IMG/VR virus record: IMGVR_UViG_3300027996_000052
Location: 1 to 48,976 of that record
Length of the DNA stretch: 48,976 bases
Direction: 5' to 3' (one strand)
Source: a virus
The notes below the pieces were generated by a model. The model saw only the letters and a program-made list of their open reading frames with translations, was not told the DNA's origin and ran no database searches. A program made the translations under genes and the position numbers. Shown in pieces: positions 1 through 48,976 of the stretch (positions are counted from its first letter, which is position 1; each line of letters starts with the position of its first letter).

Positions 1-828
1 ACTACAATGGGTTGCCACTTCAAGAATGTATCAAAGTTACAGATAACAAGTTGCGAATATGTTAGGTGGTTTAGAGAATCTACAATACCAACACCAGGCG
101 GATGGGCAACAGCCTCACTTATAGAATTGCTTGCTAATGGTTTAGGAAATGGATTTGGGGCAGTTAATATATCAGGATGTATTATACACCCACAACAGAC
201 ACAAGATGGTATTAATATATCGAATACAGCAACAATAGGTTTTGGAACTATATCTGCTAATACGGTTATTAATGTAGGACTTACAACAGGTGTTGCAACA
301 AATATAGATTATGACATTCAGAATACTACAATTATTCAAGCCAATCAAGGTATTGGTAATGGAAATGCAAAGGCAACCATGTCTATTGTAGGAAACTTAA
401 ATGATTTAGATACGGGAACTACAAACCCTCAAGTTTTAGCGGCAGCTAATGTAACAACAGGTGCTTTTACCAATACACCTACCTTTCCTCTTGTTACAAG
501 GGTAATAACGAGTGCTGCAAATTGTTCACTTACCTACGACTCAAAGGTAGATGCAAATTTCATGATAGTTGTCACAGGAACAGTTGAAATGTCGGGTGAT
601 GGATTTATAGCTTGTAGGTTGCGTTCTAATGGAACACCTATTCCTTATGCAATAGGATACCCTGAAATAAGACAAGGTAGAGCACAGAGTTTTACATTTA
701 GTGTCATTGGGCAAGCTACCTTTGGAGATGTATTTGATGTAGAATTTGAAGCATTAACAACGTTAGGAGTACCTACTTTAAAAGATATTTTAGTAAGAGA
801 GTTTGTATTAAATGGATATCAATTTTAA
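1..828 (+). CDS. Fibre-like virion protein, C-terminal part (5' end outside window)
   Basis: The frame is already open at base 1 and has no clear own start, so this is the C-terminal part of a longer gene; the first ATG is at 7. About 275 residues are visible. They are rich in Gly, Asn, Thr, Ile and Val, with short alternating strands typical of a beta-helix or beta-sandwich in phage fibres and receptor-binding proteins. The last ~100 residues look like a compact C-terminal beta domain ending in VLNGYQF. No catalytic motif is visible. It ends 10 bases before the stop of the convergent gp46 gene, with no obvious terminator between. A tail fibre or spike tip is the best guess; I do not recognise a specific family. 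Confidence 0.55.
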   Translation, partial: TTMGCHFKNVSKLQITSCEYVRWFRESTIPTPGGWATASLIELLANGLGNGFGAVNISGCIIHPQQTQDGINISNTATIGFGTISANTVINVGLTTGVATNIDYDIQNTTIIQANQGIGNGNAKATMSIVGNLNDLDTGTTNPQVLAAANVTTGAFTNTPTFPLVTRVITSAANCSLTYDSKVDANFMIVVTGTVEMSGDGFIACRLRSNGTPIPYAIGYPEIRQGRAQSFTFSVIGQATFGDVFDVEFEALTTLGVPTLKDILVREFVLNGYQF

Positions 829-838
829 ATAAACATTA

Positions 839-2515
839 TTATAAACTAGTGGCTGTGTTCCTTTGTATTTCAGAAAAATGGTTAACTTGACTAATATAAA
901 GCTTAGTAGTAAAAAACTCTTCAGGCAAAGACTCATGTGATACTACAAATATTGTCATATTATATTTTATAGAATATTCACGAAGTATTTCGATAGCTAA
1001 ATAAATGTTATTTTTATCCAATGATGAAAATATTTCGTCTAAAAACATTACATTTAATTGAGTATGCTTCATTTTAATTATTTCAATGAATGCAAGTAAA
1101 ACAATTAAATTCATTTTCTTTTGTTGCCCACTCGATAAACTTTTAGGAGAAATACTTAAGCCTAAGTATTGAATAACTGGATCAAAATCATCATTAAATT
1201 GAAATGAAAATTTAAAATTTAAACGCTCAGATATTTCAAGTATCCTAGTATTTAAAGTTGGAATTATTTTATTTATTAATGTTTTTTTAATTCCATTATC
1301 TGAAAGTAAAGAATCTACTTCTAAATATATCGAAGCTCTCTGGTCCTTTTCTATTAACTCAATACCTCCGTTATGTATTTCATTATTAATAGAATTAATA
1401 ATTACCTGAATTGATTCTGATTGATCAGAAGTAGGCGAATCGGACAATTCATTTAGTTTTTTATTAAGATTAACAACTTCTGCATTTATTTTATAATAAT
1501 TTGATTGAGCTGACGATACTTCTTTTTCTAATTCTAGTAATGTATTATTAGTTTCCAGTATTTTTGAATTTATTGGAGCAGATTCAGATATTACTTTTTC
1601 TTTTTTTTCTTTTATCTTATTTAATGTTTCTTTAGATGATGTAGTAGTTAAATCATTTAAACACTGAGGACATCTATTTTTTTTATATAAATTTAGTTTT
1701 TTATCTAAATCAGAAAGTAACCATTTTTTATCAGATATTTTTTCCTTTAGGTTAGAGAGTGAGACTTTCATATTAGATATTCTAGACTTAATTCTAACAT
1801 ATTCATTTTTTAATGCTTCTCCGCTTTGTTTTTTTTCAACTAATTCATTTGATAATTTACTTTTTTGATTATTGGTATTTTCTTTTATTTTTTTATTTAA
1901 TTCAACTAATTGTGACTTTGATGTATCGAGTATATTTTTATTTTTTGAAATTTGAGAACGAATTAACTCAATTTCATGATTTACATTTTTTAAATCTTCT
2001 TTAACTAAAGACCGCATAGTCGTTAGTGAATCAATCCCAAAAATTCGATCAATTATTTTTCTTTTATCATCTTTTGTTAAACTTACAAAAGATTTAAAAT
2101 CGTCAAAGGATAAACTAATGGTGTTACAAAAAACAGAAAATGGTATTTTTATTAATTCTTCTTCAACAAAGTCATCAACTTTGCGCTTATCTGGTAAATT
2201 GAAAGGAATATTATCCACTTCAATATTACTAAAGTTTGGATCAATTCCTCTTGAAATACTTACCATTTCTCCACTATTGGTTATAAATTTAACGTTAGTA
2301 TATGCATTTCTATTAATCCAATTTGGAATATCTTTTATTTTACGAATAGCTGATTTTCCATATATTCCAACAGTCAACGCTTCTTTTATTGAAGACTTGC
2401 CAGCACCGTTTTCACCCTCAACTAATATTAATTGAGGTTCATCTTTAAATTTAAAAGACTGAATAATATTTCCATATGACAAAATATTTTTAAATTCAAA
2501 TTCTAATAATTTCAT
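839..2515 (-). CDS. 46: gp46-like recombination endonuclease subunit (SbcC/Rad50 family)
   Basis: This is the ATPase subunit of the phage Mre11/Rad50-type complex, which with gp47 resects DNA ends for recombination-dependent replication and degrades host DNA. The 558-aa protein has a Walker A motif GENGAGKSS at residues 34-42, a central coiled coil interrupted by a zinc hook CPQC at 282-285, an ABC signature LSSGQQKK at 460-467, and a Walker B NVMFLDE at about 488-494. The length is close to T4 gp46 (560 aa). Its ATG overlaps the gp47 stop as ATGA, so the two are translationally coupled. It is the last gene of the minus-strand replication operon. Confidence 0.95.
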   Translation of the reverse strand: MKLLEFEFKNILSYGNIIQSFKFKDEPQLILVEGENGAGKSSIKEALTVGIYGKSAIRKIKDIPNWINRNAYTNVKFITNSGEMVSISRGIDPNFSNIEVDNIPFNLPDKRKVDDFVEEELIKIPFSVFCNTISLSFDDFKSFVSLTKDDKRKIIDRIFGIDSLTTMRSLVKEDLKNVNHEIELIRSQISKNKNILDTSKSQLVELNKKIKENTNNQKSKLSNELVEKKQSGEALKNEYVRIKSRISNMKVSLSNLKEKISDKKWLLSDLDKKLNLYKKNRCPQCLNDLTTTSSKETLNKIKEKKEKVISESAPINSKILETNNTLLELEKEVSSAQSNYYKINAEVVNLNKKLNELSDSPTSDQSESIQVIINSINNEIHNGGIELIEKDQRASIYLEVDSLLSDNGIKKTLINKIIPTLNTRILEISERLNFKFSFQFNDDFDPVIQYLGLSISPKSLSSGQQKKMNLIVLLAFIEIIKMKHTQLNVMFLDEIFSSLDKNNIYLAIEILREYSIKYNMTIFVVSHESLPEEFFTTKLYISQVNHFSEIQRNTATSL

Positions 2516-3681
2516 TTATAATTTTTTTTGATATTTACTAAATCATACTTTTCCTTAAAATATTCAAATACTTCATTTTTTTTATCATCTGAAAAGTCAA
2601 CAGTACTTAAAAAATCTTTTAATATTTTAAATATATTGAATTCATAGTTTTCACTTAATTCAATATCACTTTTGAGAATATTTTGTTCTTTTGTATATGG
2701 ATAAAACTCTAAACGTCTATGTTTAAAGTCTTTTATTTTATTTGTAAAAATTGAATAGTTTACCTTTGAAGAAAGAGTAGAATCTATTGAAATATCTATA
2801 AAATTATTATTAAATAATTTTTGTATTTTAGGTAATTCAAGTTCTAATAAATCTGACATTTCAACTTTAATATGTTTAGGAGAAGATGTATTTTCTATAA
2901 ATTTTTCTTCTATTTTATTTTTAGAAACATCTAATATATAAAAGCCTTTAGTATTTCCACAATCTCCTCTATCCATTTCATATGGAGTACCTACATATAA
3001 AAAATTATCAGCTTCTTGTCGAATGTGTATGTGTCCTGCATATATTTTTTTAAATTTAGAAAGATCCTCTTTATCAAGTCCACTAGATATTTTTATGAAT
3101 TTATTTAAAGATGCACCTTTAATATCAGCATGACAAAAAATATTATTTTGTTGATTTTTTGATTTAGTATGATATTTAATTAAACTACTTTTTAAATTAT
3201 CTTTAGACTCATTCCACGGAAGCATTAAAAAACCATGTTTACCTATTTCTAATAATTGAGGTTTTGAAAAAACGTGTAAATTATTAAATATTTTAGAAAG
3301 TCCAATTAAAGAATTAACATCTACTCGATCTTTATAATAAACATCATGATTTCCTAAAATAATAAAAACACCTCTTTTAAACTTAGAAGTAAGAGCTTCC
3401 ATTATTTTTAAAGAAAGATTAAAAATTCTAACATTTGTTGATTCTCTAACATGGTGCCAATCGCCTAATTGAACTAAAATGTCTGTTTTTGGATCAAAGC
3501 CTTCTTCATCAATTTTTTGTAAAAAAAAATCTAGTAAAAAACTAGATTGTATATTTGACCATTCGATTGAATTATTTCTTATACCTAAATGAAGATCTCC
3601 TAATAAAAATATTTTACGTATATTTTTTAAATTAAGTTTAGAAATTTCTTTAGTGAATTCGTTTTCGATTGAAGTTGCCAT
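2512..3681 (-). CDS. 47: gp47-like recombination nuclease subunit (SbcD/Mre11 family)
   Basis: This is the metallophosphoesterase nuclease partner of gp46. The Mre11 motifs appear in order: GDLH (28-31), GDWHH (73-77), GNHD (110-113), CHAD (183-186) and GHIH (216-219), supplying the Asp, His and Asn ligands for two metal ions. The 389-aa length is slightly above T4 gp47 (339 aa). The chosen ATG is the only one before the first motif, and it overlaps the end of the upstream 178-aa gene by 32 bases. The stop overlaps the gp46 start. Confidence 0.94.
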   Translation of the reverse strand: MATSIENEFTKEISKLNLKNIRKIFLLGDLHLGIRNNSIEWSNIQSSFLLDFFLQKIDEEGFDPKTDILVQLGDWHHVRESTNVRIFNLSLKIMEALTSKFKRGVFIILGNHDVYYKDRVDVNSLIGLSKIFNNLHVFSKPQLLEIGKHGFLMLPWNESKDNLKSSLIKYHTKSKNQQNNIFCHADIKGASLNKFIKISSGLDKEDLSKFKKIYAGHIHIRQEADNFLYVGTPYEMDRGDCGNTKGFYILDVSKNKIEEKFIENTSSPKHIKVEMSDLLELELPKIQKLFNNNFIDISIDSTLSSKVNYSIFTNKIKDFKHRRLEFYPYTKEQNILKSDIELSENYEFNIFKILKDFLSTVDFSDDKKNEVFEYFKEKYDLVNIKKNYK

Positions 3682-4186
3682 CTAAAAATTTATATTTTTC
3701 ATTTAATTCAATTAATAATATTTCTTGTATTTCAGTATCTAGCATATCAAATAATTTTTTGTATTCTAATGATGCAACACATGAAATAACTTCAAGTATA
3801 TAAATAGGACTATAAAAAATTAGATTTTCAGCACTTTCTTGAACTTTATTATGTAATTTATTAAAAATAAAATTTACACTTTCCTTTGTTAGTTTTATAC
3901 GTTTTGATGTACTTGGAGATGTTTTTAATATTTTTGATATTTCACTATCTTCTTTAAATATTGAAAAAATAAAATCAAGAATAACACGAACATCTAGTTC
4001 ATTTTCATAATCATATAAATCCTTTAAATAAACATCTGAATAATCTTTAGAAACAGAAATATTATTTACATATGTATATTCTTCCGATTCAGTTAATCCT
4101 TCTCCTGAATTATATTTGTTATTAAATATTTTATCATTTTTTGCTTTATTCTTATGTTCTCTGTTTTTTTCTTTTTCATCACTCAT
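3650..4186 (-). CDS. Hypothetical protein, 178 aa
   Basis: I do not recognise this protein. The first ~45 residues are highly charged and probably disordered (Lys, Glu, Asn rich). The rest looks mainly alpha-helical, with hydrophobic helices around residues 65-90 and 120-160. No nucleotide-binding or metal-binding motif is visible and there is no signal peptide. It sits between gp41 and gp47 in the replication operon, and its 3' end overlaps the gp47 start by 32 bases, so it is probably co-translated with gp47. A role in replication or recombination is plausible by position only. Confidence 0.75.
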   Translation of the reverse strand: MSDEKEKNREHKNKAKNDKIFNNKYNSGEGLTESEEYTYVNNISVSKDYSDVYLKDLYDYENELDVRVILDFIFSIFKEDSEISKILKTSPSTSKRIKLTKESVNFIFNKLHNKVQESAENLIFYSPIYILEVISCVASLEYKKLFDMLDTEIQEILLIELNEKYKFLDGNFNRKRIH

Positions 4187-4198
4187 TAATTAATAAGA

Positions 4199-4372
4199 TT
4201 ATTTTATTTTATTTTCACTACGCTCTTTTTCTATTTTTAATAAATAGTTATATAGGTCAGATATCGCAGAATTATGGTGTTCTAGTTTAGTATTTATTTT
4301 AGCAATAGCGTTTGCTAGTATGCAAATAATTATTATAAAAGATATTGTCCAAATTAAAATAAAAAGCCACAT
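4199..4372 (-). CDS. Small single-pass membrane protein, 57 aa
   Basis: A short reading frame fills the gap between the gp41 stop and the next gene. It begins MWLFILIWTISFIIIIC, a single hydrophobic stretch of about 20 residues. A charged helical tail rich in Lys and Glu follows, ending KIEKERSENKIK. The layout is that of a small inner-membrane protein with a cytoplasmic coiled-coil-like tail. It starts 9 bases downstream of the gp41 stop and ends 13 bases before the next start, matching the tight packing of the operon. Function unknown. Small membrane proteins of this shape in phages are often spanins, antiholins or exclusion factors, but nothing here decides between them. Confidence 0.6.
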   Translation of the reverse strand: MWLFILIWTISFIIIICILANAIAKINTKLEHHNSAISDLYNYLLKIEKERSENKIK

Positions 4373-4380
4373 ATGTTTTT

Positions 4381-5856
4381 TTATAGGGAGTTAAATAAAT
4401 CATCATAATTTTCAGAGCGGCTAGTGCCAGCCTCTGAATTAATTGTTGCTTGTGCTTCTGTAAAATCATTTCTTACCTCTTCTTCTAAACTAGTTAAATC
4501 TTCATCATCACTGTAAAACTCACTGTTTATTCCAACTTCTTCAACCAATCGAAAGTAATCTTTCTCCATATTAAAGAACTTATAACTTTCTTCATATCCA
4601 TTATCTCTATTTGCTATTACTTTAATTTTCATTCTTCCTTCCAATGGACTTCGCATAATTCCATATAAAGCATCAACAGTATGAATTAAACCAAAGGATT
4701 CAGCAACAGATTCCATCCCTAAATCAAAGTTATTTACAGCATCTCTTTTAACTTGTGTTGCGCTTATAATACACCAACTATTTCTCATAGCAACACCTCT
4801 TAGTTCTTCAGAAATAGATTTTATTTTTTCATATAATCCGTTTTTTTCTTTTATTGGTTGTAACAAATTTAGATAATCAACAACGATTACTTTAAATTTA
4901 CAATCATTTTTACTTTCTAAACGTAAAAAATAATTTTCAATGTCAATTGCCGTTGCTCCTCCAGTTGGAAATTCCTTTACATATAGCTTTCCAATATTTA
5001 ATTTTTTTAAACCAATAAGTTTTTTATTAATTAAACCTATGTGATCAACGTTTGTTATTTCTTGATAATCATCTCCAGTAATACTTAAAATTGATGCGCC
5101 AATACGTTTCATGTATTTTCTCTCAGAGAGTTCAACTGTAACTAATCCAGTCGTATTTCCAATTAAGAATGAACGGGCTGCAATATTTCCTAAGACATAT
5201 GATTTTCCAACCTTTGGTCTACCTTGAAAAACAACTAGTGATTTTTCATTCCACCCGCCGCCTTGTGTTTTATCAAAAAACGTAAAACCAGACGGTGTTC
5301 CCTTTTTTGAAATTTGAATGTGTGATTCTGGATTCATAAAGTTTAATCCAGATTCTCCACTAGAAAAGTTAATAGCTAATTTATTACTAATATCATTTCT
5401 AACTTGTTCTGTTATTTTATCAATATTGTCGGGGTCAACTCTAGCTGTTTTTAAAAAACTTAAAATATCAAAAATAGTTAAATTTAAATTACGTAAAAGC
5501 ACAAAAGCCTTTACGTATTTATATAGAAAATTATAACTATATGCCTTTAAATTAAAAGTATATAACTCTTCAAAATCTTCATGTTCAATTGAAGAATTTA
5601 CTAATTCAAGCTGACTTCCTAATTCCTTTTTATTTGGAATTTTTTTATGCTCTTTGAAAAATTTTAATGCTTGCTTATATGATTCACATCGATTATCTTC
5701 ATTAAAATAAGAAGGCTTAATTAAAATAATTAACTCAGCTGGAAGCAAAGCATCTGAATTTTTAGGTTTTAATTCAGAATTTTCATTATCTTCATTTAAG
5801 ATAAAATTCCAAACCATTTTTTCAAGAGATTCGATATTTTCGGAAAAGTCAATCAT
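4381..5856 (-). CDS. 41: gp41-like replicative DNA helicase (DnaB family)
   Basis: This is a hexameric 5'-3' helicase that unwinds the fork and recruits primase. The 491-aa protein has an N-terminal helical domain and a RecA-type motor with Walker A GRPKVGKS (212-219), Walker B VIVVDYLNLL (about 323-332) and the DnaB-type ISATQ sensor (364-368). It is about 16 residues longer than T4 gp41. The C terminus is an acidic, disordered tail ending NYDDLFNSL, nearly the same as the gp32 C terminus in this window (see findings). The start overlaps the preceding 105-aa gene by 8 bases. The order UvsX, small gene, gp41 is the same as T4 uvsX-40-41. Confidence 0.95.
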   Translation of the reverse strand: MIDFSENIESLEKMVWNFILNEDNENSELKPKNSDALLPAELIILIKPSYFNEDNRCESYKQALKFFKEHKKIPNKKELGSQLELVNSSIEHEDFEELYTFNLKAYSYNFLYKYVKAFVLLRNLNLTIFDILSFLKTARVDPDNIDKITEQVRNDISNKLAINFSSGESGLNFMNPESHIQISKKGTPSGFTFFDKTQGGGWNEKSLVVFQGRPKVGKSYVLGNIAARSFLIGNTTGLVTVELSERKYMKRIGASILSITGDDYQEITNVDHIGLINKKLIGLKKLNIGKLYVKEFPTGGATAIDIENYFLRLESKNDCKFKVIVVDYLNLLQPIKEKNGLYEKIKSISEELRGVAMRNSWCIISATQVKRDAVNNFDLGMESVAESFGLIHTVDALYGIMRSPLEGRMKIKVIANRDNGYEESYKFFNMEKDYFRLVEEVGINSEFYSDDEDLTSLEEEVRNDFTEAQATINSEAGTSRSENYDDLFNSL

Positions 5857-6166
5857 AAATATTATAGTATCTAGTTATTCCTTTTTTAGTAATAAAGATA
5901 GAATCTTCTTTTTTAAAAAGATATTCATCTTTAGAAAGTTCTCGAATAAAAGATACTATTTTTATTTTAAAAGAATCATCATTTATTCTATCTCCGAAAA
6001 TATATTTTAATGTTTTTGGTGAAAACTTAAAAGCTGAAAGATCTTTTTTATTTTTTTTAACTAAATATTCACAAATATCAAATAAAATAGAATATTTAGT
6101 TAGATGTAAGTTATGTAGACCCAAATAGTATTTAAGCTTCAAGTCATCTCTAAGTATTGGAGTCAT
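5849..6166 (-). CDS. Hypothetical protein, 105 aa, in the T4 gene 40 position
   Basis: This small gene lies between uvsX and gp41, overlapping uvsX by 17 bases and gp41 by 8. T4 has gene 40 (about 114 aa) in exactly this place. I cannot claim homology from sequence; only position and size agree. The protein is basic and mostly helical, and the end (DSIFITKKGITRYYNIYD) resembles the wing and last strand of a winged-helix DNA-binding fold. No membrane segment or catalytic motif is visible. Confidence 0.75.
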   Translation of the reverse strand: MTPILRDDLKLKYYLGLHNLHLTKYSILFDICEYLVKKNKKDLSAFKFSPKTLKYIFGDRINDDSFKIKIVSFIRELSKDEYLFKKEDSIFITKKGITRYYNIYD

Positions 6167-7364
6167 TTGCTAGGGTTTCAACATCATTTAATTCTTCATT
6201 CAATATATCTTGGATTGATGAATATTTATATTTAGGTTGAACAACGTTTTCATCTAGAGCCTTTAAAACAGAATCAGTCCAAACCTTTTTAGTAAATAAC
6301 TGTTTGGTTGGAACAGCTTCTCCAGTACTACGTAAGATATAATTTCTAGCTTTCTCCTTTGGTATAAACCAAAATATTTCATTATCTATCTTAAATTCAA
6401 CACATGTTTCTTGGTCAGTAGAAGGTAATTTTGAATATTCCTTTGGCGTTAGTTTTTTTCCACGACCAACTCCACAGTTTTCAAAAGTAAATGGAAGCAT
6501 ATGTAAACCAACATATGGATTCATACCTTTATGAAAAGAAATATGAATTTCAATATTATCAGGTTTAGCCAACCTATTTTTTTCTGTTCTAGCTCGGCAA
6601 ATAACACCAGTCCTAGTCTTAGGATCACTTCCATCTTTTAAATGGCCTTTGCTTAACATTAAAATAACACTAGCTGCATATAACGGTCCCCCACCGCCGC
6701 TCATCGACTTACCAGAATACATATCAGTACCAGAATAAGTATGATTAGTAAATAACAAAGGTATTTTTAAATTAGATAAATCTAACGTAAATGATTTAAA
6801 TAATGATCTGAGCTCTTTAGCTTTAAGTCCCATATCATTTGCATTTTTACCTTTGTGAATATCAGCAACTTCTTTATTTGTTTCAAGCATACCAACAGAA
6901 TCAACAATTACCATTATTTTTAAACCTGGATTTTCCTCAGCTGTAATTATTAAATCATTAATAAAGAATTTAACTTCTGATATTAAACCGATTCTTAAAT
7001 ATTTAAGAGACTCATGATTAACTCCAAATTTTTCAAAATCTGATGTGTCTAATGCACCCTCAGTATCTATATAAAAAACAACATATCCTAAGTTTTGAGC
7101 TTCTCGAACTGCATTCATACATAGAAACGTTTTTCCTGTTCCAGAATCTCCAGCAATACCTAAACTTCTAGTATTTGGATATCCTCCAAATATTGAACCT
7201 GACATTAATGCATTTAATAAATAATTACCAGTTGGGATAAACTCAGTAATATCACTAAATCCTTTTAATTTTACATGACCTTTTGTTTTTTTAGCAAGAA
7301 GGTCATTAAACTTAGTAAATGCACTTATAATTTTTTTAGACATATTCTTATTATTTTTTATCAA
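6150..7364 (-). CDS. uvsX: UvsX-like recombinase (RecA/Rad51 family)
   Basis: This is a strand-exchange ATPase that coats single-stranded DNA and drives recombination-dependent replication, acting with gp32 and gp41. The 404-aa protein has Walker A GDSGTGKT (72-79), a catalytic Glu in DTEGALD (about 100-106) and Walker B MVIVDS (151-156). A Gly-rich loop GKSMSGGGGP follows, matching the DNA-binding L2 region. The length matches T4 UvsX (391 aa). ATG at 7364 gives MIKNNKNMSKK and overlaps the upstream gene by 14 bases; the internal Met at residue 8 (7343) is an equally possible start. Confidence 0.95.
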   Translation of the reverse strand: MIKNNKNMSKKIISAFTKFNDLLAKKTKGHVKLKGFSDITEFIPTGNYLLNALMSGSIFGGYPNTRSLGIAGDSGTGKTFLCMNAVREAQNLGYVVFYIDTEGALDTSDFEKFGVNHESLKYLRIGLISEVKFFINDLIITAEENPGLKIMVIVDSVGMLETNKEVADIHKGKNANDMGLKAKELRSLFKSFTLDLSNLKIPLLFTNHTYSGTDMYSGKSMSGGGGPLYAASVILMLSKGHLKDGSDPKTRTGVICRARTEKNRLAKPDNIEIHISFHKGMNPYVGLHMLPFTFENCGVGRGKKLTPKEYSKLPSTDQETCVEFKIDNEIFWFIPKEKARNYILRSTGEAVPTKQLFTKKVWTDSVLKALDENVVQPKYKYSSIQDILNEELNDVETLANDSNT

Positions 7365-7944
7365 ACACTGAATCTGAATATATAGTCGATGAAAAATACG
7401 ACATTAATAAAAGACTACATGAAAGACATAACGAATCAGTAATTTTACTAGACCCATTAACTATTTTAGAAAACTTAATATTCTCTAATGAATTTATTTT
7501 AGTTGAATTTGAGAGCTCTTTTAATTCAGATGGGTCATCAAAGTATTTTGATAAGTCTATTGAAAAACACCGATACTCCTTTAAAAATGGAATAGTATGT
7601 GTAACTTTACCTAAATAAAATATATCATTTGTATCAGCATCATCTAATGATAAATCGGTATTAAATGCAGCCAATACGCAAGAATAATATGAATCATACC
7701 TATTTGGATCATACGTATGTGAGATACATGTTAAAACATTAGCATCATTGATATGATTTGTAGTATTTGCTAAAACAACGGAACGTATTTGATTATGCTC
7801 GTTTTTAAAAAACGGTAAAATACAAATAGATTCAGAATTTGCAGCAAGTCTTTTAAAATTAGACTTACTATTTTTAAAATTAAAGACAGAATACTTTTTG
7901 TCAGAATATTCTGTTAATTTATTGAATTTATCTTTATTATTCAT
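7351..7944 (-). CDS. Hypothetical protein, 197 aa
   Basis: I do not recognise this protein. It looks like a mixed alpha/beta globular protein, with several beta-strand-like segments between residues 40 and 130 and a hydrophobic, Ser- and Cys-rich C-terminal helix (SLCLSCSLLLMSYFSSTIY). That helix might touch a membrane but is weak as a transmembrane segment. The gene overlaps both neighbours (8 bases upstream, 14 downstream), so it belongs to the replication operon just before uvsX. No catalytic motif is visible. Confidence 0.75.
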   Translation of the reverse strand: MNNKDKFNKLTEYSDKKYSVFNFKNSKSNFKRLAANSESICILPFFKNEHNQIRSVVLANTTNHINDANVLTCISHTYDPNRYDSYYSCVLAAFNTDLSLDDADTNDIFYLGKVTHTIPFLKEYRCFSIDLSKYFDDPSELKELSNSTKINSLENIKFSKIVNGSSKITDSLCLSCSLLLMSYFSSTIYSDSVFDKK

Positions 7945-8563
7945 TTACTTCACTTATTTTTATTTGCGATTGCTTTTTAGTATATGGACGCTTTGGGGGA
8001 TCTAAAATAGACTTCATTGAATCAATAATAATTTTACTATTTAATTCCGATTCAATATATTCTGCAAGTTCTAATAAAAAGTTTTTTTTGTTTTCTGCAT
8101 TATTATACATCATCTTAAGTAACTTTTTATTTGGTAACTTAAGATTTAATTTAAAAGTAAGCTGAGATTCTTCTGAATTAAAAAGTTTAAACATATTTTC
8201 TTTAATAACTTCTACTTTTTTTTCAGGAGAAGAAAAGTCAGAAAGCGGTATTGTTTTTTTATAACTAAGTTCTTTAGTATTTTCGTTATTTGTTGGTTGA
8301 ACAAGTTGCCTAGGTTTATATATTGATTCAACTTCTTTTTTTGTTAATGGTTTCATATCACCATGAATCATTAATAAATCTGAAGTAACTCTGGTTGAAT
8401 CTACAGTTGAACCATCATCAAATTTAATAATATATCTATTGTTTTGAATAAACACATCATTACATTTAACAACCTTTCCTATTAAAGATATATCTTGAGT
8501 TTTCACCCATTGGAATTTTTGTCCTGTAAAATTTTCCTTTAGTGAAAAAAGCTTATCACTCAT
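7937..8563 (-). CDS. Hypothetical protein, 208 aa
   Basis: The start is set at the ATG giving MSDKLFSLKEN. The frame stays open further upstream to 8719, but that part overlaps the coding 104-aa gene and reads as low-complexity Leu and Lys. An A-rich leader (AAAGAAAAT) precedes the chosen ATG. Residues about 15-65 look like a small beta-barrel (KOW/Tudor-like: IGKVV, RYIIKFDDGSTV). The middle is a charged linker, and the C-terminal ~80 residues look helical, ending in a basic Lys- and Pro-rich tail. Function unknown; its place in the replication operon and basic tail make nucleic-acid binding plausible. Confidence 0.7.
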   Translation of the reverse strand: MSDKLFSLKENFTGQKFQWVKTQDISLIGKVVKCNDVFIQNNRYIIKFDDGSTVDSTRVTSDLLMIHGDMKPLTKKEVESIYKPRQLVQPTNNENTKELSYKKTIPLSDFSSPEKKVEVIKENMFKLFNSEESQLTFKLNLKLPNKKLLKMMYNNAENKKNFLLELAEYIESELNSKIIIDSMKSILDPPKRPYTKKQSQIKISEVNE

Positions 8564-8579
8564 ATTTTCTTTGTTTTTT

Positions 8580-8894
8580 TTATAAGTCAAGATCCTCCAT
8601 AGTTGAGGCATTTTTATTTTTTTCAATTTCTTCAAGAAACTCATCAGAAACTGGTTGAGTAGTCGAATCATATAATATATTTGTAGTAACTGAAGAACCA
8701 GCAGTATAATCAATTGCATCTAACGGATTTGTAGTAGTGTGCCACAGCGGACCAACATTAGATGTATTTTTATTTAAAGCAAGACAGTCTTTGATTTTCT
8801 TTTTAATATGTCTTACTTGAGCTGGACGTACATTATTTTTACATGCATCAAGATATCCATCTAACCAATTAATAAATTTTTCAGAATCAGTCAT
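8580..8894 (-). CDS. Hypothetical protein, 104 aa
   Basis: This is a small soluble protein. The N-terminal half (MTDSEKFINWLDGYLDACKNN, then RHIKKKIKDCL) is amphipathic helix, and the C-terminal half is acidic and probably disordered, ending EDLDL. It overlaps the upstream 88-aa gene by 8 bases and is followed 16 bases later by the next start. An N-terminal segment with the look of FxxWLDGYLD is seen in small helical phage proteins, but I cannot name a family. Function unknown. Confidence 0.7.
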   Translation of the reverse strand: MTDSEKFINWLDGYLDACKNNVRPAQVRHIKKKIKDCLALNKNTSNVGPLWHTTTNPLDAIDYTAGSSVTTNILYDSTTQPVSDEFLEEIEKNKNASTMEDLDL

Positions 8895-9153
8895 ATTTAA
8901 CTTTTTTAGTGTTGAATGAATTAAGTTCTTGTGTTAACTCTTTAATTAAATCTACTATTTCAATATCTGTTGCATCAATAGCATTTAATACTCTAAAGTC
9001 TACACAATCTTTTTTTGAATCCTTATAGACAAATACATGATATTCATCTGTTAATTTGTTTGATAAAATTTCCGAAAATGCATTTAATACAGATAGTTCT
9101 ACACTAATCGGAAATGAAACTAATAAAATAGGTCTACTTACTTTAGCTTCCAT
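8887..9153 (-). CDS. Hypothetical protein, 88 aa, directly after the truncated polymerase
   Basis: This is a small alpha/beta protein: strand RPILLVSFP, helix to residue 33, strand YHVFVYKD, then a C-terminal helix. It overlaps the end of the polymerase frame by 11 bases. It has none of the polymerase motifs B (KxxxNxxYG) or C (DTD), so it is not the missing C-terminal half of gp43. Function unknown; co-translation with the polymerase fragment is likely from the overlap. Confidence 0.7.
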   Translation of the reverse strand: MEAKVSRPILLVSFPISVELSVLNAFSEILSNKLTDEYHVFVYKDSKKDCVDFRVLNAIDATDIEIVDLIKELTQELNSFNTKKVKYD

Positions 9154-10564
9154 ACAATTTTTTCATTTGTGATTGAGTTGCAACCCGTTTATTATATAAG
9201 TCAGTTAATATATTTCGAACAGCTGAATCCTCTTTATTATTAAAATATGTATCATTTTTTGTATAAATCTCAGTTCCATCTGTTTTTATTTCTCCCTTTT
9301 TTCCTAAATATGAATCTGGAGAAATATTGAATTGTATTTGAATATTTGGATACATGCTTGAAAAATCATAACATGTAACATAATTATAAAAACCTGGAAT
9401 AGGAGGCATTACATATGCACCTTTATATTTTGCAGTTGGCGGTTTTTCACTATTCCATGGAAGTTTCATCATCCGTAAACCTCTACTTAAAAATTCTCTG
9501 CAAATTAAAATTTCTGTAACATATACTGGACTATATACTTTATTAATTTCAACATTCGCAACATTTGCCATTGCAAAAGCAACATCTAACAAGGAAAGCC
9601 TTTGTTCTATTAATTTTACTAATAATGTATCAATTACATTGTATATAGTATATAGATAAGCATCTTTTTGAAATTCAAAGAAACTAGAATATTTGTGCTT
9701 TAATTTATGTGCATTTAAAACTAAACTAGCAATATAATCTAATTTATAGTTTTCTACAACTTTATATGGTTTAACCGTCTGAAAAACTTCCATATAATCT
9801 AAAATACCTAAATGTGTAGGAATTTTATTTTTAGAAAAAGCTGAATCGGATGGCATATATTTAAGAGCATCAATTTTAATATTTTTAGCTCTATTCATTA
9901 AATATTTCCAATCAAAACCAGTAAAATTCCAACCTGTTAAAAATGAAAACTTAGGAACAAGTTTGTGAAAGAAAAAAGTAAGCATTTCTTTTTCGGTTTT
10001 AAAATACTTGTGCTTAACTTTAAAATCTTGTTTAAAAAGGTATGCATCTTTTTCTTGTAAAGGAACGATTGAATTAAAATAGTCTTTTATTTCACTCTCC
10101 ATTCTAATAATATCAGAGGCTTTTAATCCTTCTGGATATTCATCATTGTCCATTATAGATAAAACATATGTTATGTTATCATCTCCACAAAAAGAAATTA
10201 AACCAACCGGCATTGCTGCTTTATCTGGTTCTGGAAAACTATCGTCTGTTAATTTTATCTCAATATCAAGGTATACTTTTTTTGGAAAATTATCAATATT
10301 GTAAATTATAGCACGCTCAGCATCAGTAAATTTATCTTTTATTATTTCTTGAATTCTAAACTGATTAATATACCGGCCACGTTCTTTTTTCTTTTTTATA
10401 AACTTTCCATCCCAATTTTTATGTTGAGTTCGAATATTTGATTCAACCCAATTAAAAAGTTCATGTTCAGGTAATTTCTTTTTGATTGTTTGAATTTTAC
10501 CTAACGCATCATAATATGATATTATTAAAGTACCATCGTCTAATATTTGAGATCCTATGATCAT
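9143..10564 (-). CDS. 43: gp43-like family B DNA polymerase, N-terminal half (exonuclease and first palm segment)
   Basis: This is the replicative DNA polymerase, but only 473 residues against about 900 in T4. The proofreading exonuclease motifs are complete: Exo I DIE (100-102), Exo II NFTGFD (213-218) and Exo III YxxxD (308-312). Palm motif A follows, as D400 in YDFSSMYPNIQ. The frame then stops at residue 473, just where the fingers domain begins in T4/RB69 gp43. The fingers, motif B, motif C and thumb are absent here and from every other frame in the window. This looks like a split polymerase whose second subunit is encoded elsewhere. The start overlaps the zinc-ribbon gene stop as ATGA. 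Confidence 0.92.
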   Translation of the reverse strand: MIIGSQILDDGTLIISYYDALGKIQTIKKKLPEHELFNWVESNIRTQHKNWDGKFIKKKKERGRYINQFRIQEIIKDKFTDAERAIIYNIDNFPKKVYLDIEIKLTDDSFPEPDKAAMPVGLISFCGDDNITYVLSIMDNDEYPEGLKASDIIRMESEIKDYFNSIVPLQEKDAYLFKQDFKVKHKYFKTEKEMLTFFFHKLVPKFSFLTGWNFTGFDWKYLMNRAKNIKIDALKYMPSDSAFSKNKIPTHLGILDYMEVFQTVKPYKVVENYKLDYIASLVLNAHKLKHKYSSFFEFQKDAYLYTIYNVIDTLLVKLIEQRLSLLDVAFAMANVANVEINKVYSPVYVTEILICREFLSRGLRMMKLPWNSEKPPTAKYKGAYVMPPIPGFYNYVTCYDFSSMYPNIQIQFNISPDSYLGKKGEIKTDGTEIYTKNDTYFNNKEDSAVRNILTDLYNKRVATQSQMKKLYGS

Positions 10565-10845
10565 ACCTTTGGTTTAAAAAGTTCATTAATGTGGTTACAC
10601 GAAGAACAAGCAATTACTTGTAATGGAACAATTGAATCAACTTCTCCACCTGTAACAAATTTTGAAACTCTCTTAATCATCATTTTTTCTTCAAAAACTT
10701 TTCCTTGACACTTTTCACATTCAACATATGGAGAGTCTGCCAAATTAAAGTTTAATGGAGCCTGTTTTTGATTTTGAGGAGTTGGTGTATTCTTACTATT
10801 AAATAACGGTTTTTCCATTGTATTTTTATTTTTTTTAATATCCAC
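10561..10845 (-). CDS. Small zinc-ribbon protein, 94 aa
   Basis: The protein has two CxxC knuckles, CEKC at 43-46 and CSSC at 80-83, separated by a beta-rich stretch, as in zinc-ribbon folds. The first ~38 residues are polar and probably disordered. ATG at 10845 overlaps the dUTPase end by 11 bases; a second Met at residue 10 is also possible. The stop overlaps the polymerase start as ATGA, so it is translationally coupled to gp43. A DNA- or protein-binding accessory role in replication is inferred from position only. Confidence 0.75.
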   Translation of the reverse strand: MDIKKNKNTMEKPLFNSKNTPTPQNQKQAPLNFNLADSPYVECEKCQGKVFEEKMMIKRVSKFVTGGEVDSIVPLQVIACSSCNHINELFKPKV

Positions 10846-11302
10846 GTAATTGACGTTCTCTATTTTCTTTGTTTTTTGCCATATACATGTTGTAAACTTC
10901 TTTTGGTGTCATTCCAATTGATATTGCATAATTAAGAAAAAAGTGAAGCATATCAATTACTTCAAATTTACATTCACGTTGATCTTTTTCAGAAAGATCA
11001 GAAAATTTTATTTTGTTATATTCAGTATGTGTCTTTTTCCAATATTTCCAAACAGCATTTCCATTTCCATCAATAATGCCTCCTAATGAATCAGTCGCTT
11101 CATGAATTTCATCAATCATTGCATGATTATTAACATGCCAAAAATCCATTATCTCTCGAATAGTCATATCTTTAAAATCAAAGTTATAAACATTCTCTTG
11201 AGTATCTTTTTGTAAATTAAAAATGTCTCCCAGAGTATCTTTACTATCTTTATATGTATCTTCTATTTTTAAATTAGAACATTCGTTATCAGTATTTGCC
11301 AT
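10835..11302 (-). CDS. dut: All-alpha dimeric dUTP diphosphatase
   Basis: This enzyme hydrolyses dUTP to dUMP and pyrophosphate, preventing uracil incorporation and feeding dTMP synthesis. The metal-binding pairs of the MazG/dimeric-dUTPase superfamily are visible: E65xxE68 in MIDEIHEATD and E114xxD117 in FEVIDMLHF. The family's C-terminal signature KNKENRERQLRGY closes the protein. The ~40 N-terminal residues are acidic and less conserved in look. It is the first gene of the minus-strand replication operon; its promoter must lie in the 143-base divergent gap upstream. The T4-type Dcd-dUTPase has a related fold. Confidence 0.85.
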   Translation of the reverse strand: MANTDNECSNLKIEDTYKDSKDTLGDIFNLQKDTQENVYNFDFKDMTIREIMDFWHVNNHAMIDEIHEATDSLGGIIDGNGNAVWKYWKKTHTEYNKIKFSDLSEKDQRECKFEVIDMLHFFLNYAISIGMTPKEVYNMYMAKNKENRERQLRGY

Positions 11303-11445
11303 ATTTTTGTTATATTTTTAAATGATTAAAGTTGCCCTTTTATTTTATTATACTAATAAAAATATATAAGGATCTTAAATTTTGAAAAAATTTTAAATTT
11401 ATTTACACCAAGTGAAGATAAATAATAAAAAATATACGTATAGAA
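11303..11445 (+). promoter_or_regulatory. Divergent intergenic region between replication operon and tail sheath
   Basis: This 143-base, very AT-rich gap separates two divergent operons. For the leftward replication operon, a TATAAT-like -10 is seen on the minus strand at 11352-11347, with no good -35 17 bases upstream. For the rightward sheath gene, a late-promoter-like octamer lies at 11417-11424 (separate entry). No coding frame or strong hairpin is seen. Confidence 0.4.
11417..11424 (+). promoter_or_regulatory. Late-promoter-like octamer GATAAATA for tail sheath
   Basis: GATAAATA matches the T4 late consensus TATAAATA at 7 of 8 positions and ends 21 bases before the sheath ATG. The same octamer type sits 21-23 bases before three other virion genes in this window, and the cognate sigma factor gp55 is encoded at 34407. 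There is no -35 element, as expected for gp55 promoters. Confidence 0.55.
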
Positions 11446-14436
11446 ATGGCTGAACAAAGGATTAACCTTAATAATTTTAAATCAAGTGGAGTATATACGA
11501 TTGAAATTGATCAAAGCGAAAACATAGCTCTTCCACTAGCGACCGGAAGACTCATAGTCGGGTCAAGTAGAGTTGGCCCATATAATACTGTCGTTCTAAT
11601 AAACGATCTTAGAACATTAAAAGCAGTTTATGGTGAAAAAGATCCAAAGTTAGAAAAAGCAGGAAGTTACTTTCATAGAACTATTGAAGTTGCATTAAGA
11701 GAAGGCCCAGTTTTTGCATTAAATGTAATTCCATTAGATTCAGATACTGACATTAATGCAAACCTAGACCAATCAGTATTTACTACATTTAATACAGAAG
11801 CTTCATCTAATAATGATGTAGAAGTTCCTACGACATATCCGACTGTTGAATTCTTCAATAGACGAAAACTTTGGGTTGCAGAATCAGATGAGCTTAACAA
11901 ATCTAAAAATTTAGCATTAGGCGATGATTATATTACTAATCCAAGTACATTAGGTCAAGTATCAATCGAAGCTAATAAAATTTTATCTTTTGTAAATTTA
12001 GGTAAAAGCAATGTAACTATTTGGGTTAGAAAATCTGATATTCAAGGATATGATGTTACTGCAAAGGAATGGTATTCAACTATTGCTGGAAGCGATGTAG
12101 AATTTCCTAACTTTTTACACGAAGATGATTTTATATCAGATTATTTCGTAGAAATAATTGTTGTGAATGGAGATTGGTCAAATTATCTAAAACTATCACA
12201 AGACCCAATATATAGTCAATTTTTTGATGCTGATGGACTAAGAACATTAAAATCTGCAGATTTCTTCGCATTGCGAGAAATAAATGTTATCTCAAGAACA
12301 GTTGGATGTTTAATTCCAGAATTTAGAGATCAACGTGGATTAACAGTATCAATTGATCGTATTATGAATAGATCATTTCCAACAACTGGATTAATGTGTG
12401 CATTAGATGTTGATAAATTAGAATTAGTTGACTTAGAAGGTGGAAGTGCATTTGATGATGTCGATGTTCAAACACATAGAATTGATATTGTTGGACATGG
12501 CTATGATGAATTAGACTATTTTGCAGATGATGGTGGATTTGATGATAGTGGATTAGCAGCAGCTCAAACACAATTAATTGATACATTAAGTTATCAAAGA
12601 CCAGCAGATGAGGTTTTAATATTCTTAATTACAAGTAATCCATCAGCTAATCCAGCTTTAACAGAAGCTAGTTTCTTAGCTGGATGGCAAGACACAGCAT
12701 TAACACTAGAAGCTGCAGAAGCAGATGTATATGTTGTTACACCTAGTGGAGATAATTATATTGTTGCAACAAAAAACAGTACTTTATATAATGCATATAT
12801 TAATGGATTTTTAAGAACTGGAGATGAAGTTAGTGATGGAGCAAATACACATTATCTATCAATAGAAGATACATTATCTGTTATTACACCATCTTTGGTA
12901 ACGATTGAATATATAAAAATTAAAGTTTATGCAGATATTACATTGCTTAACCAAGTAGATATAACAAACGGCGATGGTTATTATCAAGCAACAGATACTG
13001 AGGATTATTTTAAAGTAACATTAGAAGCTGGAGATGATTTTAAACATGAATTTGATTTATCTGTTGACTTTGCAAGCTGGAGTGTAACACAACCTAATAA
13101 ATTAACACTTGAAATATTGCCTTTAACTAAAGACTTAGTAGATGAATTTATTAAAGTCAATCAGTATATCTTAGCTAAAACAACAAGCGGAAGACCTAGA
13201 TTACTAAAAATTATTTCAGTATCATCAGAAACTGCATTGAGTCCATCAATAAGTACTACATATACAGTAACAGTTATGGCACCAGCAGCTGATGAAGTTA
13301 CTGGAATTGATACAACTGGTTCAAAAATAAGTGTTTATAAAGGAATTTATAATTTTGTAGAAGCAATAAAAGGACAATACTTAGCTGGATTTAAGATAAG
13401 AACTGAATCACTGCCTAATAAAACAGCAGATAGACAAAGTTCTATACTATCGTACTTATTTACAGATACTGCGATTCCACAAACTCTTGCAAATAGAGAA
13501 CTTGTAGACTTCAGATATGTTGTTGATTCATATGAAGGAGAAATATCTTCATCATCTAAATATTATTTAGCGAAACTTGCTGCTTTACATGGACAAGCAA
13601 TGGCTTTATTAAATACACCAAGTATTCAACAATTTGAAAAGTCAGTTGATCCAAGCTTTATAAGCACATCAAATAAATTAATTTCAACAGAACTAATATC
13701 TAAAGGCGGAGATTTAAGCTTAAACCCAACCTTTACATTTAGTTTTGCAGAAGAAGATGTAAATGGAGTACCATTATCTTCATATGCAACATATTACTTT
13801 CCAAACTTAATTGTGAAAGACGGTAATAAAAATGTTTCAGTACCTCCAGCGGCATATATTTCTAATTTATATGTTAGGAAATTTAAAAACGGTACGCCAT
13901 TTTTAATTGTTGCTGGTGGAAAAAGAGGAGCTTTAAATGATCCTGAAATTGTCGGACTTGAATTTGATCTTACTAAAGAAGATAGAGATTTTCTTGAACC
14001 TGTTGGTCATAATTTAATTATTAAACGTAGAGGATTTGGAAATATCTTATTTTCAAACAATACTGCATATCAGAGAATTAATTCAGCATTAAATAATGCA
14101 CACGTTAGAGATAATCTTTCAACTATTGAAAAAGATATTGAGAGAATTTTGTTTAATTTCTTATTTGACTTTAACGATGAAATAACAAGATTAAGAGTTA
14201 GAACAATTGTTGAAAACTACTTAGATGCTGTTGTTTTAGCAAGAGGATTAAGCACATATGAAATAATTTTTGATAGCTCAAATAATACAAGTGAAGTTAT
14301 TAGCTCAAATGCGGCAATAATCGATATTAGAGTAGATTTCCCACGTGGAATTCAAAAATTCATAAACAGAATTACAATTACAAGAGTTGGAGGAGAGCTT
14401 AGTAGCGAATCTACTGGCTTTATTCCATCATTTTAA
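11446..14436 (+). CDS. 18: Contractile tail sheath protein (gp18-like)
   Basis: This protein polymerises around the tail tube and contracts during injection. The N terminus has the sheath signature SSGVYTIEIDQSENIALPLATG, followed by a GSSRVGPYN segment. The C-terminal domain keeps the gp18 pattern of a helix (RLRVRTIVENYLDAV), a YEIIFDSSNNT strand, and the last strands RGIQKFINRITITRVG, which form the handshake with neighbouring subunits. At 996 aa it is much longer than T4 gp18 (659 aa). The extra length lies in the middle, roughly residues 120-620, which is Asp- and Thr-rich and probably one or more surface domains. It is the first gene after a late-type promoter. Confidence 0.92.
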   Translation: MAEQRINLNNFKSSGVYTIEIDQSENIALPLATGRLIVGSSRVGPYNTVVLINDLRTLKAVYGEKDPKLEKAGSYFHRTIEVALREGPVFALNVIPLDSDTDINANLDQSVFTTFNTEASSNNDVEVPTTYPTVEFFNRRKLWVAESDELNKSKNLALGDDYITNPSTLGQVSIEANKILSFVNLGKSNVTIWVRKSDIQGYDVTAKEWYSTIAGSDVEFPNFLHEDDFISDYFVEIIVVNGDWSNYLKLSQDPIYSQFFDADGLRTLKSADFFALREINVISRTVGCLIPEFRDQRGLTVSIDRIMNRSFPTTGLMCALDVDKLELVDLEGGSAFDDVDVQTHRIDIVGHGYDELDYFADDGGFDDSGLAAAQTQLIDTLSYQRPADEVLIFLITSNPSANPALTEASFLAGWQDTALTLEAAEADVYVVTPSGDNYIVATKNSTLYNAYINGFLRTGDEVSDGANTHYLSIEDTLSVITPSLVTIEYIKIKVYADITLLNQVDITNGDGYYQATDTEDYFKVTLEAGDDFKHEFDLSVDFASWSVTQPNKLTLEILPLTKDLVDEFIKVNQYILAKTTSGRPRLLKIISVSSETALSPSISTTYTVTVMAPAADEVTGIDTTGSKISVYKGIYNFVEAIKGQYLAGFKIRTESLPNKTADRQSSILSYLFTDTAIPQTLANRELVDFRYVVDSYEGEISSSSKYYLAKLAALHGQAMALLNTPSIQQFEKSVDPSFISTSNKLISTELISKGGDLSLNPTFTFSFAEEDVNGVPLSSYATYYFPNLIVKDGNKNVSVPPAAYISNLYVRKFKNGTPFLIVAGGKRGALNDPEIVGLEFDLTKEDRDFLEPVGHNLIIKRRGFGNILFSNNTAYQRINSALNNAHVRDNLSTIEKDIERILFNFLFDFNDEITRLRVRTIVENYLDAVVLARGLSTYEIIFDSSNNTSEVISSNAAIIDIRVDFPRGIQKFINRITITRVGGELSSESTGFIPSF

Positions 14437-14446
14437 AACTATTTAA

Positions 14447-14875
14447 AAAAACATTATTGAAAAATGAAAAAGTTTATTAGAAAATTTGGAGAATCTAAAA
14501 AAAGAAGTACTCCAACGAATAGAAGAAGTCGTACTAAACGTTTAAATGAGCAACATGGGCTGGTAGATGATATTTTATTCTATTATCCAGAAGCATTTGA
14601 CTCGTCTCAACACTATCACGATTGGATATTTCAAATTAGTAGAACGTTTAATGTTGAACTTATGGGAATGGAAAGCACTCAACAGGGTATAGAAATGAAG
14701 ATTCGAGGTTCACAAGAAAATATTGATGAGTTAAATGATTTAATGGATCACGACAGCTTACGTGAGCACCCTGATTTCGAATACTTATTTCCTAGTGGGC
14801 CATACTCTTAAAAATTACGAATCATTAAAAACATCATTGAAAAATGAAAAGGTTTATTAAAAACTTTGGAGAACT
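14447..14875 (+). repeat. Direct repeat spanning the starts of two paralogous genes
   Basis: About 49 bases around the start of the gene at 14464 (14447-14495) are repeated almost exactly around the start of the gene at 14844 (14827-14875). Both copies share the leader AACATyATTGAAAA, the ATG and the codons for MK(K/R)FI. The repeat marks a tandem gene duplication whose leader and N-terminal peptide are the best-kept parts. Confidence 0.7.
14464..14811 (+). CDS. Small protein with capsid-targeting-like N terminus, paralogue A (115 aa)
   Basis: The N terminus MKKFIRKFGE|S resembles the T4 capsid-targeting decapeptide (MKTYQEFIAE|A) in its Met-Lys start, aromatic spacing and Glu at position 10. 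A basic linker (residues 12-28, Arg-, Lys- and Thr-rich) follows, then a globular part of about 80 residues. That part aligns with the next gene over DDILFYYPEAFDS, then HDWIFQISRTF, then IEMKIRGSQENIDELNDLMD. The fold looks like a small alpha/beta domain (strand-helix-strand-helix). No catalytic motif is visible. It follows the sheath gene by 27 bases. A packaged internal head protein is the main hypothesis; a host-modifying protein is the alternative. Confidence 0.7.
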   Translation: MKKFIRKFGESKKRSTPTNRRSRTKRLNEQHGLVDDILFYYPEAFDSSQHYHDWIFQISRTFNVELMGMESTQQGIEMKIRGSQENIDELNDLMDHDSLREHPDFEYLFPSGPYS

Positions 14876-15188
14876 TAATGAACAGATTGATAAAAGTAGA
14901 AGAGGTCCAGGTTTTCCAAAAGGCCTTAGGATATATGATATATTATATTATAATTTAGATGACTTTGAATCAATTCACGAATTTCATGAGCTAATATTTG
15001 CAATAAGCAAAGAATTTCCAACTTTCGAAGTTACAGGATTAAAAAAAGGTATTGGTGATTATATGGAGCTTCATATTAGCGCTCAAGAAGCAGATATGTA
15101 TAATCTACAAGATATACTAGATAACGATATTCAATGGGATAATTGGTTTAATGGCCAAATTAGGAAAAACCTTAGGCGCGAAATATAA
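14844..15188 (+). CDS. Small protein with capsid-targeting-like N terminus, paralogue B (114 aa)
   Basis: This is a paralogue of the preceding gene. It shares MKRFIKNFGE at the N terminus and the same core order: YDILYYNLDDFES, then HELIFAISKEF, then YMELHISAQEADMYNLQDILDND. The basic linker is shorter and less charged, and the C terminus ends in a basic helix (QIRKNLRREI). The two copies have diverged a lot except in the N-terminal peptide and core hydrophobics, so the duplication is old and both are probably used. It ends 5 bases before the amidase start. Confidence 0.7.
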   Translation: MKRFIKNFGELNEQIDKSRRGPGFPKGLRIYDILYYNLDDFESIHEFHELIFAISKEFPTFEVTGLKKGIGDYMELHISAQEADMYNLQDILDNDIQWDNWFNGQIRKNLRREI

Positions 15189-15193
15189 AAAAT

Positions 15194-16072
15194 ATGGTTT
15201 TAAAAATAGGTAGTTCAGGACCACAGGTAATAATATTACAAGAATTTTTAAACATAACTGCAGATGGAGATTTTGGACCAAAAACAAAATCTTCTGTTGT
15301 TTCATGGCAATCTAAAAACGGATTACTTGCTGATGGAATAGTTGGACCTAAAACCTGGGATGCTATGCAATTAGCAACAACAGACTCATCAGAAACACTA
15401 CAAAACGATGGTGAAATAACAATAAGTAAACATTATCTACCAAGCGGTGAATACAAAATAGGACCAACTAAAAAAGAATATTTATTTATACATCATACTG
15501 CAGGTTGGCAAAATCCATATAGAGTTATAGATAGTTGGGGAAGAGATAATCGTGGAGCAGTAGGCACTGAATTTGTTATGGGAGGGCAATCTATTAAAGG
15601 CAATGATGATAAATATGATGGTGAAATCGTACAAGCTTTTCCAGAAGGATGCTATGGCTGGCATTTAGGAAAAAATGGTTCTAGACATATGCATACACAT
15701 TCAGTAGGAATAGAAGTATGTAATTTCGGTTATCTAAAAGATGGAAAGACATATGTTGGAACAATGCCACATTCAAGTCAAGTAGTTAAATTAGCAAAGT
15801 CATTTAGAGGATATCAAGAATGGCATAAATATTCTGATGCTCAATTAAAATCATTAAAAGACTTAATTATCTATATTGCAAATAGAGATAATATAGATGT
15901 TAAAGATGGATTAATAAAAGAAATCCATTTGCATGGAGCAGATGGATTTAATTTTAATGAAGATGCATATTATGGTAAAATTAAAGGATTATGGACTCAT
16001 ACAAATACTAGAAAAGATAAATTTGATATGTTTCCACAACAAGAACTATTAGATATGCTTTTATCTATTTAA
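15194..16072 (+). CDS. N-acetylmuramoyl-L-alanine amidase with peptidoglycan-binding domain (endolysin)
   Basis: This enzyme cleaves the amide bond between MurNAc and L-Ala in peptidoglycan. Residues 4-58 form a PG_binding_1 domain (GSSGPQVIILQEFL, DGDFGPKT, DGIVGPKTW). Residues ~93-285 form an Amidase_2 (T7-lysozyme/PGRP-like) domain. Zinc ligands are predicted as a His in FIHHTAG (100-101), H269 in WTHTNTRKDKFDMF and D278, with the general-acid region at K275. GIEVCNF is the conserved central strand. There is no signal peptide or membrane segment, so export would need a holin, which is not seen nearby. The stop codon overlaps the convergent GroES stop. Confidence 0.88.
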   Translation: MVLKIGSSGPQVIILQEFLNITADGDFGPKTKSSVVSWQSKNGLLADGIVGPKTWDAMQLATTDSSETLQNDGEITISKHYLPSGEYKIGPTKKEYLFIHHTAGWQNPYRVIDSWGRDNRGAVGTEFVMGGQSIKGNDDKYDGEIVQAFPEGCYGWHLGKNGSRHMHTHSVGIEVCNFGYLKDGKTYVGTMPHSSQVVKLAKSFRGYQEWHKYSDAQLKSLKDLIIYIANRDNIDVKDGLIKEIHLHGADGFNFNEDAYYGKIKGLWTHTNTRKDKFDMFPQQELLDMLLSI

Positions 16073-16365
16073 TCAAATTCTTGAAAACTAATCTCATCTT
16101 CATCTTCTAATATAGCTATTACTTCATTAGACATAATAACATAATGCTTTTCTTCTTTATAGAATAGTTCAACTCCAGCAAATCTATTATGTAATATAAT
16201 ATCTCCAGGTTTTACTAACATTGGATTATGCTTAGATCCATCTCCACAAGAAACAACAACACCAATATTTGGTCGCTTTACTGCTTTTTCAGGAAGCATT
16301 ATTCCATTCACAATAGTTTCTTTATCTTTAGGTTTTACTAATATTCTTTCATATAATGGCTTCAT
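16069..16365 (-). CDS. groS: GroES co-chaperonin
   Basis: This is the lid subunit of the chaperonin. The 98-aa protein has the GroES plan: N-terminal strand PLYERILVKP, mobile loop at about 17-30 with the hydrophobic tripeptide IML (22-24) that docks on GroEL, roof region GDGSKHNPMLVKPGD, and C-terminal strands ending VIAILE. The C terminus carries an extra acidic tail (EDEDEISFQEFD). T4 uses gp31 instead; this sequence looks like true GroES rather than gp31. The partner GroEL is encoded 14 kb away at 30086. The start overlaps the RNase H stop as ATGA. Confidence 0.9.
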   Translation of the reverse strand: MKPLYERILVKPKDKETIVNGIMLPEKAVKRPNIGVVVSCGDGSKHNPMLVKPGDIILHNRFAGVELFYKEEKHYVIMSNEVIAILEDEDEISFQEFD

Positions 16366-17528
16366 ATGCTAGGTAAATTATTTTTTAGATTAATAAATTT
16401 AGAAAATTTAAATTTTTTAAATGAATAAGCAGATAGAGAATCATCTAGCGCCTTCTGAATATTGTTTGGGAAAATCTTTGTGTTTAGACGCATTATCTTA
16501 ATATTAAAAATTAAGTGTTCCCTGATTTCATTTATGTTATCCTCGGAGGTTATCTTAAAAAATGCTCCAATTTCAGTAGCTAAAAATGTTAAAAATGTTA
16601 AATCGAATGAATCAACATAAGACATTACAGAATCTCCAAATTTATCTTTTACCTTTATAGAAAGTTTAGAAAACTTTAATGGAGTCATTTTTAGTACTCT
16701 TGGAATATTATCAGACCCATCTCCCAAAACAATTTTTGATAAAATTTCAGAATCTGGTGAAACTTTAAATTCTGAAAAACCTTTATTTTTAAAATTTTCA
16801 ACAACTGTTTTAAAAGTAGATGCACCAATATCTTCATCGCTTAATGAAAAAAAGCTATCATATTCATTTACATTTTCAGAGCATTTAGAAACAATACTCA
16901 TCGGAATAAAGATCTTTTTAGTTTTACTGGTTTGTTTTGGAACCATTAAAGAAACAGTACCTGAAGTAGTTGATTCTACTAATTGTTTAAAATCATGATC
17001 TACTGAATATAGAAAAATATCTGATCCTAATTTTTCACATAACCACGTAATAATATCATCGCCCTCAGTATTTGGAACTCTATAGTAGTTTAAATTACAG
17101 TGTTCAATTAATGGAGAAATAAGAAATTCATCAAAATAATCAAAGAATAAATATTGATAATCATCAGATTTTCTATTTCCTTTATATTCAAAACTAGTAG
17201 GCGCACACTCAGTTTTAAACTCACCGTTTTCAAAAAAGTCTAATACAAACTCTTTTCTCCAACTTAATGAATCTCTAACAAAATGTACTCCAGTTAAATT
17301 AGAACTAATAGGAAAAAGTAAACTATTTAGATATGTAAAACAAAAATCTCGATAGAGTACTTTTACCTCATTAGTTAACATTGCTCCGTTTTCACTAAAT
17401 AAGTCATCTACCCAATATTTTACATTAGATCTATTATACGGTTTTGTTTTATCTTTGTTTGAAATTAATGACTTTACGACATTTAATGCAACATTTACAA
17501 AGGCATTACCGTCAATTATAAGATCCAT
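16362..17528 (-). CDS. rnh: RNase H / 5'-3' exonuclease (T4 Rnh, FEN family)
   Basis: This enzyme removes RNA primers and adjacent DNA from lagging-strand fragments, stimulated by gp32. The FEN-type acidic residues are visible: D6 (IIDGN), the helical-arch basic motif YKGNRK (115-120), E155, D157 and D158 (NTEGDD), D177 and D179 (SVDHD), and D270 and D273 in LGDGSDNIP, which also marks the helix-hairpin-helix metal site. The length (388 aa) is above T4 Rnh (305 aa). As in T4, it lies in the gp32 neighbourhood. The stop overlaps the GroES start. Confidence 0.9.
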   Translation of the reverse strand: MDLIIDGNAFVNVALNVVKSLISNKDKTKPYNRSNVKYWVDDLFSENGAMLTNEVKVLYRDFCFTYLNSLLFPISSNLTGVHFVRDSLSWRKEFVLDFFENGEFKTECAPTSFEYKGNRKSDDYQYLFFDYFDEFLISPLIEHCNLNYYRVPNTEGDDIITWLCEKLGSDIFLYSVDHDFKQLVESTTSGTVSLMVPKQTSKTKKIFIPMSIVSKCSENVNEYDSFFSLSDEDIGASTFKTVVENFKNKGFSEFKVSPDSEILSKIVLGDGSDNIPRVLKMTPLKFSKLSIKVKDKFGDSVMSYVDSFDLTFLTFLATEIGAFFKITSEDNINEIREHLIFNIKIMRLNTKIFPNNIQKALDDSLSAYSFKKFKFSKFINLKNNLPSI

Positions 17529-17554
17529 AGTAAAATATTTAGGAAGATTATTTT

Positions 17555-17860
17555 TTAAGTATTTGAAGGTTCAGTAGGAGTATCTTCAACTTGCTGCTCA
17601 GTACTTTTTTTGATAGTTCTAATTGCGTTTGCGAGAGTTTCACTCTCTAAAAGATTAAAACTACCTTTTGCTTGAGCAAAATTTGCAGCAGCCATTAGTA
17701 TAAAAATTGACTGATTAATATTCATTTCTGAAATAAATTTCTCATATGCAGTATCGTCGGTATATCCAATAGTACCGAATAGTAAATTTTTTTCTTGAGT
17801 ATTTTTAACTTCAGACTTTTCAGTTGCTTGAACTGTTTGTTCTTCTACGTTTTTATCCAT
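17555..17860 (-). CDS. Hypothetical protein between gp32 and RNase H, 101 aa
   Basis: A central helical core (YEKFISEMNINQSIFILMAAANFAQAKG then LESETLANAIRTIKKS) is flanked by polar, disordered-looking N and C termini. In T4, the late co-activator gp33 and the helicase loader gp59 lie between gp32 and rnh, so this could be a positional counterpart. I see no sequence support for either. It follows the gp32 stop by 20 bases and is certainly co-transcribed with it. Confidence 0.75.
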   Translation of the reverse strand: MDKNVEEQTVQATEKSEVKNTQEKNLLFGTIGYTDDTAYEKFISEMNINQSIFILMAAANFAQAKGSFNLLESETLANAIRTIKKSTEQQVEDTPTEPSNT

Positions 17861-17880
17861 TTTGAAATTATTTTTTGTTT

Positions 17881-18891
17881 TTATAAATCTTTAAATAGGT
17901 CATCGTATTCATCTCCAGTTGAATCAGAAGCAGTTTCAGTAACTTTAGCAGCTACCTCAGTTGACTCTTTTGAATTAGTAAAAGCAACTGTTGTATCTTC
18001 TGGAAAAACTGAAGAATTTGTTTTATTGCGATCTAATAATTCACGAAGTAAAGCATTCATTTTTTGATCTCTAGATTTAGCAATAGCCATTTCTAAAACC
18101 GTCTTATGCGGAATTGCTCCAACTAAAGCTTCTGCAACTTTTTGATAAGTCTCATCAGTCCATTCAACATGAAGATATTCATCTATTTTTGGAGTATTCT
18201 CAGTTAAGAAAGCACCAATTGCTTTAATAACTTTAGGGTCGTTTGCAGCAATAATATTTTTACCGTTTGTTTTTATCATCAATGGAGTAATATCATCCAT
18301 GAATTTACACTTGTCCCAATCTCTAAAAATTTTTGTTTTCTTTGATACGACACATAAAAAATCTTTTCCATTTAACATATGAAATGGATTAATTTTCTTT
18401 TGTTCGATTAAACCATCTACTGTTTCTGGATTAAGTTGACCTTCAATTATCTTATCAATATGGCTTCGATATTTTAAAAATTTGACGTGATCTTCTAACT
18501 CAGGTCTCTGTGGATCTTTCTTAATATATATTGGTGCCATGTTTGTATACCATCTCTGAAAACACTGCTTCAACTCATCAAAAAGAGTAGGTTCTGTCTT
18601 CTTAAAGGAATTTACAATTATGTCTAGAGTCCATAGAAAAGAAGGCTCTCCAGTATTAGATGGACAATCAATAATAAGTTTTTCTTTAGTGAGTGGGTTC
18701 CAAATTTTTGCAGAATATTTAGTATACCGTGATAATTTCTTATCATGTATATATGGAATAAACCTAAATACACTTTTGTAGGAACCATTGTATTTGTCTG
18801 GACTAGGGTCATAAATGTTTTCATCTTCTTTATAAGATGTTGTTGCTTTTTTAGTAAAGGCCTCATCAGGTAGATCAAAAAAGTCGCTCAT
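17881..18891 (-). CDS. 32: gp32-like single-stranded DNA-binding protein
   Basis: This protein coats single-stranded DNA and organises the replication and recombination proteins. The 336-aa protein has an N-terminal cooperativity region (MSDFFDLPDEAFTKK) and an OB-fold core with aromatic and basic segments (KSVFRFIPYIHD, RYTKYSAKIWNP, FQRWYTNMAPIYIKKD, HMLNGKDFLCVV). A Ser- and Glu-rich linker leads to an acidic tail ending DEYDDLFKDL. The His/Cys zinc ligands of T4 gp32 are not visible (only C76 lies in that region), so the zinc site is probably lost. The tail is the expected docking peptide for gp43, UvsX and helicase loader. The upstream leader holds a 10-bp hairpin that may serve autoregulation. 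Confidence 0.9.
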   Translation of the reverse strand: MSDFFDLPDEAFTKKATTSYKEDENIYDPSPDKYNGSYKSVFRFIPYIHDKKLSRYTKYSAKIWNPLTKEKLIIDCPSNTGEPSFLWTLDIIVNSFKKTEPTLFDELKQCFQRWYTNMAPIYIKKDPQRPELEDHVKFLKYRSHIDKIIEGQLNPETVDGLIEQKKINPFHMLNGKDFLCVVSKKTKIFRDWDKCKFMDDITPLMIKTNGKNIIAANDPKVIKAIGAFLTENTPKIDEYLHVEWTDETYQKVAEALVGAIPHKTVLEMAIAKSRDQKMNALLRELLDRNKTNSSVFPEDTTVAFTNSKESTEVAAKVTETASDSTGDEYDDLFKDL

Positions 18892-19037
18892 TTTGTTTAC
18901 TTTTTAAAGTTATTTAATAGTTTTTACTTATGTTATATACAGTACTAAATTATATTTTAAATAAAAAATAGATAGTGCTAAAATTCTTCGGGATGCGAAG
19001 AATTTAATCTATTATACTGCTTTTTTAGCAAAAAGTT
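18892..19037 (-). promoter_or_regulatory. gp32 leader region with possible -10 box
   Basis: This 146-base gap lies between the metallopeptidase stop and the gp32 start. On the minus strand it reads, in order, a TATAAT at 19016-19011 without a recognisable -35, a strong hairpin (18981-19005), and then about 90 bases of A/U-only-looking leader up to the gp32 ATG. This is the same layout as the T4 gene 32 autoregulatory leader, where a structured 5' element is followed by unstructured AU-rich RNA. Confidence 0.35.
18981..19005 (-). terminator. Perfect 10-bp hairpin in the gp32 leader (terminator or autoregulatory element)
   Basis: AAATTCTTCG (18981-18990) and CGAAGAATTT (18996-19005) form a perfect 10-bp stem with a 5-base loop (18991-18995). 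Read leftward it is followed by only a short T run (TTTTAGC), weak for a rho-independent terminator of the metallopeptidase operon. It could instead nucleate gp32 binding for translational autoregulation. No sequence complementary to the loop is found downstream, so I see no pseudoknot. Confidence 0.55.
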
Positions 19038-19772
19038 TTAGATTGAGTTGACTATTTTTTTTACACGATCTGTGTATTTCGCATCAGGGTAGGTTTCAAG
19101 AGAATGTATTATCCATTTTTTTAGAACAATGTTATACTCTTCTTGTGTTATAAATTTTTGTTTAATAAATGGATTTAAATATTGATGAAATATTATATCA
19201 ATTGAAGTGTCTGTATTTTTAGATCGCATATACATTCCACGAACCATTGCTTCTACTTCCTCGTCTAATAAAAAATATTTAAATGAATCCTTTGACTTAA
19301 GCCTTTCATGATTAGTAGAAACATGAGTATTAAACGGAGACTCATCTGGGCCAACTTGATTTAGATGAGTTGTTTCATGAAACAATAAATCAACTAATCT
19401 ATTACTTAATTCAAAATAATTTATTTCATCAACTGAAGATAGTAAAATATTTATTTTTATTTCAGGTACATAATAATCATTATTATTAACCTTTACATTG
19501 GCATCAATACAATAACCAAACTTTTCAAAATTATGAATTTCCCAATCCATATCTTTAAAGTGAGAATCTGTTTGTATATTATCTATTTTTGAATGCTTTA
19601 TATATACACAAATATCACACAAAAACGGTTCAAAGATTTCTATTTTTTTAATGAGAAAATAGTCATCCTTTAAAGAAGAATCTTTTATAGAATTAATAAT
19701 AGTTTTAGTTGTTTTTTTAAAAAAACTATTATTTTCTAATGACTCATTAATAAATTCTATGAATGATTTCAT
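19038..19772 (-). CDS. HExxH zinc metallopeptidase-like protein with capsid-targeting-like N terminus
   Basis: The 244-aa protein has a gluzincin-type zinc site: HETTH at 132-136 inside a helix (LVDLLFHETTHLNQ), and a downstream helix LLDEEVEAMVRGMY (168-181) whose E171, E172 or E174 could be the third ligand. The N terminus MKSFIEFINE|S matches the T4 capsid-targeting peptide (MKTYQEFIAE|A), with Ile-x-Glu at the cleavage position 10. The region in between is strand-rich. There is no signal peptide or membrane segment. It lies 1 base after the LRR gene and is the last gene of the accessory operon. The peptidase call rests on the motif; the substrate is unknown. If packaged, it would act in the host cytoplasm at injection or in prohead maturation. 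Confidence 0.7.
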   Translation of the reverse strand: MKSFIEFINESLENNSFFKKTTKTIINSIKDSSLKDDYFLIKKIEIFEPFLCDICVYIKHSKIDNIQTDSHFKDMDWEIHNFEKFGYCIDANVKVNNNDYYVPEIKINILLSSVDEINYFELSNRLVDLLFHETTHLNQVGPDESPFNTHVSTNHERLKSKDSFKYFLLDEEVEAMVRGMYMRSKNTDTSIDIIFHQYLNPFIKQKFITQEEYNIVLKKWIIHSLETYPDAKYTDRVKKIVNSI

Positions 19773-19773
19773 A

Positions 19774-20562
19774 TTAATGTGATATTTTACAATTTGGTAA
19801 TTTACTCTTTAACCAATTTATTTGCTCCCATGGAAAGTCACGAGAACGACTATATACATTTAAATTTTTAAGATTTTGCAATTGTCCAATCTCTGGAGGT
19901 AGCTTTTTTAATGCTTTATTATTACCCATATATAACCGCTCAAGATTTTTAAGTTGTCCAATCTCTGGAGGCAATTCCTCTAAGAAATTATTACGTATAT
20001 ACAAATATTTAAGGTTTTGAAGTCTTCCAATCTCTTTTGGTAGTTCTACTAAGCTATTATAACTTAAACTTAAATAGTTAAGATTTTTAAGTTGTCCAAT
20101 TTCTTTTGGTAGCTCTATTAAGCTATTATAACTTAAATCTAATTGTTTAAGATTTTTAAGCTGTCCAATCTCTTTAGGAAGCTTAACTAGCCGGTTATGA
20201 CTTAAAAATAATATTTCAAGTTTTTGCAATTGTCCAATCTCCTTAGGAAGCTCTTCTAATGTAATAAAATTATCTTCTAAATCTAATACTGTAAGAGTTT
20301 TAAATTGGGAATTCGACACTAGTGGCAATTCCCAATCACTAGTTGCTTTAATTGCTTTAAAAATATCAGAAGTTTCAATATTTCTCAACTTAAACATTAT
20401 ATCGTATTTATTGATTAATGCTAATTTAAGCTGATATAATAAGTCTTGGCCCTTAGCAACTTCAATTGCTAACTCAATATCTCCGCCTTCAACTAATTCA
20501 ATTAATGAGTTAACTGAATCATCATTTGACTCATTAATAATAAATTGCTTAAATGATTTCAT
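19774..20562 (-). CDS. Leucine-rich-repeat protein A with capsid-targeting-like N terminus
   Basis: Residues ~105-240 hold about six 23-residue repeats of the form LPKEIGQLxNLxxLxLxxNxL, the bacterial LRR type that forms a curved protein-binding surface. The N terminus MKSFKQFIINE|S resembles the capsid-targeting peptide with one inserted residue (Glu at 11). Residues 17-75 form a helical domain (SLIELVEGGDIELAIEVAKGQ) shared with the next gene. The repeats are also near-identical in DNA, suggesting recent repeat expansion. There is no membrane anchor or signal peptide, so it acts in the cytoplasm or inside the virion. The start overlaps the upstream LRR gene stop as ATGA. Confidence 0.88.
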   Translation of the reverse strand: MKSFKQFIINESNDDSVNSLIELVEGGDIELAIEVAKGQDLLYQLKLALINKYDIMFKLRNIETSDIFKAIKATSDWELPLVSNSQFKTLTVLDLEDNFITLEELPKEIGQLQKLEILFLSHNRLVKLPKEIGQLKNLKQLDLSYNSLIELPKEIGQLKNLNYLSLSYNSLVELPKEIGRLQNLKYLYIRNNFLEELPPEIGQLKNLERLYMGNNKALKKLPPEIGQLQNLKNLNVYSRSRDFPWEQINWLKSKLPNCKISH

Positions 20563-21395
20563 GTTATTATTGTAGTATTTGGCAGCGCATTATTTAAATC
20601 AGAAATTAGTTGTTTATCATTACAAATAGGATTACTATATATTTTTAGCATCTTAAGATTAGTTAAATTTTTAATTTCATCAGGTAACTCTTCTAATTTA
20701 TTATTATTAATATTTAAAACTTCCAATGACTGTAGATTTCCTATTTTTGGAGATATTTTAGTCAACTTATTACCGGAAATCCACAATTCTTTTAAATTTA
20801 TTAAATTTCCAATATTGTCTGGTAATTTTTCTATGTTGTTATATCCCATTGTAATATGCTCCAATGATGTCATATCAAAAATAGATTGCGAAATATTAAT
20901 TATGTTATTACCACCAATATTTAAACGTTTTAATTTTTTAAGACCACTAAAAAATGAATTTATATTATCTCTTCCAAAGAACATATCATTTAAATTCATA
21001 TCGTTCATTGATAAATTATTTAGATTTGGAAGTATTTCTAAATTTTTAGGTAGCCCATATGAAATACACCTCCTCCGAACTAGTCGTATTCCCTCAAGAT
21101 TATTTAAATCTCTAGCACTATCAGGTAAACTAAAGTAACATCTAGTAATTACACTATATGTAAGACTAAATAATTTTCTAATCTTAGATTTAATTAAAGA
21201 AGAAGTATATATTTCATCAAAAATACTAAAGAGCTTACCATATCTTGTTTGAATAAAACTATTTAGGTCAAAATTTTGTCCATATGCAAGAGTATATGCT
21301 AATTCAATATTTGTTTCATCTCCAGTGGCTAATAAGTCTATTAATAAACTAGGATCAAATTCTGATTCATTAATATATTGTTTAAATGACTTCAT
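20559..21395 (-). CDS. Leucine-rich-repeat protein B with capsid-targeting-like N terminus
   Basis: This is a paralogue of the following LRR gene. The N terminus MKSFKQYINE|S has Glu at position 10 with Ile-Asn before it, fitting the (I/L)-x-E rule of the T4 prohead protease. Residues 15-75 repeat the helical domain (SLLIDLLATGDETNIELAYTLAYGQN). The C-terminal ~150 residues are LRRs that are more diverged than in protein A (LKKLNIGGNNI, LEHITMGYNNIEKLPDNIGNLINLKELWISGNKL, LEVLNINNNKLEELPDEIKNLTNL). The stop and start overlap both neighbours as ATGA. Function unknown; a ligand-binding surface for a host protein is likely. Confidence 0.87.
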   Translation of the reverse strand: MKSFKQYINESEFDPSLLIDLLATGDETNIELAYTLAYGQNFDLNSFIQTRYGKLFSIFDEIYTSSLIKSKIRKLFSLTYSVITRCYFSLPDSARDLNNLEGIRLVRRRCISYGLPKNLEILPNLNNLSMNDMNLNDMFFGRDNINSFFSGLKKLKRLNIGGNNIINISQSIFDMTSLEHITMGYNNIEKLPDNIGNLINLKELWISGNKLTKISPKIGNLQSLEVLNINNNKLEELPDEIKNLTNLKMLKIYSNPICNDKQLISDLNNALPNTTIIT

Positions 21396-21652
21396 AATAA
21401 TTTATAAATATCTGTAAACCAAAAGTCTATTTGGCTTTCTACAATGTATTCCTTTAATAAAGAATACATAATTTCATCTTCTGAATGAACAGCGTTACTA
21501 TTATATTTTTTAGTATACCAGGATTCTATTAATCTAGGAGATGTAAAAAAGCGGTATTTATTTCTACTAACACCATCTATAAAATGAACATGATAGATTC
21601 CATATTTGTCAATTTTAAATTTATCTAAAGTAAATTCTCTTGGATCTATCAT
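21392..21652 (-). CDS. Hypothetical protein, 86 aa, in the LRR operon
   Basis: This is a small protein without the capsid-targeting-like N terminus of its neighbours. Residues ~8-40 look like beta strands (FKIDKYGIYHVHFIDGVSRNKYRFFTS) and the rest is helical (SEDEIMYSLLKEYIVESQIDFWFTDIYKLL). It may be an adaptor or immunity-type partner for the LRR or peptidase proteins; only operon position supports this. The stop overlaps the LRR B start as ATGA. Confidence 0.65.
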   Translation of the reverse strand: MIDPREFTLDKFKIDKYGIYHVHFIDGVSRNKYRFFTSPRLIESWYTKKYNSNAVHSEDEIMYSLLKEYIVESQIDFWFTDIYKLL

Positions 21653-21664
21653 CTATTCATATAA

Positions 21665-22171
21665 TTATTTTTTTATTGGTATGAAAGTTATATTTATTTC
21701 TTGAGTAGTTGGAATACCATCCTCTGTAAAAATAATAGTTAGTTCAGGTTCGCGAGAGCCAAACATATCAGTTATCATAGCATTTTTTAGTTTTTCTATA
21801 AATTCAGCATCATCATCAGAAATATTAACTTTTTCACCCTTAACGATTTTAAGTAGATTATCTTGTCTTAATTTTAAAGTAGACGAATTTAACTTATTTT
21901 TATCAGTTATTTGAATATTAGAATCAATCCACTCTTCTAAATCTTCTTTATATGTTGAATACACTGGATATTCAACGCTTGAACTTCCGTCTGGATATTT
22001 TTTTCTGTTTAGTTCTAACTCATCATCTAAGAATAAAAATTTAATAGGCTTTTTACTTGGAGCTGGAGTTTCTTGTCCACCCATAGCAGGATCAGTTAAA
22101 CCCATATCTAAACCTAAGTCTTGCTCAAATAAGAATTGCTTTACTGTTTTAATATGTTTTAAAAAAGCCAT
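21665..22171 (-). CDS. Hypothetical protein, 168 aa, with a possible offset capsid-targeting peptide
   Basis: Near the N terminus, residues 7-16 read IKTVKQFLFE|Q. This can be aligned with MKTYQEFIAE|A of T4 internal proteins, with Leu-Phe-Glu at the would-be cleavage site, but it is offset by six residues. A Gly-, Met- and Pro-rich linker follows (about 17-40), then a globular alpha/beta part with strands IKFLFLDDEL, EYPVYS, LTIIFTED and INITFIPIKK. No catalytic motif is visible. It is the first gene of the accessory operon, downstream of a strong terminator. Structural or internal head protein is possible. Confidence 0.65.
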   Translation of the reverse strand: MAFLKHIKTVKQFLFEQDLGLDMGLTDPAMGGQETPAPSKKPIKFLFLDDELELNRKKYPDGSSSVEYPVYSTYKEDLEEWIDSNIQITDKNKLNSSTLKLRQDNLLKIVKGEKVNISDDDAEFIEKLKNAMITDMFGSREPELTIIFTEDGIPTTQEINITFIPIKK

Positions 22172-22226
22172 TATTTTTATGTTTTATTTTTGTTATCTAT
22201 TTTTATTATTTATTTTAGTTAAAAAT

Positions 22227-22257
22227 AAAAAAAGATCTATTTTAACAATAGATCTTT
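22227..22257 (-). terminator. Rho-independent terminator after ribonucleotide reductase
   Basis: A perfect 11-bp stem, AAAGATCTATT (22231-22241) with AATAGATCTTT (22247-22257), has a 5-base loop. Read leftward it is followed by seven T (complement of 22227-22233). It ends transcription about 35 bases after the reductase stop. The plus-strand reading also has a short T run, so it may work both ways. Confidence 0.8.
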
Positions 22258-22291
22258 TAAAATAAATAAAAGCAATTAATTTATATATTAA

Positions 22292-24151
22292 TTATATAAG
22301 TTCACAACTGCCGCCAGTACATGCTAATTCACCTGATAAATTAGTATTATCTTCTATTTCAACAACTGAAGATAAATCTATTTTTGTTAACGATTTCATC
22401 ATCATATTATATCTATCTTCAGTGATATCTTCAAATGGCGCCTGAATATATGTACCACCATTATATGGTAATACAGATAATCCATTATAAAATTTCCTAT
22501 TTTCCCACATCCACTCACCAACTGATATCCAATCATGTTCCTTTAATGAAATTGTTGCTGAAACATTGTGAGTGTTTGAACCTTTTCTGTGACCTGGCTT
22601 TACCCATTCGGTTGCTATTTTTTTTATTCTATTTAATAAAGTTAAAGCTGATTCAGTTCTTATAATAGAACCAATTGGCGCTTTTTGTGGTATTTGAATT
22701 ATTGCAGTATCGTGTGGTCGAAAATATTCATCTTCTATTAAGTTAGGATGATGTTGCATTAAATATTGATATATTGATTCATTTTTGCCTACTCGCATTC
22801 GTCTAATATAAAATTTATTATGCCATGCATGAATACCAGAACTAGTACCTAATACTAAACTTGTTGTTCCAGCAGGTTTGACCGTAGTTGTTCGAGCCGC
22901 TTTATTAATATTAATAAGTTTTGCAACACGAATATTCTCTCTTTTTACTCGATCAGCTGCTTGTTTCATATCATACTTTAAAACTACACCAGACGCAATA
23001 CCTGTCATACTAACTCCAATTAAAGCTTCCCGCTCTGTCGTTTCTTGCCACACTTCTCTTAAATAATGAAATTTAGTATAACCGGCTTGTAAAGTTCCGA
23101 TAAAAGCAGCTACTTTAACTCTTTCATTTAAATCTTCTTGAGATTCTATATTAGAAACATTGACTTCACATAGATTACAGAATTGATATGGTCGTAATGC
23201 AATCTCAGCACAAGGATTAGTTCCCCAATCCTTATCGTTGTTTAGATAAATACCCGGTTCACCTGTACCAGACAATTTAACACGCTCCCATAAATCCAGA
23301 AAGAAGTTCTTCTCAATTTTATGTCTAAGCAAACATACTGAATTATTTGCTCTACCTCTTTGTGGATTCAATTCCCACCAACTCCCACTTTTACAAGCAA
23401 GCATCTCAAGATCATCAGCACTAAATAAACTAATAAGAGCAGCACGACGTATACCGCCTGCTAAAACAGCATCAGCAATGTGACATACAATATCATGAAC
23501 TTCTAGTGTTGTTAAACGGTCACCGGTTTCCTTTGATTCTAAAATCCCAGTTAACTTTACTATACATTCTTTAAGTGGCTGTGGACCAGGTGCTTTACCG
23601 CCAGACGTAACAAGAGTTGCACCCTTTAATCGAATATCTGAAAAATCAAAATCAATCCGACTGCCTCCACCATTTAAATAAGATTTCATTAAGACTTTTA
23701 TTGCATCTGCCCAACCTTCAATAGAATCACCAATTAAAAAGCGTCTTTTTCTTTTAGGATAGGGTTTATTTATATTTGGTAATTTTTCAATATGGTGTTT
23801 TTGTACAGAATACCCAACACCAGTTCCTCCAAGTAAAAGAAACATTATTTCACTAAAACAATCAATGTGATCAATTGGTAAATACGCACAATTATATATT
23901 CGATTTGGTGAAATTTCGATAGGCTTTCCAGCAAATTGCAAACTTCGCATTGAAGGTAATACTTTTTTCTCATATACTAATTTATATTTTTCTTCGATCT
24001 CATCCACTAGGTCTGGATAAGTTTTTTGATGCATTTGTTTATTTCTAGTAACAAGCTCTTTCCATGTTTCTCTTCTGTTTTTACTAGAAATAAATTTCGC
24101 ATATTTCATATAAATAGTAATTTCTGATAATATTTGATTAGATATGTCCAT
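22292..24151 (-). CDS. nrdJ: Class II (adenosylcobalamin-dependent) ribonucleoside-triphosphate reductase
   Basis: This enzyme reduces ribonucleotides to deoxyribonucleotides using a radical made from vitamin B12 coenzyme, independent of oxygen. The key cysteines match the monomeric Lactobacillus-type enzyme in spacing: active-site C314, E316 and C325 (NPCAEIALRPYQFC, +2 and +11), C88 in NRIYNCAY as the partner of C325, and the C-terminal redox pair C611 and C616 (ACTGGSC). The loop KPAGTTSLVLGTSSGIH is the substrate-phosphate loop. At 619 aa it is shorter than the Lactobacillus enzyme (739 aa), mostly before C88 and in the centre. T4 instead has class I NrdAB. The phage needs host or environmental cobalamin. 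Confidence 0.92.
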   Translation of the reverse strand: MDISNQILSEITIYMKYAKFISSKNRRETWKELVTRNKQMHQKTYPDLVDEIEEKYKLVYEKKVLPSMRSLQFAGKPIEISPNRIYNCAYLPIDHIDCFSEIMFLLLGGTGVGYSVQKHHIEKLPNINKPYPKRKRRFLIGDSIEGWADAIKVLMKSYLNGGGSRIDFDFSDIRLKGATLVTSGGKAPGPQPLKECIVKLTGILESKETGDRLTTLEVHDIVCHIADAVLAGGIRRAALISLFSADDLEMLACKSGSWWELNPQRGRANNSVCLLRHKIEKNFFLDLWERVKLSGTGEPGIYLNNDKDWGTNPCAEIALRPYQFCNLCEVNVSNIESQEDLNERVKVAAFIGTLQAGYTKFHYLREVWQETTEREALIGVSMTGIASGVVLKYDMKQAADRVKRENIRVAKLININKAARTTTVKPAGTTSLVLGTSSGIHAWHNKFYIRRMRVGKNESIYQYLMQHHPNLIEDEYFRPHDTAIIQIPQKAPIGSIIRTESALTLLNRIKKIATEWVKPGHRKGSNTHNVSATISLKEHDWISVGEWMWENRKFYNGLSVLPYNGGTYIQAPFEDITEDRYNMMMKSLTKIDLSSVVEIEDNTNLSGELACTGGSCELI

Positions 24152-24300
24152 TATTTTTTTCTATTTTTGGAATATATGATAGCTAGTCGTTTATAGTAAA
24201 ACGGCTGATTTTTAAATTTATAAAGTAATGGTTAATTTTAATCTTTAGTGTATAAGTTTATATATTTAGCCAAAGACAAATAGAACGTAAAATACATAGT
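24152..24300 (-). promoter_or_regulatory. Intergenic leader of the reductase gene with imperfect hairpin
   Basis: This 149-base AT-rich gap contains an imperfect hairpin at 24185-24206 (AGTCGTTT paired with AAACGGCT, one mismatch or wobble), about 33 bases upstream of the reductase ATG on its mRNA. It is too short to be a cobalamin riboswitch. It may end the S1-protein transcript or tune reductase translation. Nothing else is seen. Confidence 0.25.
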
Positions 24301-25455
24301 TTACTTAGTTTTTTTTATAAATTCAAAGCTAAGACGTTTATTAATGGGGTCCACTTTGAATACTTTAACATACGGATATCTATTTAAATTTTTATTTAAA
24401 TCTTTTCTTCTTATCGAAACTTCAAAGCTATCTCCATCTATTTCAATTGAAATAGAATTTTTTCTTTTATTGATATTATATCTAAAACTTTGATTTTCTG
24501 TTCTATCTCGTAATGATTGCCATTGTAATCGCTCATCATTAATATTATGTTTATCTAATGTTAATACAATACGATATTGGTTTTTCTTTATTGAAACATC
24601 CTTTACATATACTGAAATTTCATCACCTGCTCGTAATTCCCGTTTAGCTTTATTATAATTTTTAAATTCAGATTTATGAATTAAGCCAGTATAGTAATCA
24701 TCAAACTCTACAAAAATACCAAAATCGTATGGGTTTGTTGTAAGTTTTCCTGTGTACTCTGTACCAAAATTAAGTTCACTTATTAATATAGGCATAGAAT
24801 GTTTTATATATTTTTTATATGATACTATAAATAAGTTATTTATTTTATCATAGTTATCCACCATTACATTTAATGTTTTTCCTAATAAAGCATCAAAGTC
24901 ACGTATAACATTCGCTGCTGCGTGTGAACCTGGAATAAAACATTTTATTTTATTTTTATATAGTGCAATAAATCCTCCTTTTACTAATGATACTATTTCT
25001 ACACTAAACCATTTATTATTTAAATTATTATTAAATAATTCATGAAGGTATGTTACAGATCTAGCTTTTTTCTCAGAACCATAATACTCTCCACTTTTAC
25101 TAGATTTATATAAATTAATTGAAAATTTCCTTGATTCTTCATTTTCAACTAATTCAGAAACATCACCAGAATATTCTTTAAATGGTACTAATATTGTATT
25201 TTTAGAAACTACTTCTTCTGTATATATTTCTTTATTATCATATGATAATGTTTTTGCAATAACACTATAAATATTATCTTTTACTAAATCCTTTGAATAT
25301 TCAGTAATACCATCATGTGATGTAATTAAATTATATAATTCTTGTGCATATTTTTCTTTGCAATAAATCTTAGTGCCATTTTTTTTATCATTATCTGAAA
25401 GAGACAAAGAGTTATTATATTTTCCAGTATTAGTAAAATCAAATGTAGAGTCCAT
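24301..25455 (-). CDS. S1-domain RNA-binding protein (ribosomal protein S1-like)
   Basis: Residues ~148-216 (WFSVEIVSLVKGGFIALYKN, then CFIPGSHA, LGKTLNVMV, NNLFIVSYK) and ~229-301 (NFGTEYTGKLTTNPYDFGIFVEF, TGLIHKSEF, GDEISVYVKDV, YRIVLTLD) are two consecutive S1 OB-fold repeats, as in ribosomal protein S1. The first ~130 residues have no recognisable domain and the last ~80 form a basic region with strands. S1 binds mRNA and promotes initiation, especially on leaders without Shine-Dalgarno sequences. Most genes here lack such sequences, so this protein may favour phage mRNA translation; that role is inference. It might alternatively be an RNase-associated factor. Confidence 0.82.
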   Translation of the reverse strand: MDSTFDFTNTGKYNNSLSLSDNDKKNGTKIYCKEKYAQELYNLITSHDGITEYSKDLVKDNIYSVIAKTLSYDNKEIYTEEVVSKNTILVPFKEYSGDVSELVENEESRKFSINLYKSSKSGEYYGSEKKARSVTYLHELFNNNLNNKWFSVEIVSLVKGGFIALYKNKIKCFIPGSHAAANVIRDFDALLGKTLNVMVDNYDKINNLFIVSYKKYIKHSMPILISELNFGTEYTGKLTTNPYDFGIFVEFDDYYTGLIHKSEFKNYNKAKRELRAGDEISVYVKDVSIKKNQYRIVLTLDKHNINDERLQWQSLRDRTENQSFRYNINKRKNSISIEIDGDSFEVSIRRKDLNKNLNRYPYVKVFKVDPINKRLSFEFIKKTK

Positions 25456-25530
25456 ATTTTTTTTATTAGAGGGTACATAGAGTTATTTAATAAATTTATA
25501 CAAAAAATATTAAATAAAGTTTTATTTATT

Positions 25531-28500
25531 TTATAGATAATCTCTAAAAAGACCAACTTGATCTGCAGCTGTTGATATAAACTGATCAAGAAATATTAAA
25601 AAGAGAATATTTTTTGGGGAAATCCTTTCCCATGGAGGAATATCATCTTGGTTTAAAATAGGATGAAGTTGACGTAATGCAAAGGTTGGAAGTTTCATAT
25701 CTTTTACTGAAACTGTTCCTGAAGAATCAATACTTGGAACCTTTATTTCTGGAAGAAGTGAAGAAGCGACTCCACCAGCTACTGCAAGAATCATAGGTAA
25801 TGGAGAATTAATAATTGGTGCAAGCGCAGTTTCAAATAATTTAGTTTTAATTTCTATTTTACCTAAATCAGGTATTTTAAAATTTGCTGAGGCTGGAGCA
25901 GCTTGTTTTAATTTAGTAACTGCTGTAAATTTTAATTCATTTGGCGGACCAGCTGGTGGAATCTTCTGTTGTACAAATTCAACAATATTTAAATTAGCAT
26001 CTCTAGTAGGTTGAACAATATCCAATATTGAATAAAACGGTTTTAAAATATCCTCTAATGTTGATAAAAATAAATCAACGAATGTTATTAACATAGATGA
26101 TATATCTTCTGGATTAACATTAACAAAACTAGTATCTAAGCTTCTAAAATTAGGTAAAACATCTTTTTCTGAAGTTAAAAATATATTGCTTGAAGGTTTA
26201 TATGTATCTGAATCAGGTAAAGGTTTCTTTTTTCCAGAATAAGTTCCATCAGATAATATTGAATTATTTGAAGTATCTTGATGACAGTCGACAATATTAA
26301 TTTTTGGATCTATTTTTGGAGTATTTTCTGGGTCGGTTGGTATCTCCTCTGTAGAAGCCGAAGGTATATCAATAGGATCAGGCAAACTTGAAATACAGAA
26401 AGTTTTAAATAAGGCTGAGGCTGGGCCCTTTAAAATATTTAAATCGATTGGTATACTGGCAAACATAGCAGGTTGAGCTGCTAATATTGGAGCCTTTGGT
26501 TCAAATAATGGAATTAAGATACTTGCAAAAACAGAAGTAAACGAAGCAACATCAAATTCTGGAATAGGAAATTCAATATCTGGAATATATTGTTTTATCA
26601 TATTTATATACGTTGTTCCTATTTCAGATATTGAAATTTTATTTGATGGAATTTCATCAGGTACTGCTGCGTCGCCACTATCTGGAATAACACTTTCCGA
26701 TTTTCCAAAAAATGAAGATAAGTCATCATCACTAAAGCCGTCAATAATTCCATCAAGTATAGATTTAACAATAGCTAATGGAATTTCAATAGGTAGTGGC
26801 AAAAACTGTGGTAAAGAAAAGGGAGACTTTGCACAACATGGACTAAATGGATTGAAATCTATTCCTAATAATGCAAAACTTAAAAGCATTTCAGGAGAAG
26901 CTAGTTTATTTCTATCAAAATTATTTTTACTTTCATTTAATTCATTTAATGACGTTTGTAAATTTTTTACTTTTAAATCTAGTTTAGTTTTTTTAACTTT
27001 ATCTGGTTCAGAGTCACTTTGGTTTTTAAAATCTAGAATATTCTCTTCAGCTTTACCCATTTCGCCAGAATCATTTTTTCCTTTTATTTTATCTGTTAAT
27101 GTTGTAGTTATACTTTTTAATGCTTCTTTTACTTTATCTTGATCTTTAGATAAATCAAGAATTCCACCAGTATCTCCAAAAGTAGAAGCAAGTTGAGTTT
27201 TTATTTTATTTTCACTTTTAGCAAACTCTATTAAAAAAACTTTTTTAGCTGATTTAAAATCATCTGGAAAAAATTTACTTTTACTTAATTCTATGAAACT
27301 AATAATAGTATCTAAAAATTCAAAAATTGCATTTTGTTTTGGGTCAATTGCTTGAGCATTTTTTGGTATTTTTACTTTTGGAAATGTTAATTTATTAAAG
27401 TGTGTATGTGCATCAGAACAAACAGCATCTATTTTTTCACTTAATGGAATATTATCATTTTTAGAAGATTCACGTATTTCTTTAGCTTTTTTAGTATCAC
27501 AATTAGATATTGCTTCTTTTAAATTAATTAAATCATTATCTTGCTTATTATAAATTTTTTCTTTTATTTTATTTGAATTATCTAATCTAGGAGTTCCTAA
27601 TGAATTGAGTTGGCTTATTAATGATATTTTTAATTCATTAATTATATCAGTAGGAGATTCTTTTCTATCTGTTATTTGTTGTAACTTTTCAAACTCTCCT
27701 AGACCTTCAGTAGATTTATTTAAATCTTTAATTGCTTTATCTGTTCTTAGTTCTTGCGTTTTATTATTATTATCTTTTGCATTTTCATTTCGCATAGATA
27801 AAATATTCTTATTGTTTTGTAAATCTATTTTTTCAGAATCTGTTAAATTATAGTTTTTACCAAACTGCTCTTCATTACTTTGTCTATTAAGAGACTCAGC
27901 CATTGCTAATTCAGATACAGTAGATTGAATATCTTCTTTTATTGTTTCATCTTGACTATCATATCCAAATTTTTCAGAAGAACCCTTTACTGTAAGAATA
28001 TGTTGTTTGAATCCAGAATTAGATACAAAGAATACGATTGGGGATATAAAAATTCCATTTATAGTTAGAAATATTACAATACTTCCAAGAGGACTGGATA
28101 GAGCAACTAGGGGTATCCAGATAATAGGCAGTGGTATTTTTACTAGACCAGACGGAGCAGTTACAGTTAATCCGACTGGCCAGTAACGAAGCTGATTAGG
28201 AAGATTTGGCATAGGTATTAAACCCATTAAATTTAAAACAAGAGAAAACTGTATCCAATAACAAAGCTGATTTGGGTTTGGTAATGTAGGATCTACTCCA
28301 TTTGAGGTTTGTGTAAAAAGTGGATCTATTCCTAATTTTTCAAAAACGTCTGGACACTCATCAATAGGTTCATCGATTTTATCAAAACATTCAGAGCTAG
28401 ACTCTCTTAATAATTTTTTTATTTTATCTGGTGTTGGTTTTAATTCATCTACTAATATTTCAATTCTTTCTATTTCTTTATCTAAATCAGAATATGAAGA

Positions 28501-29994
28501 AGCAAATAGATTATTTTCTGAATCTATTTTATCAATAAACGTTTTTAATGTATTTGAATTTTTTGATAGGTGTGTACTTACTCCACTAAATGATAATAAA
28601 AATTGGATTTCAGCCCTAGCTAATTTTTCCATATAATATTTTATACTATCTTGTACTGGAATAACTTCTTTATTTTTAACAGATTCTGTCCTAACTTCTA
28701 AACTTTTTTCAAATGTTTTATAAAATTCCTGTAATGTGTCTAGGTCCTTAACGAAAAACTCTTTTGCTCCTTCTTTCTTTTTTTCTCCTTCTGTTCCTTT
28801 TACTCTTGCATCTACTAACTGCTCATCATTCGTTAATCCACGCTCATCTAATGTAAAAAAATTATTTATTGGATCTTCAAATAAATTATAATACTTGGTA
28901 TATAAAATACCACCAGGAAGTATAACACTATTATTATATTGAGATAAATTAAATAATCTATTTTCCTTAAAAAAAGATTTTTTCTCAATTAAAACATTTT
29001 CCTTTATTTTAAAATTAACCTTTTTTATTGTACGATCACCAGTTAATTCATTTTTTTCTTCTTCTTCTATTAAAAGATAATTTAAATTAGGAAAAGCTAA
29101 TGAAAAACTTAGATAGTTTGTATTTAACGCTTGTTGTACTGTTTTTGGTTTAAACGAAGAATTTATTGAAATTAAATTAGAATATTGAGATATTATAGTT
29201 TTAACTTTAAAAAATTCAGTTGGACTTAAATAAGTATTTAAAAGATCTGAAAATAATGCTTCTGATGTGAGAGGATCAACAACTCCAGCTAAAATAGTAG
29301 CAATAACAATATTTGATTTTTTAAAAATTGGAATAGATTTTTCTCTGTTTTTTATTAAATTTAAATTAGCTGTTTTATTTTTTTGTTCAGTGTTTATTTT
29401 GTGATTTATTTCTAAAATCTGTTTATTTATTTTTTCAGTTAGTGGAACATTAAAAGCGGCACCGATGAGTTCAATATTTAATTTTGAAATATCACTATTA
29501 TATTTAATTATAAGAGAATCAATTCTTTCATTTTCTTTTAATAGTGGTGAAAACAAATTAAGTATTCGAGCAGACTCTTTTGCTCGTTCTTCATAATAAA
29601 ACTTTATTGGAATAATATTATCTCGATATTCTATAAGCTTGGTTAATATTATCCTATGATCAGAGTATTCTTTTATTTGCTTTTTAATTAATTCATTTAC
29701 TTCTTTTACTGAATCTAGACATTTATCTGGACTTTTATCTTTTTGTTCTTGTATTTTATTATTAATATCAGTTAAGTCAAGTTCAATTTTAGGCGGTAAT
29801 TGTGGAAGTGGATCATCACAATCTAGGTCTGAAACGTTAGGAAAAACAGTAGGTATACTACTGCTTGGTTCACATAATGAGTTTTTTAATAATTCATCAA
29901 GCTCCTCTTTTGTAAATCGCTCTAATACTTCCTTTGGAGAAATACCTAAAACGTTTGCAACTTCATTTACTAAAATATCAAAAATAGATGGCAT
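25531..29994 (-). CDS. Very large virion-type protein with hydrophobic segments, 1487 aa
   Basis: I do not recognise a family. The N-terminal ~550 residues are helical and charged, with coiled-coil-like stretches. Residues ~590-665 are Pro-rich and very hydrophobic (LPIIWIPLVALSSPLGSIVIFLTINGIFISPIVFFV), enough to span a membrane. Residues ~670-1030 are again charged and helical. The C-terminal ~450 residues are Pro-, Ile- and Ser-rich with further hydrophobic stretches (FLPLPIEIPLAIVKSILDG, FASILIPLF). A perfect TATAAATA late octamer lies 23 bases before the ATG, so it is probably a late virion protein. It is isolated among non-structural genes. Tail-tube cargo, a tape-measure-like role or a membrane-channel protein used at injection are possibilities. 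Confidence 0.75.
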   Translation of the reverse strand: MPSIFDILVNEVANVLGISPKEVLERFTKEELDELLKNSLCEPSSSIPTVFPNVSDLDCDDPLPQLPPKIELDLTDINNKIQEQKDKSPDKCLDSVKEVNELIKKQIKEYSDHRIILTKLIEYRDNIIPIKFYYEERAKESARILNLFSPLLKENERIDSLIIKYNSDISKLNIELIGAAFNVPLTEKINKQILEINHKINTEQKNKTANLNLIKNREKSIPIFKKSNIVIATILAGVVDPLTSEALFSDLLNTYLSPTEFFKVKTIISQYSNLISINSSFKPKTVQQALNTNYLSFSLAFPNLNYLLIEEEEKNELTGDRTIKKVNFKIKENVLIEKKSFFKENRLFNLSQYNNSVILPGGILYTKYYNLFEDPINNFFTLDERGLTNDEQLVDARVKGTEGEKKKEGAKEFFVKDLDTLQEFYKTFEKSLEVRTESVKNKEVIPVQDSIKYYMEKLARAEIQFLLSFSGVSTHLSKNSNTLKTFIDKIDSENNLFASSYSDLDKEIERIEILVDELKPTPDKIKKLLRESSSECFDKIDEPIDECPDVFEKLGIDPLFTQTSNGVDPTLPNPNQLCYWIQFSLVLNLMGLIPMPNLPNQLRYWPVGLTVTAPSGLVKIPLPIIWIPLVALSSPLGSIVIFLTINGIFISPIVFFVSNSGFKQHILTVKGSSEKFGYDSQDETIKEDIQSTVSELAMAESLNRQSNEEQFGKNYNLTDSEKIDLQNNKNILSMRNENAKDNNNKTQELRTDKAIKDLNKSTEGLGEFEKLQQITDRKESPTDIINELKISLISQLNSLGTPRLDNSNKIKEKIYNKQDNDLINLKEAISNCDTKKAKEIRESSKNDNIPLSEKIDAVCSDAHTHFNKLTFPKVKIPKNAQAIDPKQNAIFEFLDTIISFIELSKSKFFPDDFKSAKKVFLIEFAKSENKIKTQLASTFGDTGGILDLSKDQDKVKEALKSITTTLTDKIKGKNDSGEMGKAEENILDFKNQSDSEPDKVKKTKLDLKVKNLQTSLNELNESKNNFDRNKLASPEMLLSFALLGIDFNPFSPCCAKSPFSLPQFLPLPIEIPLAIVKSILDGIIDGFSDDDLSSFFGKSESVIPDSGDAAVPDEIPSNKISISEIGTTYINMIKQYIPDIEFPIPEFDVASFTSVFASILIPLFEPKAPILAAQPAMFASIPIDLNILKGPASALFKTFCISSLPDPIDIPSASTEEIPTDPENTPKIDPKINIVDCHQDTSNNSILSDGTYSGKKKPLPDSDTYKPSSNIFLTSEKDVLPNFRSLDTSFVNVNPEDISSMLITFVDLFLSTLEDILKPFYSILDIVQPTRDANLNIVEFVQQKIPPAGPPNELKFTAVTKLKQAAPASANFKIPDLGKIEIKTKLFETALAPIINSPLPMILAVAGGVASSLLPEIKVPSIDSSGTVSVKDMKLPTFALRQLHPILNQDDIPPWERISPKNILFLIFLDQFISTAADQVGLFRDYL

Positions 29995-30017
29995 TTAAAA
30001 TACTGTATTATTTTAAT

Positions 30018-30025
30018 TATTTATA
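30018..30025 (-). promoter_or_regulatory. Perfect T4-type late promoter TATAAATA
   Basis: On the minus strand the sequence reads TATAAATA, the exact T4 late consensus, ending 23 bases before the ATG of the 1487-aa gene. It directly follows the T run of the GroEL terminator, so termination and late initiation are back to back. Confidence 0.65.
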
Positions 30026-30057
30026 AAAAAAAGAGATAAGAGCAAGCCCCTATCTCT
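30025..30057 (-). terminator. Rho-independent terminator after GroEL
   Basis: On the minus strand, AGAGATA (from 30057) pairs with TATCTCT (to 30032), extended inward by GGGG with CTCT (G-C and G-U pairs) and closed by a CTTG tetraloop. Eight T follow (complement of 30025-30032). It lies about 30 bases after the GroEL stop and is the strongest terminator in the window. Confidence 0.9.
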
Positions 30058-30085
30058 ACTAAACAATATATTTAACTATATATTA

Positions 30086-32481
<2,396 letters not shown>

Positions 32482-32494
32482 CGTTATGTATTTA

Positions 32495-33217
32495 TTAATC
32501 TTGTACTAGTGGTAAGTCATTTAGTTTTAAAAAAACTTGAGCTGTTGCTAAAACATCTTTTTCACAATATTTAGTAATTCGACCAAGTCCGCCTTCTTCA
32601 TTCCAAAAAACGTCTGAAACTTCGCTTCCACAAATATCTCCTTTAGGTGTTTCTATTTCTAAAACTGTTGAAAGTAAATCTAATGAGGTAAAACCTTCTT
32701 GCCATGCTCCAAATGACCAAGATTCACAAGTATCGATAAAGGGCATTTGCCAAGGTTTTAAACCACTTACTTGTAATTCCCTAGGTAATTTAAAATTATT
32801 TATTATTAGCCTTTTACAGATTACTGGAATATCAAACCTTTTAATATTATGCCCACAAAATTTAAAACTAATAAATCTATCAAATACTTCGTGTATACCT
32901 TCTAGAATTTCACGCTCATCATGAGAACTATAGCTTTTAATTGTTATTATAGGTTTATTTGATTCATCAAATTCAAAACGACCAAAACTGGCACAAACAA
33001 TTCTAGAAAATTCTGCACTAAGCGCTGCTTTTTCATCATACAACGCAGAATCTGAAAAATCTTTATTTTCTTCAAACCTAGATCTTAGATAAACACATCG
33101 CTTTGACCAAAGCTGTGCAAGTTTAGGATTAGCTTTTTCTAGTTCTGAGAAATTTTTGAAATTAGAAGCAGTTTCAATATCGAAAACAACAACTTTTTTG
33201 GCTTTATCAATGTTCAT
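32495..33217 (-). CDS. 3'-5' exonuclease (DnaQ/PolB-exonuclease-like, RNase H fold)
   Basis: The DEDD exonuclease motifs are visible: D13 and E15 in VVFDIETAS, D129 in CGHNIKRFDIPVIC, and Y217 to D221 in YCEKDVLA, which fits the DEDDy subtype. The segment LKPWQMPFIDTCESWSFG with GFTSLDLLSTVLEIETPKGDI is typical of the stand-alone PolB-type exonucleases. The enzyme would degrade single-stranded or mismatched DNA 3' ends. The phage also keeps the exonuclease inside the gp43 fragment, so this one probably has a repair or recombination role. It begins 10 bases after the small gene at 33228. Confidence 0.85.
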   Translation of the reverse strand: MNIDKAKKVVVFDIETASNFKNFSELEKANPKLAQLWSKRCVYLRSRFEENKDFSDSALYDEKAALSAEFSRIVCASFGRFEFDESNKPIITIKSYSSHDEREILEGIHEVFDRFISFKFCGHNIKRFDIPVICKRLIINNFKLPRELQVSGLKPWQMPFIDTCESWSFGAWQEGFTSLDLLSTVLEIETPKGDICGSEVSDVFWNEEGGLGRITKYCEKDVLATAQVFLKLNDLPLVQD

Positions 33218-33227
33218 AATACTAGGT

Positions 33228-33443
33228 TTATATCAATATATTAAAATTTTTTTTAATTTGTTTTCTTGTTAATATTTCAGTTTCACCAATATGTAATTCA
33301 TATGCATCTTCGTGAACAACAATATATTTATCATCAAAGCCAGTTTTAATAATATGGATTAATTCTGGATTATCTTTAAACTGGTATGTTTTAACTTCAT
33401 GGGAAACACTTCTTTTCCAAGGCGACTTTCTAAATTTGGGCAT
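33228..33443 (-). CDS. Hypothetical protein, 71 aa
   Basis: This is a small, basic-N-terminus protein (MPKFRKSPWKRS), followed by alternating strands (KTYQFKDNPELIHIIKTG, DKYIVVHEDAYELHIGETEIL) and a short basic C-terminal helix. It is probably a small beta-barrel. It is first in the minus-strand operon leading to the exonuclease, nuclease and GroEL. Function unknown. Confidence 0.65.
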   Translation of the reverse strand: MPKFRKSPWKRSVSHEVKTYQFKDNPELIHIIKTGFDDKYIVVHEDAYELHIGETEILTRKQIKKNFNILI

Positions 33444-33733
33444 GCTTAGATGTTATTTTTAATAATAATACAAAAAATAGCATAAAACCTAAAACTTTTT
33501 CTAATAAAATTTTCTTGCCCGCGTACTTAAGTAAGATATTAAAGTAAGAATAAAGTAATTAAAGTAAGAATAAAGTAATAAAGAGTATCCCACCCACCTC
33601 CCTTAGTTGTACTATAGTCAAGGGAAAAGGTTTTAATTTTAGATAAATAAATATAGGGTAGAACTATTTTAATTTTTAATTATATTGAAATATTAAAACT
33701 TAAAATTATATTTTAGTAAAATAAAAATAAAAA
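33444..33733 (+). promoter_or_regulatory. Divergent control region between GroEL operon and RuvC/gp55 operon
   Basis: These 290 bases separate leftward and rightward operons and hold no coding frame of note. They contain a 20-bp tandem repeat (33538-33577), a C-rich tract (33588-33604, G-rich on the minus strand), a CCCTT/AAGGG inverted pair around 33600-33624, and a GATAAATA octamer at 33642-33649. That octamer is 84 bases before the RuvC ATG, too far for the 21-23-base rule seen at virion genes. The region could be a promoter or regulator hub or an origin. Confidence 0.4.
33538..33577 (+). repeat. Two exact tandem copies of a 20-bp repeat
   Basis: ATTAAAGTAAGAATAAAGTA occurs at 33538-33557 and again at 33558-33577. 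Decayed partial copies (AAGTAAGAT before, ATAAAGAGTA after) flank it. Iterated sites of this size are typical of binding sites or replication iterons, or can arise by slippage. Confidence 0.8.
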
Positions 33734-34396
33734 ATGACCATAGTTAGTATTGATTTTTCAATACTTTTTCCTGGAATCTGTATTTGTAAAGACTTTAAAG
33801 AATTTAAATGGATAGCTTTAGTAAATACAAGAGTCAGAAAAAAAGATAAGAAGAACATTAATGTAATTTTATCTAAATATCCTAATTTAAAAATAATTGA
33901 AACTGTATCTAGAAGAAAAAAAGAGGCAGAGTATCATTTAACAGAAAGAACAAAGCTAATTAATTATTTAGAATTAATTAATACTTTAATTTTAGAGTTA
34001 AAAAATGAAGTTGGCTTAGATAAAAATATAATATGTTGTTTAGAAGGAATTTCATTTGGCTCTAAAGGAAACTCACTAGTTGATATTTCACAAGCTACTG
34101 GAATGTTAAAACAAAAAGTCATCGAAGAAATCTTAGATGGAGATGTAACTAGATTTTTTGTTTTTAGTCCAAGTGCATTAAAAAATGCACTTGGTTGCAA
34201 AGGAAATGCTAATAAATTAGATATTTACAATAAATTTATCAAAGACCCTATATTAAAATCAGTAAAAAAATCTGACCTATATAAATTATTAATAACTGAA
34301 AAGTGGATAGTAGAAAAAAATAGAGTTTTATCTCCAGTTGTTGATATGATTGATTCATATTTAGGAATATTAAAAATATACGAGCTTTCAAAATAA
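33734..34396 (+). CDS. RuvC-like Holliday junction resolvase
   Basis: The 220-aa protein has an RNase H-fold plan like RuvC: a first strand with D7 (IVSIDFS), a Glu at 104 in CCLEGISFGSKGN followed by the helix SLVDISQATGMLKQKV, the PSALKNALGCKGNANK segment, and a terminal helix with D204 and D207 (VVDMIDSYLGIL). These give the four acidic residues needed for two-metal junction cleavage. T4 resolves junctions with the unrelated gp49 (endonuclease VII); here RuvC-type would replace it. It is followed 10 bases later by gp55. Confidence 0.75.
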   Translation: MTIVSIDFSILFPGICICKDFKEFKWIALVNTRVRKKDKKNINVILSKYPNLKIIETVSRRKKEAEYHLTERTKLINYLELINTLILELKNEVGLDKNIICCLEGISFGSKGNSLVDISQATGMLKQKVIEEILDGDVTRFFVFSPSALKNALGCKGNANKLDIYNKFIKDPILKSVKKSDLYKLLITEKWIVEKNRVLSPVVDMIDSYLGILKIYELSK

Positions 34397-34406
34397 CCCA
34401 AATACC

Positions 34407-34805
34407 ATGGCAAGAAAAAAAAGAGGCGACAAGGGTTACATCAATAACAAAGAATTTACCCAAGGTGTTATTGATTGTAAACAAACAGGAGAATTATCAA
34501 AATTTGTTATATCATGTTTTTGTATGTTAGCAAATAGAGCAGTTGATCGACTTTACTTTAAAGATCCTAGAGATAAAGAAGACTGTATACAATCAGCGAT
34601 CTTAGACTGTTTAAAATATTGGAAAAGTTTTGATCCAGCTAAGACAAAGGTCCCAAATGCATTTGCATACTTTACTCAAATATGTAAAAATGGATATGCA
34701 AAAGAGTGGAAAAAAATTCATAAAAAAACAGGCTTAGGTAAAGAAGACCGTCTTGAATTTATTTCATTGGGAATGAGTGGAGATAGTACTATATACAGTA
34801 TTTAA
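34407..34805 (+). CDS. 55: gp55-like late sigma factor
   Basis: This is a minimal sigma factor that directs host RNA polymerase to late promoters. The 132-aa protein has the gp55/sigma region 2 pattern: YINNKEFTQGVIDC, FVISCFCMLANRAVDRLYF, KEDCIQSAILDCLKYWKSFDPAKTKVPNAFAYFTQICKNGYAKEWKKIHK. The stretch FDPxKTxxPNAFAYFTQI is the core-binding and -10-recognising helix region. It is shorter than T4 gp55 (185 aa). Its stop overlaps the late octamer for the next gene, and four such octamers are found in this window. Confidence 0.88.
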   Translation: MARKKRGDKGYINNKEFTQGVIDCKQTGELSKFVISCFCMLANRAVDRLYFKDPRDKEDCIQSAILDCLKYWKSFDPAKTKVPNAFAYFTQICKNGYAKEWKKIHKKTGLGKEDRLEFISLGMSGDSTIYSI

Positions 34806-34812
34806 ATAAATA
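34805..34812 (+). promoter_or_regulatory. Late-promoter-like octamer AATAAATA before baseplate gene
   Basis: AATAAATA matches the T4 late consensus at 7 of 8 positions and ends 22 bases before the ATG of the 1031-aa gene. Such 8-mers are common by chance in AT-rich DNA; the constant spacing is the supporting argument. Confidence 0.45.
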
Positions 34813-34834
34813 AAATAAATTTGATTTAAATAAA

Positions 34835-37800
34835 ATGAATATTGATTCTTTATATTTTTTCGACAAATTTGGAAATAATCTAAATTTAGAGCTAGAGTCT
34901 AATATTTGGAAAGGTACTATATACTTTGAAGGAATATCTGCTTTTTTATATGATAATGAAAATATTTTCATTTTAGAAAAAGATGGGACTGACTATAAAT
35001 TTCCAATACTAAGCCCTACTGAAAGTTTAGATTTTATTTGGAGTACATTAGAAAATTCAAATGAATTTTTCATATATGACGTTCAGCGAGATCTTAGTTT
35101 AAATGAGAATTTTATAAATAAAGTTGAAACTCAAAATATACATTATTCTAGTGTTTATCCAAGCGGCACAACGCCGTTAGATATACGAGCACCTCTTCAA
35201 ATTAATATTGCCTTTAATCCAGCTGAGGAAGTAAAATATACTCGAACTCTTGAAATATTTTATAATAAAAGTGATTTAACTAAAGTAAAAATCGCTGAGC
35301 TTATATTTTACGGTGAAGGAATAGAAGAAGATGAAAGATTTAGAATATGGGCAACTAACTTTGGAATTAAATTTTTAAAGGAAGATGCAAATATTTTAAA
35401 GGATTATGATATAAAGGAAGCAATACCTGATTGGAAACAACTTAATCAAGCTAGAAAAGAACTTTTAGTAAGTAAAGAACACATATATCCATATATTGGA
35501 ACATATAAAGGACTATCTAACTTTATTAATATGTTAGGTTACAAAAATGTTTTACAAGTAAAAGAATATTGGAAAAACATTAATCCTAAATCTTCATACT
35601 TTAAAAAGCTATTATTAGTTGATATTTCTGATTATTTAGATGATGGTATTATTGATACATTTGATTTAGTTGATAGAGATAAAAATTTAAAATCAGGTAA
35701 ACAATTTAAAAAAACAGAGTTTCTAGCTTTGGTTTATCAATTTACAAAAGCTACTGATAACTTTGATGATGATGGTATTCCATTAATCGAAGAAACTACT
35801 GAATTTACTGTAAATGAAATTTTTTATAAATTAAACCTATTAAACGATAAATTAAAGTCTGAATTTTTACCAATAAATGTAAAAATAAAAGATATAATAG
35901 GAGAATTTATCTATTTTCAAAAAATAACAATAAGTTATTGGAGAGATGATACACATATTTTTGATTATTCAATAAATTCTCCTATTAGTGTATCACAATA
36001 TCCACAAGTTAAAACAACAGATCTAACAATTAGGGCATTAGATCCACTATATAAAAGAAAAAGTGAATCGGGCATAGATTTTGGAGTTGAAAGGATTAAT
36101 GATACAAGTCCAAACCCATATGAATTTGGTCAAAAATATACTAGAGCCCAAATAATAGAATTATCTAAAAATATTATTGAGTTTTATGATCAAATTCGAG
36201 ATCAAAGGTTTCCAGATTTAGGTAAAAAGCTTTCTTGGGAGTTCGGAGATGGACCAGAAAAAAGAATAGGAGCACCAATAATATTAAGCATAGATATTAA
36301 TAAGTTAACTATTTTTGATTTAAAGGGAGTAAAATTAGAAGACTTAGATGAGCTTTATCCTGGATTAGCGCAATATTGGACTTTAGAAAATATAGATTTT
36401 AGAAATTTATATGAAATAACTTGGAAGATAACCAAGCCTTCTCCAAACCAATACTCATTTACACATAGTGGATTAGTTAAAGATTTATTTGAACTTCCTC
36501 ATTTTTTACCACACACTGGAGATTATAGAATAACCGCAGAAGTTAAAGATTTTACTGGTAATGTTAGTGCTTTTAGTATATTCATTACAGTACAAGATGA
36601 TATAAAACCAGATATAATTGGTTTTACTAGGCTTGAAGATAAGTTCGATTATCATATTAAAAACCTAGATAACGTTCAATTACAAGATTTTGGAGCATCC
36701 CCATTATATTATCCAAAAGTAAATGTTTTAAATAATGAAAAGGCTGCGTTTAAAATAAATATCTATAAAAATTTACTAGAATGGATTTCGTTTTTTAAAA
36801 ATAGATATGGAACTGGTCAAAATATTAATGATGCTGAATTATATGATGAATCATTAAATAAATATATTCCATATACTGATCCTACACAAAGCCATCCTAA
36901 AAAATTATATTGGGGCTTAGGAGAAGAAGGTATTCCAATACAAATAAAAGACTTTAGAGATATTGAAATTGGAGATTTATATTGGTTACGTATAACTAAC
37001 TTAATTCATTTAGATGATTTTAATGCAGGTTTTTATATTCAAAACCCAAAACCAAATGGAAAATTAAAAATTTCTCTTTTTTCAGAATATACTCTTCCTA
37101 ATTTTTCATCTTTAGAAGAATTGGTTACTATATTAAATAATAGTGATCATCCAGCAATTAGTTTATTTAATTATGAAATAATAAGTGGTAAAAAATCAGA
37201 TAAACAATATATAATACATGCACAAGCAAATTTCTTAAGTAAGATAATGTATCATATTTTATTCAATAGTGGAGGATTGAGTCCTAGTCCAAGTCCTAGT
37301 GGAAGTCCTAGCCCTAGTGGAAGTCCAAATTCTGGATCATTTGATTCTGATAAATATACATTCTTTTTGCCTAAAAATGTTTTTTCAAAAGGAGTTATTG
37401 ATTTCTCAACGTTTATTTCTCCAGTATTTGATATTGAAACTTTATTTTTACATGCAAAAACAAGTGATATTATTTCAGGAGCAGTTCAAGATCCTAGTTT
37501 CTGGCAAGATAAAAAATATTGGAAATTTACAAATGATGAGCAAATAGGATATTTACCAACAACTATTGACCAAAATGCATTTAATATATCTGATATTAAA
37601 ATATTTGAAGAAACGTTTATTGTTCCAGAAAATGCGATAGTTTTCTTTGTAATAAATAATTTGGATGGAAAAAATGAATTCATTTGGAAATTATCTAATT
37701 CAGTAACGAATGAAGAAATAATTTTAGTAAAATCAGTTCCGTTTTTTGTTTGGAAATTTAAAGACCTAGGACAATATTCATTAAGCGTACAAGTTTTTGA

Positions 37801-37930
37801 TAATAAAAATAACACATATTTTTCTGAGATGCAAAATTTCATTAGAGTTTTAAATAAAAGCGATTATGTTGGTGAAATTGAACAGGCATTAAATCTTAGA
37901 AAAATTGATCTATTAAAGAATAGAGTTTAA
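34835..37930 (+). CDS. Probable baseplate wedge protein (gp7/P2 gpI-like), 1031 aa
   Basis: Residues ~200-250 (KELLVSKEHIYPYIG, YKGLSNFINMLGY, LQVKEYWKN) resemble the P2 gpI-type tail protein segment that T4 gp7 is structurally related to. The length (1031 aa) is almost that of T4 gp7 (1032 aa), a hint, not proof. Residues ~540-600 look like an Ig/PKD-type domain (YEITWKITKPSPNQYSFTHSG, GDYRITAEVKDFTGNVSAFSIFI). A Ser-Pro-Gly low-complexity linker occupies about 816-832. A second Ig-like domain (IWKLSNSVTNEEIILVKSVPFFVWKFKDLGQYSLSVQVFD) is near the C terminus. It is first in the large virion-gene run. Confidence 0.6.
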   Translation: MNIDSLYFFDKFGNNLNLELESNIWKGTIYFEGISAFLYDNENIFILEKDGTDYKFPILSPTESLDFIWSTLENSNEFFIYDVQRDLSLNENFINKVETQNIHYSSVYPSGTTPLDIRAPLQINIAFNPAEEVKYTRTLEIFYNKSDLTKVKIAELIFYGEGIEEDERFRIWATNFGIKFLKEDANILKDYDIKEAIPDWKQLNQARKELLVSKEHIYPYIGTYKGLSNFINMLGYKNVLQVKEYWKNINPKSSYFKKLLLVDISDYLDDGIIDTFDLVDRDKNLKSGKQFKKTEFLALVYQFTKATDNFDDDGIPLIEETTEFTVNEIFYKLNLLNDKLKSEFLPINVKIKDIIGEFIYFQKITISYWRDDTHIFDYSINSPISVSQYPQVKTTDLTIRALDPLYKRKSESGIDFGVERINDTSPNPYEFGQKYTRAQIIELSKNIIEFYDQIRDQRFPDLGKKLSWEFGDGPEKRIGAPIILSIDINKLTIFDLKGVKLEDLDELYPGLAQYWTLENIDFRNLYEITWKITKPSPNQYSFTHSGLVKDLFELPHFLPHTGDYRITAEVKDFTGNVSAFSIFITVQDDIKPDIIGFTRLEDKFDYHIKNLDNVQLQDFGASPLYYPKVNVLNNEKAAFKINIYKNLLEWISFFKNRYGTGQNINDAELYDESLNKYIPYTDPTQSHPKKLYWGLGEEGIPIQIKDFRDIEIGDLYWLRITNLIHLDDFNAGFYIQNPKPNGKLKISLFSEYTLPNFSSLEELVTILNNSDHPAISLFNYEIISGKKSDKQYIIHAQANFLSKIMYHILFNSGGLSPSPSPSGSPSPSGSPNSGSFDSDKYTFFLPKNVFSKGVIDFSTFISPVFDIETLFLHAKTSDIISGAVQDPSFWQDKKYWKFTNDEQIGYLPTTIDQNAFNISDIKIFEETFIVPENAIVFFVINNLDGKNEFIWKLSNSVTNEEIILVKSVPFFVWKFKDLGQYSLSVQVFDNKNNTYFSEMQNFIRVLNKSDYVGEIEQALNLRKIDLLKNRV
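37280..37330 (+). repeat. Ser-Pro-Gly microsatellite-like coding repeat
   Basis: Repeated AGTCCTAGT/GGAAGTCCT units encode a run of Ser-Pro with Gly interruptions (SPSPSPSGSPSPSG) at about residues 816-832 of the baseplate-like protein. It is a flexible linker between two globular parts and a likely length-variable slippage site. Confidence 0.75.
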
Positions 37931-37934
37931 TTTT

Positions 37935-37942
37935 AATAAATA
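37935..37942 (+). promoter_or_regulatory. Late-promoter-like octamer AATAAATA before 327-aa virion gene
   Basis: AATAAATA ends 21 bases before the ATG at 37964, just after the previous stop at 37930. Same octamer and spacing as at the sheath and baseplate genes. Confidence 0.45.
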
Positions 37943-37963
37943 ACATAAAATAATTTAACCAAT

Positions 37964-38947
37964 ATGGCGTTTTCACCAATTTCCTTACCTATACAGGAAA
38001 TATTACTATCGAATTTCGTAACAGATATTGCAACAATAAGTAATGCAAATGATCTATTATTGCAAGATAAATTGGAAGATTTAATAAATCTATTTGAAAT
38101 TGATATTAATACTTTTTCAATAGGTACAGATAATCCAATAAATTATGTACGAGCACAATCGTTTATAATACAAGATACAGGATTTACTTTTCAAACAGGA
38201 ACACCAGCACAAATAATTGCACGTCTAGAAAAGAATGTAAATAGTGAATCTGTTTTAAATGTTGATAAATTAGATGTTGATTTAACTATTACCTCTGAAT
38301 CAATTGTTACTAATTCATTAGAAGTAAATACTTCATTAACCATTGGAGCACCTGCTGTTGCTAATTCAACCTTTCAATATAACTCAACATTTATTGAGTC
38401 TAAGGAGTCAGTTATTGCAGATTTAGTTAAAAGTGGTTCTGGAACAGAAGCTGAGGCGCGATTAACATTAACAAATGCATCTAGAAAAAATATTTTTGTT
38501 AAGTTAAAAGCAACAACTTCACCAACATTAGACTTTGTATATGATAGTGTTAGTGCATTTGATCCAGCAATTACATCAATTGATCTATATATTGATTTTG
38601 ATGTAAATAATCCACCTGTTCAAAATACTCAATTTACTATTTATTTAGTGGATATAGTTGATGAATTTACATCTAGTTCTATTTTAGGAGCCGCAAACAC
38701 TGGTACGTTGCCAACTAAAATAAAAGCAGGTACAAATTTAAATACTGCAACTTCTATTAAAATGCATAATGATTCTGGAATAGATGTTGGTGTAAATCCA
38801 GCAAGTATTAACTTTGCTGGAAGTAATGTTTTAAAAAGTAATGTACATACACAATATGGACATAATGTTTCATTACTTTACATATTAGATGAAACAACGG
38901 CAGATAGATTAGTTGTTAATGGTATGGTTGGAATGGAATTTTTCTAA
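37964..38947 (+). CDS. Putative virion structural protein, 327 aa
   Basis: I do not recognise a family. The sequence is Ser-, Thr-, Asn- and Val-rich, with regular strands (LDVDLTITSESIVTNSLEVNTSLTIG) suggesting a beta-sandwich or beta-helix protein. The N terminus is helical (LPIQEILLSNFVTDIATISNANDLLLQDKLEDL). There is no transmembrane segment or catalytic motif. The size is near T4 gp8 (334 aa), but this is only a length match. It starts behind a late octamer and is followed by the larger virion genes with short gaps. Baseplate or tail component by context. Confidence 0.7.
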   Translation: MAFSPISLPIQEILLSNFVTDIATISNANDLLLQDKLEDLINLFEIDINTFSIGTDNPINYVRAQSFIIQDTGFTFQTGTPAQIIARLEKNVNSESVLNVDKLDVDLTITSESIVTNSLEVNTSLTIGAPAVANSTFQYNSTFIESKESVIADLVKSGSGTEAEARLTLTNASRKNIFVKLKATTSPTLDFVYDSVSAFDPAITSIDLYIDFDVNNPPVQNTQFTIYLVDIVDEFTSSSILGAANTGTLPTKIKAGTNLNTATSIKMHNDSGIDVGVNPASINFAGSNVLKSNVHTQYGHNVSLLYILDETTADRLVVNGMVGMEFF

Positions 38948-38965
38948 AAATTAATTAAAATATAA

Positions 38966-41065
38966 ATGGCTGTTACACCATTAATTAAACCGGTACAGGA
39001 TAAAAAAGGAATTTTTTATAATTTTCAAAGTGCACTTGAAGATATTAATCTTACTTTAACAAATAGTGAAAACGCAGTAAGATTTTCAAAATTTGCATTA
39101 TTGAGGATACCAGAAATCGGTACACCAGACTATCTTCCAACTGATAATAAAATTCAATTTTTAGCACAGGGAGAAACCCCAATGATTGATGGCTTAAATC
39201 CAGATAATAATGTTAATTTGGCACAAAGTTTTCAAAATTATGCACTTAACTTAGAAGCATTATTATTGGCCAGGCCACAGTATAAAAGAGAAGAAAAATT
39301 AACTGTCTCTGAACGTGTTTTTTGGAAATGGTTAAAGGAACTTGGCGCTATTAGATTTCAAGATGCTAATTCTCTTGAAAAAAATACAAGTGTTTTAGGA
39401 ACAGAGAAGCGTTTTGTTGAATTACCTGAAACAACATCTACTTATAATAAAGTTATAAAATATCTTGGAGATATTGATGTTGTAAACACAATTAAATCAA
39501 AGGATAACGCATATACTGAGGTTTATATACATGTACCTACAAATGTTGGAACAACGCCACATGTATTATTAAAATCAATAAAGGATGATAATTATTTTCC
39601 TAGTATGACTATTGCAAATAATGCATCTGATCCTTTAAATATAGAATACTTATCAGGAAGAAAGTATAATGAAACTCATCCATTTGGATTATCTATTAAA
39701 GCTTTTTATGATTTAGATGATTTAAGCGTATATACTGAAATTAAAGATGGTATAACTGGTACATATGCTCCAGGTAATTGGTTTACTAAAACAATACGAA
39801 ATAGCTACTATACAGATAATTATAATAATGGTGGTGAATATGATGTGGCAATAGATCAAGTATTAACAAAACAATTTAATTTCACTAATATTGAATATTT
39901 AAGATCAACCTTAGATGGAATTTCAATTGATTTTGATTTAGGTAATTATAAACTAGCAAGTGAAAACCCAGAAATAAAGGTTTTTTCTCAATTTAATGAT
40001 TATGTTGCAAATCAAGATTTTGAATTTAATGCAGTATTAGTTTATTATGATACATATGATCCTAATAACTTAGATGCAAATGGTGAATCTATTGATTCTA
40101 AAACAAATTTATATGGAGTTTTATTTTTAGATAAAATACAACAAAGTGGATTAGAGTTTCAAATTCCACCAATTGCTAAATACAAACCAGATCCTTTAAA
40201 TAAAACAAATGGAAATGCATTTTCATTTAAATTAAATTTAAAGTTAGATACTTCAATTGAAAATGTCTTAGTTGAAAAATCAATTAATGATTATTCAACA
40301 TTCTCACTAGAATTATTTACTGATGTCTTAACTGAATTTAAACAACTTCAAACCAGGTATGCAGATAAATTATTAGAGTTAGAACAACTTAGACAGGATG
40401 TTGAAAATATCAAAGACCTTTTATTAAATAGTGAAGATCAACAAGAATTAGATATACGTGTAACTAACTTAGAAACATCTGTAACTGAAAATTCTGCTAT
40501 TTTTAATAATACCGATGAGATTGTAAAGTTAATAACGAATGTTAATGAAAAAGTAGATTCTGTTATTTCTGGAGATTCAAACGTTATTGTTTCATATGAT
40601 ACAGATGCGATTCGACCAGGTTCAGGAATTTCAATAGATAGAAAAACTCCAAATAGAATACGGGTCATAAACACAATTGAACACTATAATATATCACAAA
40701 ATTCAATAACTAATATCTTTACAAATAATGTAATTCAATTAAAAGAATTTTCAAATTATATCGTTCATCAAAATGGAGGAGAACAAACAGTTTTAATTAG
40801 AGATTTAGAAGTATTTATAGATGATTCAGAAGTAAAATGGAAAAAGGGACAAGTTTTAAGACTTGTTTTTGATGATGAATTAGTTATGGATATTTATGAT
40901 CTAAAAATATATACAGATTCTGAAAATATAAAAAATAGTGGAGTCTATGGAATCGTTGTTGGTTTATTAAATGATTTAGATTTTGATCCTATTAATAAAC
41001 CCATTTTCGAAATTATATGTATAGATGAAAATTCTTTAACTTTTAGAATTGATAAAATAAGATAA
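38966..41065 (+). CDS. Putative virion structural protein with central coiled coil, 699 aa
   Basis: The N terminus (MAVTPLIKPVQDKKGIFYNFQ) is followed by ~430 residues of mixed alpha/beta sequence. A coiled coil of about 90 residues follows (around 445-535: LTEFKQLQTRYADKLLELEQL, ELDIRVTNLETSV), suggesting trimer or dimer assembly. The C-terminal ~150 residues are strand-rich and end FRIDKIR. It has no own late octamer; its ATG lies 18 bases after the previous stop, so it is read in one transcript. Baseplate or fibre component likely; the precise role is unknown. Confidence 0.7.
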   Translation: MAVTPLIKPVQDKKGIFYNFQSALEDINLTLTNSENAVRFSKFALLRIPEIGTPDYLPTDNKIQFLAQGETPMIDGLNPDNNVNLAQSFQNYALNLEALLLARPQYKREEKLTVSERVFWKWLKELGAIRFQDANSLEKNTSVLGTEKRFVELPETTSTYNKVIKYLGDIDVVNTIKSKDNAYTEVYIHVPTNVGTTPHVLLKSIKDDNYFPSMTIANNASDPLNIEYLSGRKYNETHPFGLSIKAFYDLDDLSVYTEIKDGITGTYAPGNWFTKTIRNSYYTDNYNNGGEYDVAIDQVLTKQFNFTNIEYLRSTLDGISIDFDLGNYKLASENPEIKVFSQFNDYVANQDFEFNAVLVYYDTYDPNNLDANGESIDSKTNLYGVLFLDKIQQSGLEFQIPPIAKYKPDPLNKTNGNAFSFKLNLKLDTSIENVLVEKSINDYSTFSLELFTDVLTEFKQLQTRYADKLLELEQLRQDVENIKDLLLNSEDQQELDIRVTNLETSVTENSAIFNNTDEIVKLITNVNEKVDSVISGDSNVIVSYDTDAIRPGSGISIDRKTPNRIRVINTIEHYNISQNSITNIFTNNVIQLKEFSNYIVHQNGGEQTVLIRDLEVFIDDSEVKWKKGQVLRLVFDDELVMDIYDLKIYTDSENIKNSGVYGIVVGLLNDLDFDPINKPIFEIICIDENSLTFRIDKIR

Positions 41066-41072
41066 AAAATAA

Positions 41073-44000
41073 ATGGAAGTTAAACACACATTATCGGATG
41101 TATTAGCAAGATTAGTTGTTGATATTGATAACATGAATTCATTTTTATTTAGCCTAGAAAATATTCTAGACTCTAAGTCTGAAAATGTAAGTGTTAGTCA
41201 AACTCGAGAAGATGGAACTCAATATTCAATTAGTGTTCCATCATTTGGCTATTTAAAAGGAAAAATTGAAGATGTTAATAGTCGATTTGATACTTTACTT
41301 TCAACAAATTCTGATGTTATTGGAATAAAATCTTCTAATGGAGAAGTTAGAAAGTTTGAATTAAAAAGAACTTCTCAATTAATCGAAGAGCTTGAAAATA
41401 TTCAAAACACAGAAATAACCATTCCTACTGAATTTAGAGTAAAAAATAACTGGTTTTTTGAATCATTTTTAAATCCACTATTATACGTAAATTTAGATAT
41501 TGCTGGAGTATTAACCGATGATATTGATAGATTTTCAGTTAAGCGCATTATAATAAATTCAGTTAATAATGATGATTCGGCTGAGTTTTTTGATACTAAT
41601 TATAAAAACCAAAACACAATATCATTAGATGCATTAATTCTTGATTTAAATGATAATGCAATTGATTATTTTGAAGATGATAATTTAGTTGATTTAGATG
41701 TTGCTGTTAATCGATATAAAGGTAGCTTTGATGTTTTGCGTATACTTGAAGAAGAAGGTAATCAAACATTAACAAGTGGAGATACAGTTTCAGTTATTCG
41801 TAGAAGATATAAATTAAGTACATTAAACTATACTGATGTTTTAGATGGTGTACAAAACACTAGAATATTAGCTGAAGGCGATCTATTAATAACCTTAAAT
41901 GATTCTGAATATTTAGTTATTAGTGTAAATAAAACAGATACAGAGGTTGTTTTAGAAAGAATTTTCGGAATTGATCCAATTACAATTGGCGCAGGTATAT
42001 TAAAAGTAAAGCCTAGTCCATATAGAGTCCCAGCACTTCAAGTAAATGTTGGATTTAATGAACGTCAAATTATTTTTATTAGACCAATCAGTAAAGCTAA
42101 AAATTTAACAGTTGATGATTATTCAAACGGTGTAGCTGTTTTTACAAATGATTTAACAATTCCATTACAAGATGAAACTACCTCTACTCTTGAAAATTAT
42201 TATACTAATTTTGTATCTGATTTTGGTCTTATTCTTTTAAATCTAGCAAAAGAACGAAAGCTTCCAGCAATTATTGGAGAAACTCCAGTAGCCCCAACAA
42301 TAGATGTTGCTAACTTTTCTGTTTTTCAAATAGATAGTCATATACAAGATGATATAAATGTTTCAAATTTAAACAATACAGTTAAAGAAAAAGCTTCTCT
42401 TGAAAAAGAAATAACTGAATTAAATAAGAAGATAGATGAAATAAAAGCAAATATTACAGATACTGCTAAAACGAAACAAGAAACAAAACGTCTTGAAAAA
42501 CAATTAAAAGAAGTACAAACAAATAGAAATGAAAAAACTGTTAATTTGTCAACGGTTGTCACAAATTTAACTGTTCAATTATCAACAACTCCACAATTTG
42601 TTTCATCTAAAAAGTATGCAGTTAGAGGTTTTTGGCAAATACCAGAAGCTTTATCAACATCATATGGTATTCAAAATATTGCACAATTTAAATATAGATA
42701 TAGATATTTAAGTCAAACAGGTACTCAATCCTCTGCTCAACAACAACAGTTTATAGACACAGATGGTACATTTAAATCTGCTACTTTTTCTCCATGGGAA
42801 GAAAAATTAACAAAACCGAGAACAAAGGAAATTAATGAAAATGGTTTATATACATGGTCAGAAGAAAAAATATCTGATTCGGATGAAATAAACACAAATC
42901 AATTATCAATTCCAATTAGAAAGGGAGAAATAGTAGAAATACAAATAAAAGCTATTTCAGAAGCTGGCTGGCCTGATAATGCCGTTGAGTCTGCTTGGTC
43001 AGATTCAATACAAATTCCTTTTCCTGAAAGTATATCTTCTCAAGAAGAAGGAGTCGTTGTCTCACAAAAAGCTTTTGCAGATAAAACAAGATTAGACTTT
43101 GAAGCAAGTTTAATTGCAAGAGGAGTTGATACGCATTTAGCTAATCAATTCACAACAGGAGAAAGATTTTTTGCACATAAGTCTCAAGATATTTCAAGTG
43201 GATTTTTTACATCTGAAGGAAATATAATTGATTTATTCGAACAATTAAATTCAATTAAATCAACAATTGAAAGTATACAACAAGCAATTTCAGAAGATGC
43301 TGGAACTCTTAAAGTAACGATTACTGATCCTATTGGTAATATTACATCAATTTCAAATGGAGACACTATTGATTTATTTGCTGGGTATTATAAAGATTTA
43401 ATTAAAGATACAACAGGTTTAACAATAGAATTTAACGAAGGAAAGGTAATAACTAACCAATATGTTTTATCAATTCAAAACACGTCGGCAACTGCATTAG
43501 AATTAGTAAGTCTTTTACAAGGAGGAATCGGTGAAGTTGCTGATTCATCGTTACCGTTTGTTCCAGGTTCAGACTATCATAGAAATAGAAGATATGATAT
43601 TGTTCCATTTGGAGTAAATAGAAATACTCCTCCAGGATTAGGAGAATTTAAACAAATTCCAAGCTTACAATCAGGTCAAGTTAAAAGTCAAATATTAAAT
43701 TCAAGAGTAAGAAACTATGGATTATCTGAAGAATTATATGAACCTAGTGATCCATCAACATATTCAATAAATACCTCATATAATTATCAACCATTAAGTC
43801 CGCAATATATACCAACAAACTGGGGACACTATCTTCCATTTGATCCAGCATTTACTGCTTCTGGAGCAAGTACAACTCCTGATGTTTGGAATGGAATAGT
43901 GTCAGCGTCTATACCTTCTGGTAATGGGCGTTTAACAGAATTTTGTATTAGTGTTGATCATCCACACTTAGATACATTGGCGCCATCTTTTAGTGGTCCA

Positions 44001-44597
44001 ATTAATTCTGTTTTTAGACCTGATTTTACTACACCAGTTGCTGATTCTTTACAAAGAGCTTTACCTTTTTCTCATGCTTTACATTTTTCAACATCTGTTT
44101 CAGAAGATACTAATTCATTTGGAGTTAAATTTTACAAACAGGCAAGTAGAATTAGTCCAAATACTCCAATAATTAATCCAGCAAATGATTCACATTATCC
44201 TATAAAGTTAGGATTTACCGAAAATGATGAATTTCTAATTGGTAAATATACATGTGGTGCATATCTATATGCTTTTCCATTAACATATGAATCAATTTCA
44301 GTTGAAGGAAATTTTCCAGCTATTTCAACAAAATCTGTTCAATTTGGTGAAGAAAACTCAATAAATATTCCAATATTATTTCAATTTAGATGCTCTGATT
44401 ATTTGGGACATATTGGAGGTTTTAGACAAAATGAAACATTAACAAATGTAAAATATCAAAAGAAAATAGGAATTGATATTACTATAAAAGATCAAAATCC
44501 GTTTTCATTTGATTTACAAGTAAGTGGACAATATATTAAAGAAACATCATTAGATGCACCTATTGTTCAATCACAAGGATCAACAACTAGTTTTTAA
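41073..44597 (+). CDS. Putative virion structural protein with coiled coil and Ig/FN3-like region, 1174 aa
   Basis: Residues ~429-497 form a long coiled coil (NLNNTVKEKASLEKEITEL, ETKRLEKQLKEVQTN). It is followed by a fibronectin-III-like segment at ~510-650 (KKYAVRGFWQIPEALSTSYG, FKYRYRYL, KGEIVEIQIKAISEAGWPD, AWSDSIQIPFPE). The C-terminal ~350 residues are Pro-, Ser- and Thr-rich and look like a beta-sandwich or fibre head. No catalytic motif is visible. Only 7 bases separate it from the upstream gene and 6 from the next. It is probably a tail or baseplate fibre-type protein; I do not recognise a named family. Confidence 0.7.
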   Translation: MEVKHTLSDVLARLVVDIDNMNSFLFSLENILDSKSENVSVSQTREDGTQYSISVPSFGYLKGKIEDVNSRFDTLLSTNSDVIGIKSSNGEVRKFELKRTSQLIEELENIQNTEITIPTEFRVKNNWFFESFLNPLLYVNLDIAGVLTDDIDRFSVKRIIINSVNNDDSAEFFDTNYKNQNTISLDALILDLNDNAIDYFEDDNLVDLDVAVNRYKGSFDVLRILEEEGNQTLTSGDTVSVIRRRYKLSTLNYTDVLDGVQNTRILAEGDLLITLNDSEYLVISVNKTDTEVVLERIFGIDPITIGAGILKVKPSPYRVPALQVNVGFNERQIIFIRPISKAKNLTVDDYSNGVAVFTNDLTIPLQDETTSTLENYYTNFVSDFGLILLNLAKERKLPAIIGETPVAPTIDVANFSVFQIDSHIQDDINVSNLNNTVKEKASLEKEITELNKKIDEIKANITDTAKTKQETKRLEKQLKEVQTNRNEKTVNLSTVVTNLTVQLSTTPQFVSSKKYAVRGFWQIPEALSTSYGIQNIAQFKYRYRYLSQTGTQSSAQQQQFIDTDGTFKSATFSPWEEKLTKPRTKEINENGLYTWSEEKISDSDEINTNQLSIPIRKGEIVEIQIKAISEAGWPDNAVESAWSDSIQIPFPESISSQEEGVVVSQKAFADKTRLDFEASLIARGVDTHLANQFTTGERFFAHKSQDISSGFFTSEGNIIDLFEQLNSIKSTIESIQQAISEDAGTLKVTITDPIGNITSISNGDTIDLFAGYYKDLIKDTTGLTIEFNEGKVITNQYVLSIQNTSATALELVSLLQGGIGEVADSSLPFVPGSDYHRNRRYDIVPFGVNRNTPPGLGEFKQIPSLQSGQVKSQILNSRVRNYGLSEELYEPSDPSTYSINTSYNYQPLSPQYIPTNWGHYLPFDPAFTASGASTTPDVWNGIVSASIPSGNGRLTEFCISVDHPHLDTLAPSFSGPINSVFRPDFTTPVADSLQRALPFSHALHFSTSVSEDTNSFGVKFYKQASRISPNTPIINPANDSHYPIKLGFTENDEFLIGKYTCGAYLYAFPLTYESISVEGNFPAISTKSVQFGEENSINIPILFQFRCSDYLGHIGGFRQNETLTNVKYQKKIGIDITIKDQNPFSFDLQVSGQYIKETSLDAPIVQSQGSTTSF

Positions 44598-44603
44598 GTA
44601 TAA

Positions 44604-47600
44604 ATGGCAAAGACACTTCAATATACTAAAGTTTTAAGCAAAGACTCGAGTTTTCAATTAGTTAGAACAAATCCAAAATTAACAGGTAATGTAAAGCTAA
44701 CAATAAATGAAGAAGGAAGAGTTTGGCTAAATGCTATTCCGGCAAATCTGGAATTAGCAAAAGACGACTATTCTAGATTTCCAGTTGATGTTACTCATTC
44801 ATATGGTGCAAATATTTATCAATTTTTTAAATCTGGTGAAACACCAAGTGAAATAATTTTTGGATTAACTGGTGAGGTTGATACTACTAAAACTTCAAAA
44901 GACTTTAAAGATCAATATGATTTTTCAAATTATTTTAGTGGAATTAAATATTTGGTTTCTAGTAAATATGATGAGCGCCTTTCATACTTTGCTCCTCTCT
45001 ATATAAAAGATGAAATTCCAAATTATTTTGTAGTTTTTAAAATAAAAGATCCATTAAATAAACCAATTGATGAAATAAAAGCAGATATTGAAGCAAATCA
45101 ATCAAAGTCAGATTATTTAATAGAGCTTTTTAAAAAAGCAACAATTGTTAAAACCTTTGATTTACAAGAAGACACTATTCCTGGTAAATTTATAAGAGAC
45201 TATAGAAATAGTCCAAATTTTCCAATAAGTCCAATTACTGTTTCATTCGAAGAAGAACAATTTACAACATGGAATGGAGTAATTGTAAATTCTGGTGTAT
45301 TTGGATCAAAGGGAGAATTATTATATAATGAGTATAAAGAATCAACTCCATTAAAATTTTTCGAAGAAAACATAACGAATGGCTTTGAAAGAAATGGTGT
45401 ATTGTTTCCAAATATTCTAAATCTTGAATTTATATTTAATGACACTGATTCAGAAGAATATGATATTGATAGATATTTTGGTGTTTATTTAAATTCAATT
45501 GAAATTTCTAAATTAGATATTGATTTAGATAGAGCATATGATGAGCGTGGAAGTTGGGAAAATGTTCCAAGACTAAGAAGAAGATATTTTGAATATGAAG
45601 AAACTATTATTTCTCAAACAAACCAAACTGGAATAATTCTTCCATATAAAAACTTAGATATTAATTTAATAGAATTTTCTGATATTTTTAAAAATGAAGA
45701 AACTCTATATTTTAATTATTTAACTGATAGATTTGGCGATTTTCATTTACCTAAATTAGATTATCCATATAATATATCATATTCTCAACAACAATCAGCA
45801 AATCTTACTTTAAATCCAGGAGACATAGTTACGGTATTAGCTACAAATCATGGTTTTATAACAGATATGTTGGTGACGATTGATGGTACAGATGCTGAAT
45901 ATTCAGGTACATTTTTTATTACTAAAATATCTGATGATGCATTTACATATCAATTAGATTTTACCCCGTCTTTTGCAAACACCACCGCCAAAATAAAATC
46001 TGAAATAGGACAGGGTAAAATCACTTTAAGTGATACTAAAGTAGACTTTGCAAAATTCTTTGGACCAAGTCAAGATATTTTTTTACAAGATACTGGATTT
46101 GGAAGCTTGTCTGCAGGCTTTTCAAATATTGCTATACAATTAACTAATAATCTAGTACATTTAGATAATTTTAAAATATATCATCCAAACGGTACACAAA
46201 TAGATTCGTCTGGAAAATACGATTTATTAACTGCGACTAATGATTATAATCTTATTCCAGAACCTGGTGAGTTTTATGCATATAATGATTATGGAAATAT
46301 TACAGGATTTGATGTTTTTTATTTTAGTGTAAATGGACTAATTGAAGAAATTGTTACAGCATTTGTTGGTGCACTAAACTCTATACGAAATAGAACATTT
46401 ACTGCTTTTGCATTTAATGAATATATATTTATCAAATGTTCAGTTCCAGGCGACTTTGATTTAGCTCACTCTATTACTTTTGCATCATTCAATAATAGTT
46501 ATGGATCTATTAAAATAAACGATCTTTCTGATACTCAATTAATAGATACAATAGTTCCATTTAATGGAGGATCAAAATCTATTAGGAATCGTCTGGTGAT
46601 CGATCGCGAACATCTAGATAAAATTTCTAATAATTTAAATGATCTTTTAGTAAAAACTAAAATTGGGTGGTCAAAAATAAAGAAAACATCTAATTATGTT
46701 GATACTATCTTAGAATCAAATAGCACAATATATTCTGATAGAATTAAAGCTATTTCAGATTATGAAACTAATATTGTTTTAATTTTAGATCAAGATGAGA
46801 CGCCAAGTATTAGATATACTGATTTTTTAATAAAGAAGAAATTTAGACCAGCTTTTGGTTTACTTTCATTTTTTCCAATAAAAGATATAGATTTTGATTT
46901 TATCAAAAGTACATATTTAAACTTTCCTCAAATTGATCTTTATCAAAATTATTATATACCTCCAAATACTACATTATTAAAAACTGGAATTACGTATAAA
47001 GTAGTAGGAGGAAATATTAATATTGATGGTACTGATTATATTGATGAAGAGATATTTAGTGTATTATCAGATTATTTGTCATATACTCAAACTTTCGGTA
47101 ATCCGATTGTTACATTCGATTCTGATAATTCTAATGCTGGTGTTCCATTAACGTATCCAATAACTGATCAAAATGAAGAGCTTTTAGATTTTCCTGGATT
47201 TTCTATTTTAAAAGATCCATCTTTAGTTGTACCTCAAGAAGAAACAGAAAAATTTAGATTAAGTGATAAGTTTGTAAATGGATTAACAACAACTGAATAC
47301 GATTTCTATAAAGAAAATCAAAATGCAGATTTTGCACTAAGATCTAAAATATTACCATATATTACAAAATGGTCAATTAAAGAAGGTAAAGATTCTAGAG
47401 ATAATCCATATAGATTAAATACTGAAATAGTCTTTGGAAGAAATAATTTTTCACCTGACCATACAGATAGAAGTCAAAACCCAGATAATTTTACTCATGA
47501 ATGGTTTTACATAGAAAGTAAGTTTAATTATTTAGATGATGTTGAATCTATCAAACAAAATGATTATTATTTCGATACTGAATTAGATTTAGATAAACTA

Positions 47601-48976
47601 GTAACCGAATCTGATTATTTTATAAACTATTTTACATATACTCCTGAATATTTTGATGGAACAATAACAAAAGATATTGGACCAACTCAATTTAGATATT
47701 CGAAGATATTCAAAAATAGTGCTGGAAAGTATGAAACTTTCTTTAAAGGATTTAAAATAACATTTAAAGATTCATTAGATTCAAACGAAATTGGATTTAA
47801 TAATAAACCATTAGAAAAAAAAGAAACAACTAGATTTGAAGATTATAAATTTAGTTGTATCTTAAAGCCAATTAAAGAAGATTTATTTGATAATACAAAA
47901 CCTCCAATTGCATATAAAGTAATTGAACATAAAGATTATAAATTTATTGTAATTGTAATTGAATTATATATTGGTTCAAGTTCAGAAATTTCTACTTTTT
48001 GGAAAACATATCCAACTGGAGCTAGAACAAAAATCGGTATTGATTTAGGATCAGCCAATTCTTTCTTTTTTGCTGATTCAAGCTATTCAGCAGAGTTTGG
48101 ATCAGATTTACCATATCAAACAATATTAGGAGATTATAGAATTTCGTTTGATTCATCAAATATTTCAAATTTAAATCATAATTTAATTTATTCATTAAAA
48201 AATAAAAAGATAAATACATTATTAAATAACTTTTCAAATGTAAAGCTATCTTTAAAAATTGATTTAACTCAACCTCCTGTAGCAAATACACTAGAAGGTG
48301 TTAAAAATAATGAATTTTTAAATTATCCAGCCTTATTTTCAAATGAAGTCTTATTACCAACTGAAGCAAAATTAATTGTTGCTAGGTATAATGCAGTTGG
48401 TGCTGATTATATTTTAGATACTTTTAATGGAACAACACCACAATCTAAAAGCCCAATAAAAACTGCAAATGTTGATACTTTACAATATTTAGTACAACCT
48501 GGTGATTCTGTAAAACTTGCAACTCCAATTCCTGTAACTCCATATACTTCACTATTTAATAGTATTCCATTAACTGGATTTAAACCAGCAATTGATTCAT
48601 CATTTCAATTTTTTGTAATAGGCGGTGGAGAAACATATTTAGCTCGTATATTTGAAAATATTTCATTTTCTAGTTTTAAAAAATATGTAAATGATTTTAA
48701 TCCAGTAATCGAATATTATTCTTATTCTAACATTAATGATGTTTCTACACTAAATACTTCAGCTAACTATTATATGGAGGTTTTAGATCAAAATATTGTT
48801 AAAAAGGCAAGTCAAATTATTACTGTATTAGATGAAGATATTCCTACTCAATATTCGTTTGTAACAGATATTTCATATAATTATGAACAGGGAATATTAA
48901 ATAATGTTTTAGAGTTAAATAGGTATCGTGGAGAATATGAACCTATCGTAAATAATATATTGCACTGTAAATCTGA
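44604..48976 (+). CDS. Giant putative virion structural protein, N-terminal part (3' end outside window)
   Basis: The frame opens at the ATG (MAKTLQYTKVLSKDSSFQLVR) and stays open for 1457 codons to the window edge, so the whole protein is larger. It is acidic, rich in Asp, Tyr, Phe and Ser, with many beta-strand-like segments, typical of multi-domain baseplate or fibre proteins. No coiled coil, signal or catalytic motif stands out in the visible part. It starts 6 bases after the previous stop with the same short TATAAATGG-type start context seen at the gene at 38966. Function by context only: tail or baseplate. Confidence 0.7.
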   Translation, partial: MAKTLQYTKVLSKDSSFQLVRTNPKLTGNVKLTINEEGRVWLNAIPANLELAKDDYSRFPVDVTHSYGANIYQFFKSGETPSEIIFGLTGEVDTTKTSKDFKDQYDFSNYFSGIKYLVSSKYDERLSYFAPLYIKDEIPNYFVVFKIKDPLNKPIDEIKADIEANQSKSDYLIELFKKATIVKTFDLQEDTIPGKFIRDYRNSPNFPISPITVSFEEEQFTTWNGVIVNSGVFGSKGELLYNEYKESTPLKFFEENITNGFERNGVLFPNILNLEFIFNDTDSEEYDIDRYFGVYLNSIEISKLDIDLDRAYDERGSWENVPRLRRRYFEYEETIISQTNQTGIILPYKNLDINLIEFSDIFKNEETLYFNYLTDRFGDFHLPKLDYPYNISYSQQQSANLTLNPGDIVTVLATNHGFITDMLVTIDGTDAEYSGTFFITKISDDAFTYQLDFTPSFANTTAKIKSEIGQGKITLSDTKVDFAKFFGPSQDIFLQDTGFGSLSAGFSNIAIQLTNNLVHLDNFKIYHPNGTQIDSSGKYDLLTATNDYNLIPEPGEFYAYNDYGNITGFDVFYFSVNGLIEEIVTAFVGALNSIRNRTFTAFAFNEYIFIKCSVPGDFDLAHSITFASFNNSYGSIKINDLSDTQLIDTIVPFNGGSKSIRNRLVIDREHLDKISNNLNDLLVKTKIGWSKIKKTSNYVDTILESNSTIYSDRIKAISDYETNIVLILDQDETPSIRYTDFLIKKKFRPAFGLLSFFPIKDIDFDFIKSTYLNFPQIDLYQNYYIPPNTTLLKTGITYKVVGGNINIDGTDYIDEEIFSVLSDYLSYTQTFGNPIVTFDSDNSNAGVPLTYPITDQNEELLDFPGFSILKDPSLVVPQEETEKFRLSDKFVNGLTTTEYDFYKENQNADFALRSKILPYITKWSIKEGKDSRDNPYRLNTEIVFGRNNFSPDHTDRSQNPDNFTHEWFYIESKFNYLDDVESIKQNDYYFDTELDLDKLVTESDYFINYFTYTPEYFDGTITKDIGPTQFRYSKIFKNSAGKYETFFKGFKITFKDSLDSNEIGFNNKPLEKKETTRFEDYKFSCILKPIKEDLFDNTKPPIAYKVIEHKDYKFIVIVIELYIGSSSEISTFWKTYPTGARTKIGIDLGSANSFFFADSSYSAEFGSDLPYQTILGDYRISFDSSNISNLNHNLIYSLKNKKINTLLNNFSNVKLSLKIDLTQPPVANTLEGVKNNEFLNYPALFSNEVLLPTEAKLIVARYNAVGADYILDTFNGTTPQSKSPIKTANVDTLQYLVQPGDSVKLATPIPVTPYTSLFNSIPLTGFKPAIDSSFQFFVIGGGETYLARIFENISFSSFKKYVNDFNPVIEYYSYSNINDVSTLNTSANYYMEVLDQNIVKKASQIITVLDEDIPTQYSFVTDISYNYEQGILNNVLELNRYRGEYEPIVNNILHCKS

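Follow-up and report, generated by a model that had tools for sequence, protein, structure and literature searches.

Several genes in a 48,976-nt stretch of viral DNA (IMG/VR record IMGVR_UViG_3300027996_000052, hereafter the window) begin with a similar short peptide, which raises the question of whether this peptide sorts proteins into the phage head. The idea of such a targeting peptide is already known from T4: targeting of T4 IPIII needs residues 4 and 7, and its processing needs residues 8 and 10 (PMC9026906), and cleavage by gp21 occurs after L/I-x-E (PMC9026906). The initial annotation of the window proposed a capsid-targeting decapeptide on five or six otherwise unrelated proteins, and the six N termini that it quoted were all read correctly. 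The proposal passed several tests for four of the six proteins, which are encoded by one operon, but it does not hold for a tandem pair that lacks the key residues. We conclude that the peptide is very probably a capsid-targeting sequence of the T4 type, carried by a variable island of cargo genes, and we infer packaging, cleavage, and injection of its bearers in this phage.

Proteins bearing the peptide in the window

Table 1. Positions of the tagged operon, its products, and associated features in the window
Feature	Position	Strand	Details
Tandem paralogues, outside the tagged set	14464..15188	+	MKKFIRKFGE / MKRFIKNFGE (starts at 14464 and 14844)
Tag-bearing operon	19038-22171	-	Four proteins fit the peptide: metallopeptidase, LRR A, LRR B, 168-aa protein
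Metallopeptidase, 244 aa	19038..19772	-	HETTH motif at residues 132-136
Metallopeptidase tag	19743..19772	-	MKSFIEFINE; predicted cut after E10
LRR protein A, 262 aa	19774..20562	-	Pfam LRR_14, 2.6e-30; PHROG 6688
LRR A tag	20530..20562	-	MKSFKQFIINE; extra Ile codon, seen in sequence and codons; predicted cut after E11
LRR protein B, 278 aa	20559..21395	-	Pfam LRR_4, 6.9e-20; paralogue of LRR A
LRR B tag	21366..21395	-	MKSFKQYINE; core motif matched; predicted cut after E10
86-aa protein, untagged, same operon	21392..21652	-	Start MIDPREFTLDKFK
168-aa protein, first in the tagged operon	21665..22171	-	Conserved beside the metallopeptidase in relatives
168-aa protein offset tag, residues 1-16	22124..22171	-	Core VKQFLFE; predicted cut after E16
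Late-promoter-like motif	22205..22213	-	ATAAATAAT; precedes the tagged operon, 42 nt ahead of the start codon of the 168-aa gene

We searched the first 22 residues of each protein for the core motif [FYIV]xx[FY][ILV]xE. Three window proteins match it, namely the metallopeptidase, LRR B, and the 168-aa protein (KTVKQFLFE, residues 8-16), where about 0.2 core-matching genes are expected by chance (P for three or more, about 0.001). LRR A begins with the same peptide, lengthened by a single additional Ile codon (ATT ATT). Aromatic residues occupy positions 4 and 7 of the metallopeptidase (F4/F7), LRR A (F4/F7), and LRR B (F4/Y7), and an I/L-x-E site lies at or near residue 10 in the metallopeptidase (INE), LRR A ((I)INE), LRR B (INE), and the 168-aa protein (LFE). 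The metallopeptidase peptide agrees with that of T4 IPIII at all four positions (4, 7, 8, and 10); T4 ipII and ipIII start with MKTYQEFIAE. Across 33 homologues of the 168-aa protein, five columns are invariant; E16 is one of them, and a variable Pro/Ala-rich linker follows it. At the places equivalent to 4 and 7, the window's 168-aa protein has V and F, and most homologues have Y or F/F; the V where an aromatic residue is expected (P7) is a point against the best reading.

To describe the bodies as otherwise unrelated went too far: by pairwise alignment, LRR A is a paralogue of LRR B over its length, and because of this the four proteins represent three unrelated families. Homologous LRR bodies occur in the phage LRR family PHROG 6688 and in LRR genes of contig G020; the G020 genes have a different start peptide (MKIILNENQYKLLFE) that also ends in L-x-E and resembles other gene starts on G020. 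The 244-aa protein is predicted to be an HExxH metallopeptidase from its conserved zinc motif, in which H132, E133, and H136 are invariant in 33 homologues. It had no match in Pfam or PHROG, and comparison with PDB folds gave nothing significant for it or for the 168-aa protein. Its AlphaFold2 model has pLDDT below 50 at residues 1-10 only, and most of its orthologues keep the tag, which one clade has lost. Pfam and PHROG searches gave no significant family match for the 86-aa protein, and assignment of a 115-aa protein to the PTPS family was rejected on a score below the family cut-off.

The tandem pair has F at positions 4 and 8 rather than 4 and 7, with K or N at residue 7, and its would-be cleavage site is F-G-E rather than [IL]-x-E, the residue two before E being F instead of I/L. 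Its members are homologous to one another (shuffle z = 12), and a search for relatives detected none. Because the pair fails at residues 7 and 8 and has no relatives that we could find, we dropped it from the tagged set.

The peptide in related phages

A short start rich in Lys and aromatic residues might arise by chance in an AT-rich genome, and chance does account for the tandem pair, for one match in cyanophage S-SCSM1, and for about a dozen of the 114 loose-core matches (12.5 expected) among 16 related phage contigs and the window. For the family as a whole, chance is already refuted and can be given practically no weight: the canonical tag lies near the N terminus of 82 genes in these 17 sequences, in 41 body families or clusters, against 1.5 expected and a maximum of 7 in 200 permutations. 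N-terminal enrichment is 33-fold, and it is strong also in contig G004, at 42% GC. In IMG/VR, a scrambled control pattern found 12 stretches, compared with at least 120 for the tag pattern. The pattern at the start of many clearly non-virion genes would have counted against the tag reading; even the loose core occurs in 0 of 192 core replication and chaperone orthologues. For MaF61, the tag scan covered 43 kb.

The tagged genes also share an upstream element. A late-promoter-like motif (ATAAATAA in this lineage) precedes 26 of 32 tagged operon-first genes lineage-wide and 265 of the 883 others (p 6e-9), and it is found at the sheath and protease-scaffold genes as well; the classic T4 late promoter (TATAAATA) is not enriched before tagged genes. 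From this motif, the tagged genes are predicted to be expressed late. A common upstream motif, together with the clustering of tagged genes (20 adjacent pairs against 5.4 expected), might instead reflect a 5' DNA cassette of promoter and gene start that spreads by recombination, with no protein sorting involved. This explanation is already disfavored and we regard it as very unlikely, since shared tag residues differ in codon in 496 of 993 comparisons, operon-internal genes have no promoter before the tag, and the positions retained are those that T4 requires.

Protease, scaffold, and virion proteomes

The initial annotation also called for a gp21-type protease with a matching site rule elsewhere in the genome. 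Neither a gp21-family protease (PF03420) nor head genes of the phage's own are present in the window's 49-kb fragment, and the MaF61 record has no PF03420 match, but a protease of this family, with matching sites, is encoded by relatives. It was found in 12 of the 20 contigs searched. In this lineage it is fused to a scaffold built of repeats that follow the same [YF]xxY[LIV]xE grammar as the tag, and a gp23-like capsid gene comes next; in T4, by contrast, gp21 and gp22 are separate. One possible, still tentative reading is that in this lineage the tag, one N-terminal [FY]xx[FY][ILV]xE, corresponds to one unit of the scaffold repeat (about 14 residues, [YF]xxY[LIV][AS]E), so that cargo would dock by mimicking the repeat and be released as the protease breaks the scaffold down. 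If so, injected proteins would be predictable from sequence across T4-like phages by the same short code, including LRR proteins that change tags between lineages.

T4-like cyanophages provided an outside test against published mass spectrometry of purified virions. In S-CREM2, the motif, which was set in advance, picks 3 of 219 proteins, all of them enzymes (a SAM hydrolase, an APH/ChoK-like kinase, and a cytidylyltransferase), and all three are in virions, compared with 52 of 219 proteins overall; this test covers three proteins, and a protein detected in purified virions need not lie within the head. An N-terminal tag is not discussed in the S-CREM2 paper. The NMNAT of S-SCSM1 and the cytidylyltransferase of S-SZBM1 likewise bear the motif and are present in purified virions, and one tagged S-SZBM1 protein is missing from the published virion list. 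Across the three cyanophages, most of the tagged proteins checked are virion proteins. The S-CREM2 and S-SCSM1 enzymes have the same N-terminal motif as the window proteins on unrelated bodies and in phages of unrelated hosts. A looser motif, allowing L at P7 and P4, lost its specificity in S-CREM2 (4 of 10 matches in virions).

These results bear on whether the tagged proteins, if targeted to the prohead core, are delivered to the host or are assembly factors like T4 gp67 and gp68, to be consumed or expelled. Wide conservation of the 168-aa gene beside the metallopeptidase gene would suit an assembly protein, and T4 core proteins are likewise gp21 substrates (PMC9026906). However, cargo bodies differ from genome to genome (the 41 clusters include enzymes such as NUDIX), and the tagged cyanophage enzymes remain in mature virions. 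We therefore consider assembly factors an unlikely explanation.

Probable delivery of the tagged proteins

Because four neighboring genes share a T4-type head-loading peptide, the phage probably delivers their products, carrying a protein-cutting enzyme and LRR proteins into the bacterium along with its DNA. The proteins would be made late, from one operon, and the peptide, through aromatic residues 4 and 7, would anchor them in the scaffold core of the prohead while the shell is still open. A gp21-family prohead protease would then cut after [ILV]-x-E, and the metallopeptidase, the LRR proteins, and the 168-aa protein, now in mature form, would lie free in the head and pass into the next host along with the DNA. 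The interval between the metallopeptidase and 168-aa genes may be a cargo slot that takes up accessory genes, in the window the 86-aa gene and the two LRR genes.

T4 IPI, IPII, and IPIII and the Alt propeptide resemble the window proteins in having an N-terminal decapeptide with F/Y4, F/Y7, I8, and E10, and the T4 internal proteins and the tagged set are alike in the expected cut after [IL]-x-E, diverse bodies, and late expression, which for the tagged set is predicted. Unlike in T4, the cargo includes LRR proteins and an HExxH peptidase here and NUDIX enzymes in relatives, and the tag may lie several residues further in. As far as we found, novelty lies in the lineage, in its cargo of LRR proteins and a metallopeptidase, in the repeat array of the protease-scaffold fusion, and in the correspondence with enzymes of cyanophage virions.

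What a large phage carries into the cell has usually been established proteome by proteome. Should the short rule prove right, the injected proteins of T4-like phages could be predicted from sequence and then checked by proteomics, and the rule offers one explanation for the enzymes repeatedly reported in cyanophage virions. It would also single out proteins not expected as cargo, namely LRR proteins, an unclassified metallopeptidase, enzymes of the NUDIX and NAD-related kinds, and ART-like proteins, as candidates for acting early in host take-over or counter-defense, which is probably what the cargo of this phage serves.

N-terminal peptides in the window and its relatives

The initial annotation proposed that five or six unrelated proteins carry a T4-like capsid-targeting N terminus, and our reading of the IMG/VR virus record (linear, 48,976 bases, 27.6% GC) confirmed the starts of all six ORFs as it had written them. 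The starts of the metallopeptidase (MKSFIEFINE/S; the slash marks the putative cleavage site) and LRR B (MKSFKQYINE/S) and residues 8–16 of the 168-aa protein (KTVKQFLFE/Q) match the motif [FYIV]xx[FY][ILV]xE, and LRR A carries this peptide too, lengthened by the duplication of one Ile codon. By chance, about 0.2 motif genes are expected in the window, and the probability of three or more is about 0.001. The tandem paralogues at 14464 and 14844 were rejected as tagged proteins, as they have F at 4 and 8, K/N at 7, and F-G-E in place of [IL]-x-E. As LRR A and LRR B are paralogous to each other, the tagged proteins of the window belong to three unrelated families. The proposal held for four proteins but not for the tandem pair.

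In the AlphaFold2 models, the pLDDT of the metallopeptidase falls below 50 at residues 1–10 only, and confidence for the 168-aa protein is low at 1–9 and 18–38. Such models would fit a detachable tag, but N termini in general are often modelled with low confidence. A PDB fold search with both proteins gave no significant match.

Among named records, the tail sheath of the window is closest to those of Bacteroidota phages (Flavobacterium MaF61, Lak phages, and Tenacibaculum pT24); it is also close to uncultured phage records of 462–735 kb, and searching with it identified 77 related loci. The metallopeptidase and 168-aa genes adjoin in most loci that contain both. In the window the 86-aa, LRR B, and LRR A genes sit between them, and other tagged genes adjoin the pair in some relatives (L026 18811, L054 19013). 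Across all genomes, 20 adjacencies of tagged genes were counted versus 5.4 expected, and the surroundings of the pair look like a cargo island. Only five columns are invariant in the 168-aa family; the tag's E16 is one of them, and a variable Pro/Ala-rich linker follows it. Most metallopeptidase orthologues have kept the tag; it has decayed in loci L028 and L030 and is missing from one clade (L042, L056, L065, and L067). Where detected in that clade (L056 and L065), a tagged 168-aa-type partner still adjoins the metallopeptidase, and piggy-back packaging with this partner is possible.

Frequency and diversity of tagged proteins

We surveyed 2,463 called genes from 16 related contigs (71–246 kb; G018 and G009 lack small terminal stretches) and the window. 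A total of 114 genes (53 body clusters) had the core motif within their first 22 aa, versus a mean of 12.5 and a maximum of 22 in 200 permutations of the N-terminal residues. When K/R was also required at P9, a position outside the core motif, 82 genes in 41 clusters remained (permutation mean 1.5, maximum 7), and the N-terminal density was about 33 times the internal density. The other free positions converge on I/V/L/M at P10, Q/E/D at P5, N/S at P2, and S/A/E/Q at P1', with counts inflated by 13 paralogues of contig G010, and shared tag residues use different codons in about half. Such starts on many clearly non-virion genes would have spoken against the proposal; none of 192 replication, recombination, and chaperone orthologues was tagged. 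The families tested for sheath, baseplate, capsid, and protease had no tagged member either.

In IMG/VR, the pattern MKxFxxFINE occurred in at least 120 stretches, versus 12 for a control with I and N swapped. We read 84 of the matches: 73 stand at the beginning of an ORF of 60 aa or more (37 body clusters), and 72 of these 73 lie at most 40 residues from the preceding in-frame stop. By eye, the bodies include NMNAT-like, ADP-ribosyltransferase-like, and glucosaminidase-like proteins, and the tagged proteins of relatives include a NUDIX protein by Pfam (7.6e-14). The 13 tagged paralogues of G010 (L111–L123), which start MKHIKLFEQFISEE..., are scattered across one 246-kb contig; they appear LRR-like by eye and have no match in Pfam.

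In contig G020, the LRR homologues adjoin a terminase gene and start MKIILNENQYKLLFE, and several other genes open with similar [IL][IL]xE peptides by eye. The peptide MKIILNENQYxxL occurs there (L342, L343) on several genes, including the LRR homologues and an ART-like protein, and may, judging from sequence, be a second tag dialect.

Protease, scaffold, and late-promoter-like motif

The initial annotation also called for a gp21 protease with matching sites. The window contains no head genes, but the protease-scaffold sites of its relatives do match. A PF03420 (gp21-family) protease was present in 12 of 20 contigs searched. In eleven fetched proteins it forms the N-terminal part of a 649–681-aa ORF, and ~14-residue repeats (e.g., YQNYLAEELDKGLQ-YVEYVAEGTNRSIE) follow one another through the C-terminal half. 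These proteins contain 103 matches to [FYIVLH]xx[FYH][ILVM]xE, about nine each; the density of a slightly stricter core inside all proteins (4.8e-4 per position) predicts about 0.2 per scaffold half. The gene that follows the fusion encodes a gp23-like capsid protein with conserved IFE/Q-type sites near residue 55. The repeat and capsid sites together indicate that scaffold, capsid propeptide, and tags share one site grammar. Three uncultured large-phage records align to 86–93% of the fusion; the named T4-like phages listed align to the protease part only. Fusions with a potential cleavage site in each repeat were seen in G004, G005, G008, G010, G015, G016, and five more relatives.

The sequence ATAAATAA lies 12–52 nt upstream of 26 of 32 tagged operon-first genes versus 265 of 883 others (Fisher 6e-9), and upstream of all 17 sheath and all 11 protease-scaffold genes. 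In the window it precedes the 168-aa gene, the first of the tagged operon, by 42 nt and the sheath gene by 28 nt. In this lineage, the late-promoter-like motif ATAAATAA[TC] is a variant of TATAAATA, the late promoter of T4. The motif also accompanies the GroES-like family in 13 of 15 relatives.

Coordinates and peptides of the features discussed
Feature	Location	Description
Protease-scaffold fusion	L104:15509-17482	example; gp21-family protease and repeat-built scaffold half
Late-promoter-like motif ATAAATAA[TC]	window 11418(+), 37936(+), 30024(-), 22213(-)	28-42 nt before start codons
GroEL-like protein	window 30086-31732 (-)	by sequence
GroES-like protein	window 16069-16365 (-)	by sequence
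1487-aa ORF	window 25531-29994 (-)	no significant Pfam match
S-CREM2 gp6		SAM hydrolase; MKDFDSFLEE; virion protein
S-CREM2 gp14		APH/ChoK-like kinase; MKRFDAFLTE; virion protein
S-CREM2 gp154		cytidylyltransferase; MKNFSSFLTE; virion protein

Tagged proteins in T4 and cyanophage virions

In T4 IPIII, residues 4 and 7 are needed for targeting and residues 8 and 10 for processing; the capsid-targeting sequence brings proteins into the core, and gp21 cleaves after L/I-x-E (PMC9026906; PMC3012670). A comparable motif search of the T4 genes picked out ipII and ipIII plus a single small gene that is unrelated.

As an independent test, we searched cyanophage S-CREM2 with the motif as set beforehand from this lineage; a virion proteome with coordinates has been published for this phage (PMC10665884). 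All three of the motif ORFs (of 219) are virion proteins, versus 52 of 219 ORFs overall (p = 0.013), or 28 of 195 without the 24 structural proteins (p = 0.0027). Near-matches by eye among virion proteins are gp13 (MKDLHSFLTE), gp12 (LRFASFMAE, offset), and gp136 (MQTFSMFFSE); there is no discussion of an N-terminal tag in the S-CREM2 paper. The NMNAT of S-SCSM1 (MKSFLQFLKE) is a virion protein (PMC9602691); its only other gene-called match, a non-virion oxygenase, was taken as chance. In the ~49 kb of the S-SZBM1 genome read, a cytidylyltransferase (MRFRQFIIE) is in the virion, and another tagged ORF, SSZBM1_191, is absent from the 30-protein virion list. A tagged DUF6321-type protein, mostly annotated as hypothetical, is widespread in cyanophage records H76–H114.

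In the open-access literature, to which our claim of novelty is limited, our searches turned up no survey of tags like these among T4-like phages. A review suggests that the capsid-targeting sequence may allow T4-like phages to package various proteins (PMC9026906; PMC3012670). That the tag described here works like a T4-type capsid-targeting sequence is well supported, its processing and the injection of the cargo by this phage are predicted from the sequences, and the four proteins of the window are most likely head-packaged cargo.
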